From Dyadobacter sp. (GTDB lineage: Bacteria > Bacteroidota > Bacteroidia > Cytophagales > Spirosomataceae): DNA of 64,000 nt. Numbering within the stretch: the first letter of the stretch is position 1; each line of letters starts with the position of its first letter. The notes under the pieces are model-generated. The model did no database searches, was not told the origin of the DNA, and saw only the letters and a list, made by a program, of their open reading frames with translations. Positions 1 through 64,000 of this stretch are shown piece after piece. A program made the position numbers and the translations under genes. The DNA lies in contig NZ_JAGIAS010000001.1 of assembly GCF_017744695.1 (NCBI RefSeq), forward strand, positions 1,145,013-1,209,012, in the 5' to 3' direction.

Positions 1-695
1 AGCATGAAGGGCATAATACTACCCGCGTTGCCATGGAAACCAAAACAAGCGGCTCAAAAGAGATCGTAAGCGTCGAGCTGTCCGACGGGACGCAGGTTTG
101 GCTCAACAAAAACAGTAAACTCGAATACCCAAAAACATTTGACGGGGACGAAAGGCAGGTTTATCTGCAGGGAGAAGCGTTTTTCGAAGTGGTACCCAAT
201 CCCGAGAAACCATTTATTGTGAAGAGTGAAAAGATTTCGACCCGTGTTTTGGGGACGTCGTTTGATGTAAAGGCCTATAATGGGGACGAGACTGCGTCGG
301 TGTCGGTTGCGACCGGGAAAGTAGAGGTTAGCAAGGAAATCGAGGAAGGCGAACCGGTCCGGATTACGCAACTGACCCCCGAGCAGGAACTCGTGATTAA
401 TACAAAAAAAGACGAAACGTATATTAATATCGTTAGCGTCGCAAACATTGCACCATGGCACCTTGGCCAGCTTGTTTTCAGGGACAATACTTACGACGAA
501 GTGATGCAGGCATTGCAGGAGCGCTTCGGGAAAAAGATTGTATTTAAAAGCAACATTGGCAAATGCCGGGTAATGGCCAGTTTCAATTCCAATGCATCAT
601 TGAATGATGTGCTAAAATTGCTGAGTATGTCCAATTCTTTTGATTATGTGATCGGCAGAGACGTTGTTACCATCACAGGAGGCACATGCCATTAG
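1..695 (+). CDS. FecR family anti-sigma factor, 5' truncated by window edge
   Basis: The reading frame is open to the left edge (codons begin at base 3), so the first ATG at 33 is internal and the N-terminal cytoplasmic and membrane parts lie outside the window. What remains is the periplasmic part of a FecR protein. The FecR core has the recognisable 'LSDGTQVWLN', 'GEAFFEV' and 'TRVLGTSFDVKAY' segments, followed by a C-terminal secretin/TonB short N-terminal-like domain (last ~70 residues, DUF4974 type). FecR proteins sit in the inner membrane, hold an ECF sigma factor inactive and are signalled by a TonB-dependent receptor. The SusC gene starts 157 bases downstream, so regulation of that SusC/SusD locus is the likely job. 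The partner sigma factor is presumably upstream of the window. Confidence 0.93.
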   Translation, partial: HEGHNTTRVAMETKTSGSKEIVSVELSDGTQVWLNKNSKLEYPKTFDGDERQVYLQGEAFFEVVPNPEKPFIVKSEKISTRVLGTSFDVKAYNGDETASVSVATGKVEVSKEIEEGEPVRITQLTPEQELVINTKKDETYINIVSVANIAPWHLGQLVFRDNTYDEVMQALQERFGKKIVFKSNIGKCRVMASFNSNASLNDVLKLLSMSNSFDYVIGRDVVTITGGTCH

Positions 696-783
696 GCGCC
701 CCGTTCCATCCTACTTTCGAGCATCCCTGACAGAATCCTTGCAGCCGTATGCCGCGCGCTGCGGGTAAGGTGTTTTGACTATG

Positions 784-810
784 AATTATTATGAAGTTGA
801 AATAATAATT
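784..810. repeat. AT-rich inverted repeat upstream of first susC
   Basis: Two perfect 9-base arms (784-792 and 802-810) flank a 9-base spacer in the leader between the FecR gene and the SusC start. It could be an operator or a weak RNA hairpin in the 5' untranslated region. The arms contain only A and T, so chance occurrence is possible. Confidence 0.4.
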
Positions 811-852
811 GAATCCCTCAAATCCATTTAACCTCAACCTACTCAAAACAGT

Positions 853-3800
853 ATGCGAAAAAAGTTACCAGACACCCACCTGAACACAGGAACAGCGCTC
901 AGGCAAGGCTTGGCCTTGATGATGGCATGTTTGATGTTCGTACAACCGCTCTTTGCTTCTGCCTCACGATCCATTCAGGGCATCGAAGAAGTAAAAATTT
1001 CGCTCGATCTGAAAGATGTGACACTTCAAAGTGCCTTTATTGCGATCGAGAAAAAGAGTGATTTCAAGTTTATCACCAGCATCGAACGCATCGATAAGAA
1101 ACGGAAGATTTCTATCCATGCCGAGAAAAAGCCGGTAAAAGAGGTGCTTGAAACCATTTTGAACGGTACCGGACTGGGTTATACTCAGGTTGAGAATAAC
1201 ATCGTGATCAGCACCAAGCAGGAAAAGGCTACCAGCCAGATGACCCAGCCTGCGGCAGCTGTGAACCTGGCCAAGGAAATCAAGGGGACTGTAAAAGATA
1301 ATGCAGGTGCAGGCATTCCCGGCACGAATATCCTTGTGAAAGGGACCACCCAGGGCACCACAACAGGTGCCGACGGTACCTATTCGATCAATGTCCCTGA
1401 CGAAAACGCCGTACTGGTGTTTTCATCGATTGGTTATGTGTCGCAGGAAATCGCCGTGGGCAGCAAAACTACTATCGACGTTACGTTGGCAGAGGACGTG
1501 AAACAACTCGGCGAAGTGGTGGTAACCGCATTGGGTATCGAGCGCAACGCAAAGACGCTCACGTACGCGACCCAGCAAATTGACGGTAAAAAGCTTACGG
1601 ATGTGCGCGATGCAAACTTCGTGAACACGCTCTCCGGTAAAGTGGCCGGTGCAGTGATTACGCAAGGCTCGTCGGGCCCTGGTTCGGCGACGCGCGTCGT
1701 ACTTCGTGGTAACCGCTCTATTGCCGGCAACAACAATGCACTGTTCGTGGTAGACGGCGTCCCCATCGACAATACTGCCCGCAGCCAGGTAACGAGCGAT
1801 TTTGGCGGGATCAACGGCAGCGATGGTGCAGCCAACATTAACCCGGACGATATCGAGTCCATGAACATCCTGAAAGGCGCCGCAGCCTCCGCATTGTACG
1901 GTAGCCGTGCGGCAAACGGCGTGATCATGATCACTACTAAAAAAGGAAAAGCGGGCAAGGTATCAGCCGATATCAATTCCGGTGTTGTGGTCGAATCCCC
2001 ATTCCTGCTTCCTAAACTTCAAAATACTTACGGACAGGGAAGCGGAGGCAAGGAAAGTACCAATTCCAGCCAGAGCTGGGGACCCGCTATGCAGACGTTT
2101 CCGGATAATATCAAGGATTTTTACCGCAAAGCAGTTTCGACCAATAACTCTATCGGCGTCTCGGCTGGTTCTGAAAAAATCCAGACATACCTTTCGTATA
2201 CCAATAATTATAACCAGGGTATCCTGCCGAACAACAAGCTCATGCGGCATACCTTTAACCTTCGCCTGAATACGCAGATTACCAAGCGCCTCTCGGCCGA
2301 TGCCAAAATCACCTATATCAACTCCGATATCCAGAACAAACCGCGTTCGGGCGAAGAGAGCTCTGTGACTATGAACTTGTACAAAGTCCCGCGCAGCGTG
2401 GATTTGAACCAATACAAAACTTTCGAGGACGCGGCGGGTAAGCCTACCTATTGGGCAAGTTCGGGCATTTATATGAACCCTTATTGGACGATCAACCGGA
2501 CGTTTGATTCGGAAAAACGCAACCGCGTGATTTCACTGGGCTCCGTCAAATATGAACTGACGGACTGGCTGAATGTACAAGGACGTATCAGCTACGATTG
2601 GTATGCCGATCGCGTGAATCGCGGATTTTATAACAATACGCTGCTCTTTGCAGGATCTGGCGGCTCATACGCCGACTGGACCGCCGAAACTACCGAACGC
2701 AACATGGATGTGATCGTTTCGGGTAACAATAATCTGGGTAAAGACCTACATTTGACCTACAACTTCGGTGCCGGCCAGACTTATCAGAAATATTCCCAAA
2801 TAGGCGGAACGACAACGGGCCTTACAGTTCCTAATTTCTTCGACCTATCGTTTGCAGCCGCATTAACCCAGGTAACTGCATTCAGTCAGAAAGAACTGCA
2901 ATATGTATTCGGAACGGCATCGTTGTCGTACCGCGACTTCATTACCATCGACGGTTCTGTCCGCAACGACTGGTCTTCGACATTGCCTAAACCCTACTCT
3001 TACGCTTATTTCTCTTTTGGCGGTAATGTGATCCTTTCCGAAGCATTGAAGTTGCCGGAAGTAATCAGCTTCGCGAAGCTGCGCGGATCGTGGGCACAGG
3101 TGGGTAACGATACCGATCCTTACCGTTTGCTGCAAACGTACACATTCACGCAGGGGGGTAACGGCGGCGGTTATATCAACCGCAACACGACGCGTCCGGC
3201 CGCGAACCTGAAACCGGAGATTTCTTCTTCGACAGAATTAGGTCTTGATTTGCGCCTGTTCTCCGGAAAATTGGGATTGGATTTTACTTATTACAATACC
3301 AACACCGTGAACCAGTTGCTTACATTGCCGCAAGCAACACCAACCGGCTTCCAGAACCAGTTTATTAATGCAGGTAAGATCAACAACAAAGGTTTCGAGA
3401 TCTCTTTGACCGCCTCTCCATTGAAAGGCAAAGCGCTGACCTGGGACGCTACGCTGAACTTCGCGCGCAACGTGAACAAGATTGTAAAGCTTCACGAAAC
3501 CATCAAAACAGCTAACCTGGGCGGAAACACCCGTACCACCACGGCCATTGTGCGTGAAGGCGGCTCATATGGCGATTTGCAGGCATTCGGCTGGAAAAAG
3601 GATGCAAACGGTAACTACATCGTGAATGCGAAAGGACTTCCCGTTGCAACTGCATTCGACAACATCGTAGGTAACTTCAACCCTAAGTTCACCATCGGTC
3701 TTAACAACTCTTTCTCATACAAAAACTTTGTACTGAGCTTCCTGGTGGATGGTCGTGTGGGCGGTGTAATGACCTCCGGAACCGATGGTAACCTGGCTTA

Positions 3801-4236
3801 CGACGGTACCGCAGATTATACCGAAGCACACCGCCAGGGTGGATGGGTATTACCGGCGGTAACCGAAACCGGTGAGCAAAACAATGTGGCAATCGACGCG
3901 CAGACTTTCTGGCAAACCGTTTCGCAGGGCCGCTATACCTGGGGAGAGTTCTTTACCTACTCTACCACCAACTTCCGCCTGAGAGAAGCGACACTCGGCT
4001 ACAACATCCCAACCCCTCCGGGCCTGTTCATCAAGTCGCTGCGCCTTTCGCTTACTGCTCGCAACCTGTTCTTCATCTATCGCGGTTATGCCAAAATGGA
4101 TATTCCAGGTCTTGCAAAACGTAAACTTCCATTCGATCCGGATGTAAACCTGGGCGCAGGTAACTTCCAGGGATCTGAATATGGAGCCCTCCCTTCAACA
4201 CGTACTGTTGGTTTGAATTTGAAAGTTGGATTCTAA
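853..4236 (+). CDS. SusC/RagA-type TonB-dependent outer-membrane receptor with STN domain
   Basis: This 1127-residue outer-membrane transporter imports a nutrient with energy from TonB. Domains in order: a signal peptide (about residues 1-38), an STN domain (about 48-125) typical of receptors that signal to FecR, a carboxypeptidase-D-like regulatory domain (about 142-215, 'GTVKDNAGAGIPG' to 'FSSIGYVSQEI'), a TonB-box-like 'GEVVVTALG', a plug (about 235-360 with 'NPDDIESMNILKGAAASALYG'), then a beta barrel to a terminal aromatic residue. The STN domain and the FecR gene immediately upstream point to sigma/anti-sigma control by substrate. The SusD partner begins 27 bases downstream. The following exported oxidoreductases and hydrolases suggest a sugar-derived ligand; the substrate cannot be read from the sequence. 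Confidence 0.97.
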   Translation: MRKKLPDTHLNTGTALRQGLALMMACLMFVQPLFASASRSIQGIEEVKISLDLKDVTLQSAFIAIEKKSDFKFITSIERIDKKRKISIHAEKKPVKEVLETILNGTGLGYTQVENNIVISTKQEKATSQMTQPAAAVNLAKEIKGTVKDNAGAGIPGTNILVKGTTQGTTTGADGTYSINVPDENAVLVFSSIGYVSQEIAVGSKTTIDVTLAEDVKQLGEVVVTALGIERNAKTLTYATQQIDGKKLTDVRDANFVNTLSGKVAGAVITQGSSGPGSATRVVLRGNRSIAGNNNALFVVDGVPIDNTARSQVTSDFGGINGSDGAANINPDDIESMNILKGAAASALYGSRAANGVIMITTKKGKAGKVSADINSGVVVESPFLLPKLQNTYGQGSGGKESTNSSQSWGPAMQTFPDNIKDFYRKAVSTNNSIGVSAGSEKIQTYLSYTNNYNQGILPNNKLMRHTFNLRLNTQITKRLSADAKITYINSDIQNKPRSGEESSVTMNLYKVPRSVDLNQYKTFEDAAGKPTYWASSGIYMNPYWTINRTFDSEKRNRVISLGSVKYELTDWLNVQGRISYDWYADRVNRGFYNNTLLFAGSGGSYADWTAETTERNMDVIVSGNNNLGKDLHLTYNFGAGQTYQKYSQIGGTTTGLTVPNFFDLSFAAALTQVTAFSQKELQYVFGTASLSYRDFITIDGSVRNDWSSTLPKPYSYAYFSFGGNVILSEALKLPEVISFAKLRGSWAQVGNDTDPYRLLQTYTFTQGGNGGGYINRNTTRPAANLKPEISSSTELGLDLRLFSGKLGLDFTYYNTNTVNQLLTLPQATPTGFQNQFINAGKINNKGFEISLTASPLKGKALTWDATLNFARNVNKIVKLHETIKTANLGGNTRTTTAIVREGGSYGDLQAFGWKKDANGNYIVNAKGLPVATAFDNIVGNFNPKFTIGLNNSFSYKNFVLSFLVDGRVGGVMTSGTDGNLAYDGTADYTEAHRQGGWVLPAVTETGEQNNVAIDAQTFWQTVSQGRYTWGEFFTYSTTNFRLREATLGYNIPTPPGLFIKSLRLSLTARNLFFIYRGYAKMDIPGLAKRKLPFDPDVNLGAGNFQGSEYGALPSTRTVGLNLKVGF

Positions 4237-4263
4237 TTAGACAGCCTCTTAAAATACCATAAC

Positions 4264-5841
4264 ATGAAATTAGCATTGAATAAATATATCAGAGCAACCA
4301 CATTGGGCGTACTCGCCGGATCAGCGATGGTCGTGGCCGGCTGTACGGGCGATTTCGACGAGCTGAATACCAGTCGTACGGCGCTCACCACCATCACGGA
4401 TGCGGAACTTCCTTACCTGTTCTCCCGGGCCCAGCAGCAGTCATCTTATTCCGCAGGTACATACCAGACGGCCCAGAACTTGTTCGCGGATTTGTATGCG
4501 CAATATTTCGCAACTACCACGCCGAACTTCCAGTCGGACCGCTACTTCATGCACCCGACATGGATCGACAACCATTGGAACCCGGTTTATACCCAGGTGG
4601 TACCGCAACTGCAAATCCTGTTTGGAAAACTGGATAAATCCACATCGCAATATGCACTGGCGAATATCTGGTGGGTGTTTGCATTCCACAGGGTAACCGA
4701 TTATTATGGTCCTATCCCCTATTCTGAAGCCGGCAAGGATGCGACACCGATCAAATATGATTCGCAGGAAGAAATCTACAACGACTTTTTCAAACGTCTG
4801 ACCGAGGCGACTGCATTGCTTAAAGGCAAAACAACTGACAAACCGTACGGCACCTACGATATCGTCTATGGTGGTGACGTGAATAAATGGATCAAATTCG
4901 CGAATACGTTGCGCTTACGCCTGGCCCTGCGCATCTCGAAGGTAAATCCTGCCAAAGCTAAAACAGAAGCCGAAGCCGCGATTGCGGGAGGCCTCCTGAC
5001 CGACGTTGCAGACAACGCCTATATGGCAAAAAGCCTACTCGGTGGCGACAATAATGGCCTTGCGACCATCTCCGGATGGGGCGAGTTCCGGATGAGCGCG
5101 GCTATGGAATCGGTACTGAAAGGTTATGACGACCCTCGCATCGGCATCTACTTCCAGCCTGCATTTCTTACCAAAACCTATGAAGGCATACGCAATGGCC
5201 TGGGTCCCACAGAACTAGCCGTTGCCGCGAACAGCAACGACAACAACTCCAACATCGGCGAGCGCTGGATCCGCAACACCGGCGGCGGCTCGGCGTGGGA
5301 CCGCCAGCTGGCTGTAAAGCAAGACGTAATGCATACTGCCGAGGCCTACTTCCTGCTGGCGGAAGCGGCATTGAATGGCTGGAATGTGGGTAGCGGAACG
5401 GCACAGTCGTTTTATGAAAAAGGTATCCAGGCTTCGATGGAAGGCTGGGGCATTACCGGAGCGGCGGTTACTACTTATATTAACAGCACCAAAACACCTG
5501 TGGCCCCCGGCGACCAGCAACAATCCGCCGCGCTTTCCAACATTCCGGTAAAATGGGGCGCAACAGAAGCGATCCAGAGAGAGCAGATTGCTACGCAGAA
5601 GTGGCTGGCACTGTACCCCGACGGTATCGAAGCTTGGGCGGAATTCCGCCGTACAAGAATGCCTAAACTCTATCCGGTGGTCAACTCGGTCAACACCGAC
5701 GTTCCGACCACAGCGGTAGTAAGGCGTATCCCATTCCTGTTGCAGGAAAAACAAAACAACGGAGCTGCGGTAGAGGCAGCAACCAAATTACTCGGCGGTC
5801 CCGACAATGCGGCGACTCCGCTCTGGTGGGACAAAAACTAA
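4264..5841 (+). CDS. SusD/RagB-like outer-membrane lipoprotein (SusD-like_2 type)
   Basis: This 525-residue surface lipoprotein acts as the binding lid over the SusC pore. The N-terminus is a lipoprotein signal ending 'MVVAGC' with the lipidated cysteine near residue 27, followed by 'DFDELNTSRTALT', typical of this family. TPR-like helices follow, including 'ALANIWWVFAFHRVTDYYGPIPYSEA' split across the conserved region. The C-terminal 'QKWLALYPDGIEAWAEFRRT' is characteristic of the SusD-like_2 branch, whose members are often linked to peptides or small molecules rather than starch. It is co-transcribed with the preceding receptor (27-base gap). Confidence 0.96.
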   Translation: MKLALNKYIRATTLGVLAGSAMVVAGCTGDFDELNTSRTALTTITDAELPYLFSRAQQQSSYSAGTYQTAQNLFADLYAQYFATTTPNFQSDRYFMHPTWIDNHWNPVYTQVVPQLQILFGKLDKSTSQYALANIWWVFAFHRVTDYYGPIPYSEAGKDATPIKYDSQEEIYNDFFKRLTEATALLKGKTTDKPYGTYDIVYGGDVNKWIKFANTLRLRLALRISKVNPAKAKTEAEAAIAGGLLTDVADNAYMAKSLLGGDNNGLATISGWGEFRMSAAMESVLKGYDDPRIGIYFQPAFLTKTYEGIRNGLGPTELAVAANSNDNNSNIGERWIRNTGGGSAWDRQLAVKQDVMHTAEAYFLLAEAALNGWNVGSGTAQSFYEKGIQASMEGWGITGAAVTTYINSTKTPVAPGDQQQSAALSNIPVKWGATEAIQREQIATQKWLALYPDGIEAWAEFRRTRMPKLYPVVNSVNTDVPTTAVVRRIPFLLQEKQNNGAAVEAATKLLGGPDNAATPLWWDKN

Positions 5842-5859
5842 CGATTCTGATGGAAAACG

Positions 5860-5895
5860 AAGTGCCTTCCGGAACATTTTCATCGGAAGGCACTT
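5860..5895. terminator. 12-bp hairpin after susD
   Basis: Perfect 12-base arms (5860-5871 and 5884-5895) flank a 12-base loop 18 bases after the SusD stop codon. It lacks a clear T-run on the plus strand, so it may be a partial terminator or an mRNA 3'-end stabiliser that sets SusC/SusD levels above those of the downstream enzyme genes. The 5896-6089 spacer is AT-rich and shows nothing else I recognise. Confidence 0.55.
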
Positions 5896-6089
5896 TGAAA
5901 AACCACTCAATCGGAATAAAAAGGTATCAACAAAGGGTATTGACCAAAGTTTATTTTTAAAATTTTTGATTATCAAAAAAATAATCCCACAAAACAGAGT
6001 ATTAAGCCCCATAAAAAGCATCTTCTCTCTGCATACTGTCTAAACCTTTTTGTCAGGCCTTTAACCAAATCTATCCAGTCCTTAACCTT

Positions 6090-7310
6090 ATGATAAACCG
6101 TAGAGATTTAATCAAGCATCTGTCCACAGTTCCCCTCCTGGGCGGGTTCCTGGGCAATGGCGCTGCCGAGGCTGCGGGCCTCCTGGCCAAGGCGCCGGCG
6201 CGTAACCTCGCCAAAGAACTGGGCATTCGTACTTTTATTAATGCAGCGGGTACCTACACAATGATGACCGGCTCGCTCATGCAGGACGATGTGGTGGCGA
6301 CAATCCAGGGCGCGGCGAAGGAGTTTATGATGCTCGATGAAGTCCAGACCAAGGTAGGCGAGAAAATCGCTGCCATTACCCATGCCGAATCAGCGGTGGT
6401 GACAGCTGGGTGCTTCTCCGCACTCACGCTTGGGCTCGCGGGTGTGCTTACGGGCATGGACCAGAAGAAGGTCGAAGCATTGCCGCATTTGGAAGGTACG
6501 GGGATGAAATCGGAAGTGATCATTCAAAAGGGTCACAACATCGGCTATTCACACGCATTGACCAACACCGGCTGTAAAATCGTGCAGGTTGAAACGGCGG
6601 AAGAGTTGCAGAAGGCCATCAATGAAAAGACTGCATTGATGTGGTTTCTTCATATCCAGTCGGACAAGGGGCTGATCAAGCATGAGCAGTGGATCGAAAT
6701 CGCCAAAAAGAACGGCATACCTACGATGATCGACATGGCTGCCGACGTACCACCGGTTGAGAATCTCTGGCGTTTCAACGACCTGGGCTTCGACCTCGTG
6801 TGCGTATCAGGCGGGAAAGCGATGCGCGGACCGCAAAGTGCGGGTATCCTGATGGGCAAAAAGCAGTATATCGATGCCGCCCGCCTCAGCATGCCTCCCC
6901 GTGGCTCGACGATCGGTCGCGGTATGAAGGTAAATAAAGAAGAGATCCTCGGCATGTATGTCGCACTCGACAATTTCGTGAAGATGGATCACAAAAAAGA
7001 GTGGAAAATCTGGGAAGACCGGGTAGCGACCATCGAGAATGCAGTAAAAAGTGTGAAAGGGGTAGTAACCGAAGTAACGGTCCCGGAATTGGGCAACCAC
7101 ACCCCGACATTGAAAGTGTCGTGGGATGCCGCCAAAGTAAGCCTGCCTGTGAAAACATTACAGGAAAGCTTGCGGAAAGGCAATCCCTCTATTGAAGTAA
7201 TGCCTGGTGAAAACAATTCACTGACCATTACTACCTGGATGCTTAAACCGGGTGAGGAGAAAATCGTAGCATCCAGACTGAAAGAGGAACTGTCGAAAGC
7301 AGTTGTTTAA
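6090..7310 (+). CDS. Exported SelA-like PLP-dependent enzyme (D-glucosaminate ammonia-lyase-like)
   Basis: This 406-residue protein belongs to the PLP fold-type I SelA-related group that includes D-glucosaminate-6-phosphate ammonia-lyase (DgaE). The PLP lysine is visible in 'VSGGKAMRGPQ' (K243), with the ring-nitrogen aspartate in 'MIDMAAD' (D215). The N-terminus 'MINRRDLIKHL' plus a hydrophobic stretch ending 'GAAEA' looks like a twin-arginine signal, which would fit export of a folded, cofactor-loaded enzyme. It is not a genuine selenocysteine synthase: it has the short SelA-like form, an export signal and a metabolic neighbourhood. By analogy it would remove ammonia (with dehydration) from a 2-amino sugar acid; the true substrate is unknown. 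A COG3964-type amidohydrolase follows, a pairing known for this family. Confidence 0.87.
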   Translation: MINRRDLIKHLSTVPLLGGFLGNGAAEAAGLLAKAPARNLAKELGIRTFINAAGTYTMMTGSLMQDDVVATIQGAAKEFMMLDEVQTKVGEKIAAITHAESAVVTAGCFSALTLGLAGVLTGMDQKKVEALPHLEGTGMKSEVIIQKGHNIGYSHALTNTGCKIVQVETAEELQKAINEKTALMWFLHIQSDKGLIKHEQWIEIAKKNGIPTMIDMAADVPPVENLWRFNDLGFDLVCVSGGKAMRGPQSAGILMGKKQYIDAARLSMPPRGSTIGRGMKVNKEEILGMYVALDNFVKMDHKKEWKIWEDRVATIENAVKSVKGVVTEVTVPELGNHTPTLKVSWDAAKVSLPVKTLQESLRKGNPSIEVMPGENNSLTITTWMLKPGEEKIVASRLKEELSKAVV

Positions 7311-7364
7311 ATATGTACAGTACCATTTAACTCTTCCTAAACCCAACCTTTTTCAAGAAGTACA

Positions 7365-8615
7365 ATGCAACACAGGTCCATCCTTTTCATTTTTCTGGCA
7401 TGTCTGCTCGGCATGGCTTCCCATGCCCAGACGTACAGCATCCTGATCAAGGGCGGCACGGTGATCGACCCGAAGAACAATATCAATCAGGTGATGGATG
7501 TCGGTATTTTCGAAGGGAAGATCAAAAAAGTGGCGAAGGATATCGATCCGAAGGAGGCCCGCCAGGTGGTGGATGCCAAAGGGATGTATGTTACACCCGG
7601 ATTGATCGATATTCATGGACACGTGTTTTTTGGTACCGAGCCAAACCATTACCTCAGCAATGGTTTGGTGGCGTTACCACCCGACGGCTTCACCTTCCGC
7701 GTAGGCGTGACGACGATCGTCGACGCGGGTGGTGCCGGCTGGGACTCGTTCTCAGAGTTTAAAAACAATGTAATTTTCAATTCCAAAACCCGCGTACTCT
7801 CGTTCCTGAACATCGTAGGACAAGGCATGCGCGGCGGAAACTGGGAGCAGGATACGGCCGATATGGACCCGAACCTGGCCGCGGGCGTCGCGCTCAAAAA
7901 CCGTAACGACGTAGTAGGCTTCAAGGTAGCGCATTTCCAGGGCAAGGACTGGAAACCGGTGGATAATGCAGTAAAGGCCGGAAAACTGGCAAATATGCCG
8001 GTTATGGTCGACTTTGGCGGCAGTACACCTCCCCTTCCCCTCGAAGAACTTTTCATGAAACACCTTCGCCCGGGCGACATTTATACACATGCATACACAT
8101 TGCTGGAAGGCAATATCAGAGAAACTATTGTAGACGAAACCACACAAAAGGTTAAGCCGTTCGCGATCGAGGCCCGCAAGAGAGGCATCGTGTTTGATGT
8201 GGGTTATGGCGGCGCGAGCTTCAACTATTCGCAGGCAATCCCGGCGATGAAAGCCGGTTTTTACCCTACTACCATCAGTACCGACCTCCACACCGGCAGC
8301 ATGAACGGCTCGATGAAGGACATGCTGAGCATTATGTCGAAATTCTATAATATGGGCATGGACCTGCCGGCGATCGTCAAGGCGAGTACCTGGGAGCCCG
8401 CGAAAGTGATCCACCGCGAGCAGCTGGGGCATATGACCGAAGGCGCCATCGCCGACGTAGCCGTTTTCTCGATGCGCAAAGGCAATTTCGGCTTCTACGA
8501 CAAAACCGGTTATAAAGTGGAAGGCAAAGAAAAACTCGAATGCGAACTGACTGTAATGGGCGGAAAAATAGTTTATGATTTGAACGGTATTACCGCGCCG
8601 ATATATTTAAAGTAG
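7365..8615 (+). CDS. Exported amidohydrolase/deacetylase (COG3964, EF_0837-like)
   Basis: This 416-residue metal-dependent hydrolase of the amidohydrolase superfamily has a Sec signal peptide (about residues 1-21, ending 'ASHAQ'). Metal-site residues visible are the HxH pair in 'IDIHGH' (H84, H86), a candidate carboxylated lysine in 'GFKVAH' (K187), 'YTHAY' (H242) and the catalytic aspartate in 'STDLH' (D307). Relatives are often mislabelled dihydroorotase; from memory, a characterised COG3964 member removes acetyl groups from acylated 2-hydroxy acids. Here it probably deacylates a sugar acid or related compound in the periplasm. A clear paralogue lies at 22627-23901 in the second SusCD locus. 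CCTAAACC lies at 7336-7343, shortly upstream of the start. Confidence 0.9.
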   Translation: MQHRSILFIFLACLLGMASHAQTYSILIKGGTVIDPKNNINQVMDVGIFEGKIKKVAKDIDPKEARQVVDAKGMYVTPGLIDIHGHVFFGTEPNHYLSNGLVALPPDGFTFRVGVTTIVDAGGAGWDSFSEFKNNVIFNSKTRVLSFLNIVGQGMRGGNWEQDTADMDPNLAAGVALKNRNDVVGFKVAHFQGKDWKPVDNAVKAGKLANMPVMVDFGGSTPPLPLEELFMKHLRPGDIYTHAYTLLEGNIRETIVDETTQKVKPFAIEARKRGIVFDVGYGGASFNYSQAIPAMKAGFYPTTISTDLHTGSMNGSMKDMLSIMSKFYNMGMDLPAIVKASTWEPAKVIHREQLGHMTEGAIADVAVFSMRKGNFGFYDKTGYKVEGKEKLECELTVMGGKIVYDLNGITAPIYLK

Positions 8616-8715
8616 GCTGTAAGCAATAGGCTGTAAGCTATAAGCTTTAGGCCGTAAGTTCTGAGCTGTAAAATAAAGCCTGTTGCTTATAGCTTATAGC
8701 CTATTGCTTATAGCC
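8615..8715. repeat. Long intergenic inverted repeat (31-bp stem)
   Basis: Arms 8615-8645 and 8685-8715 are complementary over 31 bases, with only two positions that are G-U rather than Watson-Crick in RNA, around a 39-base loop. Each arm is itself built of iterated words such as 'ctataagc'. It starts at the last base of the amidohydrolase stop codon and ends 30 bases before the next start. It may be a mobile repeat, an RNA processing or stability element, or a terminator without a T-run. Confidence 0.8.
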
Positions 8716-8745
8716 AAAATCCCCTAAACCCCTCTTAATTGACCT

Positions 8746-10479
8746 ATGTTTAAAAAACGCTTGAAATTGTCGGCATCCCTGCTTGTGCTGCTGGCACTTG
8801 GGTTCATACAGCGATCCGATCAGGATTTGCCGGTTGTTAATACCAAAAATGGCGGCTTGTTTTTACCGGATGGATTTGAAGCCACTGTGGTGGTCGACAG
8901 CCTCCCGGGCCGTGCGCGGCACATTGCTGTGAATGACAATGGTGATATTTACGTAAAAGCGCGGTTTGCGGACAAAGGCGAGTCCGTCATCGCGCTCCGC
9001 GACACCAACAACGACGGTCGGGCCGATGTTATCAAACGCTTCGGCGGGGCTGCCCGAGAGCGTGCCTATGGTACTGCCATGCGCATTTACAAAGGCTACC
9101 TGTATTTCAGCTCCGAACTGGTTGTTTATCGCTACAAACTCACCCCTGGCAAGCTGGTACCCGAAAGTCCGGAAGAGGTTGTCCTCACCGACGATCACCC
9201 GCACGGCATGCACGAGCACATCGCGAAGCCGATTACTTTTGATGATAAGGGTTTTATGTACGTACCATTCGGTGCCAATTCGAACTGCTGCCAGGAGCAA
9301 AACCGAACGCCGGGCTCCAAAGGTATGATGCCCTGCCCGATCCTGGAAGACCACGGTGGTATCTGGAAATTTGATGCGAATAAGACCGGCCAATTGCAGA
9401 AGGACGGCACCAAGTTCGCTACCGGCCTCCGCAGCGTGGTGGCATTGGATTGGAATTTTCAGGACAATAACCTTTATGCAGTTCAACATGGCCGTGACGA
9501 TCTCCTTCGCCTCTGGCCGCAGCTCTACAACGGTTGGCAGAGCGCTATGCTGCCATCCGAAGAGTTTTTGAGGATTAAAGAAGGTACTCACGCCGGCTGG
9601 CCCTATTGCTATTGGGACCAGATGCAGGCCAAAAAGGTACTCAACCCGGAATATGGCGGCGATGGTAAGATTGTAGGCGAATGCGATCAATATGAAAAAC
9701 CTTTGATCGGTTTCCCTGGCCACTGGGCGCCTAATGATATCTTGTTTTACCAGGGCAACCAATTCCCCGAGCATTACAAAAACGGCTCTTTCATCGCATT
9801 CCACGGCTCGACGAACCGTGCTCCTTATCCGCAATCGAGCTATTTCATTGGGTTTGTACCATTCAAGAACGGGCAGGTTGCAGGCGAGTATGAAGTTTTT
9901 GCGGATGGGTTCGCCGGCCTGGATCCGATTGTCAATGTAAGCGACGCGGTATATCGCCCGATGGGTATCGCCATGGGTCCCGACGGCTCTATCTACCTTG
10001 CCGAAACCGAAAAAGGCAAAATCTGGAAAGTAACTTACAAGGGCAACAAGAAGAAGTTTGCCAAAGCCGCATTGGCCAAAATGGAGCAGCGCAAAACAAT
10101 GACGCACATCCGCACACCCGATTTTGTGAACGACAACCTGGACAAAGACAAACCTGTTGCCGGCGGAAAAGTTTACAGTGTATATTGCACCGCCTGCCAC
10201 CAGCGCAACGGCATGGGCGACTCACAGCGCTTCCCGCCATTGGGAGGGGCTGAATGGGTTACCGGTGACAAAGAGCGGCTGATTAAAGTGTTGTTGAATG
10301 GCTTGGAGGGCCCCATTGAGGTAAAAGGACAAGCATACAATAACGTAATGCCCCAGCACAGCTTTTTGAAAGACGAGGAGATTTCAGAGGTATTGACCCA
10401 CATCCGGAGCAATTTCGGAAACAATGCGAGCCCGGTCACGACTGAGGAAGTGGCCAAAGCGAGGGCATCGATCAAGTAG
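8746..10479 (+). CDS. Sorbosone dehydrogenase-like PQQ oxidoreductase fused to cytochrome c
   Basis: This 577-residue exported enzyme has an N-terminal signal or anchor ('LKLSASLLVLLALGF'). A six-bladed propeller of the sorbosone/glucose dehydrogenase (PQQ-type) family follows (about residues 40-435; 'GLRSVVALDWN', 'HAGWPYCYWD', 'RPMGIAMGPDGSIYLAE'). A class I cytochrome c domain makes up the last ~110 residues (heme motif 'CTACH', likely axial Met in 'NNVMPQHS'). It should oxidise a sugar alcohol or aldehyde group in the periplasm and pass electrons directly to its own heme. A separate cytochrome c and a heme-free paralogue follow. No PQQ synthesis genes are in the window. Confidence 0.9.
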   Translation: MFKKRLKLSASLLVLLALGFIQRSDQDLPVVNTKNGGLFLPDGFEATVVVDSLPGRARHIAVNDNGDIYVKARFADKGESVIALRDTNNDGRADVIKRFGGAARERAYGTAMRIYKGYLYFSSELVVYRYKLTPGKLVPESPEEVVLTDDHPHGMHEHIAKPITFDDKGFMYVPFGANSNCCQEQNRTPGSKGMMPCPILEDHGGIWKFDANKTGQLQKDGTKFATGLRSVVALDWNFQDNNLYAVQHGRDDLLRLWPQLYNGWQSAMLPSEEFLRIKEGTHAGWPYCYWDQMQAKKVLNPEYGGDGKIVGECDQYEKPLIGFPGHWAPNDILFYQGNQFPEHYKNGSFIAFHGSTNRAPYPQSSYFIGFVPFKNGQVAGEYEVFADGFAGLDPIVNVSDAVYRPMGIAMGPDGSIYLAETEKGKIWKVTYKGNKKKFAKAALAKMEQRKTMTHIRTPDFVNDNLDKDKPVAGGKVYSVYCTACHQRNGMGDSQRFPPLGGAEWVTGDKERLIKVLLNGLEGPIEVKGQAYNNVMPQHSFLKDEEISEVLTHIRSNFGNNASPVTTEEVAKARASIK

Positions 10480-10490
10480 CAAGATATTAC

Positions 10491-10574
10491 GCCATTCATC
10501 TTCCAACCCCGTTTAAGCGGATATTACTCTCCGGCAATTGAGTGTTCCTTTAAAGGGGTTGGAGGAAGAATGGC
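10491..10574. repeat. Intergenic inverted repeat (20-bp arms)
   Basis: Arms 10491-10510 and 10555-10574 match in 18 of 20 positions as an inverted repeat, one of the two exceptions being a possible G-U pair. It fills the gap between the dehydrogenase-cytochrome fusion and the next cytochrome gene, resembling the hairpins at 8615-8715 and 11054-11115. Confidence 0.7.
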
Positions 10575-10606
10575 AAAAGTAACTAATTCATCACTTCTGT
10601 ATATTC

Positions 10607-11038
10607 ATGTTGAAAAACAACATCATAGCCGCAAGCTTCATCATGCTTTCCGGAATCGGCCTCGTCGGCTTTTCTTCCGAAAAGAACACATTCGCACACA
10701 CTACGCAGGACCCCTGGAAGGCACCGGCCTGGGCCGATACATTGAAAAGCCCTTACCATGAAGAGCCGCTTACGCTCGCACAAGGTGAAGAACTCTTTAC
10801 ATTATACTGCTCTTCCTGCCACGGCGAAAGCGGTTATGGCGACGGCGCCGCGGGTGGTGCATTGGGCCAAAAACCTGCCAATTTTCATGACACGCTCGTA
10901 AAAGCGCAAAGCGATGGGTCGCTGTTCTGGAAAATGTCTAATGGCCGGGGCAATATGCCGCCGTTTCAGGATGTATTCACCGCTGAGCAGCGCTGGCAGC
11001 TGGTAGCGTACATCCGGCATTTGGGCAAAAATGAATAA
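10607..11038 (+). CDS. Small periplasmic cytochrome c
   Basis: This 143-residue protein has an N-terminal signal or membrane anchor (about residues 1-25) and one class I cytochrome c domain with heme motif 'CSSCH' and a likely axial methionine in 'RGNMPPF'. It sits between two sorbosone-dehydrogenase genes and probably carries electrons from them to the respiratory chain. The start was chosen as the ATG giving a complete signal peptide. Confidence 0.92.
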   Translation: MLKNNIIAASFIMLSGIGLVGFSSEKNTFAHTTQDPWKAPAWADTLKSPYHEEPLTLAQGEELFTLYCSSCHGESGYGDGAAGGALGQKPANFHDTLVKAQSDGSLFWKMSNGRGNMPPFQDVFTAEQRWQLVAYIRHLGKNE

Positions 11039-11053
11039 ATTGAAATAGACTTC

Positions 11054-11115
11054 GGCTGTCGGCTATCGGCTGTCAAACTGAAAAACCAAAAGCCGAAAGC
11101 TGATTGCCGACAGCC
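11054..11115. repeat. Intergenic inverted repeat
   Basis: A 10-bp perfect stem (11054-11063 with 11106-11115) extends inward by about seven more pairs after one mismatch. Its 3' flank 'cagccaaaatcctaaacccc' closely matches the 3' flank of the 8615-8715 hairpin, so the two elements plus flank look related although their stem words differ. Confidence 0.65.
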
Positions 11116-11143
11116 AAAATCCTAAACCCCATAAAAGACCACT

Positions 11144-12640
11144 ATGTTACATTACAGCCGCATTATCAAGTCCGGATTCACGTCGGTGCTCGCGTTGGGC
11201 TTGACGTTTCCTATTTTCGGGCAACAACGGGAGGTCACTACGTCCGTTCCCAAAGCACTTCGAGACGACATTACCATTGAAGAGTACATGAAAGTAGAAC
11301 CGGAAGCGGTGCGCCTGATCCAGCACCCTGTCACCGGCGAAATGTACTACACCACGTTTTTCGGGGATGTGGTTAAAATCGTTGTCGAGGATGGCAAGCC
11401 TGTAAGCAAAAAGCTGCTATCCGTGGAGGATCACGGTATCCCACGCCTGCAAGGTGCTGCTTTTCATGGCAACACCCTCTTCCTGGCCGGTAACGTGAGC
11501 GTGAACAACAACAAAGGCAACAAAGGCCGGATGGTCCGCTACGAAATGAAGCCGGGCGTGGGAACGTCCGGCGTAGACAAACCGGAAATGACGGTCGTTT
11601 TCAATACTGTCGAATACGGTGCCAACAAAACCACCTTCGACCACGGCTGGAATGCACTGGAAATCAGTCCGGACGGTAAGTACATTTACGTCAACACCGG
11701 CGCCCGCACCGATCACGGCGAGGTACAGGACAATGGGGGCGAATATCCCAATGCACGTGACAATGCACTCACGGCGAACATCTTCCGCTTCCCGATCAAT
11801 TCCAAAGACCTGTTGCTATCAACCGATCTTGCCAAACTGAAAGCCGACGGCTACATCTTCGCGGAAGGCATCCGTAATGCCTATGATATGGCTTTCGATG
11901 CAAAAGGCAATCTTTTTGCCGTTTCCAACTCCGGCGATTACGACCACCCCGAGGACATGTTCTGGGTACGGAAGGGCCATCACTACGGGTTCCCCTGGGT
12001 AATGGGCGGCATCGAAAACCCGCAACAATTCCCGGATTTCAACCCGGACCCGGAAAAAGATCCTTTCCTGAGCAAGTTTGCATTCGCATTCCTCATGAAA
12101 TACTTTCACAATGACCCCGACTTCCCAAAACGTCCGGCCGGCGTGAAATTCTCGCCTTCGGTACAGAATATAGGCCCGGATGCCAACGAGTACCGCGACC
12201 GTAAAACCGGCGTGGTCATGGACGGCGATACCACGGGTGTGACCGTGGGTACATTCAACGCCCACTCCTCGCCACTTGGCCTTTTCTTTGATACCCACAA
12301 TGCGTTGGGTAAAGAGTTCACCGGTGATGGCTTCGTGATCCGCTATACGGGCGGTCCGCGTAATGGCGTAGTCAACCCCAATCCATTGCGCCGGTATGGT
12401 AAGGACCTGCTGCACCTGGAAATGGTTTACGATAAAAAGACGGACAATTATAAAACCAGAACCACCAGCATTATCAACAACTTCACGGCACCCACCGACG
12501 CCTTGCTTATAGGTAACACATTGTATATCATTGAGTACGGAGGCAAACAGGGAGGTAACAAAGCGGGTGGAAGCCTTTGGAAGGTAACGTTGCCTGCCAA
12601 CGACAAACTGGCTAAAAAAGCCAAAAAGAAAACTTCGTAA
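11144..12640 (+). CDS. Sorbosone dehydrogenase-like PQQ oxidoreductase
   Basis: This 498-residue exported protein has a signal peptide (to about residue 27, 'LTFPIFGQQ') and a beta-propeller of the PQQ-dependent sugar dehydrogenase type ('FDHGWNALEISPDGKYIYVN', 'HHYGFPWVMGG', 'YIIEYGGKQGG'). It has no CxxCH motif, unlike the gene at 8746, and may use the small cytochrome c encoded just upstream. Two related dehydrogenases in one cluster suggest successive oxidation steps (alcohol to aldehyde to acid) or two substrates. The function is by family only. CCTAAACC lies at 11121-11128, shortly before the ATG. Confidence 0.86.
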   Translation: MLHYSRIIKSGFTSVLALGLTFPIFGQQREVTTSVPKALRDDITIEEYMKVEPEAVRLIQHPVTGEMYYTTFFGDVVKIVVEDGKPVSKKLLSVEDHGIPRLQGAAFHGNTLFLAGNVSVNNNKGNKGRMVRYEMKPGVGTSGVDKPEMTVVFNTVEYGANKTTFDHGWNALEISPDGKYIYVNTGARTDHGEVQDNGGEYPNARDNALTANIFRFPINSKDLLLSTDLAKLKADGYIFAEGIRNAYDMAFDAKGNLFAVSNSGDYDHPEDMFWVRKGHHYGFPWVMGGIENPQQFPDFNPDPEKDPFLSKFAFAFLMKYFHNDPDFPKRPAGVKFSPSVQNIGPDANEYRDRKTGVVMDGDTTGVTVGTFNAHSSPLGLFFDTHNALGKEFTGDGFVIRYTGGPRNGVVNPNPLRRYGKDLLHLEMVYDKKTDNYKTRTTSIINNFTAPTDALLIGNTLYIIEYGGKQGGNKAGGSLWKVTLPANDKLAKKAKKKTS

Positions 12641-12676
12641 TACATCTCGTTCTACTATAACTTTAATTAATCTGTT

Positions 12677-13144
12677 ATGAAATCTGAAAGAAGATCTCTT
12701 ATCAAAAAACTCTTCGCTTCGGTTGCCGGCATTGCGGGCATCGGCGCTGTATCAAAAGTGCAGGCAGCAGTACCTGCTCCGGCACCTGAAAAAGAAGTGG
12801 GCGACGTGGAAATGTATCAGGATGTGCCTCTTTTTTCAGGCCATACCAAATTTAACAACCTCGTTTTCGTAGCCGGTAAAGGTGCGCACTTCGACGGCGA
12901 TATTACGGCCCACACCAAACACGTACTCGATGAGTTGGAGAAAGAACTGATCAAGGCCGGTTCTTCCATGGAGAAGGTACTGAAATGCTCCGTATTCCTC
13001 CACGATCTGAATGACTACAAGGCGATGAACGAGGCTTATAAAGGCCGTTTCGGCAGCAAACCACCGTGCCGCACTACTGTGGCGGTATACGGCGGCGTTC
13101 CGGGCGACTCACTCGTTGAGATTGACTGTATCGCATACGTTTAG
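12677..13144 (+). CDS. Exported RidA family (imine/enamine deaminase-like) protein
   Basis: This 155-residue protein has an N-terminal 'SERRSLIKKLF' plus hydrophobic run to about residue 30, resembling a twin-arginine signal. A full RidA (YjgF/YER057c) domain follows. The substrate-binding arginine ('PPCRTTV') and C-terminal glutamate ('LVEIDCIAYV') of active RidA proteins are both kept. RidA normally hydrolyses enamine/imine products of PLP enzymes in the cytosol. A predicted exported form in the same gene run as an exported PLP ammonia-lyase-like enzyme suggests the two act in sequence outside the cytoplasm. It is the last gene of the first cluster. Confidence 0.88.
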   Translation: MKSERRSLIKKLFASVAGIAGIGAVSKVQAAVPAPAPEKEVGDVEMYQDVPLFSGHTKFNNLVFVAGKGAHFDGDITAHTKHVLDELEKELIKAGSSMEKVLKCSVFLHDLNDYKAMNEAYKGRFGSKPPCRTTVAVYGGVPGDSLVEIDCIAYV

Positions 13145-13151
13145 AAGGAAT

Positions 13152-13175
13152 AAAGGGAGGATGGAGGAAGGGGAG
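13152..13175 (+). repeat. 24-base dispersed repeat, copy 1
   Basis: This 24-base purine-rich stretch is found as an exact reverse complement at 26302-26325. Both copies lie in intergenic space just beyond gene ends, consistent with a small dispersed intergenic element. Confidence 0.7.
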
Positions 13176-13416
13176 GAAGAAAAAAAGGAATGGAGGTTAC
13201 TCTTCTCCTTCTTTTCTTCCATCCCATCGCCAACATCCTCTTATTTGCCTTTCCTCCATCCCCCTTTTTTCCTATTCCCCAAAGTAACTCTTTCGCTCCT
13301 ATCAAACACCTACAATCCTTTTTACAAACTTTATTTCGAAATAATACAATTAATCAGGATTAAATTCGCTCACAAAAAATAAAGTCGGACTTATATTTTA
13401 GATTATGGCGATTTAA

Positions 13417-13435
13417 CAGTTAATTTGTTTAACTG
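13417..13435. promoter_or_regulatory. Inverted repeat in ECF sigma leader
   Basis: Perfect 7-base arms 'cagttaa' and 'ttaactg' surround a 5-base spacer, ending 12 bases before the sigma-factor start codon. The position suits an operator or a translational control element; no binding protein can be named. Confidence 0.4.
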
Positions 13436-13447
13436 ACCCGATAAGAT

Positions 13448-14059
13448 TTGAACAAGAAACAACGCATCGCTGAGGAGAATGAAGTTCTTTTAAATCTCTG
13501 GCACCAAAGCCAGGCAGGGGACAGTCTGGCATTTTGCCAGCTAGCCGACAAACAATACCGCACACTTTTCAACTACGCCTGCAATTTCACTACCGACAGA
13601 GAGTTCATCAAAGACGCAATCCAGGACCTGATGATCCATATCTGGGAAAGGCGACAAAACATTCAAATCCAGTTTGTAACCATCTACTTCCTGCGTGCTC
13701 TGCGTAACCAGCTCATGCAGGAGTTTCGCCGCAGCAACGGCTCACATCCGTTTCTCGACATCGACGAAGCCCACCAGGTTTCCGACTACCAAACTGTCGA
13801 AACCGAAATCGAACGAAATGAACTGCTGAGTGAAAATCAGGTCAAAGTGCGATGCGCCATCGAAGAGCTTCCCCGCCGTCAGAAGGAGGCCGTCTTCCTC
13901 AAATACTTCGAAGGAATGGACAATGAGCAGATCGCCGATCTCATGCAGGTGAACCGGCAATCGGTCGCCAACCTCCTTTTCAAAGCGATTTCCGCGCTCA
14001 AACAGCACATTCACCCCATCAGCAACTTGCTGCTACTCTGCTTCGCGCTGCTGGTTTAG
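13448..14059 (+). CDS. ECF-type RNA polymerase sigma-70 factor
   Basis: This 203-residue protein has sigma region 2 ('LFNYACNFTTDREFIKDAIQDLMIHIWERR') and region 4 ('ELPRRQKEAVFLKYFEGMDNEQIADLMQVNRQSVANLLFKAISALKQ') and no region 3, as in ECF sigma factors of Bacteroidota. The start is TTG at 13448; an in-frame stop at 13442 rules out anything earlier, and no suitable ATG precedes region 2. The C-terminus ends with an unusual leucine-rich tail ('ISNLLLLCFALLV'). It is the likely partner of the FecR gene at 16145, from which an acyltransferase and a reverse-strand hicBA pair separate it. Confidence 0.93.
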   Translation: MNKKQRIAEENEVLLNLWHQSQAGDSLAFCQLADKQYRTLFNYACNFTTDREFIKDAIQDLMIHIWERRQNIQIQFVTIYFLRALRNQLMQEFRRSNGSHPFLDIDEAHQVSDYQTVETEIERNELLSENQVKVRCAIEELPRRQKEAVFLKYFEGMDNEQIADLMQVNRQSVANLLFKAISALKQHIHPISNLLLLCFALLV

Positions 14060-14171
14060 TCCAAACTCCCTTGCTCATACCGGAGCTCCATGCTAAATCT
14101 TCCTATTTAGCTGCGATCACATGCAACCGGACGTTCATTTAATGCATCCTTTCGGTAACAATCCGTAGCCC

Positions 14172-15350
14172 ATGCACCAAGTCCCAAGCCGAACTCTCTG
14201 GATCGATTATCTACGCTCTTTTCTGACCGTCCTGGTGGTTGCCCACCATTCGTCTCTCGCCTACACTACCTTCGCAAGTTTTGACAAGGTGGCCTATATC
14301 CGGTCTACACACCCGGTGGTCGACATGCAGCGTTGGATCGGGCTGGACATTTTCGAGAATTTCAACGACGTGTTCTTCATGTCGCTGATGTTTCTCATCG
14401 CGGGGCTATTTGTTGTCAGGAGCATTCAACGAAAAGGCCCCGGCGCATTTGCCCGCGACAGGTTCTACCGCCTTTTTATCCCCTTCATAATCGGCGGTAC
14501 CATCCTGAATCTTGTCGCACATTACCCCGCGCACCTGCTCGCACACGGACGCGGTAGCTTGTACGCATACGTGGAAGACTTTTTTATCCTCGAACAATGG
14601 CCGGTAGGGCCGCCATGGTTTATCTGGGTACTGTTCACATTCAATATCCTATTTGCCCTCATTTATACAATCTTCCGGCCAAAACGCAATCTGAACGCCA
14701 GTACAACGCATACGCGCGTCCACAAACCAGTGATGGTCATCTGTTATTGGTTCCTGTTCACCTTCGCTCTGTATGTTCCATTCGCGTTTTGGCTCGGTCC
14801 TTACAAATGGATCGGCTTCGGGCCTTTCGACTTTCAAATCAGTCGTGCCGCATTGTATTTCGGCTACTTCCTACTGGGTGCATGGCTCGGCTACGCGAAT
14901 TTTAATGAAACTATTTTCAGCACTTCGTCACCGCTCGTACGTCGTTGGCCCTTATGGCTGCTAGTGTGCGTATTGGCATATACGTCACTTACGCTGGCGT
15001 CACCTTACCTGACCAATCTTGTCAAAAGAGGCGCATTACCAGAACTCGATGGATACCTTATCTATTACACGATTTACGTCTTATCCTGCACATTCAGCTG
15101 CATTGCATTTATTACTACATTTCGGGCATTGGTTAAAAACCACCAAAAAGCCTGGGATTCCCTATCCGATCATGCCTATCTGATTTACTTACTGCATTAT
15201 CCGTTTGTGCTTTGGATGCAATATTGGCTGCTCGACGCACCGCTTTCTGCTGTGGCCAAATTTACGGTGACAGTATTAATCTCGGTGACAGGCGCCTGGG
15301 CACTAGCCATTCTGCTTCGAAAGATCCCGATTATCAAAGAATACCTGTGA
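14172..15350 (+). CDS. Acyltransferase-3 family membrane protein
   Basis: This 392-residue integral membrane protein has about ten hydrophobic segments. The N-terminal 'WIDYLRSFLTVLVVAHHSSLAY' matches the acyltransferase-3 (OafA/glucan modification) family, including a histidine pair near residue 21. Family members transfer acyl groups to sugars or lipids at the membrane. Whether it relates to the acyl-removing hydrolases nearby is speculative. It is followed by the convergent hicBA pair. Confidence 0.87.
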   Translation: MHQVPSRTLWIDYLRSFLTVLVVAHHSSLAYTTFASFDKVAYIRSTHPVVDMQRWIGLDIFENFNDVFFMSLMFLIAGLFVVRSIQRKGPGAFARDRFYRLFIPFIIGGTILNLVAHYPAHLLAHGRGSLYAYVEDFFILEQWPVGPPWFIWVLFTFNILFALIYTIFRPKRNLNASTTHTRVHKPVMVICYWFLFTFALYVPFAFWLGPYKWIGFGPFDFQISRAALYFGYFLLGAWLGYANFNETIFSTSSPLVRRWPLWLLVCVLAYTSLTLASPYLTNLVKRGALPELDGYLIYYTIYVLSCTFSCIAFITTFRALVKNHQKAWDSLSDHAYLIYLLHYPFVLWMQYWLLDAPLSAVAKFTVTVLISVTGAWALAILLRKIPIIKEYL

Positions 15351-15368
15351 AGCCTTGCATCCAGCTAT

Positions 15369-15554
15369 TTAAAGCTTTTCAATACCCAATTGTTTGCATA
15401 TCGCGTCGCAAAGCGACTTTGCTAACCTTGGATGCCGTGGTACAGTCGAGCGCAAATTTTGATTCGCATAAACGTCATGCTTTGCCCCATGCCTCCTAAG
15501 AGAGCACCCGTGTTTTTCAAGATGCCTTAAAAACTCATTGCGTTTGATTGACAT
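15369..15554 (-). CDS. hicA: HicA-type mRNA interferase toxin
   Basis: This 61-residue protein has the HicA double-stranded-RNA-binding-like fold: 'FLRHLEKHGCSLRRHGAKHDVY', with the catalytic-type histidine in 'AKHDVY', and the C-terminal 'PRHPRLAKSLCDAICKQLGI'. HicA toxins cleave mRNA when freed from HicB. Its ATG overlaps the hicB stop (TGATG), giving antitoxin-first order and translational coupling. Confidence 0.9.
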   Translation of the reverse strand: MSIKRNEFLRHLEKHGCSLRRHGAKHDVYANQNLRSTVPRHPRLAKSLCDAICKQLGIEKL

Positions 15555-15778
15555 CAGGCAAATTCCAGTTCCTGCGTCGATACGATGTTTTTAAAGTCCA
15601 GTTTTGAATCGCTTTTTTCGGGAATAATATCGGAATCCAGAAAGTACAACTCAACCGCGTCCTGAATATTATCCATAACCTCCCCGATACTGGCTCCCTG
15701 GGTCAAAATACCAGGCAGTTCCTGCACTTGACCAACCAGCATTTCCTCATCCTGCGTAATTACAACTGTTAACTTCAT
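15554..15778 (-). CDS. hicB: HicB-type antitoxin (short form)
   Basis: This 74-residue partner of HicA has a partial RNase-H-like HicB core ('VVITQDEEMLVGQVQELPGILTQGASIGEVMDNIQDAVELYFLD'). It lacks an obvious C-terminal DNA-binding domain, which many HicB proteins have. This raises the question of how the operon is autoregulated; a palindrome lies upstream at 15834-15847. Confidence 0.9.
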   Translation of the reverse strand: MKLTVVITQDEEMLVGQVQELPGILTQGASIGEVMDNIQDAVELYFLDSDIIPEKSDSKLDFKNIVSTQELEFA

Positions 15779-15812
15779 TGCATTTTGCGTTAATAGTTTG
15801 GTGGTTCCTAAA

Positions 15813-15820
15813 CAAATTTA
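15813..15820 (-). promoter_or_regulatory. Candidate -7 element for hicBA
   Basis: On the minus strand this reads TAAATTTG, matching the Bacteroidota TAnnTTTG consensus, about 35 bases before the hicB start codon. No good -33 TTTG lies at the expected distance. Confidence 0.4.
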
Positions 15821-15833
15821 CAAAAACTCCGAC

Positions 15834-15847
15834 ACTAATATATTAGT
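15834..15847. promoter_or_regulatory. 14-bp palindrome upstream of hicBA
   Basis: ACTAATATATTAGT is a perfect palindrome, positioned just upstream of the putative hicBA promoter and extendable on both sides with one extra base. It is a plausible operator for the toxin-antitoxin complex. Confidence 0.45.
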
Positions 15848-16144
15848 TGTCGTCTGCTCCGTATTTACAATCGGTTTTCTGTCCTAGACTCTGTAATCAA
15901 AAGAAATCCGGTTTCAACGTCTTGGTTCGTTTCATAAAAATACAAATTGATATTCACGAAATCAATTATATGATATCATAAAAACCAGTAAATGAATTAA
16001 CGGCAAGTCCCAGCATACGATCGGTCATTTACCTCATTTTCCTTCTCAATTTAAAATTTCTCGAAAATTAATTTCCAAAAAGAGAGTATCGGCATAATGT
16101 TCTCGCATCCTTATTAAAATTAGCCATATTATTATTTGCCCAAT

Positions 16145-17245
16145 ATGCTCCATTACCGCAATTTTCTTCCGGAGGAACTGGCCGCCGATCCATCTTTCAG
16201 ACGCTGGGTGTTGTTCAACAACCCTGCCGATGAAGCCCTGTGGGCCGAGTGGCTGGAACAGAATCCGGACAAACTGGAACTCGTCGATCGCGCACGGAAC
16301 TTCCTGGCGTCGACGGAAGCGGCATTCGATCGGATTTCGGATGAGGAAGTGGCTAATGAAATTTACCGGCTCTCGCATGCCATCGGTGAAAACCATGCGA
16401 AAAAGTCGTCAATATGGCTGCGTTTCAGGCCAAACTGGTACCATATGGCGGCTTCGGTGCTGATTTTGATGTTCGCAGGATGGTGGTATAACAAGCAAAC
16501 CCTTTCGCAGAAGCAATCCGATCAGTATAAGGTGATCCTGAGCCAGATCAAAGAACCGTTGATCGAGGCGGTTAACTCGGGAAAAGAGGCCAAACTGGTG
16601 ATCCTGGAAGACGGTAGCTCCGTGCTCCTGCAACCCGACAGCCGCATTACCTACCCAAGCCGGTTCGAAGGCCGCAAGCGGGAGGTGTTCCTGAGGGGAG
16701 AGGCATTCTTCGAAGTGGCCAAAAATCCGGACAAACCTTTTTACGTGTATGCACATACGCTCGCAACGAAAGTACTGGGAACCAGCTTCAAGGTGAGCGC
16801 ATTCGACGACCAGGAGGTGAAAGTAGTGGTAAAGACAGGTAAGGTTTCGGTATTCCCGATGACGAAGGAGGCAATTGCGAGCCAGCATGCGGATGACAAG
16901 CTCGGCGGAATGGTATTGACCCCCAACCAGCAGATCACATTCGCTCCCAACGAGTTACGCCTCACAAGAAGCCTTATTCCAGATCCGAAAGTTCTGGAAT
17001 TACCCATACAAAGACAGTCATTTGAATTCAAGGGAACGCCAATCACCGAAGTATTTGCGGCATTGGAAAAATCATACGGTGTGAAGATCGTATTTGATGC
17101 GGAGGTGATGCAGAACTGTTACCTGACCGCCTCGCTCTCCGACGAGCCGCTGTTCGAGAAGATCAGCCTGATTTGCAAGACGATCGGGGCACAGTACGAA
17201 CAACTTGACGCCAGCATCATCATCAACAGTAAAGGATGTTATTGA
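16145..17245 (+). CDS. FecR family anti-sigma factor
   Basis: This is a full-length FecR protein of 366 residues from the ATG at 16145; an in-frame TTG at 16136 is the less likely alternative. It has a cytoplasmic N-terminal sigma-binding region (about 1-95, 'FRRWVLFNNPADEALWAEWLEQNP'), one membrane segment (about 100-118, 'MAASVLILMFAGWWY'), a periplasmic FecR domain ('LEDGSSVLLQPDSRITYP', 'GEAFFEVAKNP', 'TKVLGTSFKVSAF') and a C-terminal STN-like domain. It should transmit the substrate signal from the SusC at 17452 to an ECF sigma factor, probably the one at 13448. Confidence 0.95.
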   Translation: MLHYRNFLPEELAADPSFRRWVLFNNPADEALWAEWLEQNPDKLELVDRARNFLASTEAAFDRISDEEVANEIYRLSHAIGENHAKKSSIWLRFRPNWYHMAASVLILMFAGWWYNKQTLSQKQSDQYKVILSQIKEPLIEAVNSGKEAKLVILEDGSSVLLQPDSRITYPSRFEGRKREVFLRGEAFFEVAKNPDKPFYVYAHTLATKVLGTSFKVSAFDDQEVKVVVKTGKVSVFPMTKEAIASQHADDKLGGMVLTPNQQITFAPNELRLTRSLIPDPKVLELPIQRQSFEFKGTPITEVFAALEKSYGVKIVFDAEVMQNCYLTASLSDEPLFEKISLICKTIGAQYEQLDASIIINSKGCY

Positions 17246-17451
17246 AAATACCTTTCTCTCAATACTTTATGACAAATTCACCCGTGCCTATGACCCAAAA
17301 CCACTACTAATTACTATTCCACAAAAAGGTCGATGATGCTGCAACACCACCGACCCGATCAATCCCCATGCTTGTGTACGCTTAACAGCATCTGAATGAG
17401 GCTGCTGTGGGAATCATTATGCCGAATTTTAACCCGACAAAAATCAAAATT

Positions 17452-20400
17452 ATGTCAAAAAGAGTACAATTTCACCATGCTTTACAGAAAATCATGCGCA
17501 TTACTCTGTATCAAGCCCTGCTCTCCATTGCGTTCAGCACTTTCGTTCACGCGAACGACGTGCGCGGACAACGTGTGCTGGAACAAAAAGTGACTTTGCG
17601 TTTAGCCAATTCCGAGATTGACAAGGCATTGGAAAAGATCGAGAATGTGACGAAAGTGAAGTTCATGTACAACCCTCAGATCTTCAATAATCAGAAAGCA
17701 TCCTACAAATTTCAGGACGAATCCTTATCCGAAGTTCTCAGTAAAATTCTGACCCCGCATAAAGTAACTTACGAAGTGGTACAGGACCGCATTATCCTGC
17801 GCCGCGAACAGGCACCTATCGAAGAAAATGCATCCAAAATTTCCCCTAAACGCAATGTAACGGGAAACGTTAAAGACGAGACCGGCACCGGCCTGCCCGG
17901 CGTGAGCGTGCTCGTGAAAGGTACCCAGCGTGGTACTTCGTCGGATGGAGACGGAAACTTCTCGCTGGAAATCCCCGATGGTGAAGTGGAAACAGCAGTC
18001 CTGATTTTCAGCTTTGTAGGTTACACTTCCCAGGAAGTACCCGTCGGAAATCAGACTGCCGTGAACGTACAACTGGCTCCGGAAGCAAAGGCGCTGAATG
18101 AGGTCGTGGTAACGGCTTTGGGTATTGCCAAAGAGAAAAAGGCATTGGCCTACGCCGTAACGGAAGTAAAAGGGGCTGAATTTACACAAGCCCGCGAAAA
18201 TAATATCGGTAATGCATTGACAGGTAAAATCGCGGGGGTGAACGCGACAGGTATGGCGACAGGCCCCGGCGGATCTAGCCGCATTGTCATTCGCGGTAAC
18301 GGCTCGTTGAACGGCAACAACCAGCCTTTGTACGTGATCAATGGTATGCCTATGGATAACACCACGCCTGGTGGTACCGCTGCTGATGGTAACGGTATGA
18401 ACGTTGACCGCGGTGACGGTATTGGTGGTATCAACCCTGACGATATCGAGTCGATCAGCGTTTTGAAAGGCGGCCCGGCGGCAGCTCTTTATGGCGCCCG
18501 CGCCTCAAACGGTGTGATTTTGATTACCACCAAAAAAGGACGTGCCCAAAAAGGCATCGGCGTGGAGATCAACAGCAACACCACCTTTGAAAGCCTTGCC
18601 GTGATCCCGAAATGGCAATATGAATACGGCCAGGGCGTGGATGGCGTAAAGCCTACATCACTGGATCAGGCCAAAAGCACAGGACGTCTCTCTTATGGAG
18701 CCAAAATGGATGGCCAGCCAACGATCCAGGTCGATGGACAAATGCACCCCTATTCGCCACAGAAAAACAACCTGAAAAACTTCTATAACACAGGTACCAA
18801 CTACATTAACTCGATGGCATTGACCGGCGGCAGCCAGTCTATCAACTTCCGTCTGGGTTTGAACAACACCAAATCAAATAGTGTAGTACCCAACTCTTCA
18901 TTCGTACGTCGCATCGCGAACTTGAACCTGAATGCATTTCTGGGCAAGAAACTGAGCCTTGAAACGGTTTTCCAATACAACCTCGAACAAGGCACCAACC
19001 GTCCGAAAGTAGGTTATGCAGACATGAACCCGCACTGGGCCACTTACCTGGTTGCCAACGTGGTTGATATCCGCAGCTTATCTCCCGGATATGACGCTGT
19101 AACCGGCAAAGAGATGGAATGGAACCCGGTACCTGCCGCACCAAATCCGTATTTTGTAGTAAACAAATTCAAAAACGACGATACCAAACACCGCTTTTTG
19201 AGCCAGGGAAGCCTTCGCTACGACATTCTGGAAAACCTGTACGTAAAAGGAAGCGTGAGCCAGGATTTTTACAGCTTCACTTCGGAATATGTGCAGCCGA
19301 CCAACAATGCGTTCTTCCCGAAGGGTACTTATGAAGGAAGAAAAACCACGTCTTCCGAAACTAACGGAATGCTGACGGTGAACTATAATAAAGAGTTTGA
19401 AAATGTAAGCTTTTCGGCTATGGCCGGCGCCAACGCACAACGCAGCGTTTTCGACCAGACTGTAATAGCAGGTAGCGAATTTACGATCCCCTACTTTTAC
19501 AGCTACACCAACCTGGCGGCTATGACCACCACACCAACTTACCTGAAAAGCGCGATCAACTCGCTCTTCGGTTCGGTTGACTTTGGTTATAAAGGCCTTG
19601 CTTATCTGACTGTTTCGGGACGTCAGGACTGGTTCTCGGTTTTGAATCCTAAGAGCAACCACATTTTCTACCCGTCGATCGGTGGGTCGGTGATCCTCTC
19701 GGAAGCGATTAACCTGCCTTCGGCGATCAGCTTTGCGAAGCTCCGCGGTTCGTGGGCACAAGTGGGTGGTGCTACTGTAAATGCATTCCAGATTTATCAA
19801 TATTACAATATGCAGCAAGGTGGCCACAATGGTCAGCCGGTACAAGGCCTTGCTTCTTCGCAGGTACCTAACCCTGATCTGAAGCCTTTGACATCTACTA
19901 CCTACGAAGGCGGTTTGGAAGCTAAATTCCTGCATAACCGCCTCGGATTGGATGTTACTTTGTACAACAGAAAAACTACTGATGACATCGTAACGACCAA
20001 TATTGCATTGTCTTCGGGCTATACCTCTGCATTGTTGAATGTCGGTGAGCTGAGCAACAAAGGGATCGAACTTTTGATCACAGGTACTCCTGTTCAGAAA
20101 ACGAATTTCAGCTGGGATGTGAGCTACAATATGGCTTACAACAAAAGCAAAATCGAGCGTCTGGCCGACGGGATCAACCAGGTAGACATCGGTACCGGTG
20201 TAGGTGGCGGTATTATCCGTAACGCGATCAACAGACCTTACGGCACGGTATGGGGTTACCGTAAAAAGACCGATGCAGCAGGCAATATCGTGTACAACCC
20301 GGCCAGCGGCTATGCAGTACGTGGTGATCTGCAAGAAATCGGACAAGGAACGCCTCCTTTGACAATGGGTATCACCAACAATTTCCGCTACAAAAACTTC

Positions 20401-20880
20401 TCGTTGAATGTGTTGGTGGATGGTAAATTCGGAAGCATCGTGTATTCAAACCTTTACCAGTACGCCTACCGCTTCGGTTTGCCGGTTGAAACGCTGCCAG
20501 GACGTGAAACGGGTGTAACCGTACAAGGTGTAACAGCGGAAGGTGCTCCATACACTAAAACCTGGGAGAAAAAGGATGTGGACACTTACTATGACAACGA
20601 CAAGAACTACACAGCGATGTTTATGTTCAACAACGACTTCATCAAGCTTCGTCAGGTCGTGCTGAGCTACAACATCCCGGTCAACAAGCTGGCGTTCCTG
20701 AAACTGCAATCGGCTTCCGTGTCATTCGTAGCACGTAACCTGGCCATCCTTTTCAAAGACAAGAAACAACAGTACTTCGATCCGGAATCGAGCTACACCA
20801 GCACCAATGCACAGGGTCTGGAAGCATTTGGTGTACCAAGAACCCGTAGTATGGGCGTGAACCTGATGGTGAAATTCTAA
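17452..20880 (+). CDS. SusC/RagA-type TonB-dependent outer-membrane receptor with STN domain
   Basis: This receptor has 1142 residues from the ATG at 17452; in-frame GTG 17407 and ATG 17419 would only lengthen the leader. 'MSKRVQFHHALQKIMRITLY' is the usual start of such receptors in Cytophagales, followed by the signal peptide. Domains: STN ('VTLRLANSEIDKALEKIENV'), carboxypeptidase-D-like regulatory domain ('GNVKDETGTGLPGVSV'), TonB-box-like 'NEVVVTALG', plug ('NPDDIESISVLKGGPAAALYG') and a C-terminal barrel. It forms the uptake pore with the SusD encoded 14 bases downstream and is likely controlled through the FecR at 16145. Confidence 0.97.
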   Translation: MSKRVQFHHALQKIMRITLYQALLSIAFSTFVHANDVRGQRVLEQKVTLRLANSEIDKALEKIENVTKVKFMYNPQIFNNQKASYKFQDESLSEVLSKILTPHKVTYEVVQDRIILRREQAPIEENASKISPKRNVTGNVKDETGTGLPGVSVLVKGTQRGTSSDGDGNFSLEIPDGEVETAVLIFSFVGYTSQEVPVGNQTAVNVQLAPEAKALNEVVVTALGIAKEKKALAYAVTEVKGAEFTQARENNIGNALTGKIAGVNATGMATGPGGSSRIVIRGNGSLNGNNQPLYVINGMPMDNTTPGGTAADGNGMNVDRGDGIGGINPDDIESISVLKGGPAAALYGARASNGVILITTKKGRAQKGIGVEINSNTTFESLAVIPKWQYEYGQGVDGVKPTSLDQAKSTGRLSYGAKMDGQPTIQVDGQMHPYSPQKNNLKNFYNTGTNYINSMALTGGSQSINFRLGLNNTKSNSVVPNSSFVRRIANLNLNAFLGKKLSLETVFQYNLEQGTNRPKVGYADMNPHWATYLVANVVDIRSLSPGYDAVTGKEMEWNPVPAAPNPYFVVNKFKNDDTKHRFLSQGSLRYDILENLYVKGSVSQDFYSFTSEYVQPTNNAFFPKGTYEGRKTTSSETNGMLTVNYNKEFENVSFSAMAGANAQRSVFDQTVIAGSEFTIPYFYSYTNLAAMTTTPTYLKSAINSLFGSVDFGYKGLAYLTVSGRQDWFSVLNPKSNHIFYPSIGGSVILSEAINLPSAISFAKLRGSWAQVGGATVNAFQIYQYYNMQQGGHNGQPVQGLASSQVPNPDLKPLTSTTYEGGLEAKFLHNRLGLDVTLYNRKTTDDIVTTNIALSSGYTSALLNVGELSNKGIELLITGTPVQKTNFSWDVSYNMAYNKSKIERLADGINQVDIGTGVGGGIIRNAINRPYGTVWGYRKKTDAAGNIVYNPASGYAVRGDLQEIGQGTPPLTMGITNNFRYKNFSLNVLVDGKFGSIVYSNLYQYAYRFGLPVETLPGRETGVTVQGVTAEGAPYTKTWEKKDVDTYYDNDKNYTAMFMFNNDFIKLRQVVLSYNIPVNKLAFLKLQSASVSFVARNLAILFKDKKQQYFDPESSYTSTNAQGLEAFGVPRTRSMGVNLMVKF

Positions 20881-20894
20881 ACTTGAACTGTACG

Positions 20895-22457
20895 ATGAAA
20901 AGCTTATTTCAAAAACTCATATATGTGGCCCCGTTGGCCATGATGATTACTTCCTGCGATAAAGGGTTCGAGGAAATGAACCTCGACCCCAATAAATACT
21001 CGAAGGTCGTTCCCGAATTTATGTTCACCCGGGCGCAGCTCGACGGCGTGTCCACGAACTTCACCGGCGCTGCTTACCTGACGATCGGCCAATCCATGCA
21101 GCATTTTGCCACCTACAAAGAGGTGCCTGCCGCGGGCGATAAGTACTTCAATTTCACCTATTCGCAAGGAAGCTGGAATGCCTATGCCGGCACCGCACAA
21201 GGCCAGGGCTCGGTCATTTCGATCAACCAGGTTATCGACGCGGTGAAAAATGATCCTTTGGCTGTGAACAAACTGTCGGCAGCCAGGATATGGAGAGCGT
21301 ATATTTTCCATCGCCTCACTGATGTCTACGGTGACATCCCATATTTCGATGCAGGCAAGGCATTAAGCGATAAAAACTACGGCCCCAAATACGATACCCA
21401 GCAGGCGATTTACGCAGATATGCTGAAAGAGCTGGACGAGTCCATCGTGGCTTTCGACGCGAGCAAGGCCAACTTTGCCGGCGCCGACCTGATGTACGGA
21501 GGTAAAATCGACCAATGGAAAAAATTCGGGTACTCGCTCATGCTTCGCCTGGGCATGCGTTTGACGGAAGTCGACAATGCCATGGCTAAAACCTGGGTAC
21601 AAAAAGCGATCGCAGGCGGTGTGATCCTGGAAGATGTGGATCGCGCGATTATCGGCTATGTGGACGGTTCACAAACTTTGAGTCGCAACTTCATCGCTAA
21701 CGGATTGATGAACACCGATTACACCACTCCGGGCGGCGACAATGTAGAAGGCGGAAAATTTGCCAAAACATTTATCGACTATTTGAAAGCAACCAAAGAT
21801 CCACGCCTGAACGTAGTCTCGATCGTGTGGCGGGAGGTAGGTAAGGACACTTATGTAGCCGATACTTCCACCGTTTTGCAACAAGGAATGCCTAATGCGG
21901 CCTTCAACAGCCGTCCTGCGGAATTCAACACATTCTCTGAACCAAACCCCGCTACCGTACTGCGTTACGCTTCACCGCTTATTGTGTTCGGAAATGCCGA
22001 AACCAATCTGTTACTGGCCGAAGCGGCAGTTCGCGGATGGTATACCGGCAGCACTGCGACGGCGGCTTACGAAACGGCGGTAAAAGCCGGACTCCGTCAA
22101 TGGGCCCTTTTCGGACCCGCCGGCACAATTTCGGACGCTAAGATCAATGCCTATCTGACGGCGAACCCTTACAACGCGACCGGCACCGTAGCACAGCAAA
22201 TCGAGCAGATCGCGACGCACAAATGGGTGGCACTGTTCCTCGAAGACGAATACGAAATCTTCTCGAACTGGCGCCGCACCGGCTATCCCAAGCTGACGCC
22301 GACCAATTATCCCGGTAACATTACAGGCGGCAAAATACCAACCCGTTTCGTGATTCCTGACTCCGAAGAGCAGTACAATAATGTGAATTTCCTCGAAGCA
22401 CGTTCCCGCCAGGGCGGTACCAATACATTTTCGAGTGTAGTTTGGTGGGATAAATAA
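20895..22457 (+). CDS. SusD/RagB-like outer-membrane lipoprotein (SusD-like_2 type)
   Basis: This lipoprotein has 520 residues from the ATG at 20895 (TTG at 20883 rejected). The lipoprotein signal ends 'MMITSC' (Cys about 21), followed by 'DKGFEEMNLDPNKYSKVVPEFMFTRAQ'. It has the same family layout as the protein at 4264 ('ARIWRAYIFHRLTDVYGDIPYFDA', 'HKWVALFLEDEYEIFSNWRRTGYP'), so the two loci carry paralogous binding proteins. A strong hairpin terminator follows. Confidence 0.96.
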   Translation: MKSLFQKLIYVAPLAMMITSCDKGFEEMNLDPNKYSKVVPEFMFTRAQLDGVSTNFTGAAYLTIGQSMQHFATYKEVPAAGDKYFNFTYSQGSWNAYAGTAQGQGSVISINQVIDAVKNDPLAVNKLSAARIWRAYIFHRLTDVYGDIPYFDAGKALSDKNYGPKYDTQQAIYADMLKELDESIVAFDASKANFAGADLMYGGKIDQWKKFGYSLMLRLGMRLTEVDNAMAKTWVQKAIAGGVILEDVDRAIIGYVDGSQTLSRNFIANGLMNTDYTTPGGDNVEGGKFAKTFIDYLKATKDPRLNVVSIVWREVGKDTYVADTSTVLQQGMPNAAFNSRPAEFNTFSEPNPATVLRYASPLIVFGNAETNLLLAEAAVRGWYTGSTATAAYETAVKAGLRQWALFGPAGTISDAKINAYLTANPYNATGTVAQQIEQIATHKWVALFLEDEYEIFSNWRRTGYPKLTPTNYPGNITGGKIPTRFVIPDSEEQYNNVNFLEARSRQGGTNTFSSVVWWDK

Positions 22458-22495
22458 GCAGAGCCCATGCCCTGCCTGTTTATGAAGTAAATGAC

Positions 22496-22539
22496 CGATA
22501 CGGATTGCCGACCAAAATCGGCAGTCCGTATCGCTTTTT
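22496..22539 (+). terminator. Rho-independent terminator after second susD
   Basis: A 16-bp stem (22496-22511 with 22518-22533, one G-U) with a 6-base loop is followed by a T-run. It lies between SusD and the amidohydrolase and would reduce read-through into the enzyme genes. Confidence 0.85.
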
Positions 22540-22626
22540 AAGCCTGAAAATTTTCGATCCGTGAATGAGGTATTTCAATGCGTTTTTTTGTCTTAACCAT
22601 AATAGTTCTTTCCTAAACCAAAACCC

Positions 22627-23901
22627 ATGATCAAAAAAGTATTCATTGCCGCCGCCCTCTTCTGTTCTGCCGGTTTTGCCGCCCAGGCTCAGAAGTATTC
22701 GATCGTCATCAAAGGCGGTCATGTGATTGACCCCAAAAACAATATCAACAGCGTCATGGACGTCGCGCTGAAAGGCGACACCGTCATGCTCGTTGCCAAA
22801 AACATCGACGCCAAGGAAGGTGTGCAAGTCGTGAACGCGAAAGGCCTATTCGTGACGCCGGGGCTGATCGACATGCACTCGCACAATTTCTTCGGGACCA
22901 AAATGGACCAGACTTACAGCAACGGTCCTAACGCGCTCCCACCCGACGGCTTCACCTTCCGCACGGGCGTTACTACCGTCGTGGATGCAGGCTGTGCAGG
23001 CTGGAAATCCTTCCCGGATTTCAAGAAACAAACCATCGACGTTTCCCGCACCCGCGTGCTCTCGTTCCTGAACATCGTGGGCGAAGGTATGCGCGGCGGC
23101 ACTTACGAGCAGAATGTCGAAGACATGGACGCTGCCGCTACCGCCAAAGTCGCGAAAGAATATCCTGAATATATCGTGGGTATCAAGCTCGCCCACTTTA
23201 ATGGCTACAACTGGACACCCACCGACCGCGCTGTGGAGGCGGGTAAACTGGCCAATATCCCCGTCATGATCGATTTCGGTGGTAGCCAGCCGATATTGCC
23301 CATCGAAGAGCTTTTCATGAAACACCTTCGCCCCGGCGACATTTTCACGCATTGCTTCGGCCAGCTAGCCAGCCGCGAACCGATCGTGGACGTGAAAGCG
23401 GGTAAAGTGAAGCCATTCGTGTACGAAGCACGCAAGAAAGGCATCATTTTTGACGTGGGTTACGGTGGTATCAGCTTCGCATTCTCGCAGGCGATCCCGG
23501 CTATCAAAACCGGTTTTTATCCCAACACCATCAGCACCGACATCCACACGGGCAGCATGAACAATGCCATGAAGGATATGCTGAATGTGATGTCCAAATT
23601 CCTCGCCATGGGCATGGACCTTCCTGCCGTGATCAAAGCCAGCACCTGGGCTCCCGCACAAGCCATTCACCGCGAAGAACTGGGTAACCTTTCCGTAGGC
23701 TCGCGCGCGGACGTGTCCGTACTGCGCGTGCTCGACGGCAAGTTCCAGATGAACGACACCGGCACATTCGGTTTCTTCGATTATACCGGCACGAAAGTGC
23801 AGGGCAAACAGAAACTCGAAGCGGAAGTAACCATCCGCGCAGGTAAAGTGGTTTACGACCTCAACGGCCTGACCAACCCGATTGTCGTATCAAGAAGATA
23901 A
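22627..23901 (+). CDS. Exported amidohydrolase/deacetylase (COG3964), paralogue of 7365-8615
   Basis: This 424-residue protein has a Sec signal peptide ('FIAAALFCSAGFAAQAQ'). It aligns throughout with the first cluster's amidohydrolase: 'GGHVIDPKNNINSVMDV', HxH in 'IDMHSH' (H84, H86), 'GIKLAH', 'FTHCF', 'STDIHTGSMN', and a shared 'EELFMKHLRPGDI'. The metal site is therefore intact. It probably removes an acyl group in the periplasm from the ligand imported by the adjacent SusCD pair. CCTAAACC lies at 22612-22619, immediately before the start. Confidence 0.9.
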   Translation: MIKKVFIAAALFCSAGFAAQAQKYSIVIKGGHVIDPKNNINSVMDVALKGDTVMLVAKNIDAKEGVQVVNAKGLFVTPGLIDMHSHNFFGTKMDQTYSNGPNALPPDGFTFRTGVTTVVDAGCAGWKSFPDFKKQTIDVSRTRVLSFLNIVGEGMRGGTYEQNVEDMDAAATAKVAKEYPEYIVGIKLAHFNGYNWTPTDRAVEAGKLANIPVMIDFGGSQPILPIEELFMKHLRPGDIFTHCFGQLASREPIVDVKAGKVKPFVYEARKKGIIFDVGYGGISFAFSQAIPAIKTGFYPNTISTDIHTGSMNNAMKDMLNVMSKFLAMGMDLPAVIKASTWAPAQAIHREELGNLSVGSRADVSVLRVLDGKFQMNDTGTFGFFDYTGTKVQGKQKLEAEVTIRAGKVVYDLNGLTNPIVVSRR

Positions 23902-23910
23902 CAGTCACAT

Positions 23911-23956
23911 ATGGAAGTCCATGCGGCCGCATCGCAAAGGGCTTCCATTTATATTT
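23911..23956 (+). terminator. Weak hairpin after amidohydrolase
   Basis: Seven-base arms 'atggaag' and 'cttccat' enclose a loop with the palindrome gcggccgc and are followed by an AT-rich run. It may be a partial terminator or processing site before the RraA-like gene. Confidence 0.4.
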
Positions 23957-24004
23957 TACCTAATTTTACCTACTCAATATTCCTGCCGCACATTTTCTTG
24001 TCTT

Positions 24005-24937
24005 ATGAAACTACCGATTCTCTCTTTAACGACCATCCTGACCCTGACCTTCGGGGGCCTGCAAACCGCAAAGGCGCAGACCATGCCGAAAGAAGAACTG
24101 ATTTTCCTGACCTCCGAATGGAAAGGCGAACGCTTCCCCGACGGCCGCCCGAAAATCTCCGACGATCTCGTCCGCCGCGCCAAGGACATCAATATCGAGG
24201 AAGCATGGGTAGTGCTCAAAAATGAAGGCTACAACTGCCAGTTTGAAGGCAACTGGAAAATCGTACACGACGACGTGGTGATCGCCGGGCGCGCATTGAC
24301 GGCGCAGTTCATGCCATCGCGACCGGATATCGAGAAGAATATCAAAGACCGCGGCGCCAAGCAGGGCCGCATCGGCAACACCAACTCCTGGCCGATCGAT
24401 ATGCTTTCCAAAGGCGACGTATATGTGGCCGACGGCATGGGCAAAATCGTGGAAGGGACGCTGATCGGCGATAACCTGGCCAATTCTATTTATGCCAAAA
24501 CAGGCAATGGCGTGGTATTCGATGCCGGCGTTCGTGACCTCGACGGCCTCTCTAAAATCCCGGGCTTCAATGCATTCGTTCGCGATTTCGATCCTTCGTA
24601 TCTGAAAGACGCGGTAGTAACGGGCATCAACACCCCGATCCGCATCGGCCGTGCGGTGGTACTTCCCGGTGATTTGGTTTTAGCCAAAAAAGAAGGGGTT
24701 ATCTTCGTACCCGCACATATGGTCGAGAAAGTGGTGCAAACGGCCGAATTCATCGCATTGCGCGACAAATTCGGTATTCAAATGCTGAAGGCGGGCAAAT
24801 ACACCCCGGGCCAGATCGATAGCCAGTGGACCGACGCCCTGAAAACCGACTTCCTCAAATGGCTCGATAACAACCCGAACGAAATTCCGATGAAGCGTTC
24901 GGAGCTGGACGAGTACATGAAAAAAAGAACCTGGTAA
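24005..24937 (+). CDS. Exported RraA/HMG-aldolase family protein
   Basis: This protein has 310 residues from the ATG at 24005, chosen because it gives a clean signal peptide ('MKLPILSLTTILTL' to 'AKAQ'). An upstream in-frame ATG would overlap the previous gene and bury the signal. The core is the RraA / 4-hydroxy-4-methyl-2-oxoglutarate aldolase fold with the D-X20-R-D metal/pyruvate-binding motif intact (D156, R177, D178 in 'GDNLAN' and 'GVRDLD'). Such proteins are class II pyruvate aldolases or decarboxylases in the cytosol; the RraA RNase inhibitor itself lacks export. An exported version next to a deacylase and a permease suggests cleavage of a keto acid in the periplasm; the reaction is not proven. 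Confidence 0.85.
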   Translation: MKLPILSLTTILTLTFGGLQTAKAQTMPKEELIFLTSEWKGERFPDGRPKISDDLVRRAKDINIEEAWVVLKNEGYNCQFEGNWKIVHDDVVIAGRALTAQFMPSRPDIEKNIKDRGAKQGRIGNTNSWPIDMLSKGDVYVADGMGKIVEGTLIGDNLANSIYAKTGNGVVFDAGVRDLDGLSKIPGFNAFVRDFDPSYLKDAVVTGINTPIRIGRAVVLPGDLVLAKKEGVIFVPAHMVEKVVQTAEFIALRDKFGIQMLKAGKYTPGQIDSQWTDALKTDFLKWLDNNPNEIPMKRSELDEYMKKRTW

Positions 24938-24966
24938 GCGAGTAATCCGGCCTGGTTTTCAGCATT

Positions 24967-24999
24967 TCCTGTTTGGTGAAACAGACAGGAATTTTCTTT
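24967..24999 (+). terminator. Hairpin terminator after rraA-like gene
   Basis: An interrupted stem ('tcctg'/'cagga' outside, 'tgttt'/'aaaca' inside) is followed by a T-rich run, just before the permease gene. Confidence 0.5.
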
Positions 25000-25033
25000 C
25001 GCATTTTCAAAATTGCATTTTAAATACATTTAT

Positions 25034-26140
25034 ATGAATATTTACAAGCTCATGTCCGGCGTCGCCACGGTTTGTCTGCTGATAGCGCTTTACCTCGCTT
25101 TCACCGGAAGCCTCCCCTCGGCCGGCCCCTTCTTTATTGCATTCTTCCTGTCATTGGCGATCAGTTTCCGCGGTTATGAGAAGCTGAAAGGTTTCACCTA
25201 CACCACCGTCATTTTCTCGGCGGTTACCACGGCGCTGTATTACCCACAGCATTTTCTTACTGTCGGCGATTTCAAACTTTCAACACTCATTACACCCCTC
25301 ATCCAGATCATCATGTTCGGGATGGGTACTTCCATGAGTTTCGGTGATTTTGTGGGTGTCGTTAAAATGCCCAAAGGTGTATTAATCGGCGTGGTAAGCC
25401 ACTTTATCATCATGCCAACGATCGGTTATACGCTGGCGAACATCAGCGGCTTCCCGCCTGAAATCGCAGCGGGGATCATTCTAATTGGTTGCTCTCCGAA
25501 CGGTATGGCCTCCAATGTAATTTCGTATCTCGCGAAAGCAAATCTTGCATTGTCTATTACCATTACCGCCATTTCCACCATGCTCGCGCCATTGGTAACG
25601 CCTATTCTCATGAGCAAGCTCGCGGGTGCATTTGTGCAGGTGGATACGCTGCATATGATGTGGGATATTATCAAAATGGTAATCATTCCGATCGGCGCCG
25701 GATTAGCGTTCAACAAGTTGTTCAGCGGAAAAGTAAAATGGCTCGACGCCGCGATGCCGCTGGTATCGATGGGCGGGATCGCATTCATCATCGTGATCAT
25801 CACTGCGGCCGGTCGCGACAGCCTCTTGTCGATCGGGCCTGCATTGCTCCTCCTCGTACTGATCCACAACCTATCCGGCTATACACTCGGTTACTGGTCG
25901 GGGCGCCTGTTCCGCATGAGCGAGCGCGACTGTCGCACGATAGCCATTGAAGTAGGCATGCAAAATGGCGGTCTGGCCTCCGGTATCGCCAAGGAAATGG
26001 GTAAAATGGCCACCGTCGGCCTCGCACCGGCGATTTTCGGGCCATTGATGAACATTACCGGCTCGATACTTGCTTCCTGGTGGCAAGGCAAGCCCACCGG
26101 CGATGAAGATACTTATGTAGAAACGGGCAGAGCCCATTAA
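25034..26140 (+). CDS. BASS family (bile acid:sodium symporter-like) permease
   Basis: This protein has 368 residues from the ATG at 25034 (upstream TTG rejected). It has about ten hydrophobic segments and the family motif 'GCSPNGMASNVISYLAKANLALSIT', with 'EVGMQNGGLASGIAKEMGKMA' in the second half. BASS carriers move organic anions with sodium; plant and bacterial members carry pyruvate and other 2-oxo acids as well as bile acids. Following a periplasmic deacylase and RraA-like aldolase, uptake of the resulting carboxylate is the natural guess. It ends the second cluster. Confidence 0.9.
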   Translation: MNIYKLMSGVATVCLLIALYLAFTGSLPSAGPFFIAFFLSLAISFRGYEKLKGFTYTTVIFSAVTTALYYPQHFLTVGDFKLSTLITPLIQIIMFGMGTSMSFGDFVGVVKMPKGVLIGVVSHFIIMPTIGYTLANISGFPPEIAAGIILIGCSPNGMASNVISYLAKANLALSITITAISTMLAPLVTPILMSKLAGAFVQVDTLHMMWDIIKMVIIPIGAGLAFNKLFSGKVKWLDAAMPLVSMGGIAFIIVIITAAGRDSLLSIGPALLLLVLIHNLSGYTLGYWSGRLFRMSERDCRTIAIEVGMQNGGLASGIAKEMGKMATVGLAPAIFGPLMNITGSILASWWQGKPTGDEDTYVETGRAH

Positions 26141-26169
26141 AAAATGGCGCGAAGGTTTTCCTTCGTGCC
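26139..26169 (-). terminator. Terminator for the minus-strand acetyltransferase transcript
   Basis: A 10-bp stem with one G-U (26146-26155 with 26160-26169) and a TTTT loop has its T-run on the minus strand (26145 down to 26139). This fits the convergent acetyltransferase gene. Confidence 0.6.
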
Positions 26170-26179
26170 TGATATTTGC

Positions 26180-26239
26180 AGGCCTCCGGCCGGTCAAATA
26201 CGCCTGCAACGATTTGCGGTAATGACCGGCCGGAGGCCT
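26180..26239. repeat. Perfect 17-bp inverted repeat
   Basis: Arms 26180-26196 and 26223-26239 are perfectly complementary and GC-rich (core ccggccgg), with a 26-base loop. It lies between the convergent symporter and acetyltransferase genes and resembles a REP-type intergenic element. Confidence 0.75.
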
Positions 26240-26301
26240 TCGAATAATATGTACAAATCAAGAGATTTGCACCAGCCTTAACAGCATTATATTTTTACCT
26301 T

Positions 26302-26325
26302 CTCCCCTTCCTCCATCCTCCCTTT
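26302..26325 (-). repeat. 24-base dispersed repeat, copy 2
   Basis: This is the exact reverse complement of 13152-13175, here just beyond the 3' end of the acetyltransferase gene. Confidence 0.7.
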
Positions 26326-26337
26326 CCTCCTAATTAA

Positions 26338-26841
26338 TCAATCCTCTTCCAACAACAATTGCATATAAACCAGATCCAGCCACTGGTCAAATTTATAAGC
26401 CACCTCTTTGAGATAACCTTTTTCTACAAACCCATACTTCTTGTGAAATTCAATACTCGCACGGTTGGACGCGTCGATGCAGCCGATCATCGTATGCAGG
26501 CCCGACTCTTTCGCACGCTGAATAAGGCTACCGAGCAATTTGCCACCTACACCCATCCCACGCGACTTTTCGTCGAGGTAAATGGAATGCTCCACACTGA
26601 ATTTATATCCGATTTTCGGACGGAAAATATTGTAGGACCCATAACCGATCACTTCGCCTTCCAACTCTGCCACAATCACCGGCATACCATCATAGAACAT
26701 CTGTTCAAACCAGGCCTTTTGTTGCTCTAAGGTCCGGGCTTCGTAGTCATAAATAGCCGTGGTGTTCAGAATAGCGTGGTTGATAATTTCCAACAGCGAA
26801 GGCAGATCCTTAGGAGCCGCACTTCTGATGATCAAATCCAT
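26338..26841 (-). CDS. GNAT family N-acetyltransferase (phosphinothricin acetyltransferase-like)
   Basis: This protein has 167 residues from the ATG at 26841 (a TTG one codon upstream ignored). It has the GNAT fold with the acetyl-CoA loop 'KSRGMGVGGKLLGSLIQRA' and 'ASNRASIEFHKKYGFVEKGYLKEVAYKFDQWLDL', close to the phosphinothricin/methionine-sulfoximine acetyltransferase group. It probably N-acetylates an amine or amino-acid analogue; the substrate is unknown. It is transcribed alone. Confidence 0.9.
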   Translation of the reverse strand: MDLIIRSAAPKDLPSLLEIINHAILNTTAIYDYEARTLEQQKAWFEQMFYDGMPVIVAELEGEVIGYGSYNIFRPKIGYKFSVEHSIYLDEKSRGMGVGGKLLGSLIQRAKESGLHTMIGCIDASNRASIEFHKKYGFVEKGYLKEVAYKFDQWLDLVYMQLLLEED

Positions 26842-26881
26842 CAAAATAAAGCAGGTCGTTATACAGGTTTAATATTGAAGC

Positions 26882-26889
26882 CAAAAATA
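26882..26889 (-). promoter_or_regulatory. Candidate -7 element for the acetyltransferase
   Basis: On the minus strand it reads TATTTTTG, matching TAnnTTTG, about 41 bases upstream of the ATG. No clear -33 element is seen. Confidence 0.4.
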
Positions 26890-26951
26890 CCTTATTATTT
26901 TAAAAAATTTCACGCCTAATCCCTGATCCGACTTACGTTTTTTTCTAATTC

Positions 26952-26982
26952 TTTTGAAAATCCTGAATTTCGAATAGCTTTG
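26952..26982 (+). promoter_or_regulatory. Promoter of the thiamine operon
   Basis: TTTG at 26953-26956 and TAGCTTTG at 26975-26982 match both halves of the Bacteroidota housekeeping promoter with an 18-base spacer. Transcription would begin just before the TPP riboswitch. Confidence 0.7.
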
Positions 26983-26987
26983 CCTCA

Positions 26988-27066
26988 ACTTTAGGGGTGT
27001 CCCGACATGCGGACTGAGATCATACCCTTTGAACCTGATGCAGCTAGTACTGCCGAAGGGAAAAGC
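26988..27066 (+). ncRNA. TPP riboswitch (thi box) controlling the thiamine operon
   Basis: The conserved thi-box blocks are present in order: 'aggggtg', 'ctgagat', 'acccttt', 'gaacctgat' and 'gaaggga'. The closing P1 helix can form between the bases around 26989-26992 and 27062-27065. It senses thiamine pyrophosphate and lies 84 bases upstream of thiS, with a terminator-like hairpin directly after it. Confidence 0.96.
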
Positions 27067-27067
27067 A

Positions 27068-27099
27068 GGAGTTACTGTGCACGTAGCTCCGTCTATTCT
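27068..27099 (+). terminator. Candidate riboswitch expression-platform terminator
   Basis: An 8-bp stem (27068-27075 with 27083-27090, one G-U) with a 7-base loop is followed by a U-rich stretch, directly downstream of the TPP aptamer. It would terminate transcription when ligand is bound; the antiterminator pairing was not worked out. Confidence 0.5.
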
Positions 27100-27150
27100 T
27101 TCTTCATGGGTCCATTCCTAAGGTTTTTTGTATTTAAAACTGAATCAGGA

Positions 27151-27351
27151 ATGGAAATCATCCTAAACGGTCAGGCAAAGCAAATAGCCGCCACTCACAC
27201 GGTAGGGCAACTCGTATCCGAATTGTTTCCGTCCGGCAAGGGCATCGCCATTGCCATCAACCAATCGGTAGTCCCGAAATCCGACTGGCCCACACGCCAG
27301 CTTTCCCCCAACGATCAGATCACGCTCATTACCGCCACACAAGGCGGCTAG
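27151..27351 (+). CDS. thiS: Sulfur carrier protein ThiS
   Basis: This 66-residue ubiquitin-like protein ends in the required Gly-Gly ('TQGG'). It starts 'MEIILNGQAKQI'; a longer frame upstream runs through the riboswitch and is not coding. The C-terminal glycine is adenylated by ThiF and converted to a thiocarboxylate that donates sulfur to ThiG. Confidence 0.95.
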   Translation: MEIILNGQAKQIAATHTVGQLVSELFPSGKGIAIAINQSVVPKSDWPTRQLSPNDQITLITATQGG

Positions 27352-27382
27352 GCATTGCATTGTCCTGTATCCCACCATTTAA

Positions 27383-29274
<1,892 letters not shown>

Positions 29275-29275
<1 letters not shown>

Positions 29276-30753
29276 TGAAGGAATTGATCGTCATAACCCA
29301 CCCCAAAATGTTGCCCGGAGAAGCTGGTATGATCAACCAGCTTTTCACACACGGGCTCATGCGCCTGCACGTGCGCAAACCTGAGGCGAGCGAGGCTCAG
29401 TTCCGCGCATTACTCGAAGGCATCCATCCGCAGTTCCGCGGGCGCATTGCTTTGCATCAGTATCATGCACTAGCGAAGGATTTCGGCATTACCGGGCTGC
29501 ATTTTACGGAAAGTAACAGGTTGGCACAGTCGGAGGAGACATTCGAAGAATTGAAAAACAATGGCTTCATAATCAGCACTTCCCTGCATGATCCGGCTGA
29601 TCTTGAAACGCTTTCGCATGGCGTTGCTTATGCTTTTCTCGGGCCGGTGTTTGATAGTATTTCAAAGGAAGGATACCGGTCAAAGCTGCCTGATAATTTC
29701 AGATTAGAGAAATATGGCTTTCCAAACAGCGTAATTGCATTAGGCGGCATTCATGCAGAAAACTTGAAATCTGCATTAGAAATGGGCTTCGATGGTGCAG
29801 CAGTACTGGGCAGCATCTGGCAGAATCCAGACAATGCAATTGCCCAATTTGAGCTCCTCAAATCATTGCAAACATCTCCTTCTCATCCTGCATTCCAGCA
29901 AACATCCAGCATCCCCGGGTTAAAACCCGGGGCAAGGGATTTGGCATCAGATGATGAATTTTTATCATTGCAATCATTTCCTTCTCATCCTGCATTCCAG
30001 CAGACATCCAGCATCCCCGGGTTAAAACCCGGGGCAAGGGATTCTAAAATTGATCTCAATGAAAAAGCAATCCATTGCCCGCGGTTTCAACCGCGGGATC
30101 CAGAGCTAGGGATTGATGAAATAGCCGCTGTTGTAGACAAATTGCATTTCATCTCCAATGAAACAAGCAACATGTCCCATATCGACAGCATTCGCCTTGC
30201 CCTGGAAGCTGGGTGCCGATGGATTCAGTTGCGGGTTAAGAATCGGCCGGAGCAAGAGTTGCTGCCCATTGCCCGGGAGGCAACCCGGCTGTGCGATAGT
30301 TATGGAGCCAAACTGATTATCAATGATTTCCCGCGCATTGCCCTGGCCGTTGAGGCCTACGGGGTGCACCTCGGCCTCGCGGATATGCCTGTACCCGATG
30401 CACGTGCGCTCGTGGGTAAAAAAATGATCATCGGCGGCACGGCTAATACCTGGGAGGATATTGTGCGGCGGATTGATGAAGGGGCAGATTACATTGGCCT
30501 CGGGCCGTTCCGGTTTACCGCTACCAAGCAGAACCTCAGCCCAATTCTCGGCATCGAAGGCTACCGGCAGCTGATGAGACGAATGAAGGCAGCCGGCCAT
30601 TCGACCCCCATTATCGCGATCGGCGGCATTACAGCTGACGACATTGCGGCAATTCGCGCTACCGGCATTCACGGCGTGGCAATGTCAGGTGCACTGATCA
30701 CCGCCGCTGATCCGCAAAAAACATTTTACCAAATCCAACAAGCATTATGCTGA
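29275..30753 (+). CDS. thiE: Double thiamine-phosphate-synthase-like protein (TenI/ThiE-like plus ThiE), joined by a repeat-derived linker
   Basis: At 492 residues it is about twice the size of ThiE. Residues ~1-200 are a ThiE/TenI-like TIM barrel ('[11 protein letters not shown]', 'GLHFTE', '[17 protein letters not shown]', '[12 protein letters not shown]'). Residues ~290-492 are a second, more canonical ThiE ('RWIQLRVKN', '[26 protein letters not shown]', 'IIGGTANT', '[15 protein letters not shown]', '[12 protein letters not shown]'). ThiE couples HMP-PP with thiazole phosphate; TenI aromatises the thiazole. The ~90-residue linker is encoded by two 79-base direct repeats and a third palindrome and contains a duplicated peptide ending '[12 protein letters not shown]'. 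No frameshift is visible; the fusion stays in frame. It overlaps thiG by seven bases. Confidence 0.9.
29862..29940 (+). repeat. 79-base direct repeat inside thiE fusion, copy 1
   Basis: It matches 29964-30042 in 76 of 79 positions. It contains a 20-base near-perfect palindrome (29913-29932: nine-base arms around 'aa') typical of intergenic REP-like elements, here lying in the coding frame. Confidence 0.9.
29964..30042 (+). repeat. 79-base direct repeat inside thiE fusion, copy 2
   Basis: The offset from copy 1 is 102 bases, exactly 34 codons, so the same peptide is encoded twice. The palindrome here is 30015-30034. Confidence 0.9.
30078..30097. repeat. Third palindrome in the thiE linker
   Basis: Nine-base arms flank 'tc', with the same geometry as the palindromes of the two direct repeats (9-2-9) but a different GC-rich arm (cccgcggtt). 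It suggests a related element of the same family. Confidence 0.75.
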
Positions 30754-31514
30754 CTATCGCAGATAAAACATTTCAATCCCGACTCTTCACCGGCACCGGC
30801 AAGTTCAGTTCGGCAGCAGTGATGGAGCAGGCATTGCTCGCTTCCGGCTCCGAACTGGTGACGGTGGCCCTCCGCCGCGTGGATGTACACGACGCGGGCG
30901 ACAACATTCTGAGCCATCTGACGCACAACCACATTCATTTGCTGCCCAATACTTCGGGGGTACGCAACGCCAAAGAAGCGGTTTTCGCTGCCCAGCTTGC
31001 GCGCGAGGCATTGGAAACCAACTGGCTGAAACTGGAAATCCATCCCGACCCGAAGTACCTCATGCCCGACCCTATCGAGACATTGAAGGCGACCGAGGAA
31101 CTTGCCAAGCTGGGTTTCGTGATCCTGCCCTACATACATGCCGACCCTGTTCTTTCCAAACGATTGGAAGCGGCAGGCGCATCGGCGGTAATGCCACTGG
31201 GCTCCCCGATCGGCAGCAACAAGGGATTAAAAACCATCGATTTCCTGGAAATTATCATCGAGCAAAGCAAAGTACCGGTGGTCGTGGACGCAGGTATCGG
31301 GGCGCCATCGGATGCGGCGAAAGCAATGGAAATCGGGGCCGATGCGGTGCTGGTCAATACGGCAATTGCAGTCGCGGGCGATCCGATAGCTATGGCAGAA
31401 GCTTTCAAATTGGCCGTACTGTCGGGCAGAATGGCCTTTGAGGCAAAATTAGGACTGAAAAGCAGCCTGGCAGAAGCCAGCAGCCCATTAACCGCATTTC
31501 TGGATGAGCTTTAA
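30747..31514 (+). CDS. thiG: Thiazole synthase ThiG
   Basis: This 255-residue TIM barrel builds the thiazole phosphate ring from deoxyxylulose phosphate, dehydroglycine and ThiS thiocarboxylate. The Schiff-base lysine is in '[17 protein letters not shown]' (K95). Phosphate-binding loops '[28 protein letters not shown]' are intact. It overlaps thiE by 7 bases and thiH by 11, indicating tight translational coupling. Confidence 0.98.
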
Positions 31515-32622
31515 AGAAGAATTTGCGCGCTACTCCTGGGATGCGGTGAAGGAAGCCATTTATGCCAAAACCTCCGCCGATGTGGAACGGGCATTGACCG
31601 CTCCGAAAAGGACGTTGGACGATTTCATGGCGCTAGTCTCGCCCGCCGCTGCCGCCTACCTGGAACCGATGGCTAGGCTTAGCCGGCAATTGACGCGGAA
31701 GCGCTTTGGTAATACCATTCAAATGTACGTGCCGCTGTATTTGTCCAATGAGTGTACCAATATATGCACCTACTGCGGGTTCAGTTTGGATAATAAGGTG
31801 CGCCGACGCACCCTCACCGACAGCGAGATCCTGCAAGAGGTGAAAGTGATCAAAGGCATGGGTTATGAACATGTGCTGCTGGTGACGGGCGAAGCAAATC
31901 AGACTGTGCATGTGGCGTATTTCAAAAAAGTACTGGAACTGATCCGTCCGCATTTTGCGCAGGTCTCGATGGAAGTGCAACCGCTCGACCGCGACGAATA
32001 CGAAGAACTGATCCCCCTTGGCTTGCATTCGGTGCTGGTGTATCAGGAAACCTACCACCAGGACGATTACCGGAAACATCATCCGAAAGGCAAAAAAGCG
32101 AATTTCAACTACCGGCTCGAAACGCCTGACCGGCTCGGCCAGGCCGGTATTCACAAGATGGGTTTGGGGGTGTTGATCGGGTTGGAAGATTGGCGCACCG
32201 ACAGTTTTTTCACTGCCCTGCATTTGAACTACCTTGAAAAAACCTACTGGCAAACGCGGTACAGCCTTTCCTTCCCACGCCTGCGGCCATTCTCAGGCGG
32301 CCTGGAACCCAAAGTGGAAATGAATGACAGAGAGTTGGTCCAACTCATTTGCGCCTACCGGATTTTCAACGAAGAAGTCGAACTGTCGCTCTCCACACGC
32401 GAATCCGGGAAATTCAGGAACCATTGCATTCAATTGGGTGTAACATCCATCAGCGCTGGCTCCAAAACCAACCCGGGTGGCTACGCCGTCGAACCGGAAT
32501 CGCTCGAACAATTTGAGATTTCGGACGAGCGAAGTCCCGCCGAAATCGCCCGGATGATCCGCAACGCGGGTTACGAGCCGGTTTGGAAGGATTGGGACAC
32601 GGCGTTAATTTTGAATGAGTGA
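31504..32622 (+). CDS. thiH: 2-iminoacetate synthase ThiH
   Basis: This 372-residue radical SAM enzyme cleaves tyrosine to dehydroglycine for ThiG. The cluster motif CxxxCxxC is visible as '[12 protein letters not shown]' (C84, C88, C91), and the length is normal. Using ThiH rather than glycine oxidase fits an organism able to make thiamine without oxygen. Confidence 0.97.
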
Positions 32623-32670
32623 ATGAGTGAATATATTCTCCCATTCTCCCATTCACTCATTGACTCATTG
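32613..32670. repeat. Iterated-word inverted repeat between thiH and thiF
   Basis: Arms 32613-32632 and 32651-32670 pair in 18 of 20 positions and are made of the repeated word gaatgagt. The left arm contains the thiH stop codon. It resembles the word-built hairpins at 8615 and 11054. Confidence 0.65.
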
Positions 32671-32680
32671 ACTCATTAAC

Positions 32681-33718
32681 ATGACACCCATCGAACGCAA
32701 ACGATACGCCAGGCAGATTATCATGCCGGAAATGGGCCTGGCGGGCCAGGAAAAACTACGCGCGGGCAAAGTGGCTGTCGTGGGTGCGGGCGGGCTCGGC
32801 TGCCCGATCCTGCAATACCTGGTGGCTGCGGGTGTGGGCGAGATCGGTATTATCGATGACGATACCGTGGACCTTACCAACCTGCACCGGCAGATTCTGT
32901 ACTCGGCCGATGATGTAGGAAAAAATAAAGCCATTACGGCGGTGGAAAAACTTTCAGTGCTCAATCCGTTTGTAAAACTGACTGCCTACCCCGACCGCCT
33001 CAATGCCGAAAACGCGGCAGATTTGCTTCACGGCTACGATCTGATTATCGACGGTTCCGACAATTTCGAAACACGTTACCTTGTCAACAACTTTTGTGTG
33101 GAACTGAATAAACCCTTTGTATTCGGCTCCATCCTGCGCTTCGAGGGACAGATTTCGGTGTTCAACTACCAGGGAGGGCCTACCTACCGGTGCCTTTTCC
33201 CCGACGCCGAGGAAGGTGATAATTGCGCGGAAGCGGGTGTAATGGGCGTTCTGCCCGGCATTATCGGCACATACATGGCCAATGAGGCTATCAAGGTTAT
33301 TACCGGGATCGGCGAGCCGCTATCGGGCAAACTATTGGTTATCAATACACTTTCCAATACTCAATCCGTCTTCACGTTTTCAAGATCGGCTGCGGCGCCC
33401 GTTAAATCTTCGGAAATTGCAGCCAAACAACCCGTCGAAGGTACAAGGGAAATGTCCTACGACGAATTCGAGGCATTGCGGGAAGCAGATCCCGAACAGG
33501 TTTTGCTTGTGGACGTGCGCGAATATTATGAATTTGAGGCGGATAACTTCGGTGGCGAGAACATTCCGCTCTCCGAAATCCCCGAAAGTATCGAGGCGTT
33601 TCCCTTGGGAAAAAAGATTGTTTTTTATTGTAATAGCGGTAAACGAAGCTTACAGGCCGCGAAACTGCTGACGCAAAGTGGTTACGAAGGTCAGAGTTTC
33701 TGGGCACAGCACTGGTAA
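32681..33718 (+). CDS. thiF: ThiF/MoeB-type adenylyltransferase fused to a rhodanese domain
   Basis: In this 345-residue protein the N-terminal E1-like domain (about 1-245) has the ATP loop 'GAGGLGCP', 'LTNLHRQILY', 'GKNKA' and 'IDGSDNFETRYLVN'. The C-terminal rhodanese domain (about 255-345) has the active-site loop 'CNSGKRS'. It should activate ThiS and hand sulfur to it. The zinc CxxC pairs usual in ThiF/MoeB are not complete: only 'TYRC' remains of the first pair and the second is absent. Its role could extend to MoaD-like carriers, but its position in the thi operon favours thiamine. Confidence 0.9.
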   Translation: MTPIERKRYARQIIMPEMGLAGQEKLRAGKVAVVGAGGLGCPILQYLVAAGVGEIGIIDDDTVDLTNLHRQILYSADDVGKNKAITAVEKLSVLNPFVKLTAYPDRLNAENAADLLHGYDLIIDGSDNFETRYLVNNFCVELNKPFVFGSILRFEGQISVFNYQGGPTYRCLFPDAEEGDNCAEAGVMGVLPGIIGTYMANEAIKVITGIGEPLSGKLLVINTLSNTQSVFTFSRSAAAPVKSSEIAAKQPVEGTREMSYDEFEALREADPEQVLLVDVREYYEFEADNFGGENIPLSEIPESIEAFPLGKKIVFYCNSGKRSLQAAKLLTQSGYEGQSFWAQHW

Positions 33719-33724
33719 TCGAAT

Positions 33725-34531
33725 ATGCAGGTCAAACCGACACCCCTCCTTTCCGGCATTGTGCGGCATTTTCTCGTGATAGAAAGTGACACGCAATCGG
33801 CCATGCGGATTTTTTCGGATGGCAATACGGGGGTGGTATTCAACTACGGCGACCCGCTTTTTTGCCAAACTGAAATGCATTCGGCCCCTGCGCGCCTTCC
33901 TGCCAACTTCCTGTATGGCCAACTCGATGCGTACAGGAACGTTTGGGTGCAGGGGAAAATCCGGCTGCTCATCGCGGTCCTCCATCCATTCGGAGCGGCC
34001 GCATTGTTTAAAACGCCGGCGTCGGAACTAAGAAACCAGATTATCGGCTGCCAGAATTGTTTCAGAACGAATATTGAATGGTTAGGCGATCAAATTGCTT
34101 CCCTACCTTCCATTCATGACAAAGTCCGGGCGGCAGAACGTTTTTTACTAACCCGATTGCAGAACCCGGCATACGACAACACACTGGTAACCAAGGCAAT
34201 TGATATTATCCATGTTCAAAATGGCCTGGTTTCCGTCGCACAGCTGACTGCGCTGACCGGAGCCGCAGAGCGCCAGCTTCAACGCAAGTTTGAAGAACAA
34301 ATCGGCATTTCACCGAAACGCTACGCAGGCATCACCCGCATGCAATATGCACTGAGAATGTTGCGGAGAAAGTCTGGCCATTTATCACTGGCCGGCATCG
34401 CCTGCGAATCGGGCTTCTTCGACCAGGCACATCTTATCCGCGAGATGAAGAATCTGTCGGGACTCACACCCGGGCAATATCTTGGTCCGCAAAACGTCCT
34501 CGCTGCCAATCTGATCCGGCTCGCTCATTAG
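33725..34531 (+). CDS. AraC family transcriptional regulator
   Basis: This 268-residue regulator has an N-terminal DUF6597-like sensor half ('LLSGIVRHFLVIES'). Its C-terminal double helix-turn-helix is 'VSVAQLTALTGAAERQLQRKFEEQIGISPKRYAGITR' followed by 'SLAGIACESGFFDQAHLIREMKNLSGLTPGQY'. It starts six bases after the thiF stop and may be the last gene of that transcript, or control the nitrilase-family gene that follows. The target is unknown. Confidence 0.92.
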   Translation: MQVKPTPLLSGIVRHFLVIESDTQSAMRIFSDGNTGVVFNYGDPLFCQTEMHSAPARLPANFLYGQLDAYRNVWVQGKIRLLIAVLHPFGAAALFKTPASELRNQIIGCQNCFRTNIEWLGDQIASLPSIHDKVRAAERFLLTRLQNPAYDNTLVTKAIDIIHVQNGLVSVAQLTALTGAAERQLQRKFEEQIGISPKRYAGITRMQYALRMLRRKSGHLSLAGIACESGFFDQAHLIREMKNLSGLTPGQYLGPQNVLAANLIRLAH

Positions 34532-34579
34532 TTTTGACCACTTGTCGGGTTTGTACAATACATATGCATTGCCCGCATT

Positions 34580-34587
34580 TACTTTTG
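34580..34587 (+). promoter_or_regulatory. Candidate -7 element before the nitrilase-family gene
   Basis: TACTTTTG matches TAnnTTTG 16 bases before the ATG. The nearest TTTG (34550-34553) is too far upstream for a standard spacer. Confidence 0.35.
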
Positions 34588-34603
34588 GGTAAAAAAGTCA
34601 GCT

Positions 34604-35545
34604 ATGAAACCGATCAAAATCGCAACAGCCCAGTTTGAAAACAAAAGCGGTGACAAGAATTACAATCTCGGCATAATCCGCCAGCTTGCCGGGGAAGCGT
34701 CGAAAGCAGGCGCGCAGGTTATCGCATTCCACGAATGCTCTGTTACCGGCTACACGTTTGCTCGAAATTTATCACGGGAACAACTCCTCGAAATCGCCGA
34801 ACCTATTCCCGGTGGCCCGAGCATTCACGCATTGCAGGACATTGCGACTGAGCATAACATCATAATCCTGGCCGGCCTGTTCGAGAAAGATGCGAATGAG
34901 AAAATGTACAAGGCCTATGTTTGTGTGGATCGAAACGGCCTCGTTGCCAGCTACCGCAAACTCCACCCGTTCATCAATCCGAACCTTACCCCTGGTGATC
35001 AATATGTGACTTTCGATTTGTTAGGCTGGAAATGCAGCATACTGATTTGCTACGACAACAACATCATTGAGAATGTAAGGGCGACAAAGCTACTGGGCGC
35101 CGACATCATTTTCATGCCGCACGTAACGATGTGTACGCCTTCCACGCGTCCGGGCGCAGGTTTTGTCGATCCCTCCCTCTGGCATAACCGCGAGGTCGAT
35201 CCTACCTCCCTCCGACAAGAATTCGACGGGCTGAAAGGGCGTGCCTGGCTCATGAAATGGCTTCCTGCCCGCGCCTATGACAATGCCGTTTACGCCATAT
35301 TCTCCAATCCCATCGGGATGGATGAAGACCAGCTAAAAAACGGATGCTCTATGATCCTCGACCCATTCGGCGACATCATCGCCGAGTGCCGCAAGCTCGA
35401 TAACGATTTCACCATCGCCACGCTCACCCCTGAAAAACTCCGGCAAGCCGGAGGCCACCGCTACATACAGGCCCGCAGACCGGAATTGTACCGGGAGATT
35501 ATCGGACAAGGACACGTTTCGGAACAACGGGTAATTTGGCTGTAA
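34604..35545 (+). CDS. Nitrilase-superfamily carbon-nitrogen hydrolase
   Basis: This 313-residue cytosolic enzyme has the Glu-Lys-Cys triad: E44 in 'FHECSVTGY', K119 in 'YRKLHPF', C149 in 'LICYDNN'. Family members hydrolyse amides, carbamoyl groups or nitriles. Nothing shows which; an amidase is likelier than a true nitrilase. The AraC-type regulator just upstream may control it. Confidence 0.9.
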   Translation: MKPIKIATAQFENKSGDKNYNLGIIRQLAGEASKAGAQVIAFHECSVTGYTFARNLSREQLLEIAEPIPGGPSIHALQDIATEHNIIILAGLFEKDANEKMYKAYVCVDRNGLVASYRKLHPFINPNLTPGDQYVTFDLLGWKCSILICYDNNIIENVRATKLLGADIIFMPHVTMCTPSTRPGAGFVDPSLWHNREVDPTSLRQEFDGLKGRAWLMKWLPARAYDNAVYAIFSNPIGMDEDQLKNGCSMILDPFGDIIAECRKLDNDFTIATLTPEKLRQAGGHRYIQARRPELYREIIGQGHVSEQRVIWL

Positions 35546-35562
35546 AACTTGGATTGCCCGCC

Positions 35563-35649
35563 AATTCAATGAATTTAGCTAAATTGATTGAGTAAATTCA
35601 ACGAATTTAGCTAAATTTGTTCAGCGAACGCAATCAATTTAGCTAAAAT
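35563..35649 (+). promoter_or_regulatory. Three palindromes at 32-base spacing upstream of the ATPase gene
   Basis: The 14-base palindrome AATTTAGCTAAATT occurs at 35572-35585 and 35604-35617, and as a one-base variant at 35636-35649. The three copies are spaced exactly 32 bases apart, about three helical turns. Flanking bases (aattca before the palindrome) are also partly repeated, so the 32-base unit is a degenerate tandem repeat. The last copy overlaps the ATG, suggesting an operator array that represses the following gene. Confidence 0.8.
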
Positions 35650-36787
35650 GGACTTCCCAAGACATATTCTCTCACAGATAGTCGATAAAACCGCTTCGAA
35701 CAAAGTGCTTATCGTTTATGGAGCACGTCGTGTCGGAAAGACGCACTTAATGAGGGCCGTCGAAGAACAATTTGCCGGCAAGTCACTATTTCTAAATGCG
35801 GAAGACCTTGATACAATCGCCCTACTGTCGGACAGACGAGTCGCAGCATTTCGTCGCTGGATCACGGATATCGACCTCCTCATCATTGACGAAGCACAGG
35901 TCGTGCCTGAAATAGGCAAATCGCTGAAATTGCTCATCGACTCGTTTCCCAAATTGACTATCCTGGCAAGCGGCTCATCGGCATTTGAGTTATCGAATAA
36001 AACCGGGGAACCTCTGGTAGGGCGCCAGGTTCGATTTCAGCTTTTTCCTATCGCCCAAATGGAGCTGTCGAAAGAAGAGAACTATCTCGTAACAAAACAA
36101 CAATTGGAAACCCGGCTTATTTATGGCAGTTATCCGGAGGTTTTGAAAAGCGAAGCTGCTGACGCCAAAACGGACTACCTGAAAGAGCTGGTCAGTGCTT
36201 ATCTGCTGAAAGATATTTTAATGTTTGAGCAGGTCCGCTACTCGCATAAAATGTTACAATTGCTGCAATTGGTTGCTTTTCAAATCGGGCAGGAGGTTTC
36301 GTATGATGAGCTTTCCAAAGCACTTCAAATCGACCGAAACACGGTTGAACGTTATCTGGATCTGTTCTCGAAAGTATTCATCATCACACGCATTGGCGGA
36401 TACAGTAAAAATCTTCGCAAGGAAGTAACAAAGTCATCCAAATGGTATTTTCTCGATAACGGGATACGAAATGCATTGATCAACAACTTCCTTCCCATGA
36501 ACCAGCGCACAGATACCGGCGCATTATGGGAAAATTACTTAGTTGCGGAAAGGCTTAAATACAATTCCTATACCCGAAAAACGCCCCTCACCCACTTTTG
36601 GCGCACATATGACCAACAGGAACTCGATTGGCTCGAAATCGCCGACGAGCAGTTAAGCGCCTATGAATTTAAATGGAAAGACACCAGGGTTAAGTTTCCA
36701 AAGGCATTTCGGGAAGCATATCCTGACGCCGCCATGCATTGGGTCAATCAGGGAAACTTCATGGATTTTGTGACAGGCGAAATATAA
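35648..36787 (+). CDS. AAA-type ATPase with DUF4143-like C-terminal domain
   Basis: This 379-residue protein has the Walker A 'GARRVGKT' (25-32), Walker B 'LLIIDEAQ' (77-84) and sensor-like 'LASGSSAFEL'. A winged-helix-like segment follows ('QEVSYDELSKALQIDRNTVERYLDLFSKVFI'), then a DUF4143-type nuclease-like C-terminal part ('TDTGALWENYLVAERL', 'YDQQELDWLEI', 'YEFKW'). These proteins are common, patchily distributed and of unproven function. The three palindromes at its start suggest autoregulation through the winged-helix part. Confidence 0.88.
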   Translation: MDFPRHILSQIVDKTASNKVLIVYGARRVGKTHLMRAVEEQFAGKSLFLNAEDLDTIALLSDRRVAAFRRWITDIDLLIIDEAQVVPEIGKSLKLLIDSFPKLTILASGSSAFELSNKTGEPLVGRQVRFQLFPIAQMELSKEENYLVTKQQLETRLIYGSYPEVLKSEAADAKTDYLKELVSAYLLKDILMFEQVRYSHKMLQLLQLVAFQIGQEVSYDELSKALQIDRNTVERYLDLFSKVFIITRIGGYSKNLRKEVTKSSKWYFLDNGIRNALINNFLPMNQRTDTGALWENYLVAERLKYNSYTRKTPLTHFWRTYDQQELDWLEIADEQLSAYEFKWKDTRVKFPKAFREAYPDAAMHWVNQGNFMDFVTGEI

Positions 36788-36849
36788 ATCAGCCTTACCG
36801 CGGGACACTTTAAGTAAAATTTAATAATCTATCAATTACGTAGATTAAA

Positions 36850-36866
36850 TAGTTTTGCTATTTTTG
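36850..36866 (+). promoter_or_regulatory. Two overlapping-type -7 elements before the TauE/SafE gene
   Basis: TAGTTTTG (36850-36857) and TATTTTTG (36859-36866) both match TAnnTTTG, 36-45 bases before the ATG. No TTTG is seen at the -33 position. Confidence 0.4.
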
Positions 36867-36901
36867 TAACTCTATATTCCAAAATTCTAAAATTCACGGT
36901 A

Positions 36902-37783
36902 ATGCTTGCCAAAGTGCTCTCGCTCAAATTGCCCTCGTCACCGACATGGTATATCGTTCCGGCTGCGGCTATCCTTCTGTTATTGGGCCTTCTTGTGACG
37001 AATGGCGTCATTGCGATCAACACAGACGAGGTGACCGGCTTTCTGACGGGCGATTTTGCGTTGTATGTACTGGTAGGTTTGGCCGCCCAGCTTGTAGACG
37101 GCGCGTTGGGAATGGCCTACGGCGTTACTTCCAATTCGTTTTTGCTGAGCCTTGGGGTTACGCCCGCAGTGAGCAGCGCCAGCGTGCATTTTGCCGAAAT
37201 GTTCACCACCGGCGCATCGGCCATTTCCCATTTCCGTTTTAAGAATATCAATAAGAAGCTTTTCAAAAGCCTGCTGATACCTGGCGTGTTAGGCTCGATT
37301 ACAGGTGCATACCTGCTATCGGACGTCATCGATGGCAATGCAATCAAACCATTCATTGCATTTTACATGCTGATACTGGGCGTGATCATCATCCGCAAAG
37401 CACTGCAAAAGACTTTTGTTAAAAATAAGACCAAACGTATCAGCGTTCTCGCAGCGACGGGCGGTTTCCTGGATTCCATCGGAGGCGGTGGCTGGGGACC
37501 AATCGTAACTTCCACCTTGCTCGGGCAAGGCCGCGACCCGCGCTACACCATCGGGTCCGTGAATGCCGCTGAATTTGCCATCGCATTCGCGAGCGGTATT
37601 ACTTTTATGCTTTTTACGGGAGTTGACAGCTGGAAAGTCGTACTGGGGCTGATCGTCGGCGGAGTAATGGCAGCCCCGTTCGGCGCGATGCTGGTGGGTA
37701 AGATCAAACGCAAACCGCTGATGCTGCTCGTAGGCGTACTGGTAATCGGCCTGAGCATCCGGACCATTCTGCTTAGCATTTAA
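36902..37783 (+). CDS. TSUP family (TauE/SafE) sulfite/organosulfonate exporter-like protein
   Basis: This 293-residue membrane protein has about eight hydrophobic segments. The two internal repeats of the family are visible as 'AQLVDGALGMAYGVTSNSFLLSLG' and 'TGGFLDSIGGGGWGPIVTSTLLGQG'. TSUP proteins move sulfur-containing anions such as sulfite. It is the neighbour of nuoA but has its own upstream promoter elements. Confidence 0.9.
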   Translation: MLAKVLSLKLPSSPTWYIVPAAAILLLLGLLVTNGVIAINTDEVTGFLTGDFALYVLVGLAAQLVDGALGMAYGVTSNSFLLSLGVTPAVSSASVHFAEMFTTGASAISHFRFKNINKKLFKSLLIPGVLGSITGAYLLSDVIDGNAIKPFIAFYMLILGVIIIRKALQKTFVKNKTKRISVLAATGGFLDSIGGGGWGPIVTSTLLGQGRDPRYTIGSVNAAEFAIAFASGITFMLFTGVDSWKVVLGLIVGGVMAAPFGAMLVGKIKRKPLMLLVGVLVIGLSIRTILLSI

Positions 37784-37819
37784 TAATCCACTCATTCACG
37801 ATATACGGCGCATTTTGCC

Positions 37820-37827
37820 TAGTTTTG
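37820..37827 (+). promoter_or_regulatory. Candidate -7 element for nuoA
   Basis: TAGTTTTG matches TAnnTTTG, 20 bases before the chosen nuoA ATG. No -33 TTTG is seen. Confidence 0.45.
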
Positions 37828-37847
37828 CACAAAACAGGCACATTACC

Positions 37848-38315
37848 ATGCTCACCGATTTCGGTTATATCCTGCTCTTCATTATCGCCGCGCTGATATT
37901 GCTCGGCGTTATGCTTACCATCGCGAAGTTCCTCCGCCCGCATAATCCCAACGAAGAGAAGCTGGCCACCTACGAGTCCGGTGAGGAGCCGCTGGGCAAT
38001 GCCAACATCCAGTTCAACGTACGGTTCTACGTCGTTGCATTAATTTTCGTGTTGTTTGAAGTGGAGTTGCTGTTTCTTTTCCCCTGGGCGGTCGTGTTCG
38101 GAAGTGAAGAGCTTATCGCGCAAACGAACGGCCAATGGGGCTGGTTCGCGATGGCTGAAATGACCGTTTTCATCGGCATCCTTATCTTCGGTCTCGCCTA
38201 TGCCTGGGCAAAAGGCTATCTCGATTGGGTACTTCCCAAGCCCCAGATCCCGGAAGTCAAATCACCTGTTCCGGCTGATTTGTATGCAAAGGTGAATGAA
38301 CGATATAAAAAGTAG
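37848..38315 (+). CDS. nuoA: NADH-quinone oxidoreductase subunit A
   Basis: This protein has 155 residues from the ATG at 37848; an in-frame TTG at 37815 lies within the putative promoter and is rejected. It has three membrane segments with the conserved loop 'EEKLATYESGEEPLGNANIQFNVRFYVVALIFVLFEVELLFLFPW'. It is a membrane-arm subunit of complex I at the quinone site. Unusually, the next nuo gene (nuoB) is 1.4 kb away beyond two unrelated genes. Confidence 0.96.
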   Translation: MLTDFGYILLFIIAALILLGVMLTIAKFLRPHNPNEEKLATYESGEEPLGNANIQFNVRFYVVALIFVLFEVELLFLFPWAVVFGSEELIAQTNGQWGWFAMAEMTVFIGILIFGLAYAWAKGYLDWVLPKPQIPEVKSPVPADLYAKVNERYKK

Positions 38316-38549
38316 CCTTGCTGTTCCGCATTTCGCTTCAAATCGCCACGAACTTCCTTGGCTGGCACAGAAGTTTCGGAGTTGTTCAAAGCGGCTATTT
38401 TTCACTGATCTTAGATATATAACTTTCTGACAAACAACCCCATAAATTATCCAAAGGAGCGGTTGTTTTATCGAATTATATTGACAGTTACTTAAAAAAT
38501 ACCGATTTTTCGGGCTTGTTATCTATTCTGTCATCATCAACAAAATACT

Positions 38550-38885
38550 ATGGAGGCTTTTACAAGAAACTTACGCGCCCGGCGTGAACGAAAAGGATTT
38601 TCCATCGCCCACATGGCATCATCGCTCCAAATCAGTGAAGAGCAGTACAATGATCTGGAAAATGGGCACGTAACTCCTTCTGTCGACACCCTTAAACAAC
38701 TCTCTGAAGTCCTTAACAGCACCGTACCGGAGTTGATCACCGACCGTCCCGTACAGCAAATAGTTCAGGACATTCCGCTCAGGCAGTTTTCTCCTGAATC
38801 ACTGAGCGACATAGACAAGGATACCTATATTAAAATCCTCGAAAACCAACTACGTACGCTGCTCGCTGAAAAAAAGAGCTCGTGA
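38550..38885 (+). CDS. XRE family helix-turn-helix regulator
   Basis: This 111-residue protein has an N-terminal XRE/Cro HTH ('LRARRERKGFSIAHMASSLQISEEQYNDLENGHVTPSVDTLKQLSEVLN') and a short C-terminal helical tail ('KDTYIKILENQLRTLLAE') that may mediate dimerisation. Its stop is two bases from the stop of the convergent gene. The target is unknown; it sits within the interrupted nuo region. Confidence 0.9.
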   Translation: MEAFTRNLRARRERKGFSIAHMASSLQISEEQYNDLENGHVTPSVDTLKQLSEVLNSTVPELITDRPVQQIVQDIPLRQFSPESLSDIDKDTYIKILENQLRTLLAEKKSS

Positions 38886-38886
38886 C

Positions 38887-39630
38887 TTAGTGCATTCCGC
38901 CCCATTTTTTCATGTGCGGGCGGGGGAAGAACACCAGTCCCAATTGCACGTAAAGCTGGTTCACCTTTAAGCGGGACAGATCGTCAACGGTCACGTTGTC
39001 GCCTTTCCATTTCCGTCTTCCGAGAATGGGCTGATGGTAGGTCAGTTTACCGCTCAGGTATACCTTTTCGTGAATTTTGGGCAGGAAATCCATTTTGTAA
39101 TCCACACCGATGCCGCCGTGCAGATTGATATTGGCCGTGTACAGCTTCACTGCCTGGTAAGCCGAGGGGTTGTTCAGCAATTGCTGGGCAGATACGGATG
39201 CATTGCTCTTGATATTCAGCCTGTACAGCATGAAATCGGCACCTAATGGTATCGTCACATTCCAACGCGCATTATTCACGAGTTTCGGTCCGCCGTCGGT
39301 GCCAATCCCAAATCCATTCAGGTATGCCTTGCGCGTATCGCGGTCGGAGGCGTAGTTGGTGCTGTTCATGACGATAATCCTGGCCTCGGAGAACCATCGC
39401 TCCGATTCGGTGCGACGCGCGAGTACGAGATTACCCATAAAAGATGTGAACGGTTTTACCTGCAGACGTGACAGCTGGTCGCGCAGGGTTTTGTTGTTCG
39501 GAAGCATACCCAGCTCTACGTATACAGCCATCCCGCTCTTGAATATCCTGGCGGTAGAATCCGACTGGGCCAACGCCGCGCCCATACAAAAGGCCGAAAA
39601 CAGGAAACTGATGAGTAATTTTCGTTTCAT
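38887..39630 (-). CDS. Exported outer-membrane beta-barrel-like protein, unknown function
   Basis: This 247-residue protein has a Sec signal peptide ('LISFLFSAFCMGAALAQ'). The rest alternates hydrophobic and polar residues ('VYVELGML', 'NVTIPLGADFMLYRL', 'INLHGGIGVDYKMDF', 'LYVQLGLVFFPRP'), as in small barrel proteins. I do not recognise a named family. It is transcribed against the nuo direction and diverges from nuoB. Confidence 0.8.
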   Translation of the reverse strand: MKRKLLISFLFSAFCMGAALAQSDSTARIFKSGMAVYVELGMLPNNKTLRDQLSRLQVKPFTSFMGNLVLARRTESERWFSEARIIVMNSTNYASDRDTRKAYLNGFGIGTDGGPKLVNNARWNVTIPLGADFMLYRLNIKSNASVSAQQLLNNPSAYQAVKLYTANINLHGGIGVDYKMDFLPKIHEKVYLSGKLTYHQPILGRRKWKGDNVTVDDLSRLKVNQLYVQLGLVFFPRPHMKKWGGMH

Positions 39631-39692
39631 ATAGTTGTTGGTTTGTGTTTGTTTTGTAACGCCGCCTGAAACGGTTTCTTGCCAAATATGGT

Positions 39693-39700
39693 TAGTTTTG
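39693..39700 (+). promoter_or_regulatory. Candidate -7 element for nuoBC
   Basis: TAGTTTTG, identical to the element before nuoA, lies 61 bases upstream of the nuoB ATG. It suggests nuoB-nuoC have a separate promoter. Confidence 0.4.
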
Positions 39701-39760
39701 CAGACGGATAATCTATTTTAAAGCAATATCCGTACCAAAATCCGGCATCTTCAAATATTC

Positions 39761-40291
39761 ATGAGCGAACGAATCAAAACCGGCGACGGCGGTATTATCC
39801 TGACCAATGCGGAAGACCTGATGAACTGGGCCCGACTGTCGTCGTTATGGCCTATGGGCTTCGGTTTGGCTTGCTGTGCGATTGAGATGATGGCTACCTA
39901 CGCGGCCAACTACGACCTCGAACGTTTCGGTATAATGCCGCGACCTTCGCCCAGGCAGTCGGACGTGATGATCGTGGCCGGGACAGTTACTTTCAAAATG
40001 GCCGACCGCATCCGCCGGTTGTACGAACAAATGCCGGAGCCGCGCTACGTGATCTCGATGGGCAGCTGCTCCAATTGTGGAGGCCCCTACTGGGAGCATG
40101 GATACCATGTCGTGAAAGGTGTCGACCGCATTATTCCCGTGGATGTATATGTTCCCGGATGCCCACCCCGGCCCGAGGCGCTGATCGGAGGTTTTATGAA
40201 ATTGCAGGAAAAAATCCGCGGCAAGCAGGAAGTCGCACCCGGTCTGTTTCTTGAAATGGAAGCCGCAGAAGCGAAAGCCGTTTTATCCTAA
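39761..40291 (+). CDS. nuoB: NADH-quinone oxidoreductase subunit B
   Basis: This 176-residue subunit carries the N2 iron-sulfur cluster, with all four ligands present: C38 and C39 in '[10 protein letters not shown]', C103 in 'GSCSNCGG' and C134 in '[10 protein letters not shown]'. It is followed after 8 bases by nuoC. Confidence 0.98.
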
Positions 40292-40299
40292 TCCCATCT

Positions 40300-40842
40300 A
40301 TGACTTTTCAGGAAATCACCGATATCATCGCCGGCCAGTTCCCGGAATACGCCATTACGGCTGAAACCAAAAACCCGCAACCCGCGCTGGCCGTCCCCGC
40401 GCAAGGAATCGCTGCCGTGTGTCGCTTTTTACACGAAGACGAGCGCTTGTATTTCGATTATCTGGCCTGCATTACGGCCATCGATAACGGTGCCGCTGCC
40501 GATACCATGGAGCTTATTTACAACCTCACGTCCATTCCCTACGGTCTGGATCTGATCCTTAGAACCGTTTTCCCGAGAAATACGGTTGGGGCTTCTCTGC
40601 CCTCCGTGCCAACCGTGAGCCACATCTGGCGTACCGCCGACTGGCATGAGCGTGAGGCTTTCGACCTGATGGGCATTACATTCGAGGGGCATCCCGACCT
40701 CCGGCGGATCCTGCTTCCGGAAGACTGGGAAGGCCATCCGCTTCGCAAGGACTATGATGCACAGGAAAGATACCACGGCATTTACGTCCGGTATGAAGAT
40801 GGTAAGCAACCGGAACCGTCCACTAATCCGGACAGGGCTTAG
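40300..40842 (+). CDS. nuoC: NADH-quinone oxidoreductase subunit C
   Basis: This 180-residue protein has the 30-kDa subunit signature ('[38 protein letters not shown]'). It is the separate NuoC form, not the NuoCD fusion. No nuoD follows: the next gene is an exported TlpA-like protein, so the rest of complex I must be encoded elsewhere. Confidence 0.97.
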
Positions 40843-40880
40843 TATATGTTTTTCGTGCATTCGGGCAAATAATCACGCAT

Positions 40881-40923
40881 ATTTGGTAGCATGAAAAAGC
40901 CTCGTTATTTTTCGTTACCAAAT
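40881..40923. repeat. Hairpin between nuoC and the TlpA-like gene
   Basis: Eight-base perfect arms (40881-40888 with 40916-40923), extendable by one G-U and one C-G pair, lie just before the next start codon. A leader hairpin or weak terminator is possible. Confidence 0.4.
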
Positions 40924-40927
40924 TTTA

Positions 40928-42619
40928 ATGATCACCCGCATGCGCTTCATCATACTGACGGCCCTCTTTCTCGGCTTTTTGCATTCAGCATTCGCAGTTA
41001 CCGACTCTCTTATTATCAAGGGCCGGATCAGCAACCTCAACGGTCGGCTTTATCGCCAGGCCCCATTCATTACTTTTTCACGAAATAACATCCTGCAACC
41101 GCAATCGGAGCTAAGCAAGCAGGCCGATTTGCAAGCTGACGGTACTTTTCGTGTATCCCTTCCCATGCTTTTCCCGCAGGAAGAAATTTATATGGATTAC
41201 GGTGGAAAGGCATTCACTACCTTTCTCGGATCGCCTGGGACCGTCGAAATTACTTTCAACGGCGACTCCATTGGCAGGGCTAAAAAGCTCTTTTATTTCG
41301 CCGGCGCCAATGCGGACGCCAACAATCAATATCCTTCATACCTGGCAGCAGAAAACCAGCGGCTGAACAGCAGCAGGACATTAGGCACCGATTTTTTCAA
41401 ATTATTCTGGGATAAAAGTCCGTCGGATGCCCGCTTTATCGCCGAAAGCCGTGGCGAATTGCGGCTTGGATCGGTCAAGGCAGCTACACAGAACACGGTA
41501 GCCTCGCCTGTTTTATATAATTGGGTCAAATCGGTTACGGACGAGGAGCAGTTGCAGATTCTGTATGAACACGCGTTGAGTAATCAGTACCAGGTTAGCA
41601 AGGCATTGCTCGACAGCCTGAAACGCCTGGATAGGGCACCGCTGACCGGACAGCGGGTAATATGGGCCAACCGGTTCGGCAACTACGCCGACCAGTTGGT
41701 GGAAGGGAAAAAATTCGATAATCCCAGCAGGACCAACTCCCTGCCCGTAAAGCTGATGGCAGCGCTGATCCGGGACAATTCTAAAAACCTTTCTGCCGAC
41801 GACCGCCAGCACCTGAACCAGATTGCGGCGAACGGCCTGGCCGAAAAAGGCGAACTCGATTTTATGAACAAGCTTTTTGCCCGCAATGAAATGGTCCTGA
41901 ACCTGCTATTCAATTACGAACGCGAAAGCCGTATTTACGGAGACTTGTTTGATAGCACGGCTACCGAGTTCCTTAAAGTGCGCTACCTGGCCAAAAACCT
42001 TTACAAATACACCTACCCGCAACAATTGCTGCTCAACAACCATATTAAATCGCGAACAGGTATTCCGCAGTTCAAACAATCGCTCGACGAGATCGTCCAG
42101 CTCGAAGTGAAGGACAGCGCGGATATCCGGAAACTGGCGGATTTCAAAAATGTAAGGACAGCTCCGGTCGAGGCATTGCCCGGCTACTACCTCAGTGCTT
42201 CGAACGACCGCGGCACTTCCTGGTTCAACGGCATTGTGGATGGCCTGAAGGGAAAAACCATCTACCTCGTCAAATGGAATATCGAGGATGCCAAGAGCCG
42301 CGAGGAACTGGATTTCATACCGGCACTGCAAGCCCGGCTACCGGAAGATATCGTTTTTCTGTTTGTCCATTTTTCAACCGAGAATTACACGGTTTCGGAT
42401 GCATTGCTGCGCCAGTACATCGTACGGCACAGGTTAAAAGGCATTCACATGTCGATAGACGATAACCAGGCTATGGACCTGCTCTTCCGCCTTAACCCGC
42501 TGGACTTTGCAACATTTTCCATTATCCGGCCCAATGGTAAGTTTGCCACTAAAAATGCCCCGGCACCAAGCGAAACGGAAAAGACGGCCAAGGCGCTGAT
42601 CGAGGTCAACGGCCAGTAG
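40928..42619 (+). CDS. Exported TlpA/thioredoxin-like protein lacking cysteines
   Basis: This 563-residue protein has a Sec signal peptide ('FIILTALFLGFLHSAFA') and an N-terminal DUF4369-like beta domain ('IIKGRISNLNGRLYRQAPFITF'). A long helical middle follows, then a C-terminal segment laid out like a TlpA thioredoxin fold ('KTIYLVKWNIEDAKSREELDFIPALQARLPEDIVFLFVHFS'), where the usual WCxxC is replaced by 'WNIEDA'. I find no cysteine anywhere, so thiol chemistry is excluded. It may be a structural or binding derivative of the TlpA family; the homology is inferred from layout and moderately certain. It precedes the BamA-like gene by 62 bases. Confidence 0.72.
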   Translation: MITRMRFIILTALFLGFLHSAFAVTDSLIIKGRISNLNGRLYRQAPFITFSRNNILQPQSELSKQADLQADGTFRVSLPMLFPQEEIYMDYGGKAFTTFLGSPGTVEITFNGDSIGRAKKLFYFAGANADANNQYPSYLAAENQRLNSSRTLGTDFFKLFWDKSPSDARFIAESRGELRLGSVKAATQNTVASPVLYNWVKSVTDEEQLQILYEHALSNQYQVSKALLDSLKRLDRAPLTGQRVIWANRFGNYADQLVEGKKFDNPSRTNSLPVKLMAALIRDNSKNLSADDRQHLNQIAANGLAEKGELDFMNKLFARNEMVLNLLFNYERESRIYGDLFDSTATEFLKVRYLAKNLYKYTYPQQLLLNNHIKSRTGIPQFKQSLDEIVQLEVKDSADIRKLADFKNVRTAPVEALPGYYLSASNDRGTSWFNGIVDGLKGKTIYLVKWNIEDAKSREELDFIPALQARLPEDIVFLFVHFSTENYTVSDALLRQYIVRHRLKGIHMSIDDNQAMDLLFRLNPLDFATFSIIRPNGKFATKNAPAPSETEKTAKALIEVNGQ

Positions 42620-42681
42620 TTTTATACCTCGCATTGGTGCGTTTGCGTTAAGAAACAGTTGATTTGGAACCCGGATAGCCC

Positions 42682-44517
42682 ATGTGCAAATATTTGCTGT
42701 TGTTTCTGATGCTTTCCTTCTGCGCGTCGGCACAAAACCCCGACAGCCTGGAAGTGCACAGCCGCGACAGCATCCGGTATACCAACCTCAAAGCCCGGAT
42801 GTCCAAAACCAAGTTTTCACGGGCAGTTTACCGGCTACTGTTCAGGGACGTTTACAACCAGGGAAAAGTCACCGAGGTCAAGGAGATCGAAACCAACCCG
42901 TTTACGCCCTACGAGGGTATGGTGATCCGGAAAATATACATCCGCCAGCTGAACATCCTGGGCGAGTCAGTTTACGACACCACCCGGAAAGGTAACCAGC
43001 TCGAAAGGTTTTTAAGTAAAAGTGTTCATACCAACACGCGGGAAGGTATTATCCGAAAATCATTCCTGTTGTTTTCGGAAGGCGACGATATTCAGGCGCA
43101 TGTTCTGAAAGACACGGAACGTCTTTTGCGTTCGAACCGGATGTTCGTCGATGCGCGTATCATTGTCATTCCCCGAAAGGATGTTACCTGGATGGCCGAT
43201 ATCATCGTACTCCTTCAGGATGCATGGTCGCTTAATTTCTCGGGGAGTTTCAGTTCCTTCAATAAATTCGGTCTGGGGCTTGAAAACATCAACGTGCGCG
43301 GGACCACGCATTCCCAGCGAACGGCCATTCGTTGGGATTCCAGGGATTCCGTGCGAAAGTTTCAGTTCCGCGCCATTTATACGGTCCCTTATATTGGTAA
43401 AACCTTCATTACCGCCCAGGCCAGCCTGATCTTCGAGCGTGATCTTAAAGAGCAATCCATCCGTTTTAACCGCCGGTTTATCACGACCGAGACGAAATAT
43501 GCCGGTGCTTTGGAAGTGGGGCATTACAACACAAGACAAATCAAGCGGGAATTGCAATCGAAAGACTCGCTAACCCTCCTGTTGACCGACTACAAATACT
43601 ACGATTTCTGGATCGGGCGGGCATTCAAATTCCCTTTCGCGGACAGCAAGCTAGCGCAGAACTCCCGGATCGTGACGGCATTCAGGCATAACAAATACAA
43701 TTACGACGAACGCCCGGAGGTAGCACCGAACCTGAACAAGAATTACTGGAACCGTACGGCAACGCTCATCAGCCTGGGATTTTCCAACCGGAACTACAAA
43801 CGCGACGTTTTGATCTACGGGTTCGGACGGACGGAGGACGTGCCGGTGGGTAGCCTGTTCGCGCTCACGATCGGACGCGAGAACACCGAATTTGGTGCGC
43901 GCGGCTACGGCGGCCTTCAATTTGCGACGGGCAAATACCTCCCCCACAATCTCGGGTATTTCTATGGTCTGGCCAATTTGGGTACCTATTCCAAAAAAGG
44001 CGTGGCGCAGCAAGGGGTTATCAATGGGGAAGTTACTTATATCAGCAATCTGATCCCTTTCCGGTACAGCTTTTTCCGGCAGTTTGTTAACATCCGGTTT
44101 GCGAAGGGCATTAACAGGGACCCGCTGGATTACCTCAATATCAGCGGCGACCGCGGCATCAGGGGTATCAACAACGACCGGCTGATCGGGACCAAGAAAC
44201 TGACCATCGGAACCGAGACCGTATTCTTCTCCGACAAGAGCCTTTTAGGTTTTCGTATTGCCTATTTTGTATTTGCGGATATAGGCCTCGTCAATGGCGT
44301 GCCGCATCTTTGGAAGAGCCCGCTGTACCAGGGTTACGGACTGGGTTTGCGGCTCCGGAATGAAAACCTTACCTTCAATACCCTGCAAGTACGCTTCGGA
44401 TATTACGTCAATATCCCCGAACTTTCTTCTCCTACCCGTTTCGCAGCTTCGGGCAACGTTCCCCTGCGCCTGCGCGACTTCGACATCTCCGCCCCCGCCA
44501 TCGCGCCCTTTCAGTAG
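42682..44517 (+). CDS. BamA/TamA-like outer-membrane protein
   Basis: This 611-residue protein has a signal peptide ('YLLLFLMLSFCASAQ') and a periplasmic part with POTRA-like features ('IRKIYIRQLNILGESVYDT', 'SFLLFSEGDDIQAHVLKDTERLLRSNRMFVDARIIV'). A C-terminal barrel follows, with 'GDRGIRGINNDRLIGTKKLTIGTETVFF' resembling the conserved strand-loop of the Omp85 family. Members insert or export outer-membrane proteins. The short POTRA region suggests a specialised member rather than BamA itself. Confidence 0.78.
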   Translation: MCKYLLLFLMLSFCASAQNPDSLEVHSRDSIRYTNLKARMSKTKFSRAVYRLLFRDVYNQGKVTEVKEIETNPFTPYEGMVIRKIYIRQLNILGESVYDTTRKGNQLERFLSKSVHTNTREGIIRKSFLLFSEGDDIQAHVLKDTERLLRSNRMFVDARIIVIPRKDVTWMADIIVLLQDAWSLNFSGSFSSFNKFGLGLENINVRGTTHSQRTAIRWDSRDSVRKFQFRAIYTVPYIGKTFITAQASLIFERDLKEQSIRFNRRFITTETKYAGALEVGHYNTRQIKRELQSKDSLTLLLTDYKYYDFWIGRAFKFPFADSKLAQNSRIVTAFRHNKYNYDERPEVAPNLNKNYWNRTATLISLGFSNRNYKRDVLIYGFGRTEDVPVGSLFALTIGRENTEFGARGYGGLQFATGKYLPHNLGYFYGLANLGTYSKKGVAQQGVINGEVTYISNLIPFRYSFFRQFVNIRFAKGINRDPLDYLNISGDRGIRGINNDRLIGTKKLTIGTETVFFSDKSLLGFRIAYFVFADIGLVNGVPHLWKSPLYQGYGLGLRLRNENLTFNTLQVRFGYYVNIPELSSPTRFAASGNVPLRLRDFDISAPAIAPFQ

Positions 44518-44625
44518 CACACAAATGTATTTTACAACTACTTGACTCACTGACTATTAATGACCCGTTTTTAAAATTTTACAGTTATTTCAACCCACAA
44601 CCTGTCCTTTTTCGGATATGAGAAT

Positions 44626-44633
44626 TAACTTTG
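44626..44633 (+). promoter_or_regulatory. Candidate -7 element for carB
   Basis: TAACTTTG matches TAnnTTTG, about 93 bases before the GTG start. The -33 region is T-rich but not TTTG. Confidence 0.4.
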
Positions 44634-44726
44634 TGGAATTTTTGGACGTACCCCTGCTCAAAATCGTCAGGCAACTGCCAAAAGTTGTTCAAGTATTTCC
44701 TTCATTTCTACAAATTACCATTTACT

Positions 44727-47570
<2,844 letters not shown>

Positions 47571-47587
47571 GATAGCAATTAGCAATA

Positions 47588-47623
47588 CGCAAAGCCTCGG
47601 AGAAATCCGGGGCTTTTTGCGTT
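47588..47623 (+). terminator. Terminator after carB
   Basis: A 10-bp stem (47591-47600 with 47607-47616, one G-T) with a 6-base loop lies next to a T-rich run, 20 bases after the carB stop codon. Confidence 0.75.
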
Positions 47624-47721
47624 TGCCCTCATTGTAAACCGAAATAAAATAGTGGTCACATTCTCCCCGACATTGGACTTAAATGTGCTATTTTCGGGAA
47701 ATATTGTAACCACTCCCCTAC

Positions 47722-50700
47722 ATGTACAAATTTTACGCTTGCATTTTTGCAATGTGGCTCGGTGTTTCTTTCGTTGCCTCTGCGCAGTCCCCTACAATTG
47801 TCCTCAATGGTGATTATTACGCTTCGATCTGCGCGAACGTGCCTTTCCGGCTCAATGTGACCACCAGCGGATCCTTCAACGCGGACAACAAATTTTCAGT
47901 CCAAATGCGCGCAGCCGAAAATCAGGTCACCCTGGCCGAATTTCCTGCCGTACTCAGCAACGGAAGATTGGAATTTACCCTCACAGATTCTGTTACTTAT
48001 GCTAACCGGCAGGTTCAATTCAGGGCGGTCGCTTCGTCGCCTAAGACACAGAGTGGATGGACCTACGGTACATTTGTGTACACCAGAGGTCGAATTATCC
48101 TCAACCCGACCAATCAGAAAGATACTATCAATACATTCGACAATGTGTCGGTTCCTTTTTCAGGAACGAGTGTCGGGGAAGTCCGGGTGACTCTCAATGA
48201 TAGTACCCGGTTCAATTTCTATGCCAATCCGGGCGGCTTTTCGGTCAACCAACCACTTACGGTCCGGGGTACGAATGCCGTGTACACCATTGCACACGCC
48301 GAAAATACCTGTGGCGCCATGGAGGTCGGCGGGCGCTACCAGCCGGTAATCAATGCCACGTCTGTGAAGACGGTGAGCGTTGCACCAAGCGTAGTTTGTG
48401 AAAATAGCGACGTTAAGGTAACTTTCTCGACCGCCGGCACGCCATTCAATGCGCAAACCAGGTACCGCATCCGTTTTTCGGAGACTTACTGGCAGAGTTC
48501 GCGGAGATCGGTGGAAGTACCTGCAACACTGCAAGGCAATTATCTCGTAGCAACTTTCCCCGATAAACTGAAACTGCAAAACGGTCAGCAGTTTAGCGTG
48601 CAGGTGATTACCGACAGTCCCGCGACTGTTTCCTCCCCTTCACAAAACGCCATCACTGTTTGGCCCAAAACCGGTGCCGCTTTCGCCACGCCAAGCCAGA
48701 CGACCGACATCAGCAACCCGGTATATCTGAATGTTAAGGCATACGGCCTTCCGCCATTTGTGGTGGAGCTCACCGACGGTAGCAAGGCAACCGGCAGCTA
48801 TTCGGACCTGGGTTTTTACGTATCGCCTTCATCCAACCAGAATTATAGCATTAAAAGCGTTACCTCAGGCTGCGGCACCGTAAACATCATCGACCAGGAA
48901 GTCCTGCAAATCAAGGTGAGGCCAGGCATACGCTTCGCTACGGACCCTAATAGCAGCCTGGTTGCCTGCGCAGGGCCAAATACCCGGGTAAAATTCGCTT
49001 CCAGCGCCCAGCTTACGGATGCGACGACGTTTAAAATTAAGGTAAGCCCAAGCAACGGCAACAATTACTACGTGAACGCGAAGCGTTCGGGCGAATATCT
49101 CGAATTCCCACTTTCCACGTCCGTAAGCTACACCAATGCAAGCTTTCAGATCGTCACCACAAACCCCAGCCTCGAATCCAATTATACCTTTAATCTGATC
49201 ATTCAAACCCCTCCCAAAATCAATTACTCCGCCAATTCGGCGTCTGGCACGGTCCTGAACATTCCGGGACGTTTGTCGATCTCTTACTATATGGACGGCG
49301 GCGCTCCGTACGTCGTGGAGGAAGTGGACGGAACAGTCAAGACGATTGACACCTGGTACGCCAACGGTCCCGAGCTTTTTGTCAAAGGACCTACCGAATA
49401 TAAGATCAAGTCCATTGCTAATACCTGCTTCAAAAACGATAACCCGGGCTCGGTAACCTTTACTGTGAAAAATGCCACAGAGCCTGGCATTTACATTGAA
49501 CCTATAAAAGCCACCATTTGCAACGGCGACAGTGTTGAAGTGGTGTTCGGCACAGTCGGGCAATTCGGTGCCGGTAATAAGTTCAGCATTCAAACCAACC
49601 AGCCATGCTGTGATTTTAAGCCTTTGCGGGTCGTGGAACATGGCGGTAAATACAAAGTAAAGATTCCGGTAGACCAGTCCTACACCTATGAAGGGGAAAT
49701 TCGCATCGCTTCCTCTAATCCGGTGCTTTTCAGCAATGTTGAGCGCACACGGATCCAGATTCCGGCGAAGGATTTTTACATATACCCCGACACACGGCCG
49801 GAGGAGCCTTACAAATACGTGGCGAGCGATGCCGGAGCTTCGCTGTCAGTGAATGCAAATACCTCTCTGCTAAGTATGATTTATACGGAGAACGATGTGG
49901 AGAAGACTTATACGTTCGGCCCCAATTATAATGGTTTAATGGTTAAACCGAAACCGGGCGCAACGACGACCTATGAAATCAAGTCGGTGACCAATGAATG
50001 CGGGACTTTCCCGGTGAATAAAAAGACTTACATGCGCCCCATGCCTAACCGCATCCAGTTTATCTCCGGGCTCGCGCCGGTTTACTGCGCGGGATCTCCT
50101 CTCGCACTTCCTTTTAGTATTACAGAAGGAATGGACACCGGTGCAAGCTACTCGCTGGAAATAGCGCCAAACAACACATCCGATTTCACGCCGCTTGTGA
50201 CCGGCGAGAAGGGTAAACAGTTCAATACCAACGTTCCGCAAGATTTCGCCACGGGATCTTACCTACTGCGTATCGTCTCATCCGACGGCTCGATATCAGA
50301 ACCACAGAGCACTCAAATCTCAGGGCCGCCCACCGCAACGCTTTCACCTGACAACGGGCAGAGTAACCCTGTTAAAATAGAAGCAGGCCAAAGCCTAACG
50401 CTCCGTATTCGCGCGGAAGGCGCATCGCCTATCACTGCCATTTTCAGCGACAATTCCCGCCAGGACTTTTATAGCGGCGACCAGAGCTGGTATGTTACGC
50501 CTGCCAGAAGCCAGCAGTATAGCATTGTTGCAGTAAGTAACGCTTGCGGCTATGGCACTGCAAGCGGCAAAGTCGATGTGACCGTGACCCCGCGCCTGAA
50601 CGCCTATGCGCAAAGCACAGCCGTGTGCGAGGGTGGTTCCATTACCGTGAATTATGAGCTCATAGGAGACGCCGATCTGTCCGACAGCTACGTGCGCTTC

Positions 50701-51972
50701 TCCATCAAAGAACAGAGTAATGACGGCAAAACCATTGTGCTCGACTCTACACGGGCCCTCAAAGGCAGCGTTACGCTCAAACTGCCGGACGCATTGACAG
50801 GCAGCTATTATGCGATCATTTGTTCCGTTGCGAAATACAGCCTTTCCACGACCCTGGGCGTAGGCGTCACCACCAAACCAAGCGTGACGATCTCCGGTAA
50901 CACGACGATCAATAGCGGCGAGTCGACGCAGCTGATTATCAAAACAAATAAGTATACCTCGGATATGGCAAAGTACACCCTTTCCGACGGTACCTCGGGA
51001 ACCATTTATGGCTCAGCCGGATCGGGAATCTACGTGGCCGTAACACCGACCAAAACGACGACCTATACTATCACTTCTATCGTCAATGGCTGCGGCAATG
51101 GCGTGGTTAGCGGCTCGGCGACCGTAGAAGTCAACCCACCTTCGGAACGTACCGTTACGGTCACTGCGATTATCACCAAATCGGGTTTTAACGCTTGTAC
51201 GGGTGATACGATTAGTGTTGATTACAAGACAGCCGGGACATTCTCTGCCGGCAATACGTTTACCGTACAGATTTCGGACAGCACCGGACGGAACTTCCGC
51301 AATATAACTACCATAGGAAACGCCAAACCCATCCAGGCTATCGTGCCAGGTGACCTCTCTCCCACGGCGCAATACCGCATCCGTGTAACTGCATCCGACG
51401 CGAACACGGGCAGCGGTGCGTACGGCACACCGCTTGCTGCGATGCAAAAAGCCCGGGCCCGTTTCGCATCCGAAACAGTGATTTTCGATGGCGTCAACAA
51501 TCCGAAGGTAACTGTTCTGCTTAGCGGCGGCGGGCCATGGTACTACCAGTTCGGTACCGACGGCTCGGTGATGAACCGGCAAGCCTACACTCCTACCGAC
51601 GTCATTGAATTATTCCAGGCATCCCCCAGCCAGTATTATCGGCTGTTCCGGGTTTCCAATGGCTGCGGTATCGGCCTCATCGATTCTCCGTCCACGGTGA
51701 AAGTGGAAGTGGTGACAGCGACCGAGCCTAATGCGCCCGGATTCCAGGTATTCGTCGCCCCGAATCCGGTTCACGACATTCTTACGGTAAAATCGGAAAA
51801 TAGTGATGAGAAAACGATCCGGCTGATCTCGCCAAACGGCGCGGTGCTGCGCAGCCTTCAAACCCGCCAGCGAGAGGAGCGGCTCGATCTCCGTAACCTT
51901 TCGTCCGGCATTTACCTTTTGCATATCGACTCCAAAGGCAAAAATGCCACATTCAAGGTCATCAAGCAATAA
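47722..51972 (+). CDS. Large secreted repeat protein with T9SS sorting domain
   Basis: This 1416-residue secreted protein has a signal peptide ('ACIFAMWLGVSFVASAQ') and a C-terminal type A T9SS sorting domain in the last ~80 residues ('VFVAPNPVHDILTV' to 'LRNLSSGIYLLHI'). Between them, two Ig-like modules alternate seven times. One opens with a cysteine ('ICNGDSVEVVFGTVGQFGAGNKFSIQ' type); the other ends 'YSIKSVTxxCG' ('NYSIKSVTSGCG', 'TYEIKSVTNECG', 'TYTITSIVNGCG'). The pair is about 190 residues. The paired cysteines may form disulfides. It has no catalytic domain; a cell-surface adhesin or structural protein is likely. It is transcribed alone between two terminators. Confidence 0.92.
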   Translation: MYKFYACIFAMWLGVSFVASAQSPTIVLNGDYYASICANVPFRLNVTTSGSFNADNKFSVQMRAAENQVTLAEFPAVLSNGRLEFTLTDSVTYANRQVQFRAVASSPKTQSGWTYGTFVYTRGRIILNPTNQKDTINTFDNVSVPFSGTSVGEVRVTLNDSTRFNFYANPGGFSVNQPLTVRGTNAVYTIAHAENTCGAMEVGGRYQPVINATSVKTVSVAPSVVCENSDVKVTFSTAGTPFNAQTRYRIRFSETYWQSSRRSVEVPATLQGNYLVATFPDKLKLQNGQQFSVQVITDSPATVSSPSQNAITVWPKTGAAFATPSQTTDISNPVYLNVKAYGLPPFVVELTDGSKATGSYSDLGFYVSPSSNQNYSIKSVTSGCGTVNIIDQEVLQIKVRPGIRFATDPNSSLVACAGPNTRVKFASSAQLTDATTFKIKVSPSNGNNYYVNAKRSGEYLEFPLSTSVSYTNASFQIVTTNPSLESNYTFNLIIQTPPKINYSANSASGTVLNIPGRLSISYYMDGGAPYVVEEVDGTVKTIDTWYANGPELFVKGPTEYKIKSIANTCFKNDNPGSVTFTVKNATEPGIYIEPIKATICNGDSVEVVFGTVGQFGAGNKFSIQTNQPCCDFKPLRVVEHGGKYKVKIPVDQSYTYEGEIRIASSNPVLFSNVERTRIQIPAKDFYIYPDTRPEEPYKYVASDAGASLSVNANTSLLSMIYTENDVEKTYTFGPNYNGLMVKPKPGATTTYEIKSVTNECGTFPVNKKTYMRPMPNRIQFISGLAPVYCAGSPLALPFSITEGMDTGASYSLEIAPNNTSDFTPLVTGEKGKQFNTNVPQDFATGSYLLRIVSSDGSISEPQSTQISGPPTATLSPDNGQSNPVKIEAGQSLTLRIRAEGASPITAIFSDNSRQDFYSGDQSWYVTPARSQQYSIVAVSNACGYGTASGKVDVTVTPRLNAYAQSTAVCEGGSITVNYELIGDADLSDSYVRFSIKEQSNDGKTIVLDSTRALKGSVTLKLPDALTGSYYAIICSVAKYSLSTTLGVGVTTKPSVTISGNTTINSGESTQLIIKTNKYTSDMAKYTLSDGTSGTIYGSAGSGIYVAVTPTKTTTYTITSIVNGCGNGVVSGSATVEVNPPSERTVTVTAIITKSGFNACTGDTISVDYKTAGTFSAGNTFTVQISDSTGRNFRNITTIGNAKPIQAIVPGDLSPTAQYRIRVTASDANTGSGAYGTPLAAMQKARARFASETVIFDGVNNPKVTVLLSGGGPWYYQFGTDGSVMNRQAYTPTDVIELFQASPSQYYRLFRVSNGCGIGLIDSPSTVKVEVVTATEPNAPGFQVFVAPNPVHDILTVKSENSDEKTIRLISPNGAVLRSLQTRQREERLDLRNLSSGIYLLHIDSKGKNATFKVIKQ

Positions 51973-51986
51973 AACCCATTCATATC

Positions 51987-52030
51987 AAAGCAAAGAAGCC
52001 CGGAGTGACCCGGGCTTCTTTGCTTTCTAT
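51987..52030. terminator. Bidirectional terminator
   Basis: A perfect 17-bp stem (51987-52003 with 52010-52026) with a 6-base loop has A-rich left and T-rich right flanks. It serves the convergent T9SS and DUF4834 genes. Confidence 0.9.
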
Positions 52031-52046
52031 CGATTCTAAAATCTTC

Positions 52047-52304
52047 TTATTTCACTTCTTCATAATCCACATACTCGCCACCTTTGAACCTCGACGAATC
52101 GCCGTTGTTCTGCGGGGCGCTGTCGACCCGGATACCTCCCGGCTTCGTACGGGCGCGCTCGGCCTGCTGTTGTGCGCGGTATGCTTTCTCCTGTTGCTTG
52201 ATCAACTGCCTGCCCACCAGCAAGTGGAAAAGGAAACGCCGGAAAAACGGCACGAATGCGATCAGGAGCAGGAATATAAATAATATATTAAATAGCACTT
52301 TCAT
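52047..52304 (-). CDS. DUF4834 family small membrane protein
   Basis: This 85-residue protein has one N-terminal membrane segment ('VLFNILFIFLLLIAFVPFFRRFLF') and a basic then acidic soluble tail ending 'GEYVDYEEVK', typical of DUF4834 in Bacteroidota. The function is unknown. It lies downstream of bshA on the same strand. Confidence 0.82.
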   Translation of the reverse strand: MKVLFNILFIFLLLIAFVPFFRRFLFHLLVGRQLIKQQEKAYRAQQQAERARTKPGGIRVDSAPQNNGDSSRFKGGEYVDYEEVK

Positions 52305-52432
52305 CTTTCAACAATGTTTTTTTACCTCAATCAATAACGTAAACCTAACATAATTAGCACACGAATATAAGGAAAACCGCATGAAAGACGAAACCGGGAA
52401 CTGAGCGGTGCTATCTGTTTACCGGCGGTTGC

Positions 52433-53575
52433 TTACGCCAGATCAACCGCCTTGCTGTTCTCTACCACGCGCTCATAATAGGCCTCGTAATGCGGCAGAA
52501 TCTTCGCTACATCGAATTCCCGCGCCCGGGCCAGCGCATTCGCTTTGAAAGTAGGCAGGTTGGCGTCGTCCAGAATATAGGCCGCATGCTTCACCATATC
52601 TTCCACGTCACCCACATCGCTCAGGAAGCCGGTTACCCCGTGCACATTAAGCTCAGGCAGACCGCCTGCATTGGAAGTAATAATAGGCACTTCGCAGGCC
52701 AATGCTTCCAGCGCTGCGAGTCCGAAACTTTCGGATTCGGAAGGCATCAGGAACAGGTCGGCTACGGAGAGTACCTCTTCGATCGCATCCAGTTTACCCA
52801 GGAAACGAACGTCCGACAACATATCCAGGTCTTTACAAAGGCGCTCGATACGCATCCGATCGGGGCCGTCGCCTACGAGGAGCAGTTTGCTGGGCAGCAG
52901 CTTGCGCAGCTTTTCGAAGATCATGATCACATCATCGATCCTTTTTACCTTCCTGAAATTGGAAGTGTGGACGATCAGCTTCTCGTTATTAGGGCAAATG
53001 GCGAGTTTGAAATGGTCTTTCTTCTGCCTGTTGAAGCGGTCGAGGTCGATGAAGTTGGGAATGACCTCAATGTCCTTGGTAATCTTGAAATGATCGTAGG
53101 TATCCTTTCTAAGCGAATCGGAAACCGCGGTAATGCCGTCCGACTGATTGATACTGAATGTTACCACCGGCTCGTAGGAAGGATCTTTCCCAACCAGCGT
53201 AATGTCCGTCCCATGCAAGGTGGTAATCACCGGAATGTGAATGCCCTGTGCTGCAAGAATTTGCTTGGCAAGATATGCGGACGACGCGTGCGGGATCGCG
53301 TAATGTACGTGAAGTAAATCGAGTCCTGCATTGGCCACTACGTGCACCATTTCGCTCGACAGCGCCGACTCGTAAGGCGGATACTGGAACAATGGATAGG
53401 CAGGTATATTTACTTCATGATAATAGAGGTTCTCATTAAAAAAGTCCAGTCGTTGAGGCTGGGAATAGGTAATGAAATGAACCTGGTGGCCGGCTTTCGC
53501 AAGCGCTTTTCCAAGCTCGGTAGCTACCACACCGCTTCCTCCGAAGGTAGGATAGCATACGATACCAATTTTCAT
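52433..53575 (-). CDS. bshA: N-acetyl-alpha-D-glucosaminyl L-malate synthase BshA
   Basis: This 380-residue GT4 glycosyltransferase catalyses the first step of bacillithiol synthesis, joining UDP-GlcNAc to L-malate. The N-terminal glycine loop 'TFGGSGVVATELGKALAKAGHQVHFIT', the 'HVHYAIPHASSAYLAK' block and the EX7E motif in 'SESESFGLAALEALACEVP' are present, and the length matches BshA. It suggests the organism uses bacillithiol as its low-molecular-weight thiol. Confidence 0.93.
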   Translation of the reverse strand: MKIGIVCYPTFGGSGVVATELGKALAKAGHQVHFITYSQPQRLDFFNENLYYHEVNIPAYPLFQYPPYESALSSEMVHVVANAGLDLLHVHYAIPHASSAYLAKQILAAQGIHIPVITTLHGTDITLVGKDPSYEPVVTFSINQSDGITAVSDSLRKDTYDHFKITKDIEVIPNFIDLDRFNRQKKDHFKLAICPNNEKLIVHTSNFRKVKRIDDVIMIFEKLRKLLPSKLLLVGDGPDRMRIERLCKDLDMLSDVRFLGKLDAIEEVLSVADLFLMPSESESFGLAALEALACEVPIITSNAGGLPELNVHGVTGFLSDVGDVEDMVKHAAYILDDANLPTFKANALARAREFDVAKILPHYEAYYERVVENSKAVDLA

Positions 53576-53756
53576 ATTAGGTCGGCAAATGGTTGAATAT
53601 CCGGTATGAACAACCGTCCGGATAACGGTACAAAATAGCTAACAACAAATGCACGTTTTTTATCCCACAAATGGATAAAGAAGTGAAGAATTGTCGTTAA
53701 TGGGATAAAATGAATAATTTTATTGCCTAAACCTTCTTTTTCCAGCGTCAAACTTC

Positions 53757-54638
53757 ATGAATGTGTCGGCCAGACCCAAGATCACAACGTGGGATTATGT
53801 CACCGGGAGTGCGCGTCTTGTGCGCATGACCAATCTCGTCATTGTGGCCCTCACACAGTACCTTACACGCATCCTGCTCATCGGCCCGCGCCATGAATGG
53901 AAATCGATCGTGACGGACCTCGACATGTTCGTACTCTCGCTTTCGACGGTTTGCATTGCCGCCGCAGGTTACATTATCAACGACTATTTCGACATCAAAA
54001 TCGACATTGTCAACAAGCCCGAAAGAGTGGTGGTAGGCCGCTACCTGAAACGCCGTTGGGCCATGGGCGCACACCAGGTTTTGAATGTCGTCGGCGCTAT
54101 ATTAGGCCTGGTGGTGAGTCCGTACGTCTTCATTATCAACGTATTTTCAATCACATTGCTCTGGTTCTACTCCGAGCGTTACAAGCGGCTGCCGTTCATC
54201 GGGAACTTCATTGTTTCCCTGCTCACGGGGCTAACATTGCTCATACTCACCGTGCATTATCCGGCTAACAGGCATTTGGTGCTCATTTACGCGGTATTTT
54301 CTTTCTTCATTTCATTGATCCGCGAGGTGGTGAAAGATATGGAAGACATCCGTGGCGATGAGGCGCACGGCTGCCGCACCCTACCGATCATATGGGGTAT
54401 CCGACGTACGAAAACATTCCTGTATTCGGTCATTGTCGTTTTTGTGCTGACGCTTTTCGTGATGGCGCGCGCATTGCATAACAACCTCCTCACCCTCCTG
54501 TTCCTGCTGCTCCTGATCCCGATCGCATTGCTCACATTGCGCCTGTACCAGGCCGACACACGCCGTGATTTCAAAGACATCAGCAGCCTTTGCAAGATCA
54601 TCATGCTGCTCGGGCTGATCACGATGATCTGGACCTGA
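53757..54638 (+). CDS. UbiA family prenyltransferase
   Basis: This 293-residue membrane protein has about eight hydrophobic segments. Both aspartate-rich motifs are present: 'NDYFDIKIDIVNKPERVV' and 'DMEDIRGDEAHGCRTLP'. The subgroup resembles the geranylgeranylglycerol-phosphate geranylgeranyltransferase-like proteins common in Bacteroidota. The acceptor is not established. It diverges from bshA. Confidence 0.9.
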   Translation: MNVSARPKITTWDYVTGSARLVRMTNLVIVALTQYLTRILLIGPRHEWKSIVTDLDMFVLSLSTVCIAAAGYIINDYFDIKIDIVNKPERVVVGRYLKRRWAMGAHQVLNVVGAILGLVVSPYVFIINVFSITLLWFYSERYKRLPFIGNFIVSLLTGLTLLILTVHYPANRHLVLIYAVFSFFISLIREVVKDMEDIRGDEAHGCRTLPIIWGIRRTKTFLYSVIVVFVLTLFVMARALHNNLLTLLFLLLLIPIALLTLRLYQADTRRDFKDISSLCKIIMLLGLITMIWT

Positions 54639-54689
54639 CGCTCCGATTAATTTAACCTTGCACGCCGTTTAATTAACCGGTTGAAAAGT

Positions 54690-54697
54690 TATATTTG
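54690..54697 (+). promoter_or_regulatory. Candidate -7 element before the TapB-like gene
   Basis: TATATTTG matches TAnnTTTG, 32 bases before the ATG. The -33 region reads 'gttta', an imperfect TTTG. Confidence 0.45.
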
Positions 54698-54728
54698 GTT
54701 ACCCCAAAACTAAATTGCTATTACGGAT

Positions 54729-55424
54729 ATGAAAAAGTTAATCCTATGGAGCATCGCCTGCATCATGGTGCTCAGTCTGAGGGCTTATGCCCAGGAATGC
54801 GCCGGTTTTGCCTTTAAAGAAGGAGGCGGATTTGAAATGAACAACTACGACGGCAAAGGCAAGGCGCTTGGCAAGCTCACGTATAAAATTGCCAAGGTAG
54901 CCAGGGAAGGCAGCAATACGGTGGTGACGATTGACATGGAATCTTTCAACACGAAAGGTAAATCCGAGCTAAAAAACACTTACCAGATGAAATGCGATGG
55001 AAATGTGCTGACGCTGGATGCCGCTTCGCTCATTAGTCAGGAACAGTTGAAATCGTTTCAGAATATGGAAATGAAATTTACTTACGACAATATCGAAATT
55101 CCTTCCAGACTATCAGTGGGCGACAAGTTGAAGGACGCGGCCGTCAAAGGAGAAGGAAAGTCCGGACCAATGCCGGTGGTTTTTAATATGTTTATCAAAA
55201 ACCGCACGGTGGCCGGCCAGGAAAAACTGACCATTCCTGCGGGAAGTTATGATGTTTATAAAATCAATTCCGACATGAATATGGAAATGGTCATGGGCTT
55301 TCCGGTTAAAATGGAAATGCAGAGTGTTTCATACCGTGCCCCCGGTATTGTTTGGGACTTGAAAACCGAGACGTACCGTAAAGGGAAACTGATTGGATAT
55401 AGCGAACTGTCCAAAATATATTGA
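54729..55424 (+). CDS. Exported TapB/DUF3108-like protein
   Basis: This 231-residue protein has a Sec signal peptide ('LILWSIACIMVLSLRAYAQ') and a single beta-rich domain ('EGGGFEMNNYDGKGKALGKLTYKI', 'GSYDVYKINSDMNMEM', 'YRAPGIVWDLKTETYRKGKLIGYSEL'), the pattern of TapB-family proteins. The function is unknown; it is probably periplasmic. Confidence 0.78.
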   Translation: MKKLILWSIACIMVLSLRAYAQECAGFAFKEGGGFEMNNYDGKGKALGKLTYKIAKVAREGSNTVVTIDMESFNTKGKSELKNTYQMKCDGNVLTLDAASLISQEQLKSFQNMEMKFTYDNIEIPSRLSVGDKLKDAAVKGEGKSGPMPVVFNMFIKNRTVAGQEKLTIPAGSYDVYKINSDMNMEMVMGFPVKMEMQSVSYRAPGIVWDLKTETYRKGKLIGYSELSKIY

Positions 55425-55454
55425 TATCAGACAACTCAATATTAACATTTCCAT

Positions 55455-55494
55455 AAAGAACGGCTTCCGGTTCGTCGGCAAGCCGTTCTTTTTA
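55455..55494 (+). terminator. Terminator after the TapB-like gene
   Basis: A perfect 12-bp stem (55455-55466 with 55480-55491) with a 13-base loop is followed by a T-run. It separates this gene from purN. Confidence 0.88.
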
Positions 55495-55502
55495 TAGCTT
55501 TG
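55495..55502 (+). promoter_or_regulatory. Candidate -7 element for purN
   Basis: TAGCTTTG, identical to the -7 element of the thi operon, lies 57 bases before the purN start and directly after a terminator. Confidence 0.45.
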
Positions 55503-55558
55503 TCCGGGTATTTTTTCACCGATACTCCTTATCTATCACATACCAACTACGCTTAATA

Positions 55559-56128
55559 ATGAAGAGAATTGCCATTTTTGCCTCCGGTTCGGGGTCCAAT
55601 GCCGAAAAGATCTGTGAACATTTCATGGGCCGCGACGACGTGGATGTGTCGCTGATTTTCACTAACAATCCCATGGCCGGAGTGATCAAAAGGGCACTCA
55701 AATTGCAGATACCGGTGGTGTTTTTCGACCGGAAAACCTTTTACCATACCGGAAAAATCCCACAGATCCTGCAAAACGAAGGGATCGACCTGGTTGTGCT
55801 GGCGGGCTTTATGATGCTTGTACCGCCGGTACTCGTCAATTCCTTTCCGAACAAAATGATCAATATCCACCCCGCATTGCTACCGAAGTACGGCGGCAAA
55901 GGCATGTACGGGCATTTCGTACATGAGGCGGTGGTCAATGCCGGAGAAACGGAATCGGGGATTACGATCCACTATGTGAATGAGCATTACGACGAAGGTG
56001 ATATTATTTTCCAGGCGAAATGCGATGTCGCGCCCGGCGATACGCCCGATGACGTCGCGCGCAAAGTGCACGCGCTCGAATACGCCCATTACCCGCGCGT
56101 GATCGACGAAATCCTTACTGGCAGATAA
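55559..56128 (+). CDS. purN: Phosphoribosylglycinamide formyltransferase PurN
   Basis: This 189-residue enzyme performs the third step of purine synthesis, transferring formyl from 10-formyl-THF to GAR. The nucleotide loop 'FASGSGSNAEKI', catalytic histidine in 'INIHPALLPKYGGKGMYG' and aspartate in 'EHYDEGDIIFQ' are all present. It is followed 11 bases later by the EamA gene. Confidence 0.97.
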   Translation: MKRIAIFASGSGSNAEKICEHFMGRDDVDVSLIFTNNPMAGVIKRALKLQIPVVFFDRKTFYHTGKIPQILQNEGIDLVVLAGFMMLVPPVLVNSFPNKMINIHPALLPKYGGKGMYGHFVHEAVVNAGETESGITIHYVNEHYDEGDIIFQAKCDVAPGDTPDDVARKVHALEYAHYPRVIDEILTGR

Positions 56129-56139
56129 GCCGCTGCGCC

Positions 56140-57054
56140 ATGCTGTTCTTCCTGCTAGCGGTTGTTTTTACTGTCATGCTCTACCTGATCATGCGCGCTT
56201 ACCCGCGCTATCAGGTGGATTCATTCCATGCAGTCGTTTTCAATTATTACTCCTGTGTACTTACCGGGCTTGTATTGACGCCCGATTTGAACCTCTTCAC
56301 GCAAGTGCGATGGGGCTCGGAAGGAACGATCCTCACGATGGCCCTTGGGGCGATGTTCGTTACGGCATTTATGCTCATAGGGCTTACTGCGCAAAAAGTA
56401 AGCGTAACAGCCACGTCGCTCGCGGGGAATATGTCGCTGGTAATTCCGGTACTTTTCGGCCTGTTTGTTTTCAAAAATAACAACAAAGACTTTACCGCAT
56501 TCAACTACCTCGGACTGGTGCTCGCCCTCGTCGCACTTGCATTGGGCGCAATCCAGCGTTCGCCGAAATCTTCCGATGTGGGAAATACCAGGCAAGCCGC
56601 GAAGCAGGCATTATGGATTTTGCCCATACTGACTTTCTTTGCCTCAGGGACGAACAATACACTGATCAACTTCCTGTCGTCCAAGTACTATCCTGCCGGG
56701 CAGATCACGGTTTTTATGATCATCGCCTGCTTTGGCGCCGTAGTGATCGGCACTTCGATCCTCATCTACCGCATCGTCGCGCACGGCCATCGACTGAAAC
56801 TCCGCAGCGTTGTCGGAGGATTGCTGCTCGGCGTACCCAACTTTTTATCGCTCTATTTTCTGCTGCTGGCGCTTGCTGCATTTGGGAACAGCGCAGCCTA
56901 TGTTTTCCCGATCTATAACATTCTGACTATGCTAGTTTCGGCCCTCGCGGCCTGGGCATTATACAAAGAGCGCCTCAATACGCTGAATAAGTGGGGACTG
57001 GTACTTGCGGTAGCGGCGATTATACTGATTTCTTACCAGGAACTGAACCTGTGA
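56140..57054 (+). CDS. EamA/DMT family transporter
   Basis: This 304-residue protein has about ten membrane segments in two EamA-like halves; the second half shows 'AFGNSAAYVFPIYNILTMLVSALAAWALYKERLNTLNKWGLVLAVAAIILIS'. The substrate is unknown. It is probably co-transcribed with purN and the J-domain gene (gaps of 11 and 24 bases). Confidence 0.88.
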   Translation: MLFFLLAVVFTVMLYLIMRAYPRYQVDSFHAVVFNYYSCVLTGLVLTPDLNLFTQVRWGSEGTILTMALGAMFVTAFMLIGLTAQKVSVTATSLAGNMSLVIPVLFGLFVFKNNNKDFTAFNYLGLVLALVALALGAIQRSPKSSDVGNTRQAAKQALWILPILTFFASGTNNTLINFLSSKYYPAGQITVFMIIACFGAVVIGTSILIYRIVAHGHRLKLRSVVGGLLLGVPNFLSLYFLLLALAAFGNSAAYVFPIYNILTMLVSALAAWALYKERLNTLNKWGLVLAVAAIILISYQELNL

Positions 57055-57078
57055 TCCCGCGAGCGCTGTTTACTGACC

Positions 57079-58134
57079 ATGACCGACACCGCCATCCTGC
57101 ATATCCCCGAGCAAGACAAACCGCTCAACAAGAAACAAAAGGAGTTTAATACGCTTTCCGACACGATCGAAGCGCTCGACCGCCAGATCGCCGACCTTCA
57201 ACAGGCGCTCGACGAAATGTTACGGCGAATCCCCTGTGATCTCGATCCGCTCGTGCGGGAATACCAGGGCTACCGGGCCGATATTGTGAACCTTTGGGAC
57301 CGGACCTACGAAGCGGAGCATTTCCGGAAGGCCTATCAAACCAAACTGGCCTTTCTGATCGCCGAAAATGCCTACGACCTCATTAAAAACCACGCGCTAT
57401 TCGAGTTAAAACCTGTTTTTAACAAATATAGCCCGGTGGACATCGACGTATTGCTCGAAGAAGAACGCCTGAGGGAGGTATCCCGGATCAAAGATCCTGC
57501 ATTTTTGCTGGAAAGTGTGTACGAAACGGAGCCCGAAGTCTCCTTCCACGAGCTGCCGGAAGACGAGCAGCAACGCATTAAGGCGGAAAGAAGGGAACAG
57601 CGCATGGATCAGCGCACGCGGGAAGCACAGCAGGCAAAAACCACTAAATCAGTTCGGAGCGTTTACATGGAGCTCGTGAAAACATTCCACCCCGACCGGG
57701 AAACCGATGAAGTCGAAAAGCTGCGTAAAACCGAAACAATGCAGCGCATCACGAAAGCATACCAGGCCAACAACCTGCTCGACCTCCTGAAACTACAAAT
57801 GGAGCTCGAACAAACCGACCGCAGCGGGCTTGAAAACCTTCATAAAAATCAACTGAGCTACTACAACAAGATCCTGAGGCAGCAAGTAGAGGAGCTGGAT
57901 CAGCAAAAAATCGCCATCCAGCAGAAAATATCCGCCATTTGTGGCCTACCCTATCAGTACGCCAATTCCCAGGTAACTGTTATCGCGAAATTCAATACCA
58001 ATATCAATGAATTGAAAGCCGAGATCAAAAATATCAGAAAAGTGTACAAACACTGGCTTGTCCCGTCTCAACTCAAAGCCTATCTCAAACCCTTCCAGAT
58101 TCCCGATCAGCCGGAAGATGATACCGATGAATAA
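57079..58134 (+). CDS. J-domain protein with coiled-coil regions
   Basis: This 351-residue soluble protein has an N-terminal helical coiled coil ('TLSDTIEALDRQIADLQQALDEML'), an internal J domain with an intact HPD (204-206, 'VKTFHPDRETDEVEKLRKTETMQRITKAYQANNLLDLL') and a second coiled coil ('LRQQVEELDQQKIAIQQKI'). The J domain should stimulate a DnaK-type Hsp70. No zinc-finger or substrate domains of DnaJ are present, so it is a specialised co-chaperone. Confidence 0.87.
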   Translation: MTDTAILHIPEQDKPLNKKQKEFNTLSDTIEALDRQIADLQQALDEMLRRIPCDLDPLVREYQGYRADIVNLWDRTYEAEHFRKAYQTKLAFLIAENAYDLIKNHALFELKPVFNKYSPVDIDVLLEEERLREVSRIKDPAFLLESVYETEPEVSFHELPEDEQQRIKAERREQRMDQRTREAQQAKTTKSVRSVYMELVKTFHPDRETDEVEKLRKTETMQRITKAYQANNLLDLLKLQMELEQTDRSGLENLHKNQLSYYNKILRQQVEELDQQKIAIQQKISAICGLPYQYANSQVTVIAKFNTNINELKAEIKNIRKVYKHWLVPSQLKAYLKPFQIPDQPEDDTDE

Positions 58135-58155
58135 CGGAAATTAGCCGTTTTTTGC
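58132..58155 (+). terminator. Weak terminator after the J-domain gene
   Basis: A 5-bp stem ('aacgg'/'ccgtt') with a 7-base loop is followed by TTTT at the gene end. The 58156-58337 spacer beyond shows nothing I can assign. Confidence 0.4.
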
Positions 58156-58337
58156 GGGAAACGTATACAATTCGTAGACGTTTTTCCACGAAATTCAACA
58201 TGAATTCAAATGTGATTTTATAAATATGGCGATACACGGTGCTAGTGTTAAGCTGGTTAAATAAAATCACCCACAAAGTGCGCATTTGGCATATAATTTG
58301 TGTTTAGCGGGATTGACGCACCCAAACTCACATTTAA

Positions 58338-58979
58338 ATGAAAAATTGCATTTTTTTGCTGCTCGTAGTAGTGTTTTGTAGCTCACGGGCACAAGCTCAG
58401 GAAAACGTTTCCATCGGCCCGCTGGTAGGATTATCGATTGCCAATTTCCACGGCGATGTTTCGAATACCGATTGGAAACCCGGATTGACCATCGGTGGCT
58501 TCTACAATTACAGCTCCGAGTCGGGCTTTGGTTTTAGCGGGCAGCTGCTTTTTACACAGCTAGGCGCGCAAATCAACAATAAAACCAATGAAATTAACCT
58601 AAACTATATCCAGGCTCCATTGCTGGCCACCTTCTTTTTCGGACGTTACGGCGACCGTGTACGTCCGAAGATTTTCCTCGGCCCTAACCTCAATTTCCTG
58701 GTTGGCGCAAGGGATAAAAACGGTAACAACATCAACGGAGATTCCAACAACCGTATTTACGCTCCATTCGACCTGGGTCTTACATTCGGAGGTGGATTGA
58801 ACTATCGCCTGCAAGAGAAGATCTGGCTGAATTTTGACGTACGGTACGGACTGGGATTACTTGATGTAACGAGACTCGATAATTCAAAGATCAGAAACAA
58901 CAACTGGGGTATCAATGTGGGGTTGAGCTTCCCGCTCGGGACCTACAACAAGCATACCGGAAGGCTACGTACGCGCTGA
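58338..58979 (+). CDS. Outer-membrane beta-barrel (porin family, PorT-like) protein
   Basis: This 213-residue protein has a signal peptide ('IFLLLVVVFCSSRAQAQ') and an eight-stranded barrel pattern ('SIGPLVGLSIANFHGDV', 'GFGFSGQLLFTQLGAQIN', 'NYIQAPLLATFFFG', 'PKIFLGPNLNFLVGAR', 'FDLGLTFGGGLNYRL', 'WGINVGLSFPLG'), as in the 'outer membrane protein beta-barrel domain' family. The function is unknown. A terminator follows. Confidence 0.87.
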   Translation: MKNCIFLLLVVVFCSSRAQAQENVSIGPLVGLSIANFHGDVSNTDWKPGLTIGGFYNYSSESGFGFSGQLLFTQLGAQINNKTNEINLNYIQAPLLATFFFGRYGDRVRPKIFLGPNLNFLVGARDKNGNNINGDSNNRIYAPFDLGLTFGGGLNYRLQEKIWLNFDVRYGLGLLDVTRLDNSKIRNNNWGINVGLSFPLGTYNKHTGRLRTR

Positions 58980-58998
58980 CACACTATAATTCATGAAT

Positions 58999-59036
58999 AG
59001 AAGGGCATCCAGATCTGAGTGCCCTTCTTTACTTTT
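58999..59036 (+). terminator. Terminator after the barrel gene
   Basis: A perfect 9-bp stem (58999-59007 with 59020-59028) is followed by a T-rich run. The tail overlaps the promoter-like TACTTTTG (59030-59037) for the next gene. Confidence 0.8.
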
Positions 59037-59037
59037 G
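59030..59037 (+). promoter_or_regulatory. Candidate -7 element before the GT39-like gene
   Basis: TACTTTTG matches TAnnTTTG, 29 bases upstream of the ATG. Confidence 0.4.
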
Positions 59038-59066
59038 CTACCGGTAGGTTTTAACGCACACTGCCT

Positions 59067-60464
59067 ATGCTTCAAAAGGATTTGTTGAAAATCACCCAAT
59101 GGGGCCTCGGAATCGCTGTGCTGATCTGGCTGATCGGCTGGCTGATGCTGATTCCCGAGGATTTTTCGGCCCAAATAGCCGCTGTCTCCGCCGAAACGGT
59201 AAAAAATGGCCGGTTAAATGAACAGACGGGCATATCCCCGCCTATTATTTCTTTCTCCGTAGGCGCTATGCGGCTTTTCGGAATTAATCAGCTGTCACTC
59301 CACATTCCTGGCTTTCTGGCTATTCTTTTCAGCCTGTTTTGCACTTACCGCTTTACCCGCGCCCTCGCGGGAACAGAGTCGGCGATCCTTTCCGTACTGA
59401 TCCTGGCCACATCCCAGGCCACATTTCTGGTCAACAACGAGTTGGGGGATTCCAGCTACCTGGCTGCATGCTTCATTTTCACATTATGGCAAATCAACGC
59501 CTACCTCGAAACCAGGAACATTACCAGTCTTTTGTTTTCCCTCATCGGCGCGGCGGGTTTGATTTGGGTTAAAAACACCTTTCCCGACAATACGGATCAG
59601 TGGCCGATTGATCCCTTGCTCACTTTGCTGATCACATTCTCTCCATGGACGATTTTCCTGATACTGGCTATGATCGATTTGATTCGGCGGGTTATTTTCC
59701 CAAATCAGGATGGAGGACAGAAGCATGAACTGATATGCCTGCTCGCGATCATCATGCCTTTTATTTTCAGTTATCTCAACCCTTTCAGGGCAACTTTTGA
59801 CGTGTATATGGCTTACCCCGTGGCTGCGGTGGTGACGGCAGTCTACATTATCCGCCGCCTGGAAAATGATCCCGAAACTTTCTCAGGTCTGCTCGCATAC
59901 GTACATGCGGTAGCCGCATATGCCGCGCTCGCGCTGCTGTTTTGCCTCGTGTGGTTCACATTTCCGGCCGACAATTATTACGGATTGGTCCATTTCATGG
60001 CGCTTCTCAGCGTCCTTACCTGGCTGATCTTCTTTTCGACTGTCCGCAACAAGCTGATAGCGGGATGTGTAGTGTTCGCAATCGGGGCCAATATCGTGCT
60101 TACCACCTATTTTTACCCTAATATTTATGAATACCAGGCGCCTGCAAAGCTCGGCATTATCGCCAGGGCAAACGGCGCATCGCACGAGCGGCTTTTCAGC
60201 TACCAGGCCGGAACGCCTTACAGCCTTCGCTTTTACTCGGGTACGCAGGTTACCGAGGTAGATGATTTTGGAAAACTGATCGGTATGAAAAATTGCCTGG
60301 TTTATACTCACCAGAACTTCGTGGGGGAATTCAAGGCCATCCGGCCTGATCTGCAAATCCTCGGGAGCTGCGAGGAATACCCCAAGAGAATCCTCGATTT
60401 CCGCTTTCTGGACCCGAACACCAGGGCTTCTTATGTACAGTCTAAGGTATTGATCAAGCTGTAA
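59067..60464 (+). CDS. Glycosyltransferase 39/ArnT-like membrane protein
   Basis: This 465-residue protein has an N-terminal membrane segment, a periplasmic loop that starts with an acidic residue after the segment ('MLIPEDFSAQIAAVSAETVKNGRLNEQTGISPP') and ten or so further hydrophobic segments. A short soluble C-terminus follows. The layout resembles PMT/ArnT-type lipid-linked sugar transferases, but the usual double-acidic motif is reduced ('EDF'), so activity is uncertain. Confidence 0.7.
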   Translation: MLQKDLLKITQWGLGIAVLIWLIGWLMLIPEDFSAQIAAVSAETVKNGRLNEQTGISPPIISFSVGAMRLFGINQLSLHIPGFLAILFSLFCTYRFTRALAGTESAILSVLILATSQATFLVNNELGDSSYLAACFIFTLWQINAYLETRNITSLLFSLIGAAGLIWVKNTFPDNTDQWPIDPLLTLLITFSPWTIFLILAMIDLIRRVIFPNQDGGQKHELICLLAIIMPFIFSYLNPFRATFDVYMAYPVAAVVTAVYIIRRLENDPETFSGLLAYVHAVAAYAALALLFCLVWFTFPADNYYGLVHFMALLSVLTWLIFFSTVRNKLIAGCVVFAIGANIVLTTYFYPNIYEYQAPAKLGIIARANGASHERLFSYQAGTPYSLRFYSGTQVTEVDDFGKLIGMKNCLVYTHQNFVGEFKAIRPDLQILGSCEEYPKRILDFRFLDPNTRASYVQSKVLIKL

Positions 60465-60581
60465 GTCAGACGCTCCAAAAGAACGTCTATCAATTTCCGG
60501 CATCGCCATTCAACCTTCCTCTTCATTCCGGGAGCGATTAGATAAAAACGGTTAGCATAATGCGTTCAGAGGGATTAGCCT

Positions 60582-60589
60582 TACCTTTG
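60582..60589 (+). promoter_or_regulatory. Candidate -7 element for the helicase gene
   Basis: TACCTTTG matches TAnnTTTG, 21 bases before the ATG, leaving a very short leader. No clear -33 TTTG is seen. Confidence 0.45.
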
Positions 60590-60610
60590 TAGTCTTTTAC
60601 GAATTGTATT

Positions 60611-61948
60611 ATGACTTTTGAAGATTTAAATCTCACCAAACCACTTCTGAAAGCGCTTTCAGAAGCGGGATATACGACACCGACCACCATCCAGCACAAG
60701 GTTTTTTCGGTTATGATGTCCGGAAAGGACGTCTGCGGAATCGCGCAAACCGGTACCGGAAAGACATTCGCCTATTTGTTACCAACACTCCGGCAGATTG
60801 AGTATGCCAAAGATCGCCTGCCGCAATTGTTGATCCTCGTACCTACGCGTGAGCTCGTGGTGCAGGTGTTGGAGGAAGTTCGAAAATTGGCAGCATACAC
60901 AACGCTGCAAGCGGTAGGCGTGTACGGCGGCGGGAATATCAAGGTTCAAATGGCGGAACTCCATGAAGGTGCCGATGTGGTGGTGGCCACGCCCGGCCGG
61001 TTATACGACCTTGCTTTGAACGGCTCTTTGAAAAGTAAAAATATCAAAAAGCTGGTGATCGACGAGGTGGACGAAATGCTGAACCTCGGGTTTCGCCCGC
61101 AGCTGAAAAACATCCTCGATTTGCTTCCACAGCGTCGTCAAAACCTGCTTTTCTCGGCTACCATTACCCAGGAAGTGGAAGCACTGATGAAGACGTATTT
61201 CAATGACCCGGTGCGCATCGAAGCGGCCCCTGTCGGAACGCCTTTGGAGAATATCGAGCAGCAGGCTTATGATGTCCCCAATTTTTACACCAAAGTCAAT
61301 CTGATCGATTTCCTGCTCGACCGGCACGAGGAAATGAACAAGGTCCTGATTTTTGTGGCCACCAAAAAGCTCGCCGATCAGCTTTACGGCCAATTGGAAC
61401 TCGGTTATATGAACAAAATAGGGGTTATCCATTCCAATAAGGACCAGAACCACCGCTTCAACACGATCAGGCAGTTCCATGCCGGCAATTACCGCATCCT
61501 GATCGCTACCGACATCATCGCCCGCGGACTCGACGTGGCCGAGGTTTCGCACGTTTTCAATTTCGATATTCCCGAAGTACCCGAAAACTATATTCACCGG
61601 ATAGGCCGCACAGGCAGGGCCGACCAGAAGGGTATTGCCATTTCCTTCATTACCGAACGCGAGAAGCCATTTCAACAGCAGATCGAGGAACTGATGGATT
61701 TTGAAATACCCATGCTCCCGCTGCCCGAGGGGTTGAAAATTTCGGAAATACTAACACCCGACGAAGAGCCCAAAATTTTCATGAAAAACATCGAACTGAA
61801 ACGTCCCAAACGCGAAGACGTCGGTCCGGCATTTCACGAAAAGAAAGCTAAAAATCAGAAGGTTAATGTACGCCGCGATCACGCGAAGGAAAAGATGGCC
61901 AAATACGGGCGACCTATCAAACGCTCCGGTAAAAAGCCCAAGAAATAG
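60611..61948 (+). CDS. DEAD-box family ATP-dependent RNA helicase (motif II DEVD)
   Basis: This 445-residue helicase has the Q motif ('YTTPTTIQHKVF'), Walker A 'AQTGTGKT' (45-52), 'PTREL', 'TPGR', motif II 'VIDEVDEM' (DEVD at 151-154), motif III 'SAT', 'ARGLDV' and 'HRIGRTGR'. The basic C-terminal tail ('KRSGKKPKK') probably binds RNA. Motif II reads DEVD instead of DEAD; family members with this change are known, and the catalytic acids are kept. It likely unwinds rRNA or mRNA structures. Confidence 0.95.
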   Translation: MTFEDLNLTKPLLKALSEAGYTTPTTIQHKVFSVMMSGKDVCGIAQTGTGKTFAYLLPTLRQIEYAKDRLPQLLILVPTRELVVQVLEEVRKLAAYTTLQAVGVYGGGNIKVQMAELHEGADVVVATPGRLYDLALNGSLKSKNIKKLVIDEVDEMLNLGFRPQLKNILDLLPQRRQNLLFSATITQEVEALMKTYFNDPVRIEAAPVGTPLENIEQQAYDVPNFYTKVNLIDFLLDRHEEMNKVLIFVATKKLADQLYGQLELGYMNKIGVIHSNKDQNHRFNTIRQFHAGNYRILIATDIIARGLDVAEVSHVFNFDIPEVPENYIHRIGRTGRADQKGIAISFITEREKPFQQQIEELMDFEIPMLPLPEGLKISEILTPDEEPKIFMKNIELKRPKREDVGPAFHEKKAKNQKVNVRRDHAKEKMAKYGRPIKRSGKKPKK

Positions 61949-61974
61949 TTAAGCGCCAGATATTCAAATCATTT

Positions 61975-61999
61975 TGCAGGATTTGTTGTTGATCCTGCA
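61975..61999 (+). promoter_or_regulatory. Hairpin abutting the ABC transporter start codon
   Basis: A 7-bp stem (61976-61982 with 61992-61998), plus a T-A pair that uses the first base of the ATG at 61999, encloses a 9-base loop. It could hide the translation start or act as a small terminator of the helicase transcript. Confidence 0.45.
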
Positions 62000-63789
62000 T
62001 GAATATCTGGCAAATCTTTCAAAGACTACGTCCTTTCGTCCAGCCGTATCACCGGCAAATCGCCTTTGCATTATTCCTTACCTTACTCGGTGCTGTTACA
62101 GCCCAGGTGAATCCCTGGGTCCTACGATACACCGTCGATACGGTGCAATCCATGCTCGACCAGCATTGGGGCATTCTGCAAGGCAAGGAACTGCTGCTTC
62201 AAATCACGGCAATACTGTTCGTGAAGGAAATCGTGAACACGTTTATCGTTTTCGGGCAGCGGTATTTTGGTGAAAAAATCCGTATCAAAGTTTCCAGCGA
62301 TCTGGCGCAGAATGCCGTTAACCGCATTTTGACCTACAATCTGGCGTTTTTCAGCGATAATGAGAACCAGAAAGGCAAGCTGCAAACCCGCATCGACCGG
62401 GGTGCGGAAAGCCTTACGAAACTGATCCAGAACTTCTTTATCGATATTCTGCCGTTGTTCGCGAATGCGGTCGTCGCGCTGGGCATTATGTTCTCGGCTA
62501 ACTTCTACGTTGGCTGCATTGCCTTAGCTATTCTGCCGGTTTATTTCTGGGTAAGCTACAAGCAAGCCGGCCAGTTGCAAGGCGTCCGCCGCAAATTGAA
62601 ACGGCAACGTGAGAACAAGAGCAACGGACTCATTAACCTCATCGAATCGGTGATTGTCATCAAGTCCTTCGTACGCGAGAAACTGGAAGGCGAAAAACAG
62701 TACCGGCTGCAAATGGAGCTGATGGATTCACAACTCAAAACGCGCAAGACCAACTTCACTTACGACGGCATCAAGAGCTTTATTGAGCAAATCGGTGTGG
62801 TACTGATCATCATTCTCACCGCTTATCTCGTGCTCGACCAGCAAATGTCCATCGGAGCGATCATGTTCCATATTCTGCTTTTCAACAACGTCTCCGCCCC
62901 TATCCGCCAGCTGCACCGCATTTATGACGAGATGAACGACGCGCTAACCTATTCAGAAGGTTTCTTCGATATTCTGGATGCCGGCAACTCGGTCGAAACG
63001 AGTGGAGAAATCGTAAAAACACAATTTCGCGGCGACTACCACCTTCGGAATGTGTCGTTTGCTTATCCCAATGGCACCAAAGCATTATCCGGCATCAATA
63101 TGGAGATCAAATCGGGGCAAACGACCGCTCTGGTAGGGCTTTCGGGAGCCGGTAAAAGTACGTTAATTAACCTCCTCGTCGGTTTTTATGCGCAGGATGC
63201 CGGCGAGATCCTGCTCGACGGCCGACCGTTAAAATCTTACGACCTGTCCTCGCTTAGAAATGCCATTGGAATGGTACTTCAAAAGAACCACATTTTTAAA
63301 GGCTCCATTGCGGAAAACATCTGGTACGGCAAACCCGATGCCACCTGGGACGAGCTTGTTGAGGCCTCTAAAAGTGCCTATCTGCACGAGCAGATTATGG
63401 AGCTGCCCGACGGATACGAAACGGATGCCCAACTGCTTTCGGGAGGTCAGCAACAGCGCATCGCCATTGCACGCCTTTTTCTCAAAAACCCACCCATCAT
63501 TTTCCTCGATGAGCCTACGGCCAGCCTCGACGCCATCGCCACCGAGCAGATCAAAAACAGCCTCGACGCCATCAAGAAAAACCGGACCGTCGTCATCATT
63601 TCGCATAGCCTTGCCCAAATTCTGGATTCCGACCAAATCTATGTCATGAAGAAAGGACAGATCGTAGAATCTGGCAGACATGAAGATTTGTACGAGCAAA
63701 ATGGTGTTTACAGGCAGATTTTTAATGCATCCGCCCGCAGCCTGAACTTAGGAAAGATGCTGGAAACCATGAGCCGAGACCAGGATTAG
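61999..63789 (+). CDS. ABC exporter, fused permease and ATPase
   Basis: In this 596-residue protein the N-terminal six-segment permease (about 1-320; 'QIAFALFLTLLGAVTAQVNPW') is followed by an ATPase domain with Walker A 'GLSGAGKST', Q-loop 'MVLQKNHIF', signature 'LSGGQQQR', Walker B 'PIIFLDEPTA' and the switch histidine in 'VIISHS'. All catalytic residues are kept. It would act as a homodimer or heterodimer exporting lipids, drugs or peptides; the substrate is unknown. Confidence 0.95.
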   Translation: MNIWQIFQRLRPFVQPYHRQIAFALFLTLLGAVTAQVNPWVLRYTVDTVQSMLDQHWGILQGKELLLQITAILFVKEIVNTFIVFGQRYFGEKIRIKVSSDLAQNAVNRILTYNLAFFSDNENQKGKLQTRIDRGAESLTKLIQNFFIDILPLFANAVVALGIMFSANFYVGCIALAILPVYFWVSYKQAGQLQGVRRKLKRQRENKSNGLINLIESVIVIKSFVREKLEGEKQYRLQMELMDSQLKTRKTNFTYDGIKSFIEQIGVVLIIILTAYLVLDQQMSIGAIMFHILLFNNVSAPIRQLHRIYDEMNDALTYSEGFFDILDAGNSVETSGEIVKTQFRGDYHLRNVSFAYPNGTKALSGINMEIKSGQTTALVGLSGAGKSTLINLLVGFYAQDAGEILLDGRPLKSYDLSSLRNAIGMVLQKNHIFKGSIAENIWYGKPDATWDELVEASKSAYLHEQIMELPDGYETDAQLLSGGQQQRIAIARLFLKNPPIIFLDEPTASLDAIATEQIKNSLDAIKKNRTVVIISHSLAQILDSDQIYVMKKGQIVESGRHEDLYEQNGVYRQIFNASARSLNLGKMLETMSRDQD

Positions 63790-64000
63790 AGAATTTTAAA
63801 AATATTTTTTCGGGCGAGTGATCTAAAGAAGTTCCTCCGTCGTATGTCGTTTCATGGTAACGAACGACCAATCCAAAAGCGCCGGGCACGACGTGCGACG
63901 TGCGGTGCGGATTTGAAGATACAATTAATTATTGTGGAGGGTAAGGTAATACATAGAAAGGGTGGCGAATGTCACCCTCTCTTTTTTGCGCATAAAAAAA
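63790..64000. other. Gene-free right end with structured sequence and terminator
   Basis: No reading frame here is supportable. Short inverted repeats occur ('gtcgtt'/'aacgac' at about 63846-63868; 'gcac'/'gtgc' around 63886-63896). A six-base stem (agggtg/caccct, about 63959-63978) followed by a T-run forms a likely terminator. The region may be the 3' end of the ABC transcript or a small RNA. Confidence 0.4.
63958..63988 (+). terminator. Terminator-like hairpin near the right edge
   Basis: A stem 'agggtg'/'caccct' with an 8-base loop is followed by 'ctctctttttt'. It lies 170 bases after the ABC gene. Confidence 0.65.

What the first reader, a model, noticed from the sequence alone, without database searches (positions are those of the whole stretch)
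35563..35649. Palindrome array with exact 32-base period overlapping a start codon
AATTTAGCTAAATT occurs twice perfectly and once with one change at 32-base steps, placing each site on the same DNA face. The last copy includes the ATG of the DUF4143-type ATPase. Such a regular array implies cooperative binding and tight repression, possibly by the ATPase's own winged-helix region. The function of this ATPase family is open.
Basis: partly seen in the sequence, partly recalled or inferred. Interest (0 to 1): 0.65.

Follow-up and report, generated by a model that had tools for sequence, protein, structure and literature searches.

The report
Immune-type ATPase reads its own promoter
A regular row of mirror-image DNA sites in front of a bacterial ATPase gene turns out to be part of a widespread pattern in which each such ATPase appears to recognise a private version of the same row in front of its own gene, using amino acids that can be read like a small code.

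Summary
The array is real: AATTTAGCTAAATT at 35572 and 35604, a one-mismatch copy at 35636, exactly 32 bp apart, over a promoter-like element and the start of an AAA_14-DUF4143 ATPase gene in a Dyadobacter-like genome. It is no local oddity. In 126 of 134 distinct homologues, mostly Bacteroidota, the best period between 24 and 41 bp is 32 or 33, although the palindrome sequence differs between clades. The unit resolves into 16-bp half-sites with a shared frame and variable bases. Bases 10, 11 and 12 co-vary with residues 230, 231 and 229, at the start of the predicted recognition helix of the ATPase's own winged helix; base 4 co-varies with residue 321 in the nuclease part. Rules written from 110 arrays were right for 46 of 54 (base 10), 71 of 76 (11) and 64 of 68 (12) calls in 82 new arrays. 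Most likely the ATPase binds and represses its own promoter. Binding is strongly supported by co-variation; repression and cooperativity are inferred. The protein matches PADLOC's PDC-S01, a common, unvalidated antiphage candidate.

The parts
35563..35649 (.). 32-bp-period array (three core palindromes; dyads about every 16 bp)
35572..35585 (.). core palindrome 1 (dyad A), AATTTAGCTAAATT
35604..35617 (.). core palindrome 2 (dyad A), AATTTAGCTAAATT
35636..35649 (.). core palindrome 3 (one mismatch), reaching the first two bases of the ATG
35586..35603 (.). inter-core stretch with the two inward-facing specificity boxes (TTGA ... TCAA), dyad B
35618..35635 (.). second inter-core stretch (dyad B), degenerate in this genome
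35612..35619 (+). TAAATTTG, matches the Bacteroidota -7 element TAnnTTTG (consensus recalled); a TTG lies at 35588-35590. Predicted promoter inside the array
   Evidence: read; position over the subfamily
35648..36787 (+). AAA_14-DUF4143 ATPase, 379 aa (PADLOC PDC-S01)
36242..36451 (+). predicted winged helix, residues 199-268
   Evidence: H199-211, H219-226, H230-242, E246-251, E264-268
36332..36340 (+). codons of D229 R230 N231, start of the predicted recognition helix: co-vary with DNA positions 12, 10, 11
36515..36745 (+). PD-(D/E)XK-like nuclease part of DUF4143, residues 290-366 (D327, E340, K342 conserved; motif assignment recalled)
36608..36610 (+). codon of Y321, between two strands of the nuclease part: co-varies with DNA position 4

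Best explanation
The array is the private operator of the gene it precedes. The protein (AAA+/STAND-like ATPase, winged helix, PD-(D/E)XK nuclease part) binds it: each protomer takes one 16-bp half-site, the start of its recognition helix (residues 229-231) reading bases 12, 10 and 11, and a turn in its nuclease part (residue 321) reading base 4 in the AT-rich box. Protomers sit in alternating orientation, giving dyads every 16 bp and a 32-bp repeat (three helical turns), so the chain lies on one face of the DNA. Because the array covers or abuts the promoter, occupancy most likely shuts off the gene's own transcription and keeps a potentially harmful nuclease scarce. Shown here: array, conserved period, co-variation, predictive code, promoter overlap. 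Inferred: physical binding, one protomer per half-site, cooperativity, repression, and a role in phage defence.
For: (1) Conserved geometry with changing sequence: best period 32 in 112 and 33 in 14 of 134 distinct members; 123 of 134 exceed the 99% level of 268 dinucleotide shuffles; of 47 representatives below 60% identity 45 have best period 32 or 33 and 43 exceed that level. Lag 32 stands out in plain autocorrelation (mean z 2.35, best lag in 60 of 120 members below 90% identity) and is the best lag in 0 of 47 coding and 0 of 38 far-upstream control stretches. (2) Shared half-site frame: A13 0.94, T15 0.92, T7 0.88, positions 9-12 variable (110 arrays). (3) Co-variation: over 192 arrays and 96 disjoint pairs of sequences the four strongest of 5042 residue-base associations are N231-11 (p 5e-9), R230-10 (2e-8), D229-12 (1e-6), Y321-4 (2e-6). 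K231 goes with G in 51 of 51, N231 with T in 73 of 73, D229 with G in 117 of 117, Y321 with A in 85 of 85. (4) New loci: 71 of 76 (base 11), 64 of 68 (base 12), 46 of 54 (base 10) right, against shuffled-residue means of 25.8, 31.2, 27.7. (5) Promoter: 65 of 85 TAnnTTTG hits lie at -40 to 0; on the reverse strand 6 of 27 do. (6) The half-site clusters only at this locus in the genome. (7) In Dyadobacter relatives where CN-hydrolase is followed by TauE without the ATPase, 4 of 10 gaps still hold an exact half-site, one of them (L221) two array cores and the first codons of the gene.
Against: No binding, footprint or expression data exist here. Pair contrasts lessen but do not remove shared ancestry: other columns (L95-11, S17-4) reach p 9e-6 and 5e-5, and the residue-base tallies count relatives. 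Parts of the code are loose: S229 with C in 38 of 47, R230 with T in 23 of 35, N229 and N230 spread over several bases. In the single-column test on distant new arrays R230 was second (41 of 57; L226 43) and D229 led by only 3 (49 against 46 of 58). Y321 was best for base 5 there but is not among the top columns for base 5 in the contrasts. Each half-site was turned to fit the shared profile, so the frame is partly fitted; bases 9-12 were left out of that choice. 8 of 134 members have another best period; 21 of 103 new members have no array at z>=7; a Desulfosarcina homologue has none. Only 75 of 134 members have a TAnnTTTG in the 220 bases looked at, and it lies inside the array in 34 of 61 strong arrays that have one, so activation is not excluded. 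A repeated palindrome gives the half-way dyad automatically, so the 16-bp dyad spacing is not separate evidence.
Confidence: 0.82

Rival explanations
1. A separate small repressor binds the array, as RptR does at a defence-island promoter with three TTTAGCTAA repeats.
For: RptR's minimal site is TAGCTA, the core seen here, in three repeats over a promoter (PMC12255303, abstract and passages).
Against: RptR repeats are three 9-bp repeats between 58 and 31 bases before the start codon, not 32 bp apart. Other subfamily members have GTCA, GGA, CGG and other boxes, and the variable bases follow residues of the ATPase itself. I did not search the window's genome for an RptR homologue.
Confidence: 0.06
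2. The ATPase binds the array mainly for something other than repression: as activator, as a stored inactive lattice released on infection, or as a landmark that its nuclease part uses.
For: Residue 321 in the nuclease part co-varies with base 4; fold matches include the DNA-filament ATPases MuB (Z 12.7) and TnsC (11.5) and the initiator-like Orc2 (12.6); in 27 of 61 strong arrays with a -7 element it was not inside the array.
Against: In the window the -7 element and the start codon are both covered, the usual layout of autorepression.
Confidence: 0.25
3. The repeats are part of a mobile element or the target of a homing-type nuclease.
For: The protein has a nuclease-like part, and homologues lie on plasmids, an unverified phage contig and viral contigs. 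In 6 of 10 Dyadobacter loci with CN-hydrolase next to TauE no exact half-site is left, so some of these could be true empty sites.
Against: 4 of those 10 hold an exact half-site, and L221 holds two cores and the first codons of the gene; two other genomes (G016, G025) have C-terminal fragments of the gene about 1.8 kb before TauE (places). That is loss, not excision. The pattern search found no array copy on the far side of the gene in the window.
Confidence: 0.05
4. The repeats act as RNA hairpins, or reflect chance and low complexity.
For: AT-rich upstream DNA gives palindromes easily.
Against: Dinucleotide shuffles and control stretches lack the period; only the last copy would be transcribed from the predicted promoter; bases follow protein residues.
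Confidence: 0.02

Closest known systems
PDC-S01 (PADLOC phage defence candidate; AAA_14 PF13173 + DUF4143 PF13635; COG1373 recalled)
   Same: Same protein family: PADLOC PDLC04789 E 1.8e-154 over residues 1-375; ATPase plus PD-(D/E)XK as described in PMC12988326 (passages).
   Different: Nothing about arrays, own-promoter binding or a specificity code was seen in the listings and passages looked at; validation is called pending there.
Archaeal Orc1-2 (AAA+ plus winged helix, transcription regulator on its own promoter)
   Same: AAA+ ATPase with winged helix that binds its own promoter (PMC9738581, abstract start and one passage); Orc/Cdc6 structures among the fold matches.
   Different: The passage describes one ANTTTC hexamer, not a 32-bp array; a nuclease domain in Orc1-2 is not known to me.
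SSO1545 (2fna) and PABY2304 (2qen), archaeal Walker-type ATPases
   Same: Closest fold: Z 16.3 over 254 and 257 residues, rmsd 3.4 and 3.5, covering AAA plus winged helix.
   Different: 18% identity; the alignment stops near residue 280, before the nuclease part; function open as far as known to me.
RptR repressor of an E. coli defence island
   Same: Repeated TAGCTA palindrome over a promoter controlling defence genes.
   Different: Small dedicated repressor, 9-bp repeats, nearly fixed site; not an ATPase reading a family-variable site.
STAND ATPases (CED-4, Apaf-1, plant NLR)
   Same: Fold matches, Z 12.1 to 14.4.
   Different: Their winged helix is not known to me as a sequence-specific DNA reader.

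Membership tests
PDC-S01 / AAA_14-DUF4143 ATPase | AAA_14 and DUF4143 above Pfam cut-offs | tested here: met
   83.6 bits (cut-off 27) and 131.9 bits (28.1)
PDC-S01 / AAA_14-DUF4143 ATPase | PADLOC profile match over full length | tested here: met
   E 1.8e-154, residues 1-375
PDC-S01 / AAA_14-DUF4143 ATPase | antiphage activity | not testable with these tools
   no phage assay; PMC12988326 says validation is pending for most such candidates
PD-(D/E)XK nuclease domain | conserved acidic and lysine residues in a core beta sheet (motif recalled) | tested here: met
   K342 invariant, D327 and E340 in 90% or more of 34 sequences; strands 314-341. Catalysis not tested
Autoregulatory operator | sites upstream of the protein's own gene and matched to that protein | tested here: met
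   by sequence only:
Autoregulatory operator | protein lowers transcription of its own gene | not testable with these tools
   needs a reporter assay
Orc1/Cdc6-type regulator | AAA+ plus winged-helix fold | tested here: met
   1w5t_A Z 12.6, rmsd 4.2, 254 residues, model 1-280
Orc1/Cdc6-type regulator | sequence kinship to Orc1/Cdc6 | tested here: inconclusive
   phmmer against PDB at E<=1 gave four DnaA chains (best E 0.0066) and one aldolase
RptR-type repressor site | TAGCTA in 9-bp repeats | tested here: not met
   period 32; core differs across the subfamily

The most novel reading that the evidence does not exclude
The arrays are docking lattices for one of the commonest candidate immune families: each ATPase-nuclease is held on its own promoter as a regular chain, read by a four-position code split between the winged helix and the nuclease part itself, so the nuclease part is occupied by the operator while the chain is intact. 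The bound chain is both the shut-off of the gene and the safe, inactive store of the protein; infection or DNA damage breaks the chain, freeing nuclease and promoter together.
Probability: 0.25. Interest if true: 0.92.

Novelty: new variant of a known kind. Interest (0 to 1): 0.8.

Why it matters
PDC-S01 is reported as the fourth most common defence across prokaryotes, with experimental validation pending (PMC12988326, passages), and DUF4143 is named in only 1 paper of the library. The arrays give this large family a first concrete molecular handle: its members should be sequence-specific DNA binders, and their sites can be predicted from four residues. The gel-shift and specificity-swap tests are simple. 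A specificity code that includes a residue of a nuclease domain would be unexpected.

Tried and rejected
Tried and not supportive: (a) Selection for private sites among paralogues in one genome: same residue triplet in 5 of 73 within-genome pairs against a mean of 2.8 for identity-matched pairs between genomes, so no avoidance is seen. (b) Defence genes near the window's gene: the neighbours tested are CN-hydrolase, an AraC-type regulator, TauE and an HTH protein; others, read by eye, look like thiamine and respiratory-chain genes. No defence search of the neighbours was run. (c) Other DUF4143 clades: of 40 loci outside the subfamily 20 exceed the largest shuffle value of 6.21 (7 at 22 bp, 4 at 33, 2 at 23, one each at 19, 21, 32, 34, 41, 42 and 55); L196 at 6.2 is level with it and 19 lie below. 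The code was not tested there. (d) Solved structures by sequence: only weak DnaA hits and one aldolase. (e) NCBIfam: no match above a cut-off. (f) Paper searches that gave nothing useful; two searches gave background only. (g) Beyond the main set: Desulfosarcina homologue no array (z 4.1), Bacteroides finegoldii plasmid homologue weak (5.4 at 33 bp), Treponema saccharophilum plasmid homologue 8.8, phage contig L394 9.8, viral contigs L357 8.3 and L358 5.4. On L392, L394 and L357 the rules give 5 of 7 callable bases right; the misses are L231 and S229.

Rows dropped: one search kept 174 distinct proteins after removing duplicates, truncated matches and loci with under 200 bases upstream; subfamily = profile score 380 or more (134). 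One search used the 110 of 134 with z>=7. In one search, of 117 new loci 103 members remained (15 frames dropped: 12 duplicates, 2 short, 1 low score); 82 had z>=7. Rules were written from the tables; positions without a majority base or without a rule were not counted (no rule: 12, 25 and 1 of 82 for residues 229, 230, 231). The new loci are those listed, 9 more rows and 60 more, taken in the order listed, leaving out genomes already sampled and one row without upstream sequence; lower rows were not fetched.

Full report
What is there. Only A and T of the ATG fall inside the last copy. The palindrome extends beyond the 14 bases: 35566-35591 is a 26-bp inverted repeat. In the genome (7.83 Mb, 17 contigs) the exact 14-mer occurs only here, and the half-site clusters only here. 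A promoter-like element of the Bacteroidota type (TAnnTTTG, consensus recalled) lies inside the array at 35612-35619, with a TTG 21 bases before it, so RNA polymerase and anything bound to the array should compete.

Where it is. The nearest named relative is Dyadobacter jiangsuensis (96% protein identity). The gene behind the array encodes AAA_14 plus DUF4143 and matches PADLOC's PDC-S01 over residues 1-375. Upstream is a CN-hydrolase gene, downstream TauE.

The pattern is general. Homologues were collected from related genomes, named contigs and a spread of the phylum. The DNA before most of these genes holds palindromes repeated at 32 bp, but with different letters: TTTAGCTAAA in Dyadobacter orthologues, GGAATnnATTCC, GGATTnnAATCC, TTAGGCCTAA, CGGTTnnAACCG and others elsewhere. 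Plain autocorrelation gives lag 32 as the outstanding lag (mean z 2.35 over 120 members below 90% identity; best lag in 60 of 120), whereas coding stretches (0 of 47) and far-upstream stretches (0 of 38) of the same loci do not. A scan for alternating half-units over periods 24 to 41 gives 32 in 112, 33 in 14 and another period in 8 of 134; 123 of 134 exceed the 99% level of 268 dinucleotide shuffles; of 47 representatives below 60% identity 45 have 32 or 33 and 43 exceed that level. Of 40 DUF4143 loci outside the subfamily 20 exceed every shuffle, 7 of them at 22 bp, 4 at 33 and 1 at 42, that is two, three or four turns, the other 8 at other periods.

The unit. Dyads fall every 16 bp, which follows from repeating a palindrome at 32 bp and is not separate evidence. 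Taking the 16 bases from one dyad to the next as a half-site, 110 arrays share a frame, roughly nTAAATTTn, then three or four variable bases, then A n T n (A13 0.94, T15 0.92, T7 0.88; each half-site was turned to fit the profile). So a shared chassis carries a variable box. By this numbering boxes are about 11 bp apart across one dyad and about 21 bp across the other, one and two turns, so all lie on one face.

Who reads it. Mutual information between 379 protein columns and 16 DNA positions peaks at N231 with base 11 and D229 with base 12 out of 6064 pairs, followed by Y321 with base 4 and D322 with base 1. In the predicted structure (mean pLDDT 89.5) helix 230-242 is the third helix of a helix-helix-helix-strand-strand winged helix. 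To lessen shared ancestry I compared disjoint pairs of relatives. With 54 pairs the best of 300, 308 and 312 columns for bases 10, 11 and 12 were R230, N231 and D229 (p 1.6e-5, 7e-9, 9e-5). With 96 pairs from 192 arrays the four strongest of 5042 associations were N231-11, R230-10, D229-12 and Y321-4; D322-1 did not stand out, and the next ones (L95-11 at 9e-6 and others) show what relatedness alone can give. The pairings make chemical sense (my reading): lysine or histidine 231 with G (51 of 51, 8 of 8), asparagine with T, that is A on the other strand (73 of 73), glutamate or aspartate with C (11 of 13, 3 of 3), aspartate 229 with G, that is C on the other strand (117 of 117); at 321, tyrosine with A (85 of 85) and lysine with C (25 of 26). 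Looser: serine 229 with C (38 of 47), lysine 230 with G (69 of 74), arginine 230 with T (23 of 35); asparagine at 229 or 230 goes with several bases. Residue 321 lies between two strands of the nuclease part.

Prediction on new data. From the tables I wrote rules and then applied them to 103 further members. 82 had an array (z>=7). The rules were right for 71 of 76 (residue 231, base 11), 64 of 68 (229, base 12) and 46 of 54 (230, base 10); with residues shuffled among the members the means were 25.8, 31.2 and 27.7 and the maxima of 2000 shuffles 39, 43 and 38. For the 62 arrays whose protein is at most 65% identical to any training protein: 51 of 56, 45 of 49 and 33 of 40. As a control every column was tried as predictor on these 62: N231 is best for base 11 (51 of 57; next 38; median column 28), D229 best for base 12 (49 of 58; next 46), R230 second for base 10 (41 of 57; L226 43), and Y321 best for bases 4 (52 of 57; next 47; commonest base 40) and 5 (54 of 54; next 48; commonest base 46). 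Copying the base from the most similar training protein gave 28 of 47, 42 of 56 and 39 of 56 for bases 10, 11 and 12. The window's own D229, R230, N231 and Y321 predict G12, T10, T11 and A4, which is what the half-site CTAAATTnnTTGA has; the orthologues of this protein were in the training set, so this is not a test.

Promoter. 75 of 134 members have a TAnnTTTG within the 220 bases looked at; 65 of the 85 matches lie within 40 bases before the start, against 6 of 27 on the other strand. Of 61 strong arrays (z>=8) with such an element, the one nearest the start lies inside the array in 34; most of the others have it within 30 bases downstream. Autorepression is the simplest reading, but an activating position is not excluded for the second group.

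Loss of the gene. A TauE match was found in 48 of 48 genus genomes, the close one (69% identity or more) in 45. Of the 30 TauE loci fetched, 9 carry the ATPase within the 1.5-kb flank, each with at least two array cores; G022 and G014 have it about 1.8 kb upstream, and G016 and G025 have only C-terminal fragments there (places). In 10 loci CN-hydrolase is followed by TauE without the ATPase. Of these, 4 (L211, L213, L214, L221) hold an exact half-site; L221 keeps two cores and the first codons of the gene; the other 6 have 2 to 4 mismatches at best, which AT-rich sequence can give. This suits an accessory gene lost more than once, whose array decays afterwards; for the six without an exact half-site, complete loss and never having had the gene cannot be told apart.

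Structure and kin. The fold of residues 1-280 is closest to the archaeal ATPases SSO1545 and PABY2304 (Z 16.3), then plant NLR and CED-4 ATPases (to 14.4), MuB filaments (12.7), Orc2 (12.6) and TnsC (11.5). DnaA-like similarity appears by sequence, above the Pfam cut-off for Bac_DnaA (31.5 bits, cut-off 23) and weakly elsewhere. A functional parallel is archaeal Orc1-2, an AAA+ winged-helix regulator footprinted on its own promoter (PMC9738581, passage).

Beyond the phylum and on mobile DNA. A Treponema saccharophilum plasmid homologue (Spirochaetota, 40% identity) has a 32-bp array; a Desulfosarcina one (42%) has none; a phage contig and one of two viral contigs have clear arrays.

Literature seen. 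DUF4143: 1 paper in the library (listing). COG1373: 7 papers (listing). PDC-S01 with PADLOC: 3 papers (listing), of which passages of PMC12988326 and PMC13356809 were read; the first calls it the fourth most common defence across prokaryotes. Combined search for PDC-S01, DUF4143 or COG1373 with promoter, repeats and DNA-binding: 1 paper (listing). None of the text I saw mentions the arrays; the library lacks most subscription papers and all bioRxiv preprints, and I read no paper whole.

How sure. That the ATPase reads its own array: about 0.93. That the result is autorepression: about 0.75. That residue 321 contacts base 4: about 0.7. That the system serves phage defence: open, resting on the PADLOC label.

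Noticed in passing
window 26983-27078 (+): TPP riboswitch (Rfam RF00059, 68.4 bits), ahead of what looks like a thiamine gene cluster.
   Followed up: no
window 29275-30753 (+): 492-aa ORF that by eye looks like two thiamine-phosphate-synthase-like halves, with a linker in which the peptide [21 protein letters not shown] occurs twice.
   Followed up: no
L221 around 1245-1330: Two array cores and the first codons of the ATPase gene are kept, the rest of the gene is gone: a stage of gene loss.
   Followed up: partly
L034, L076, L092, L096, L097, L106, L108 upstream regions: Other DUF4143 clades have palindrome arrays at 22 bp; L081, L031, L033, L071 at 33 bp; L083 at 42 bp. Their code was not worked out.
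   Followed up: partly
L032, L077, L084, L088, L090, L091 upstream regions: Several other DUF4143 genes show one long interrupted palindrome just before the start codon instead of an array (seen by eye in the printout).
   Followed up: no
L357, L358, L392, L393, L394: Subfamily members on viral contigs, plasmids (Treponema saccharophilum, Bacteroides finegoldii) and an unverified phage contig; 32-bp arrays in L357, L392 and L394, weak in L358.
   Followed up: partly
G604 contig C10 and G389 contig C149: Pairs of subfamily genes lie next to each other in opposite directions.
   Followed up: no
Subfamily proteins, column D322: D322 with DNA base 1 ranked fourth by mutual information but not in the pair contrasts; whether the turn 321-322 reads two bases is open.
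   Followed up: partly
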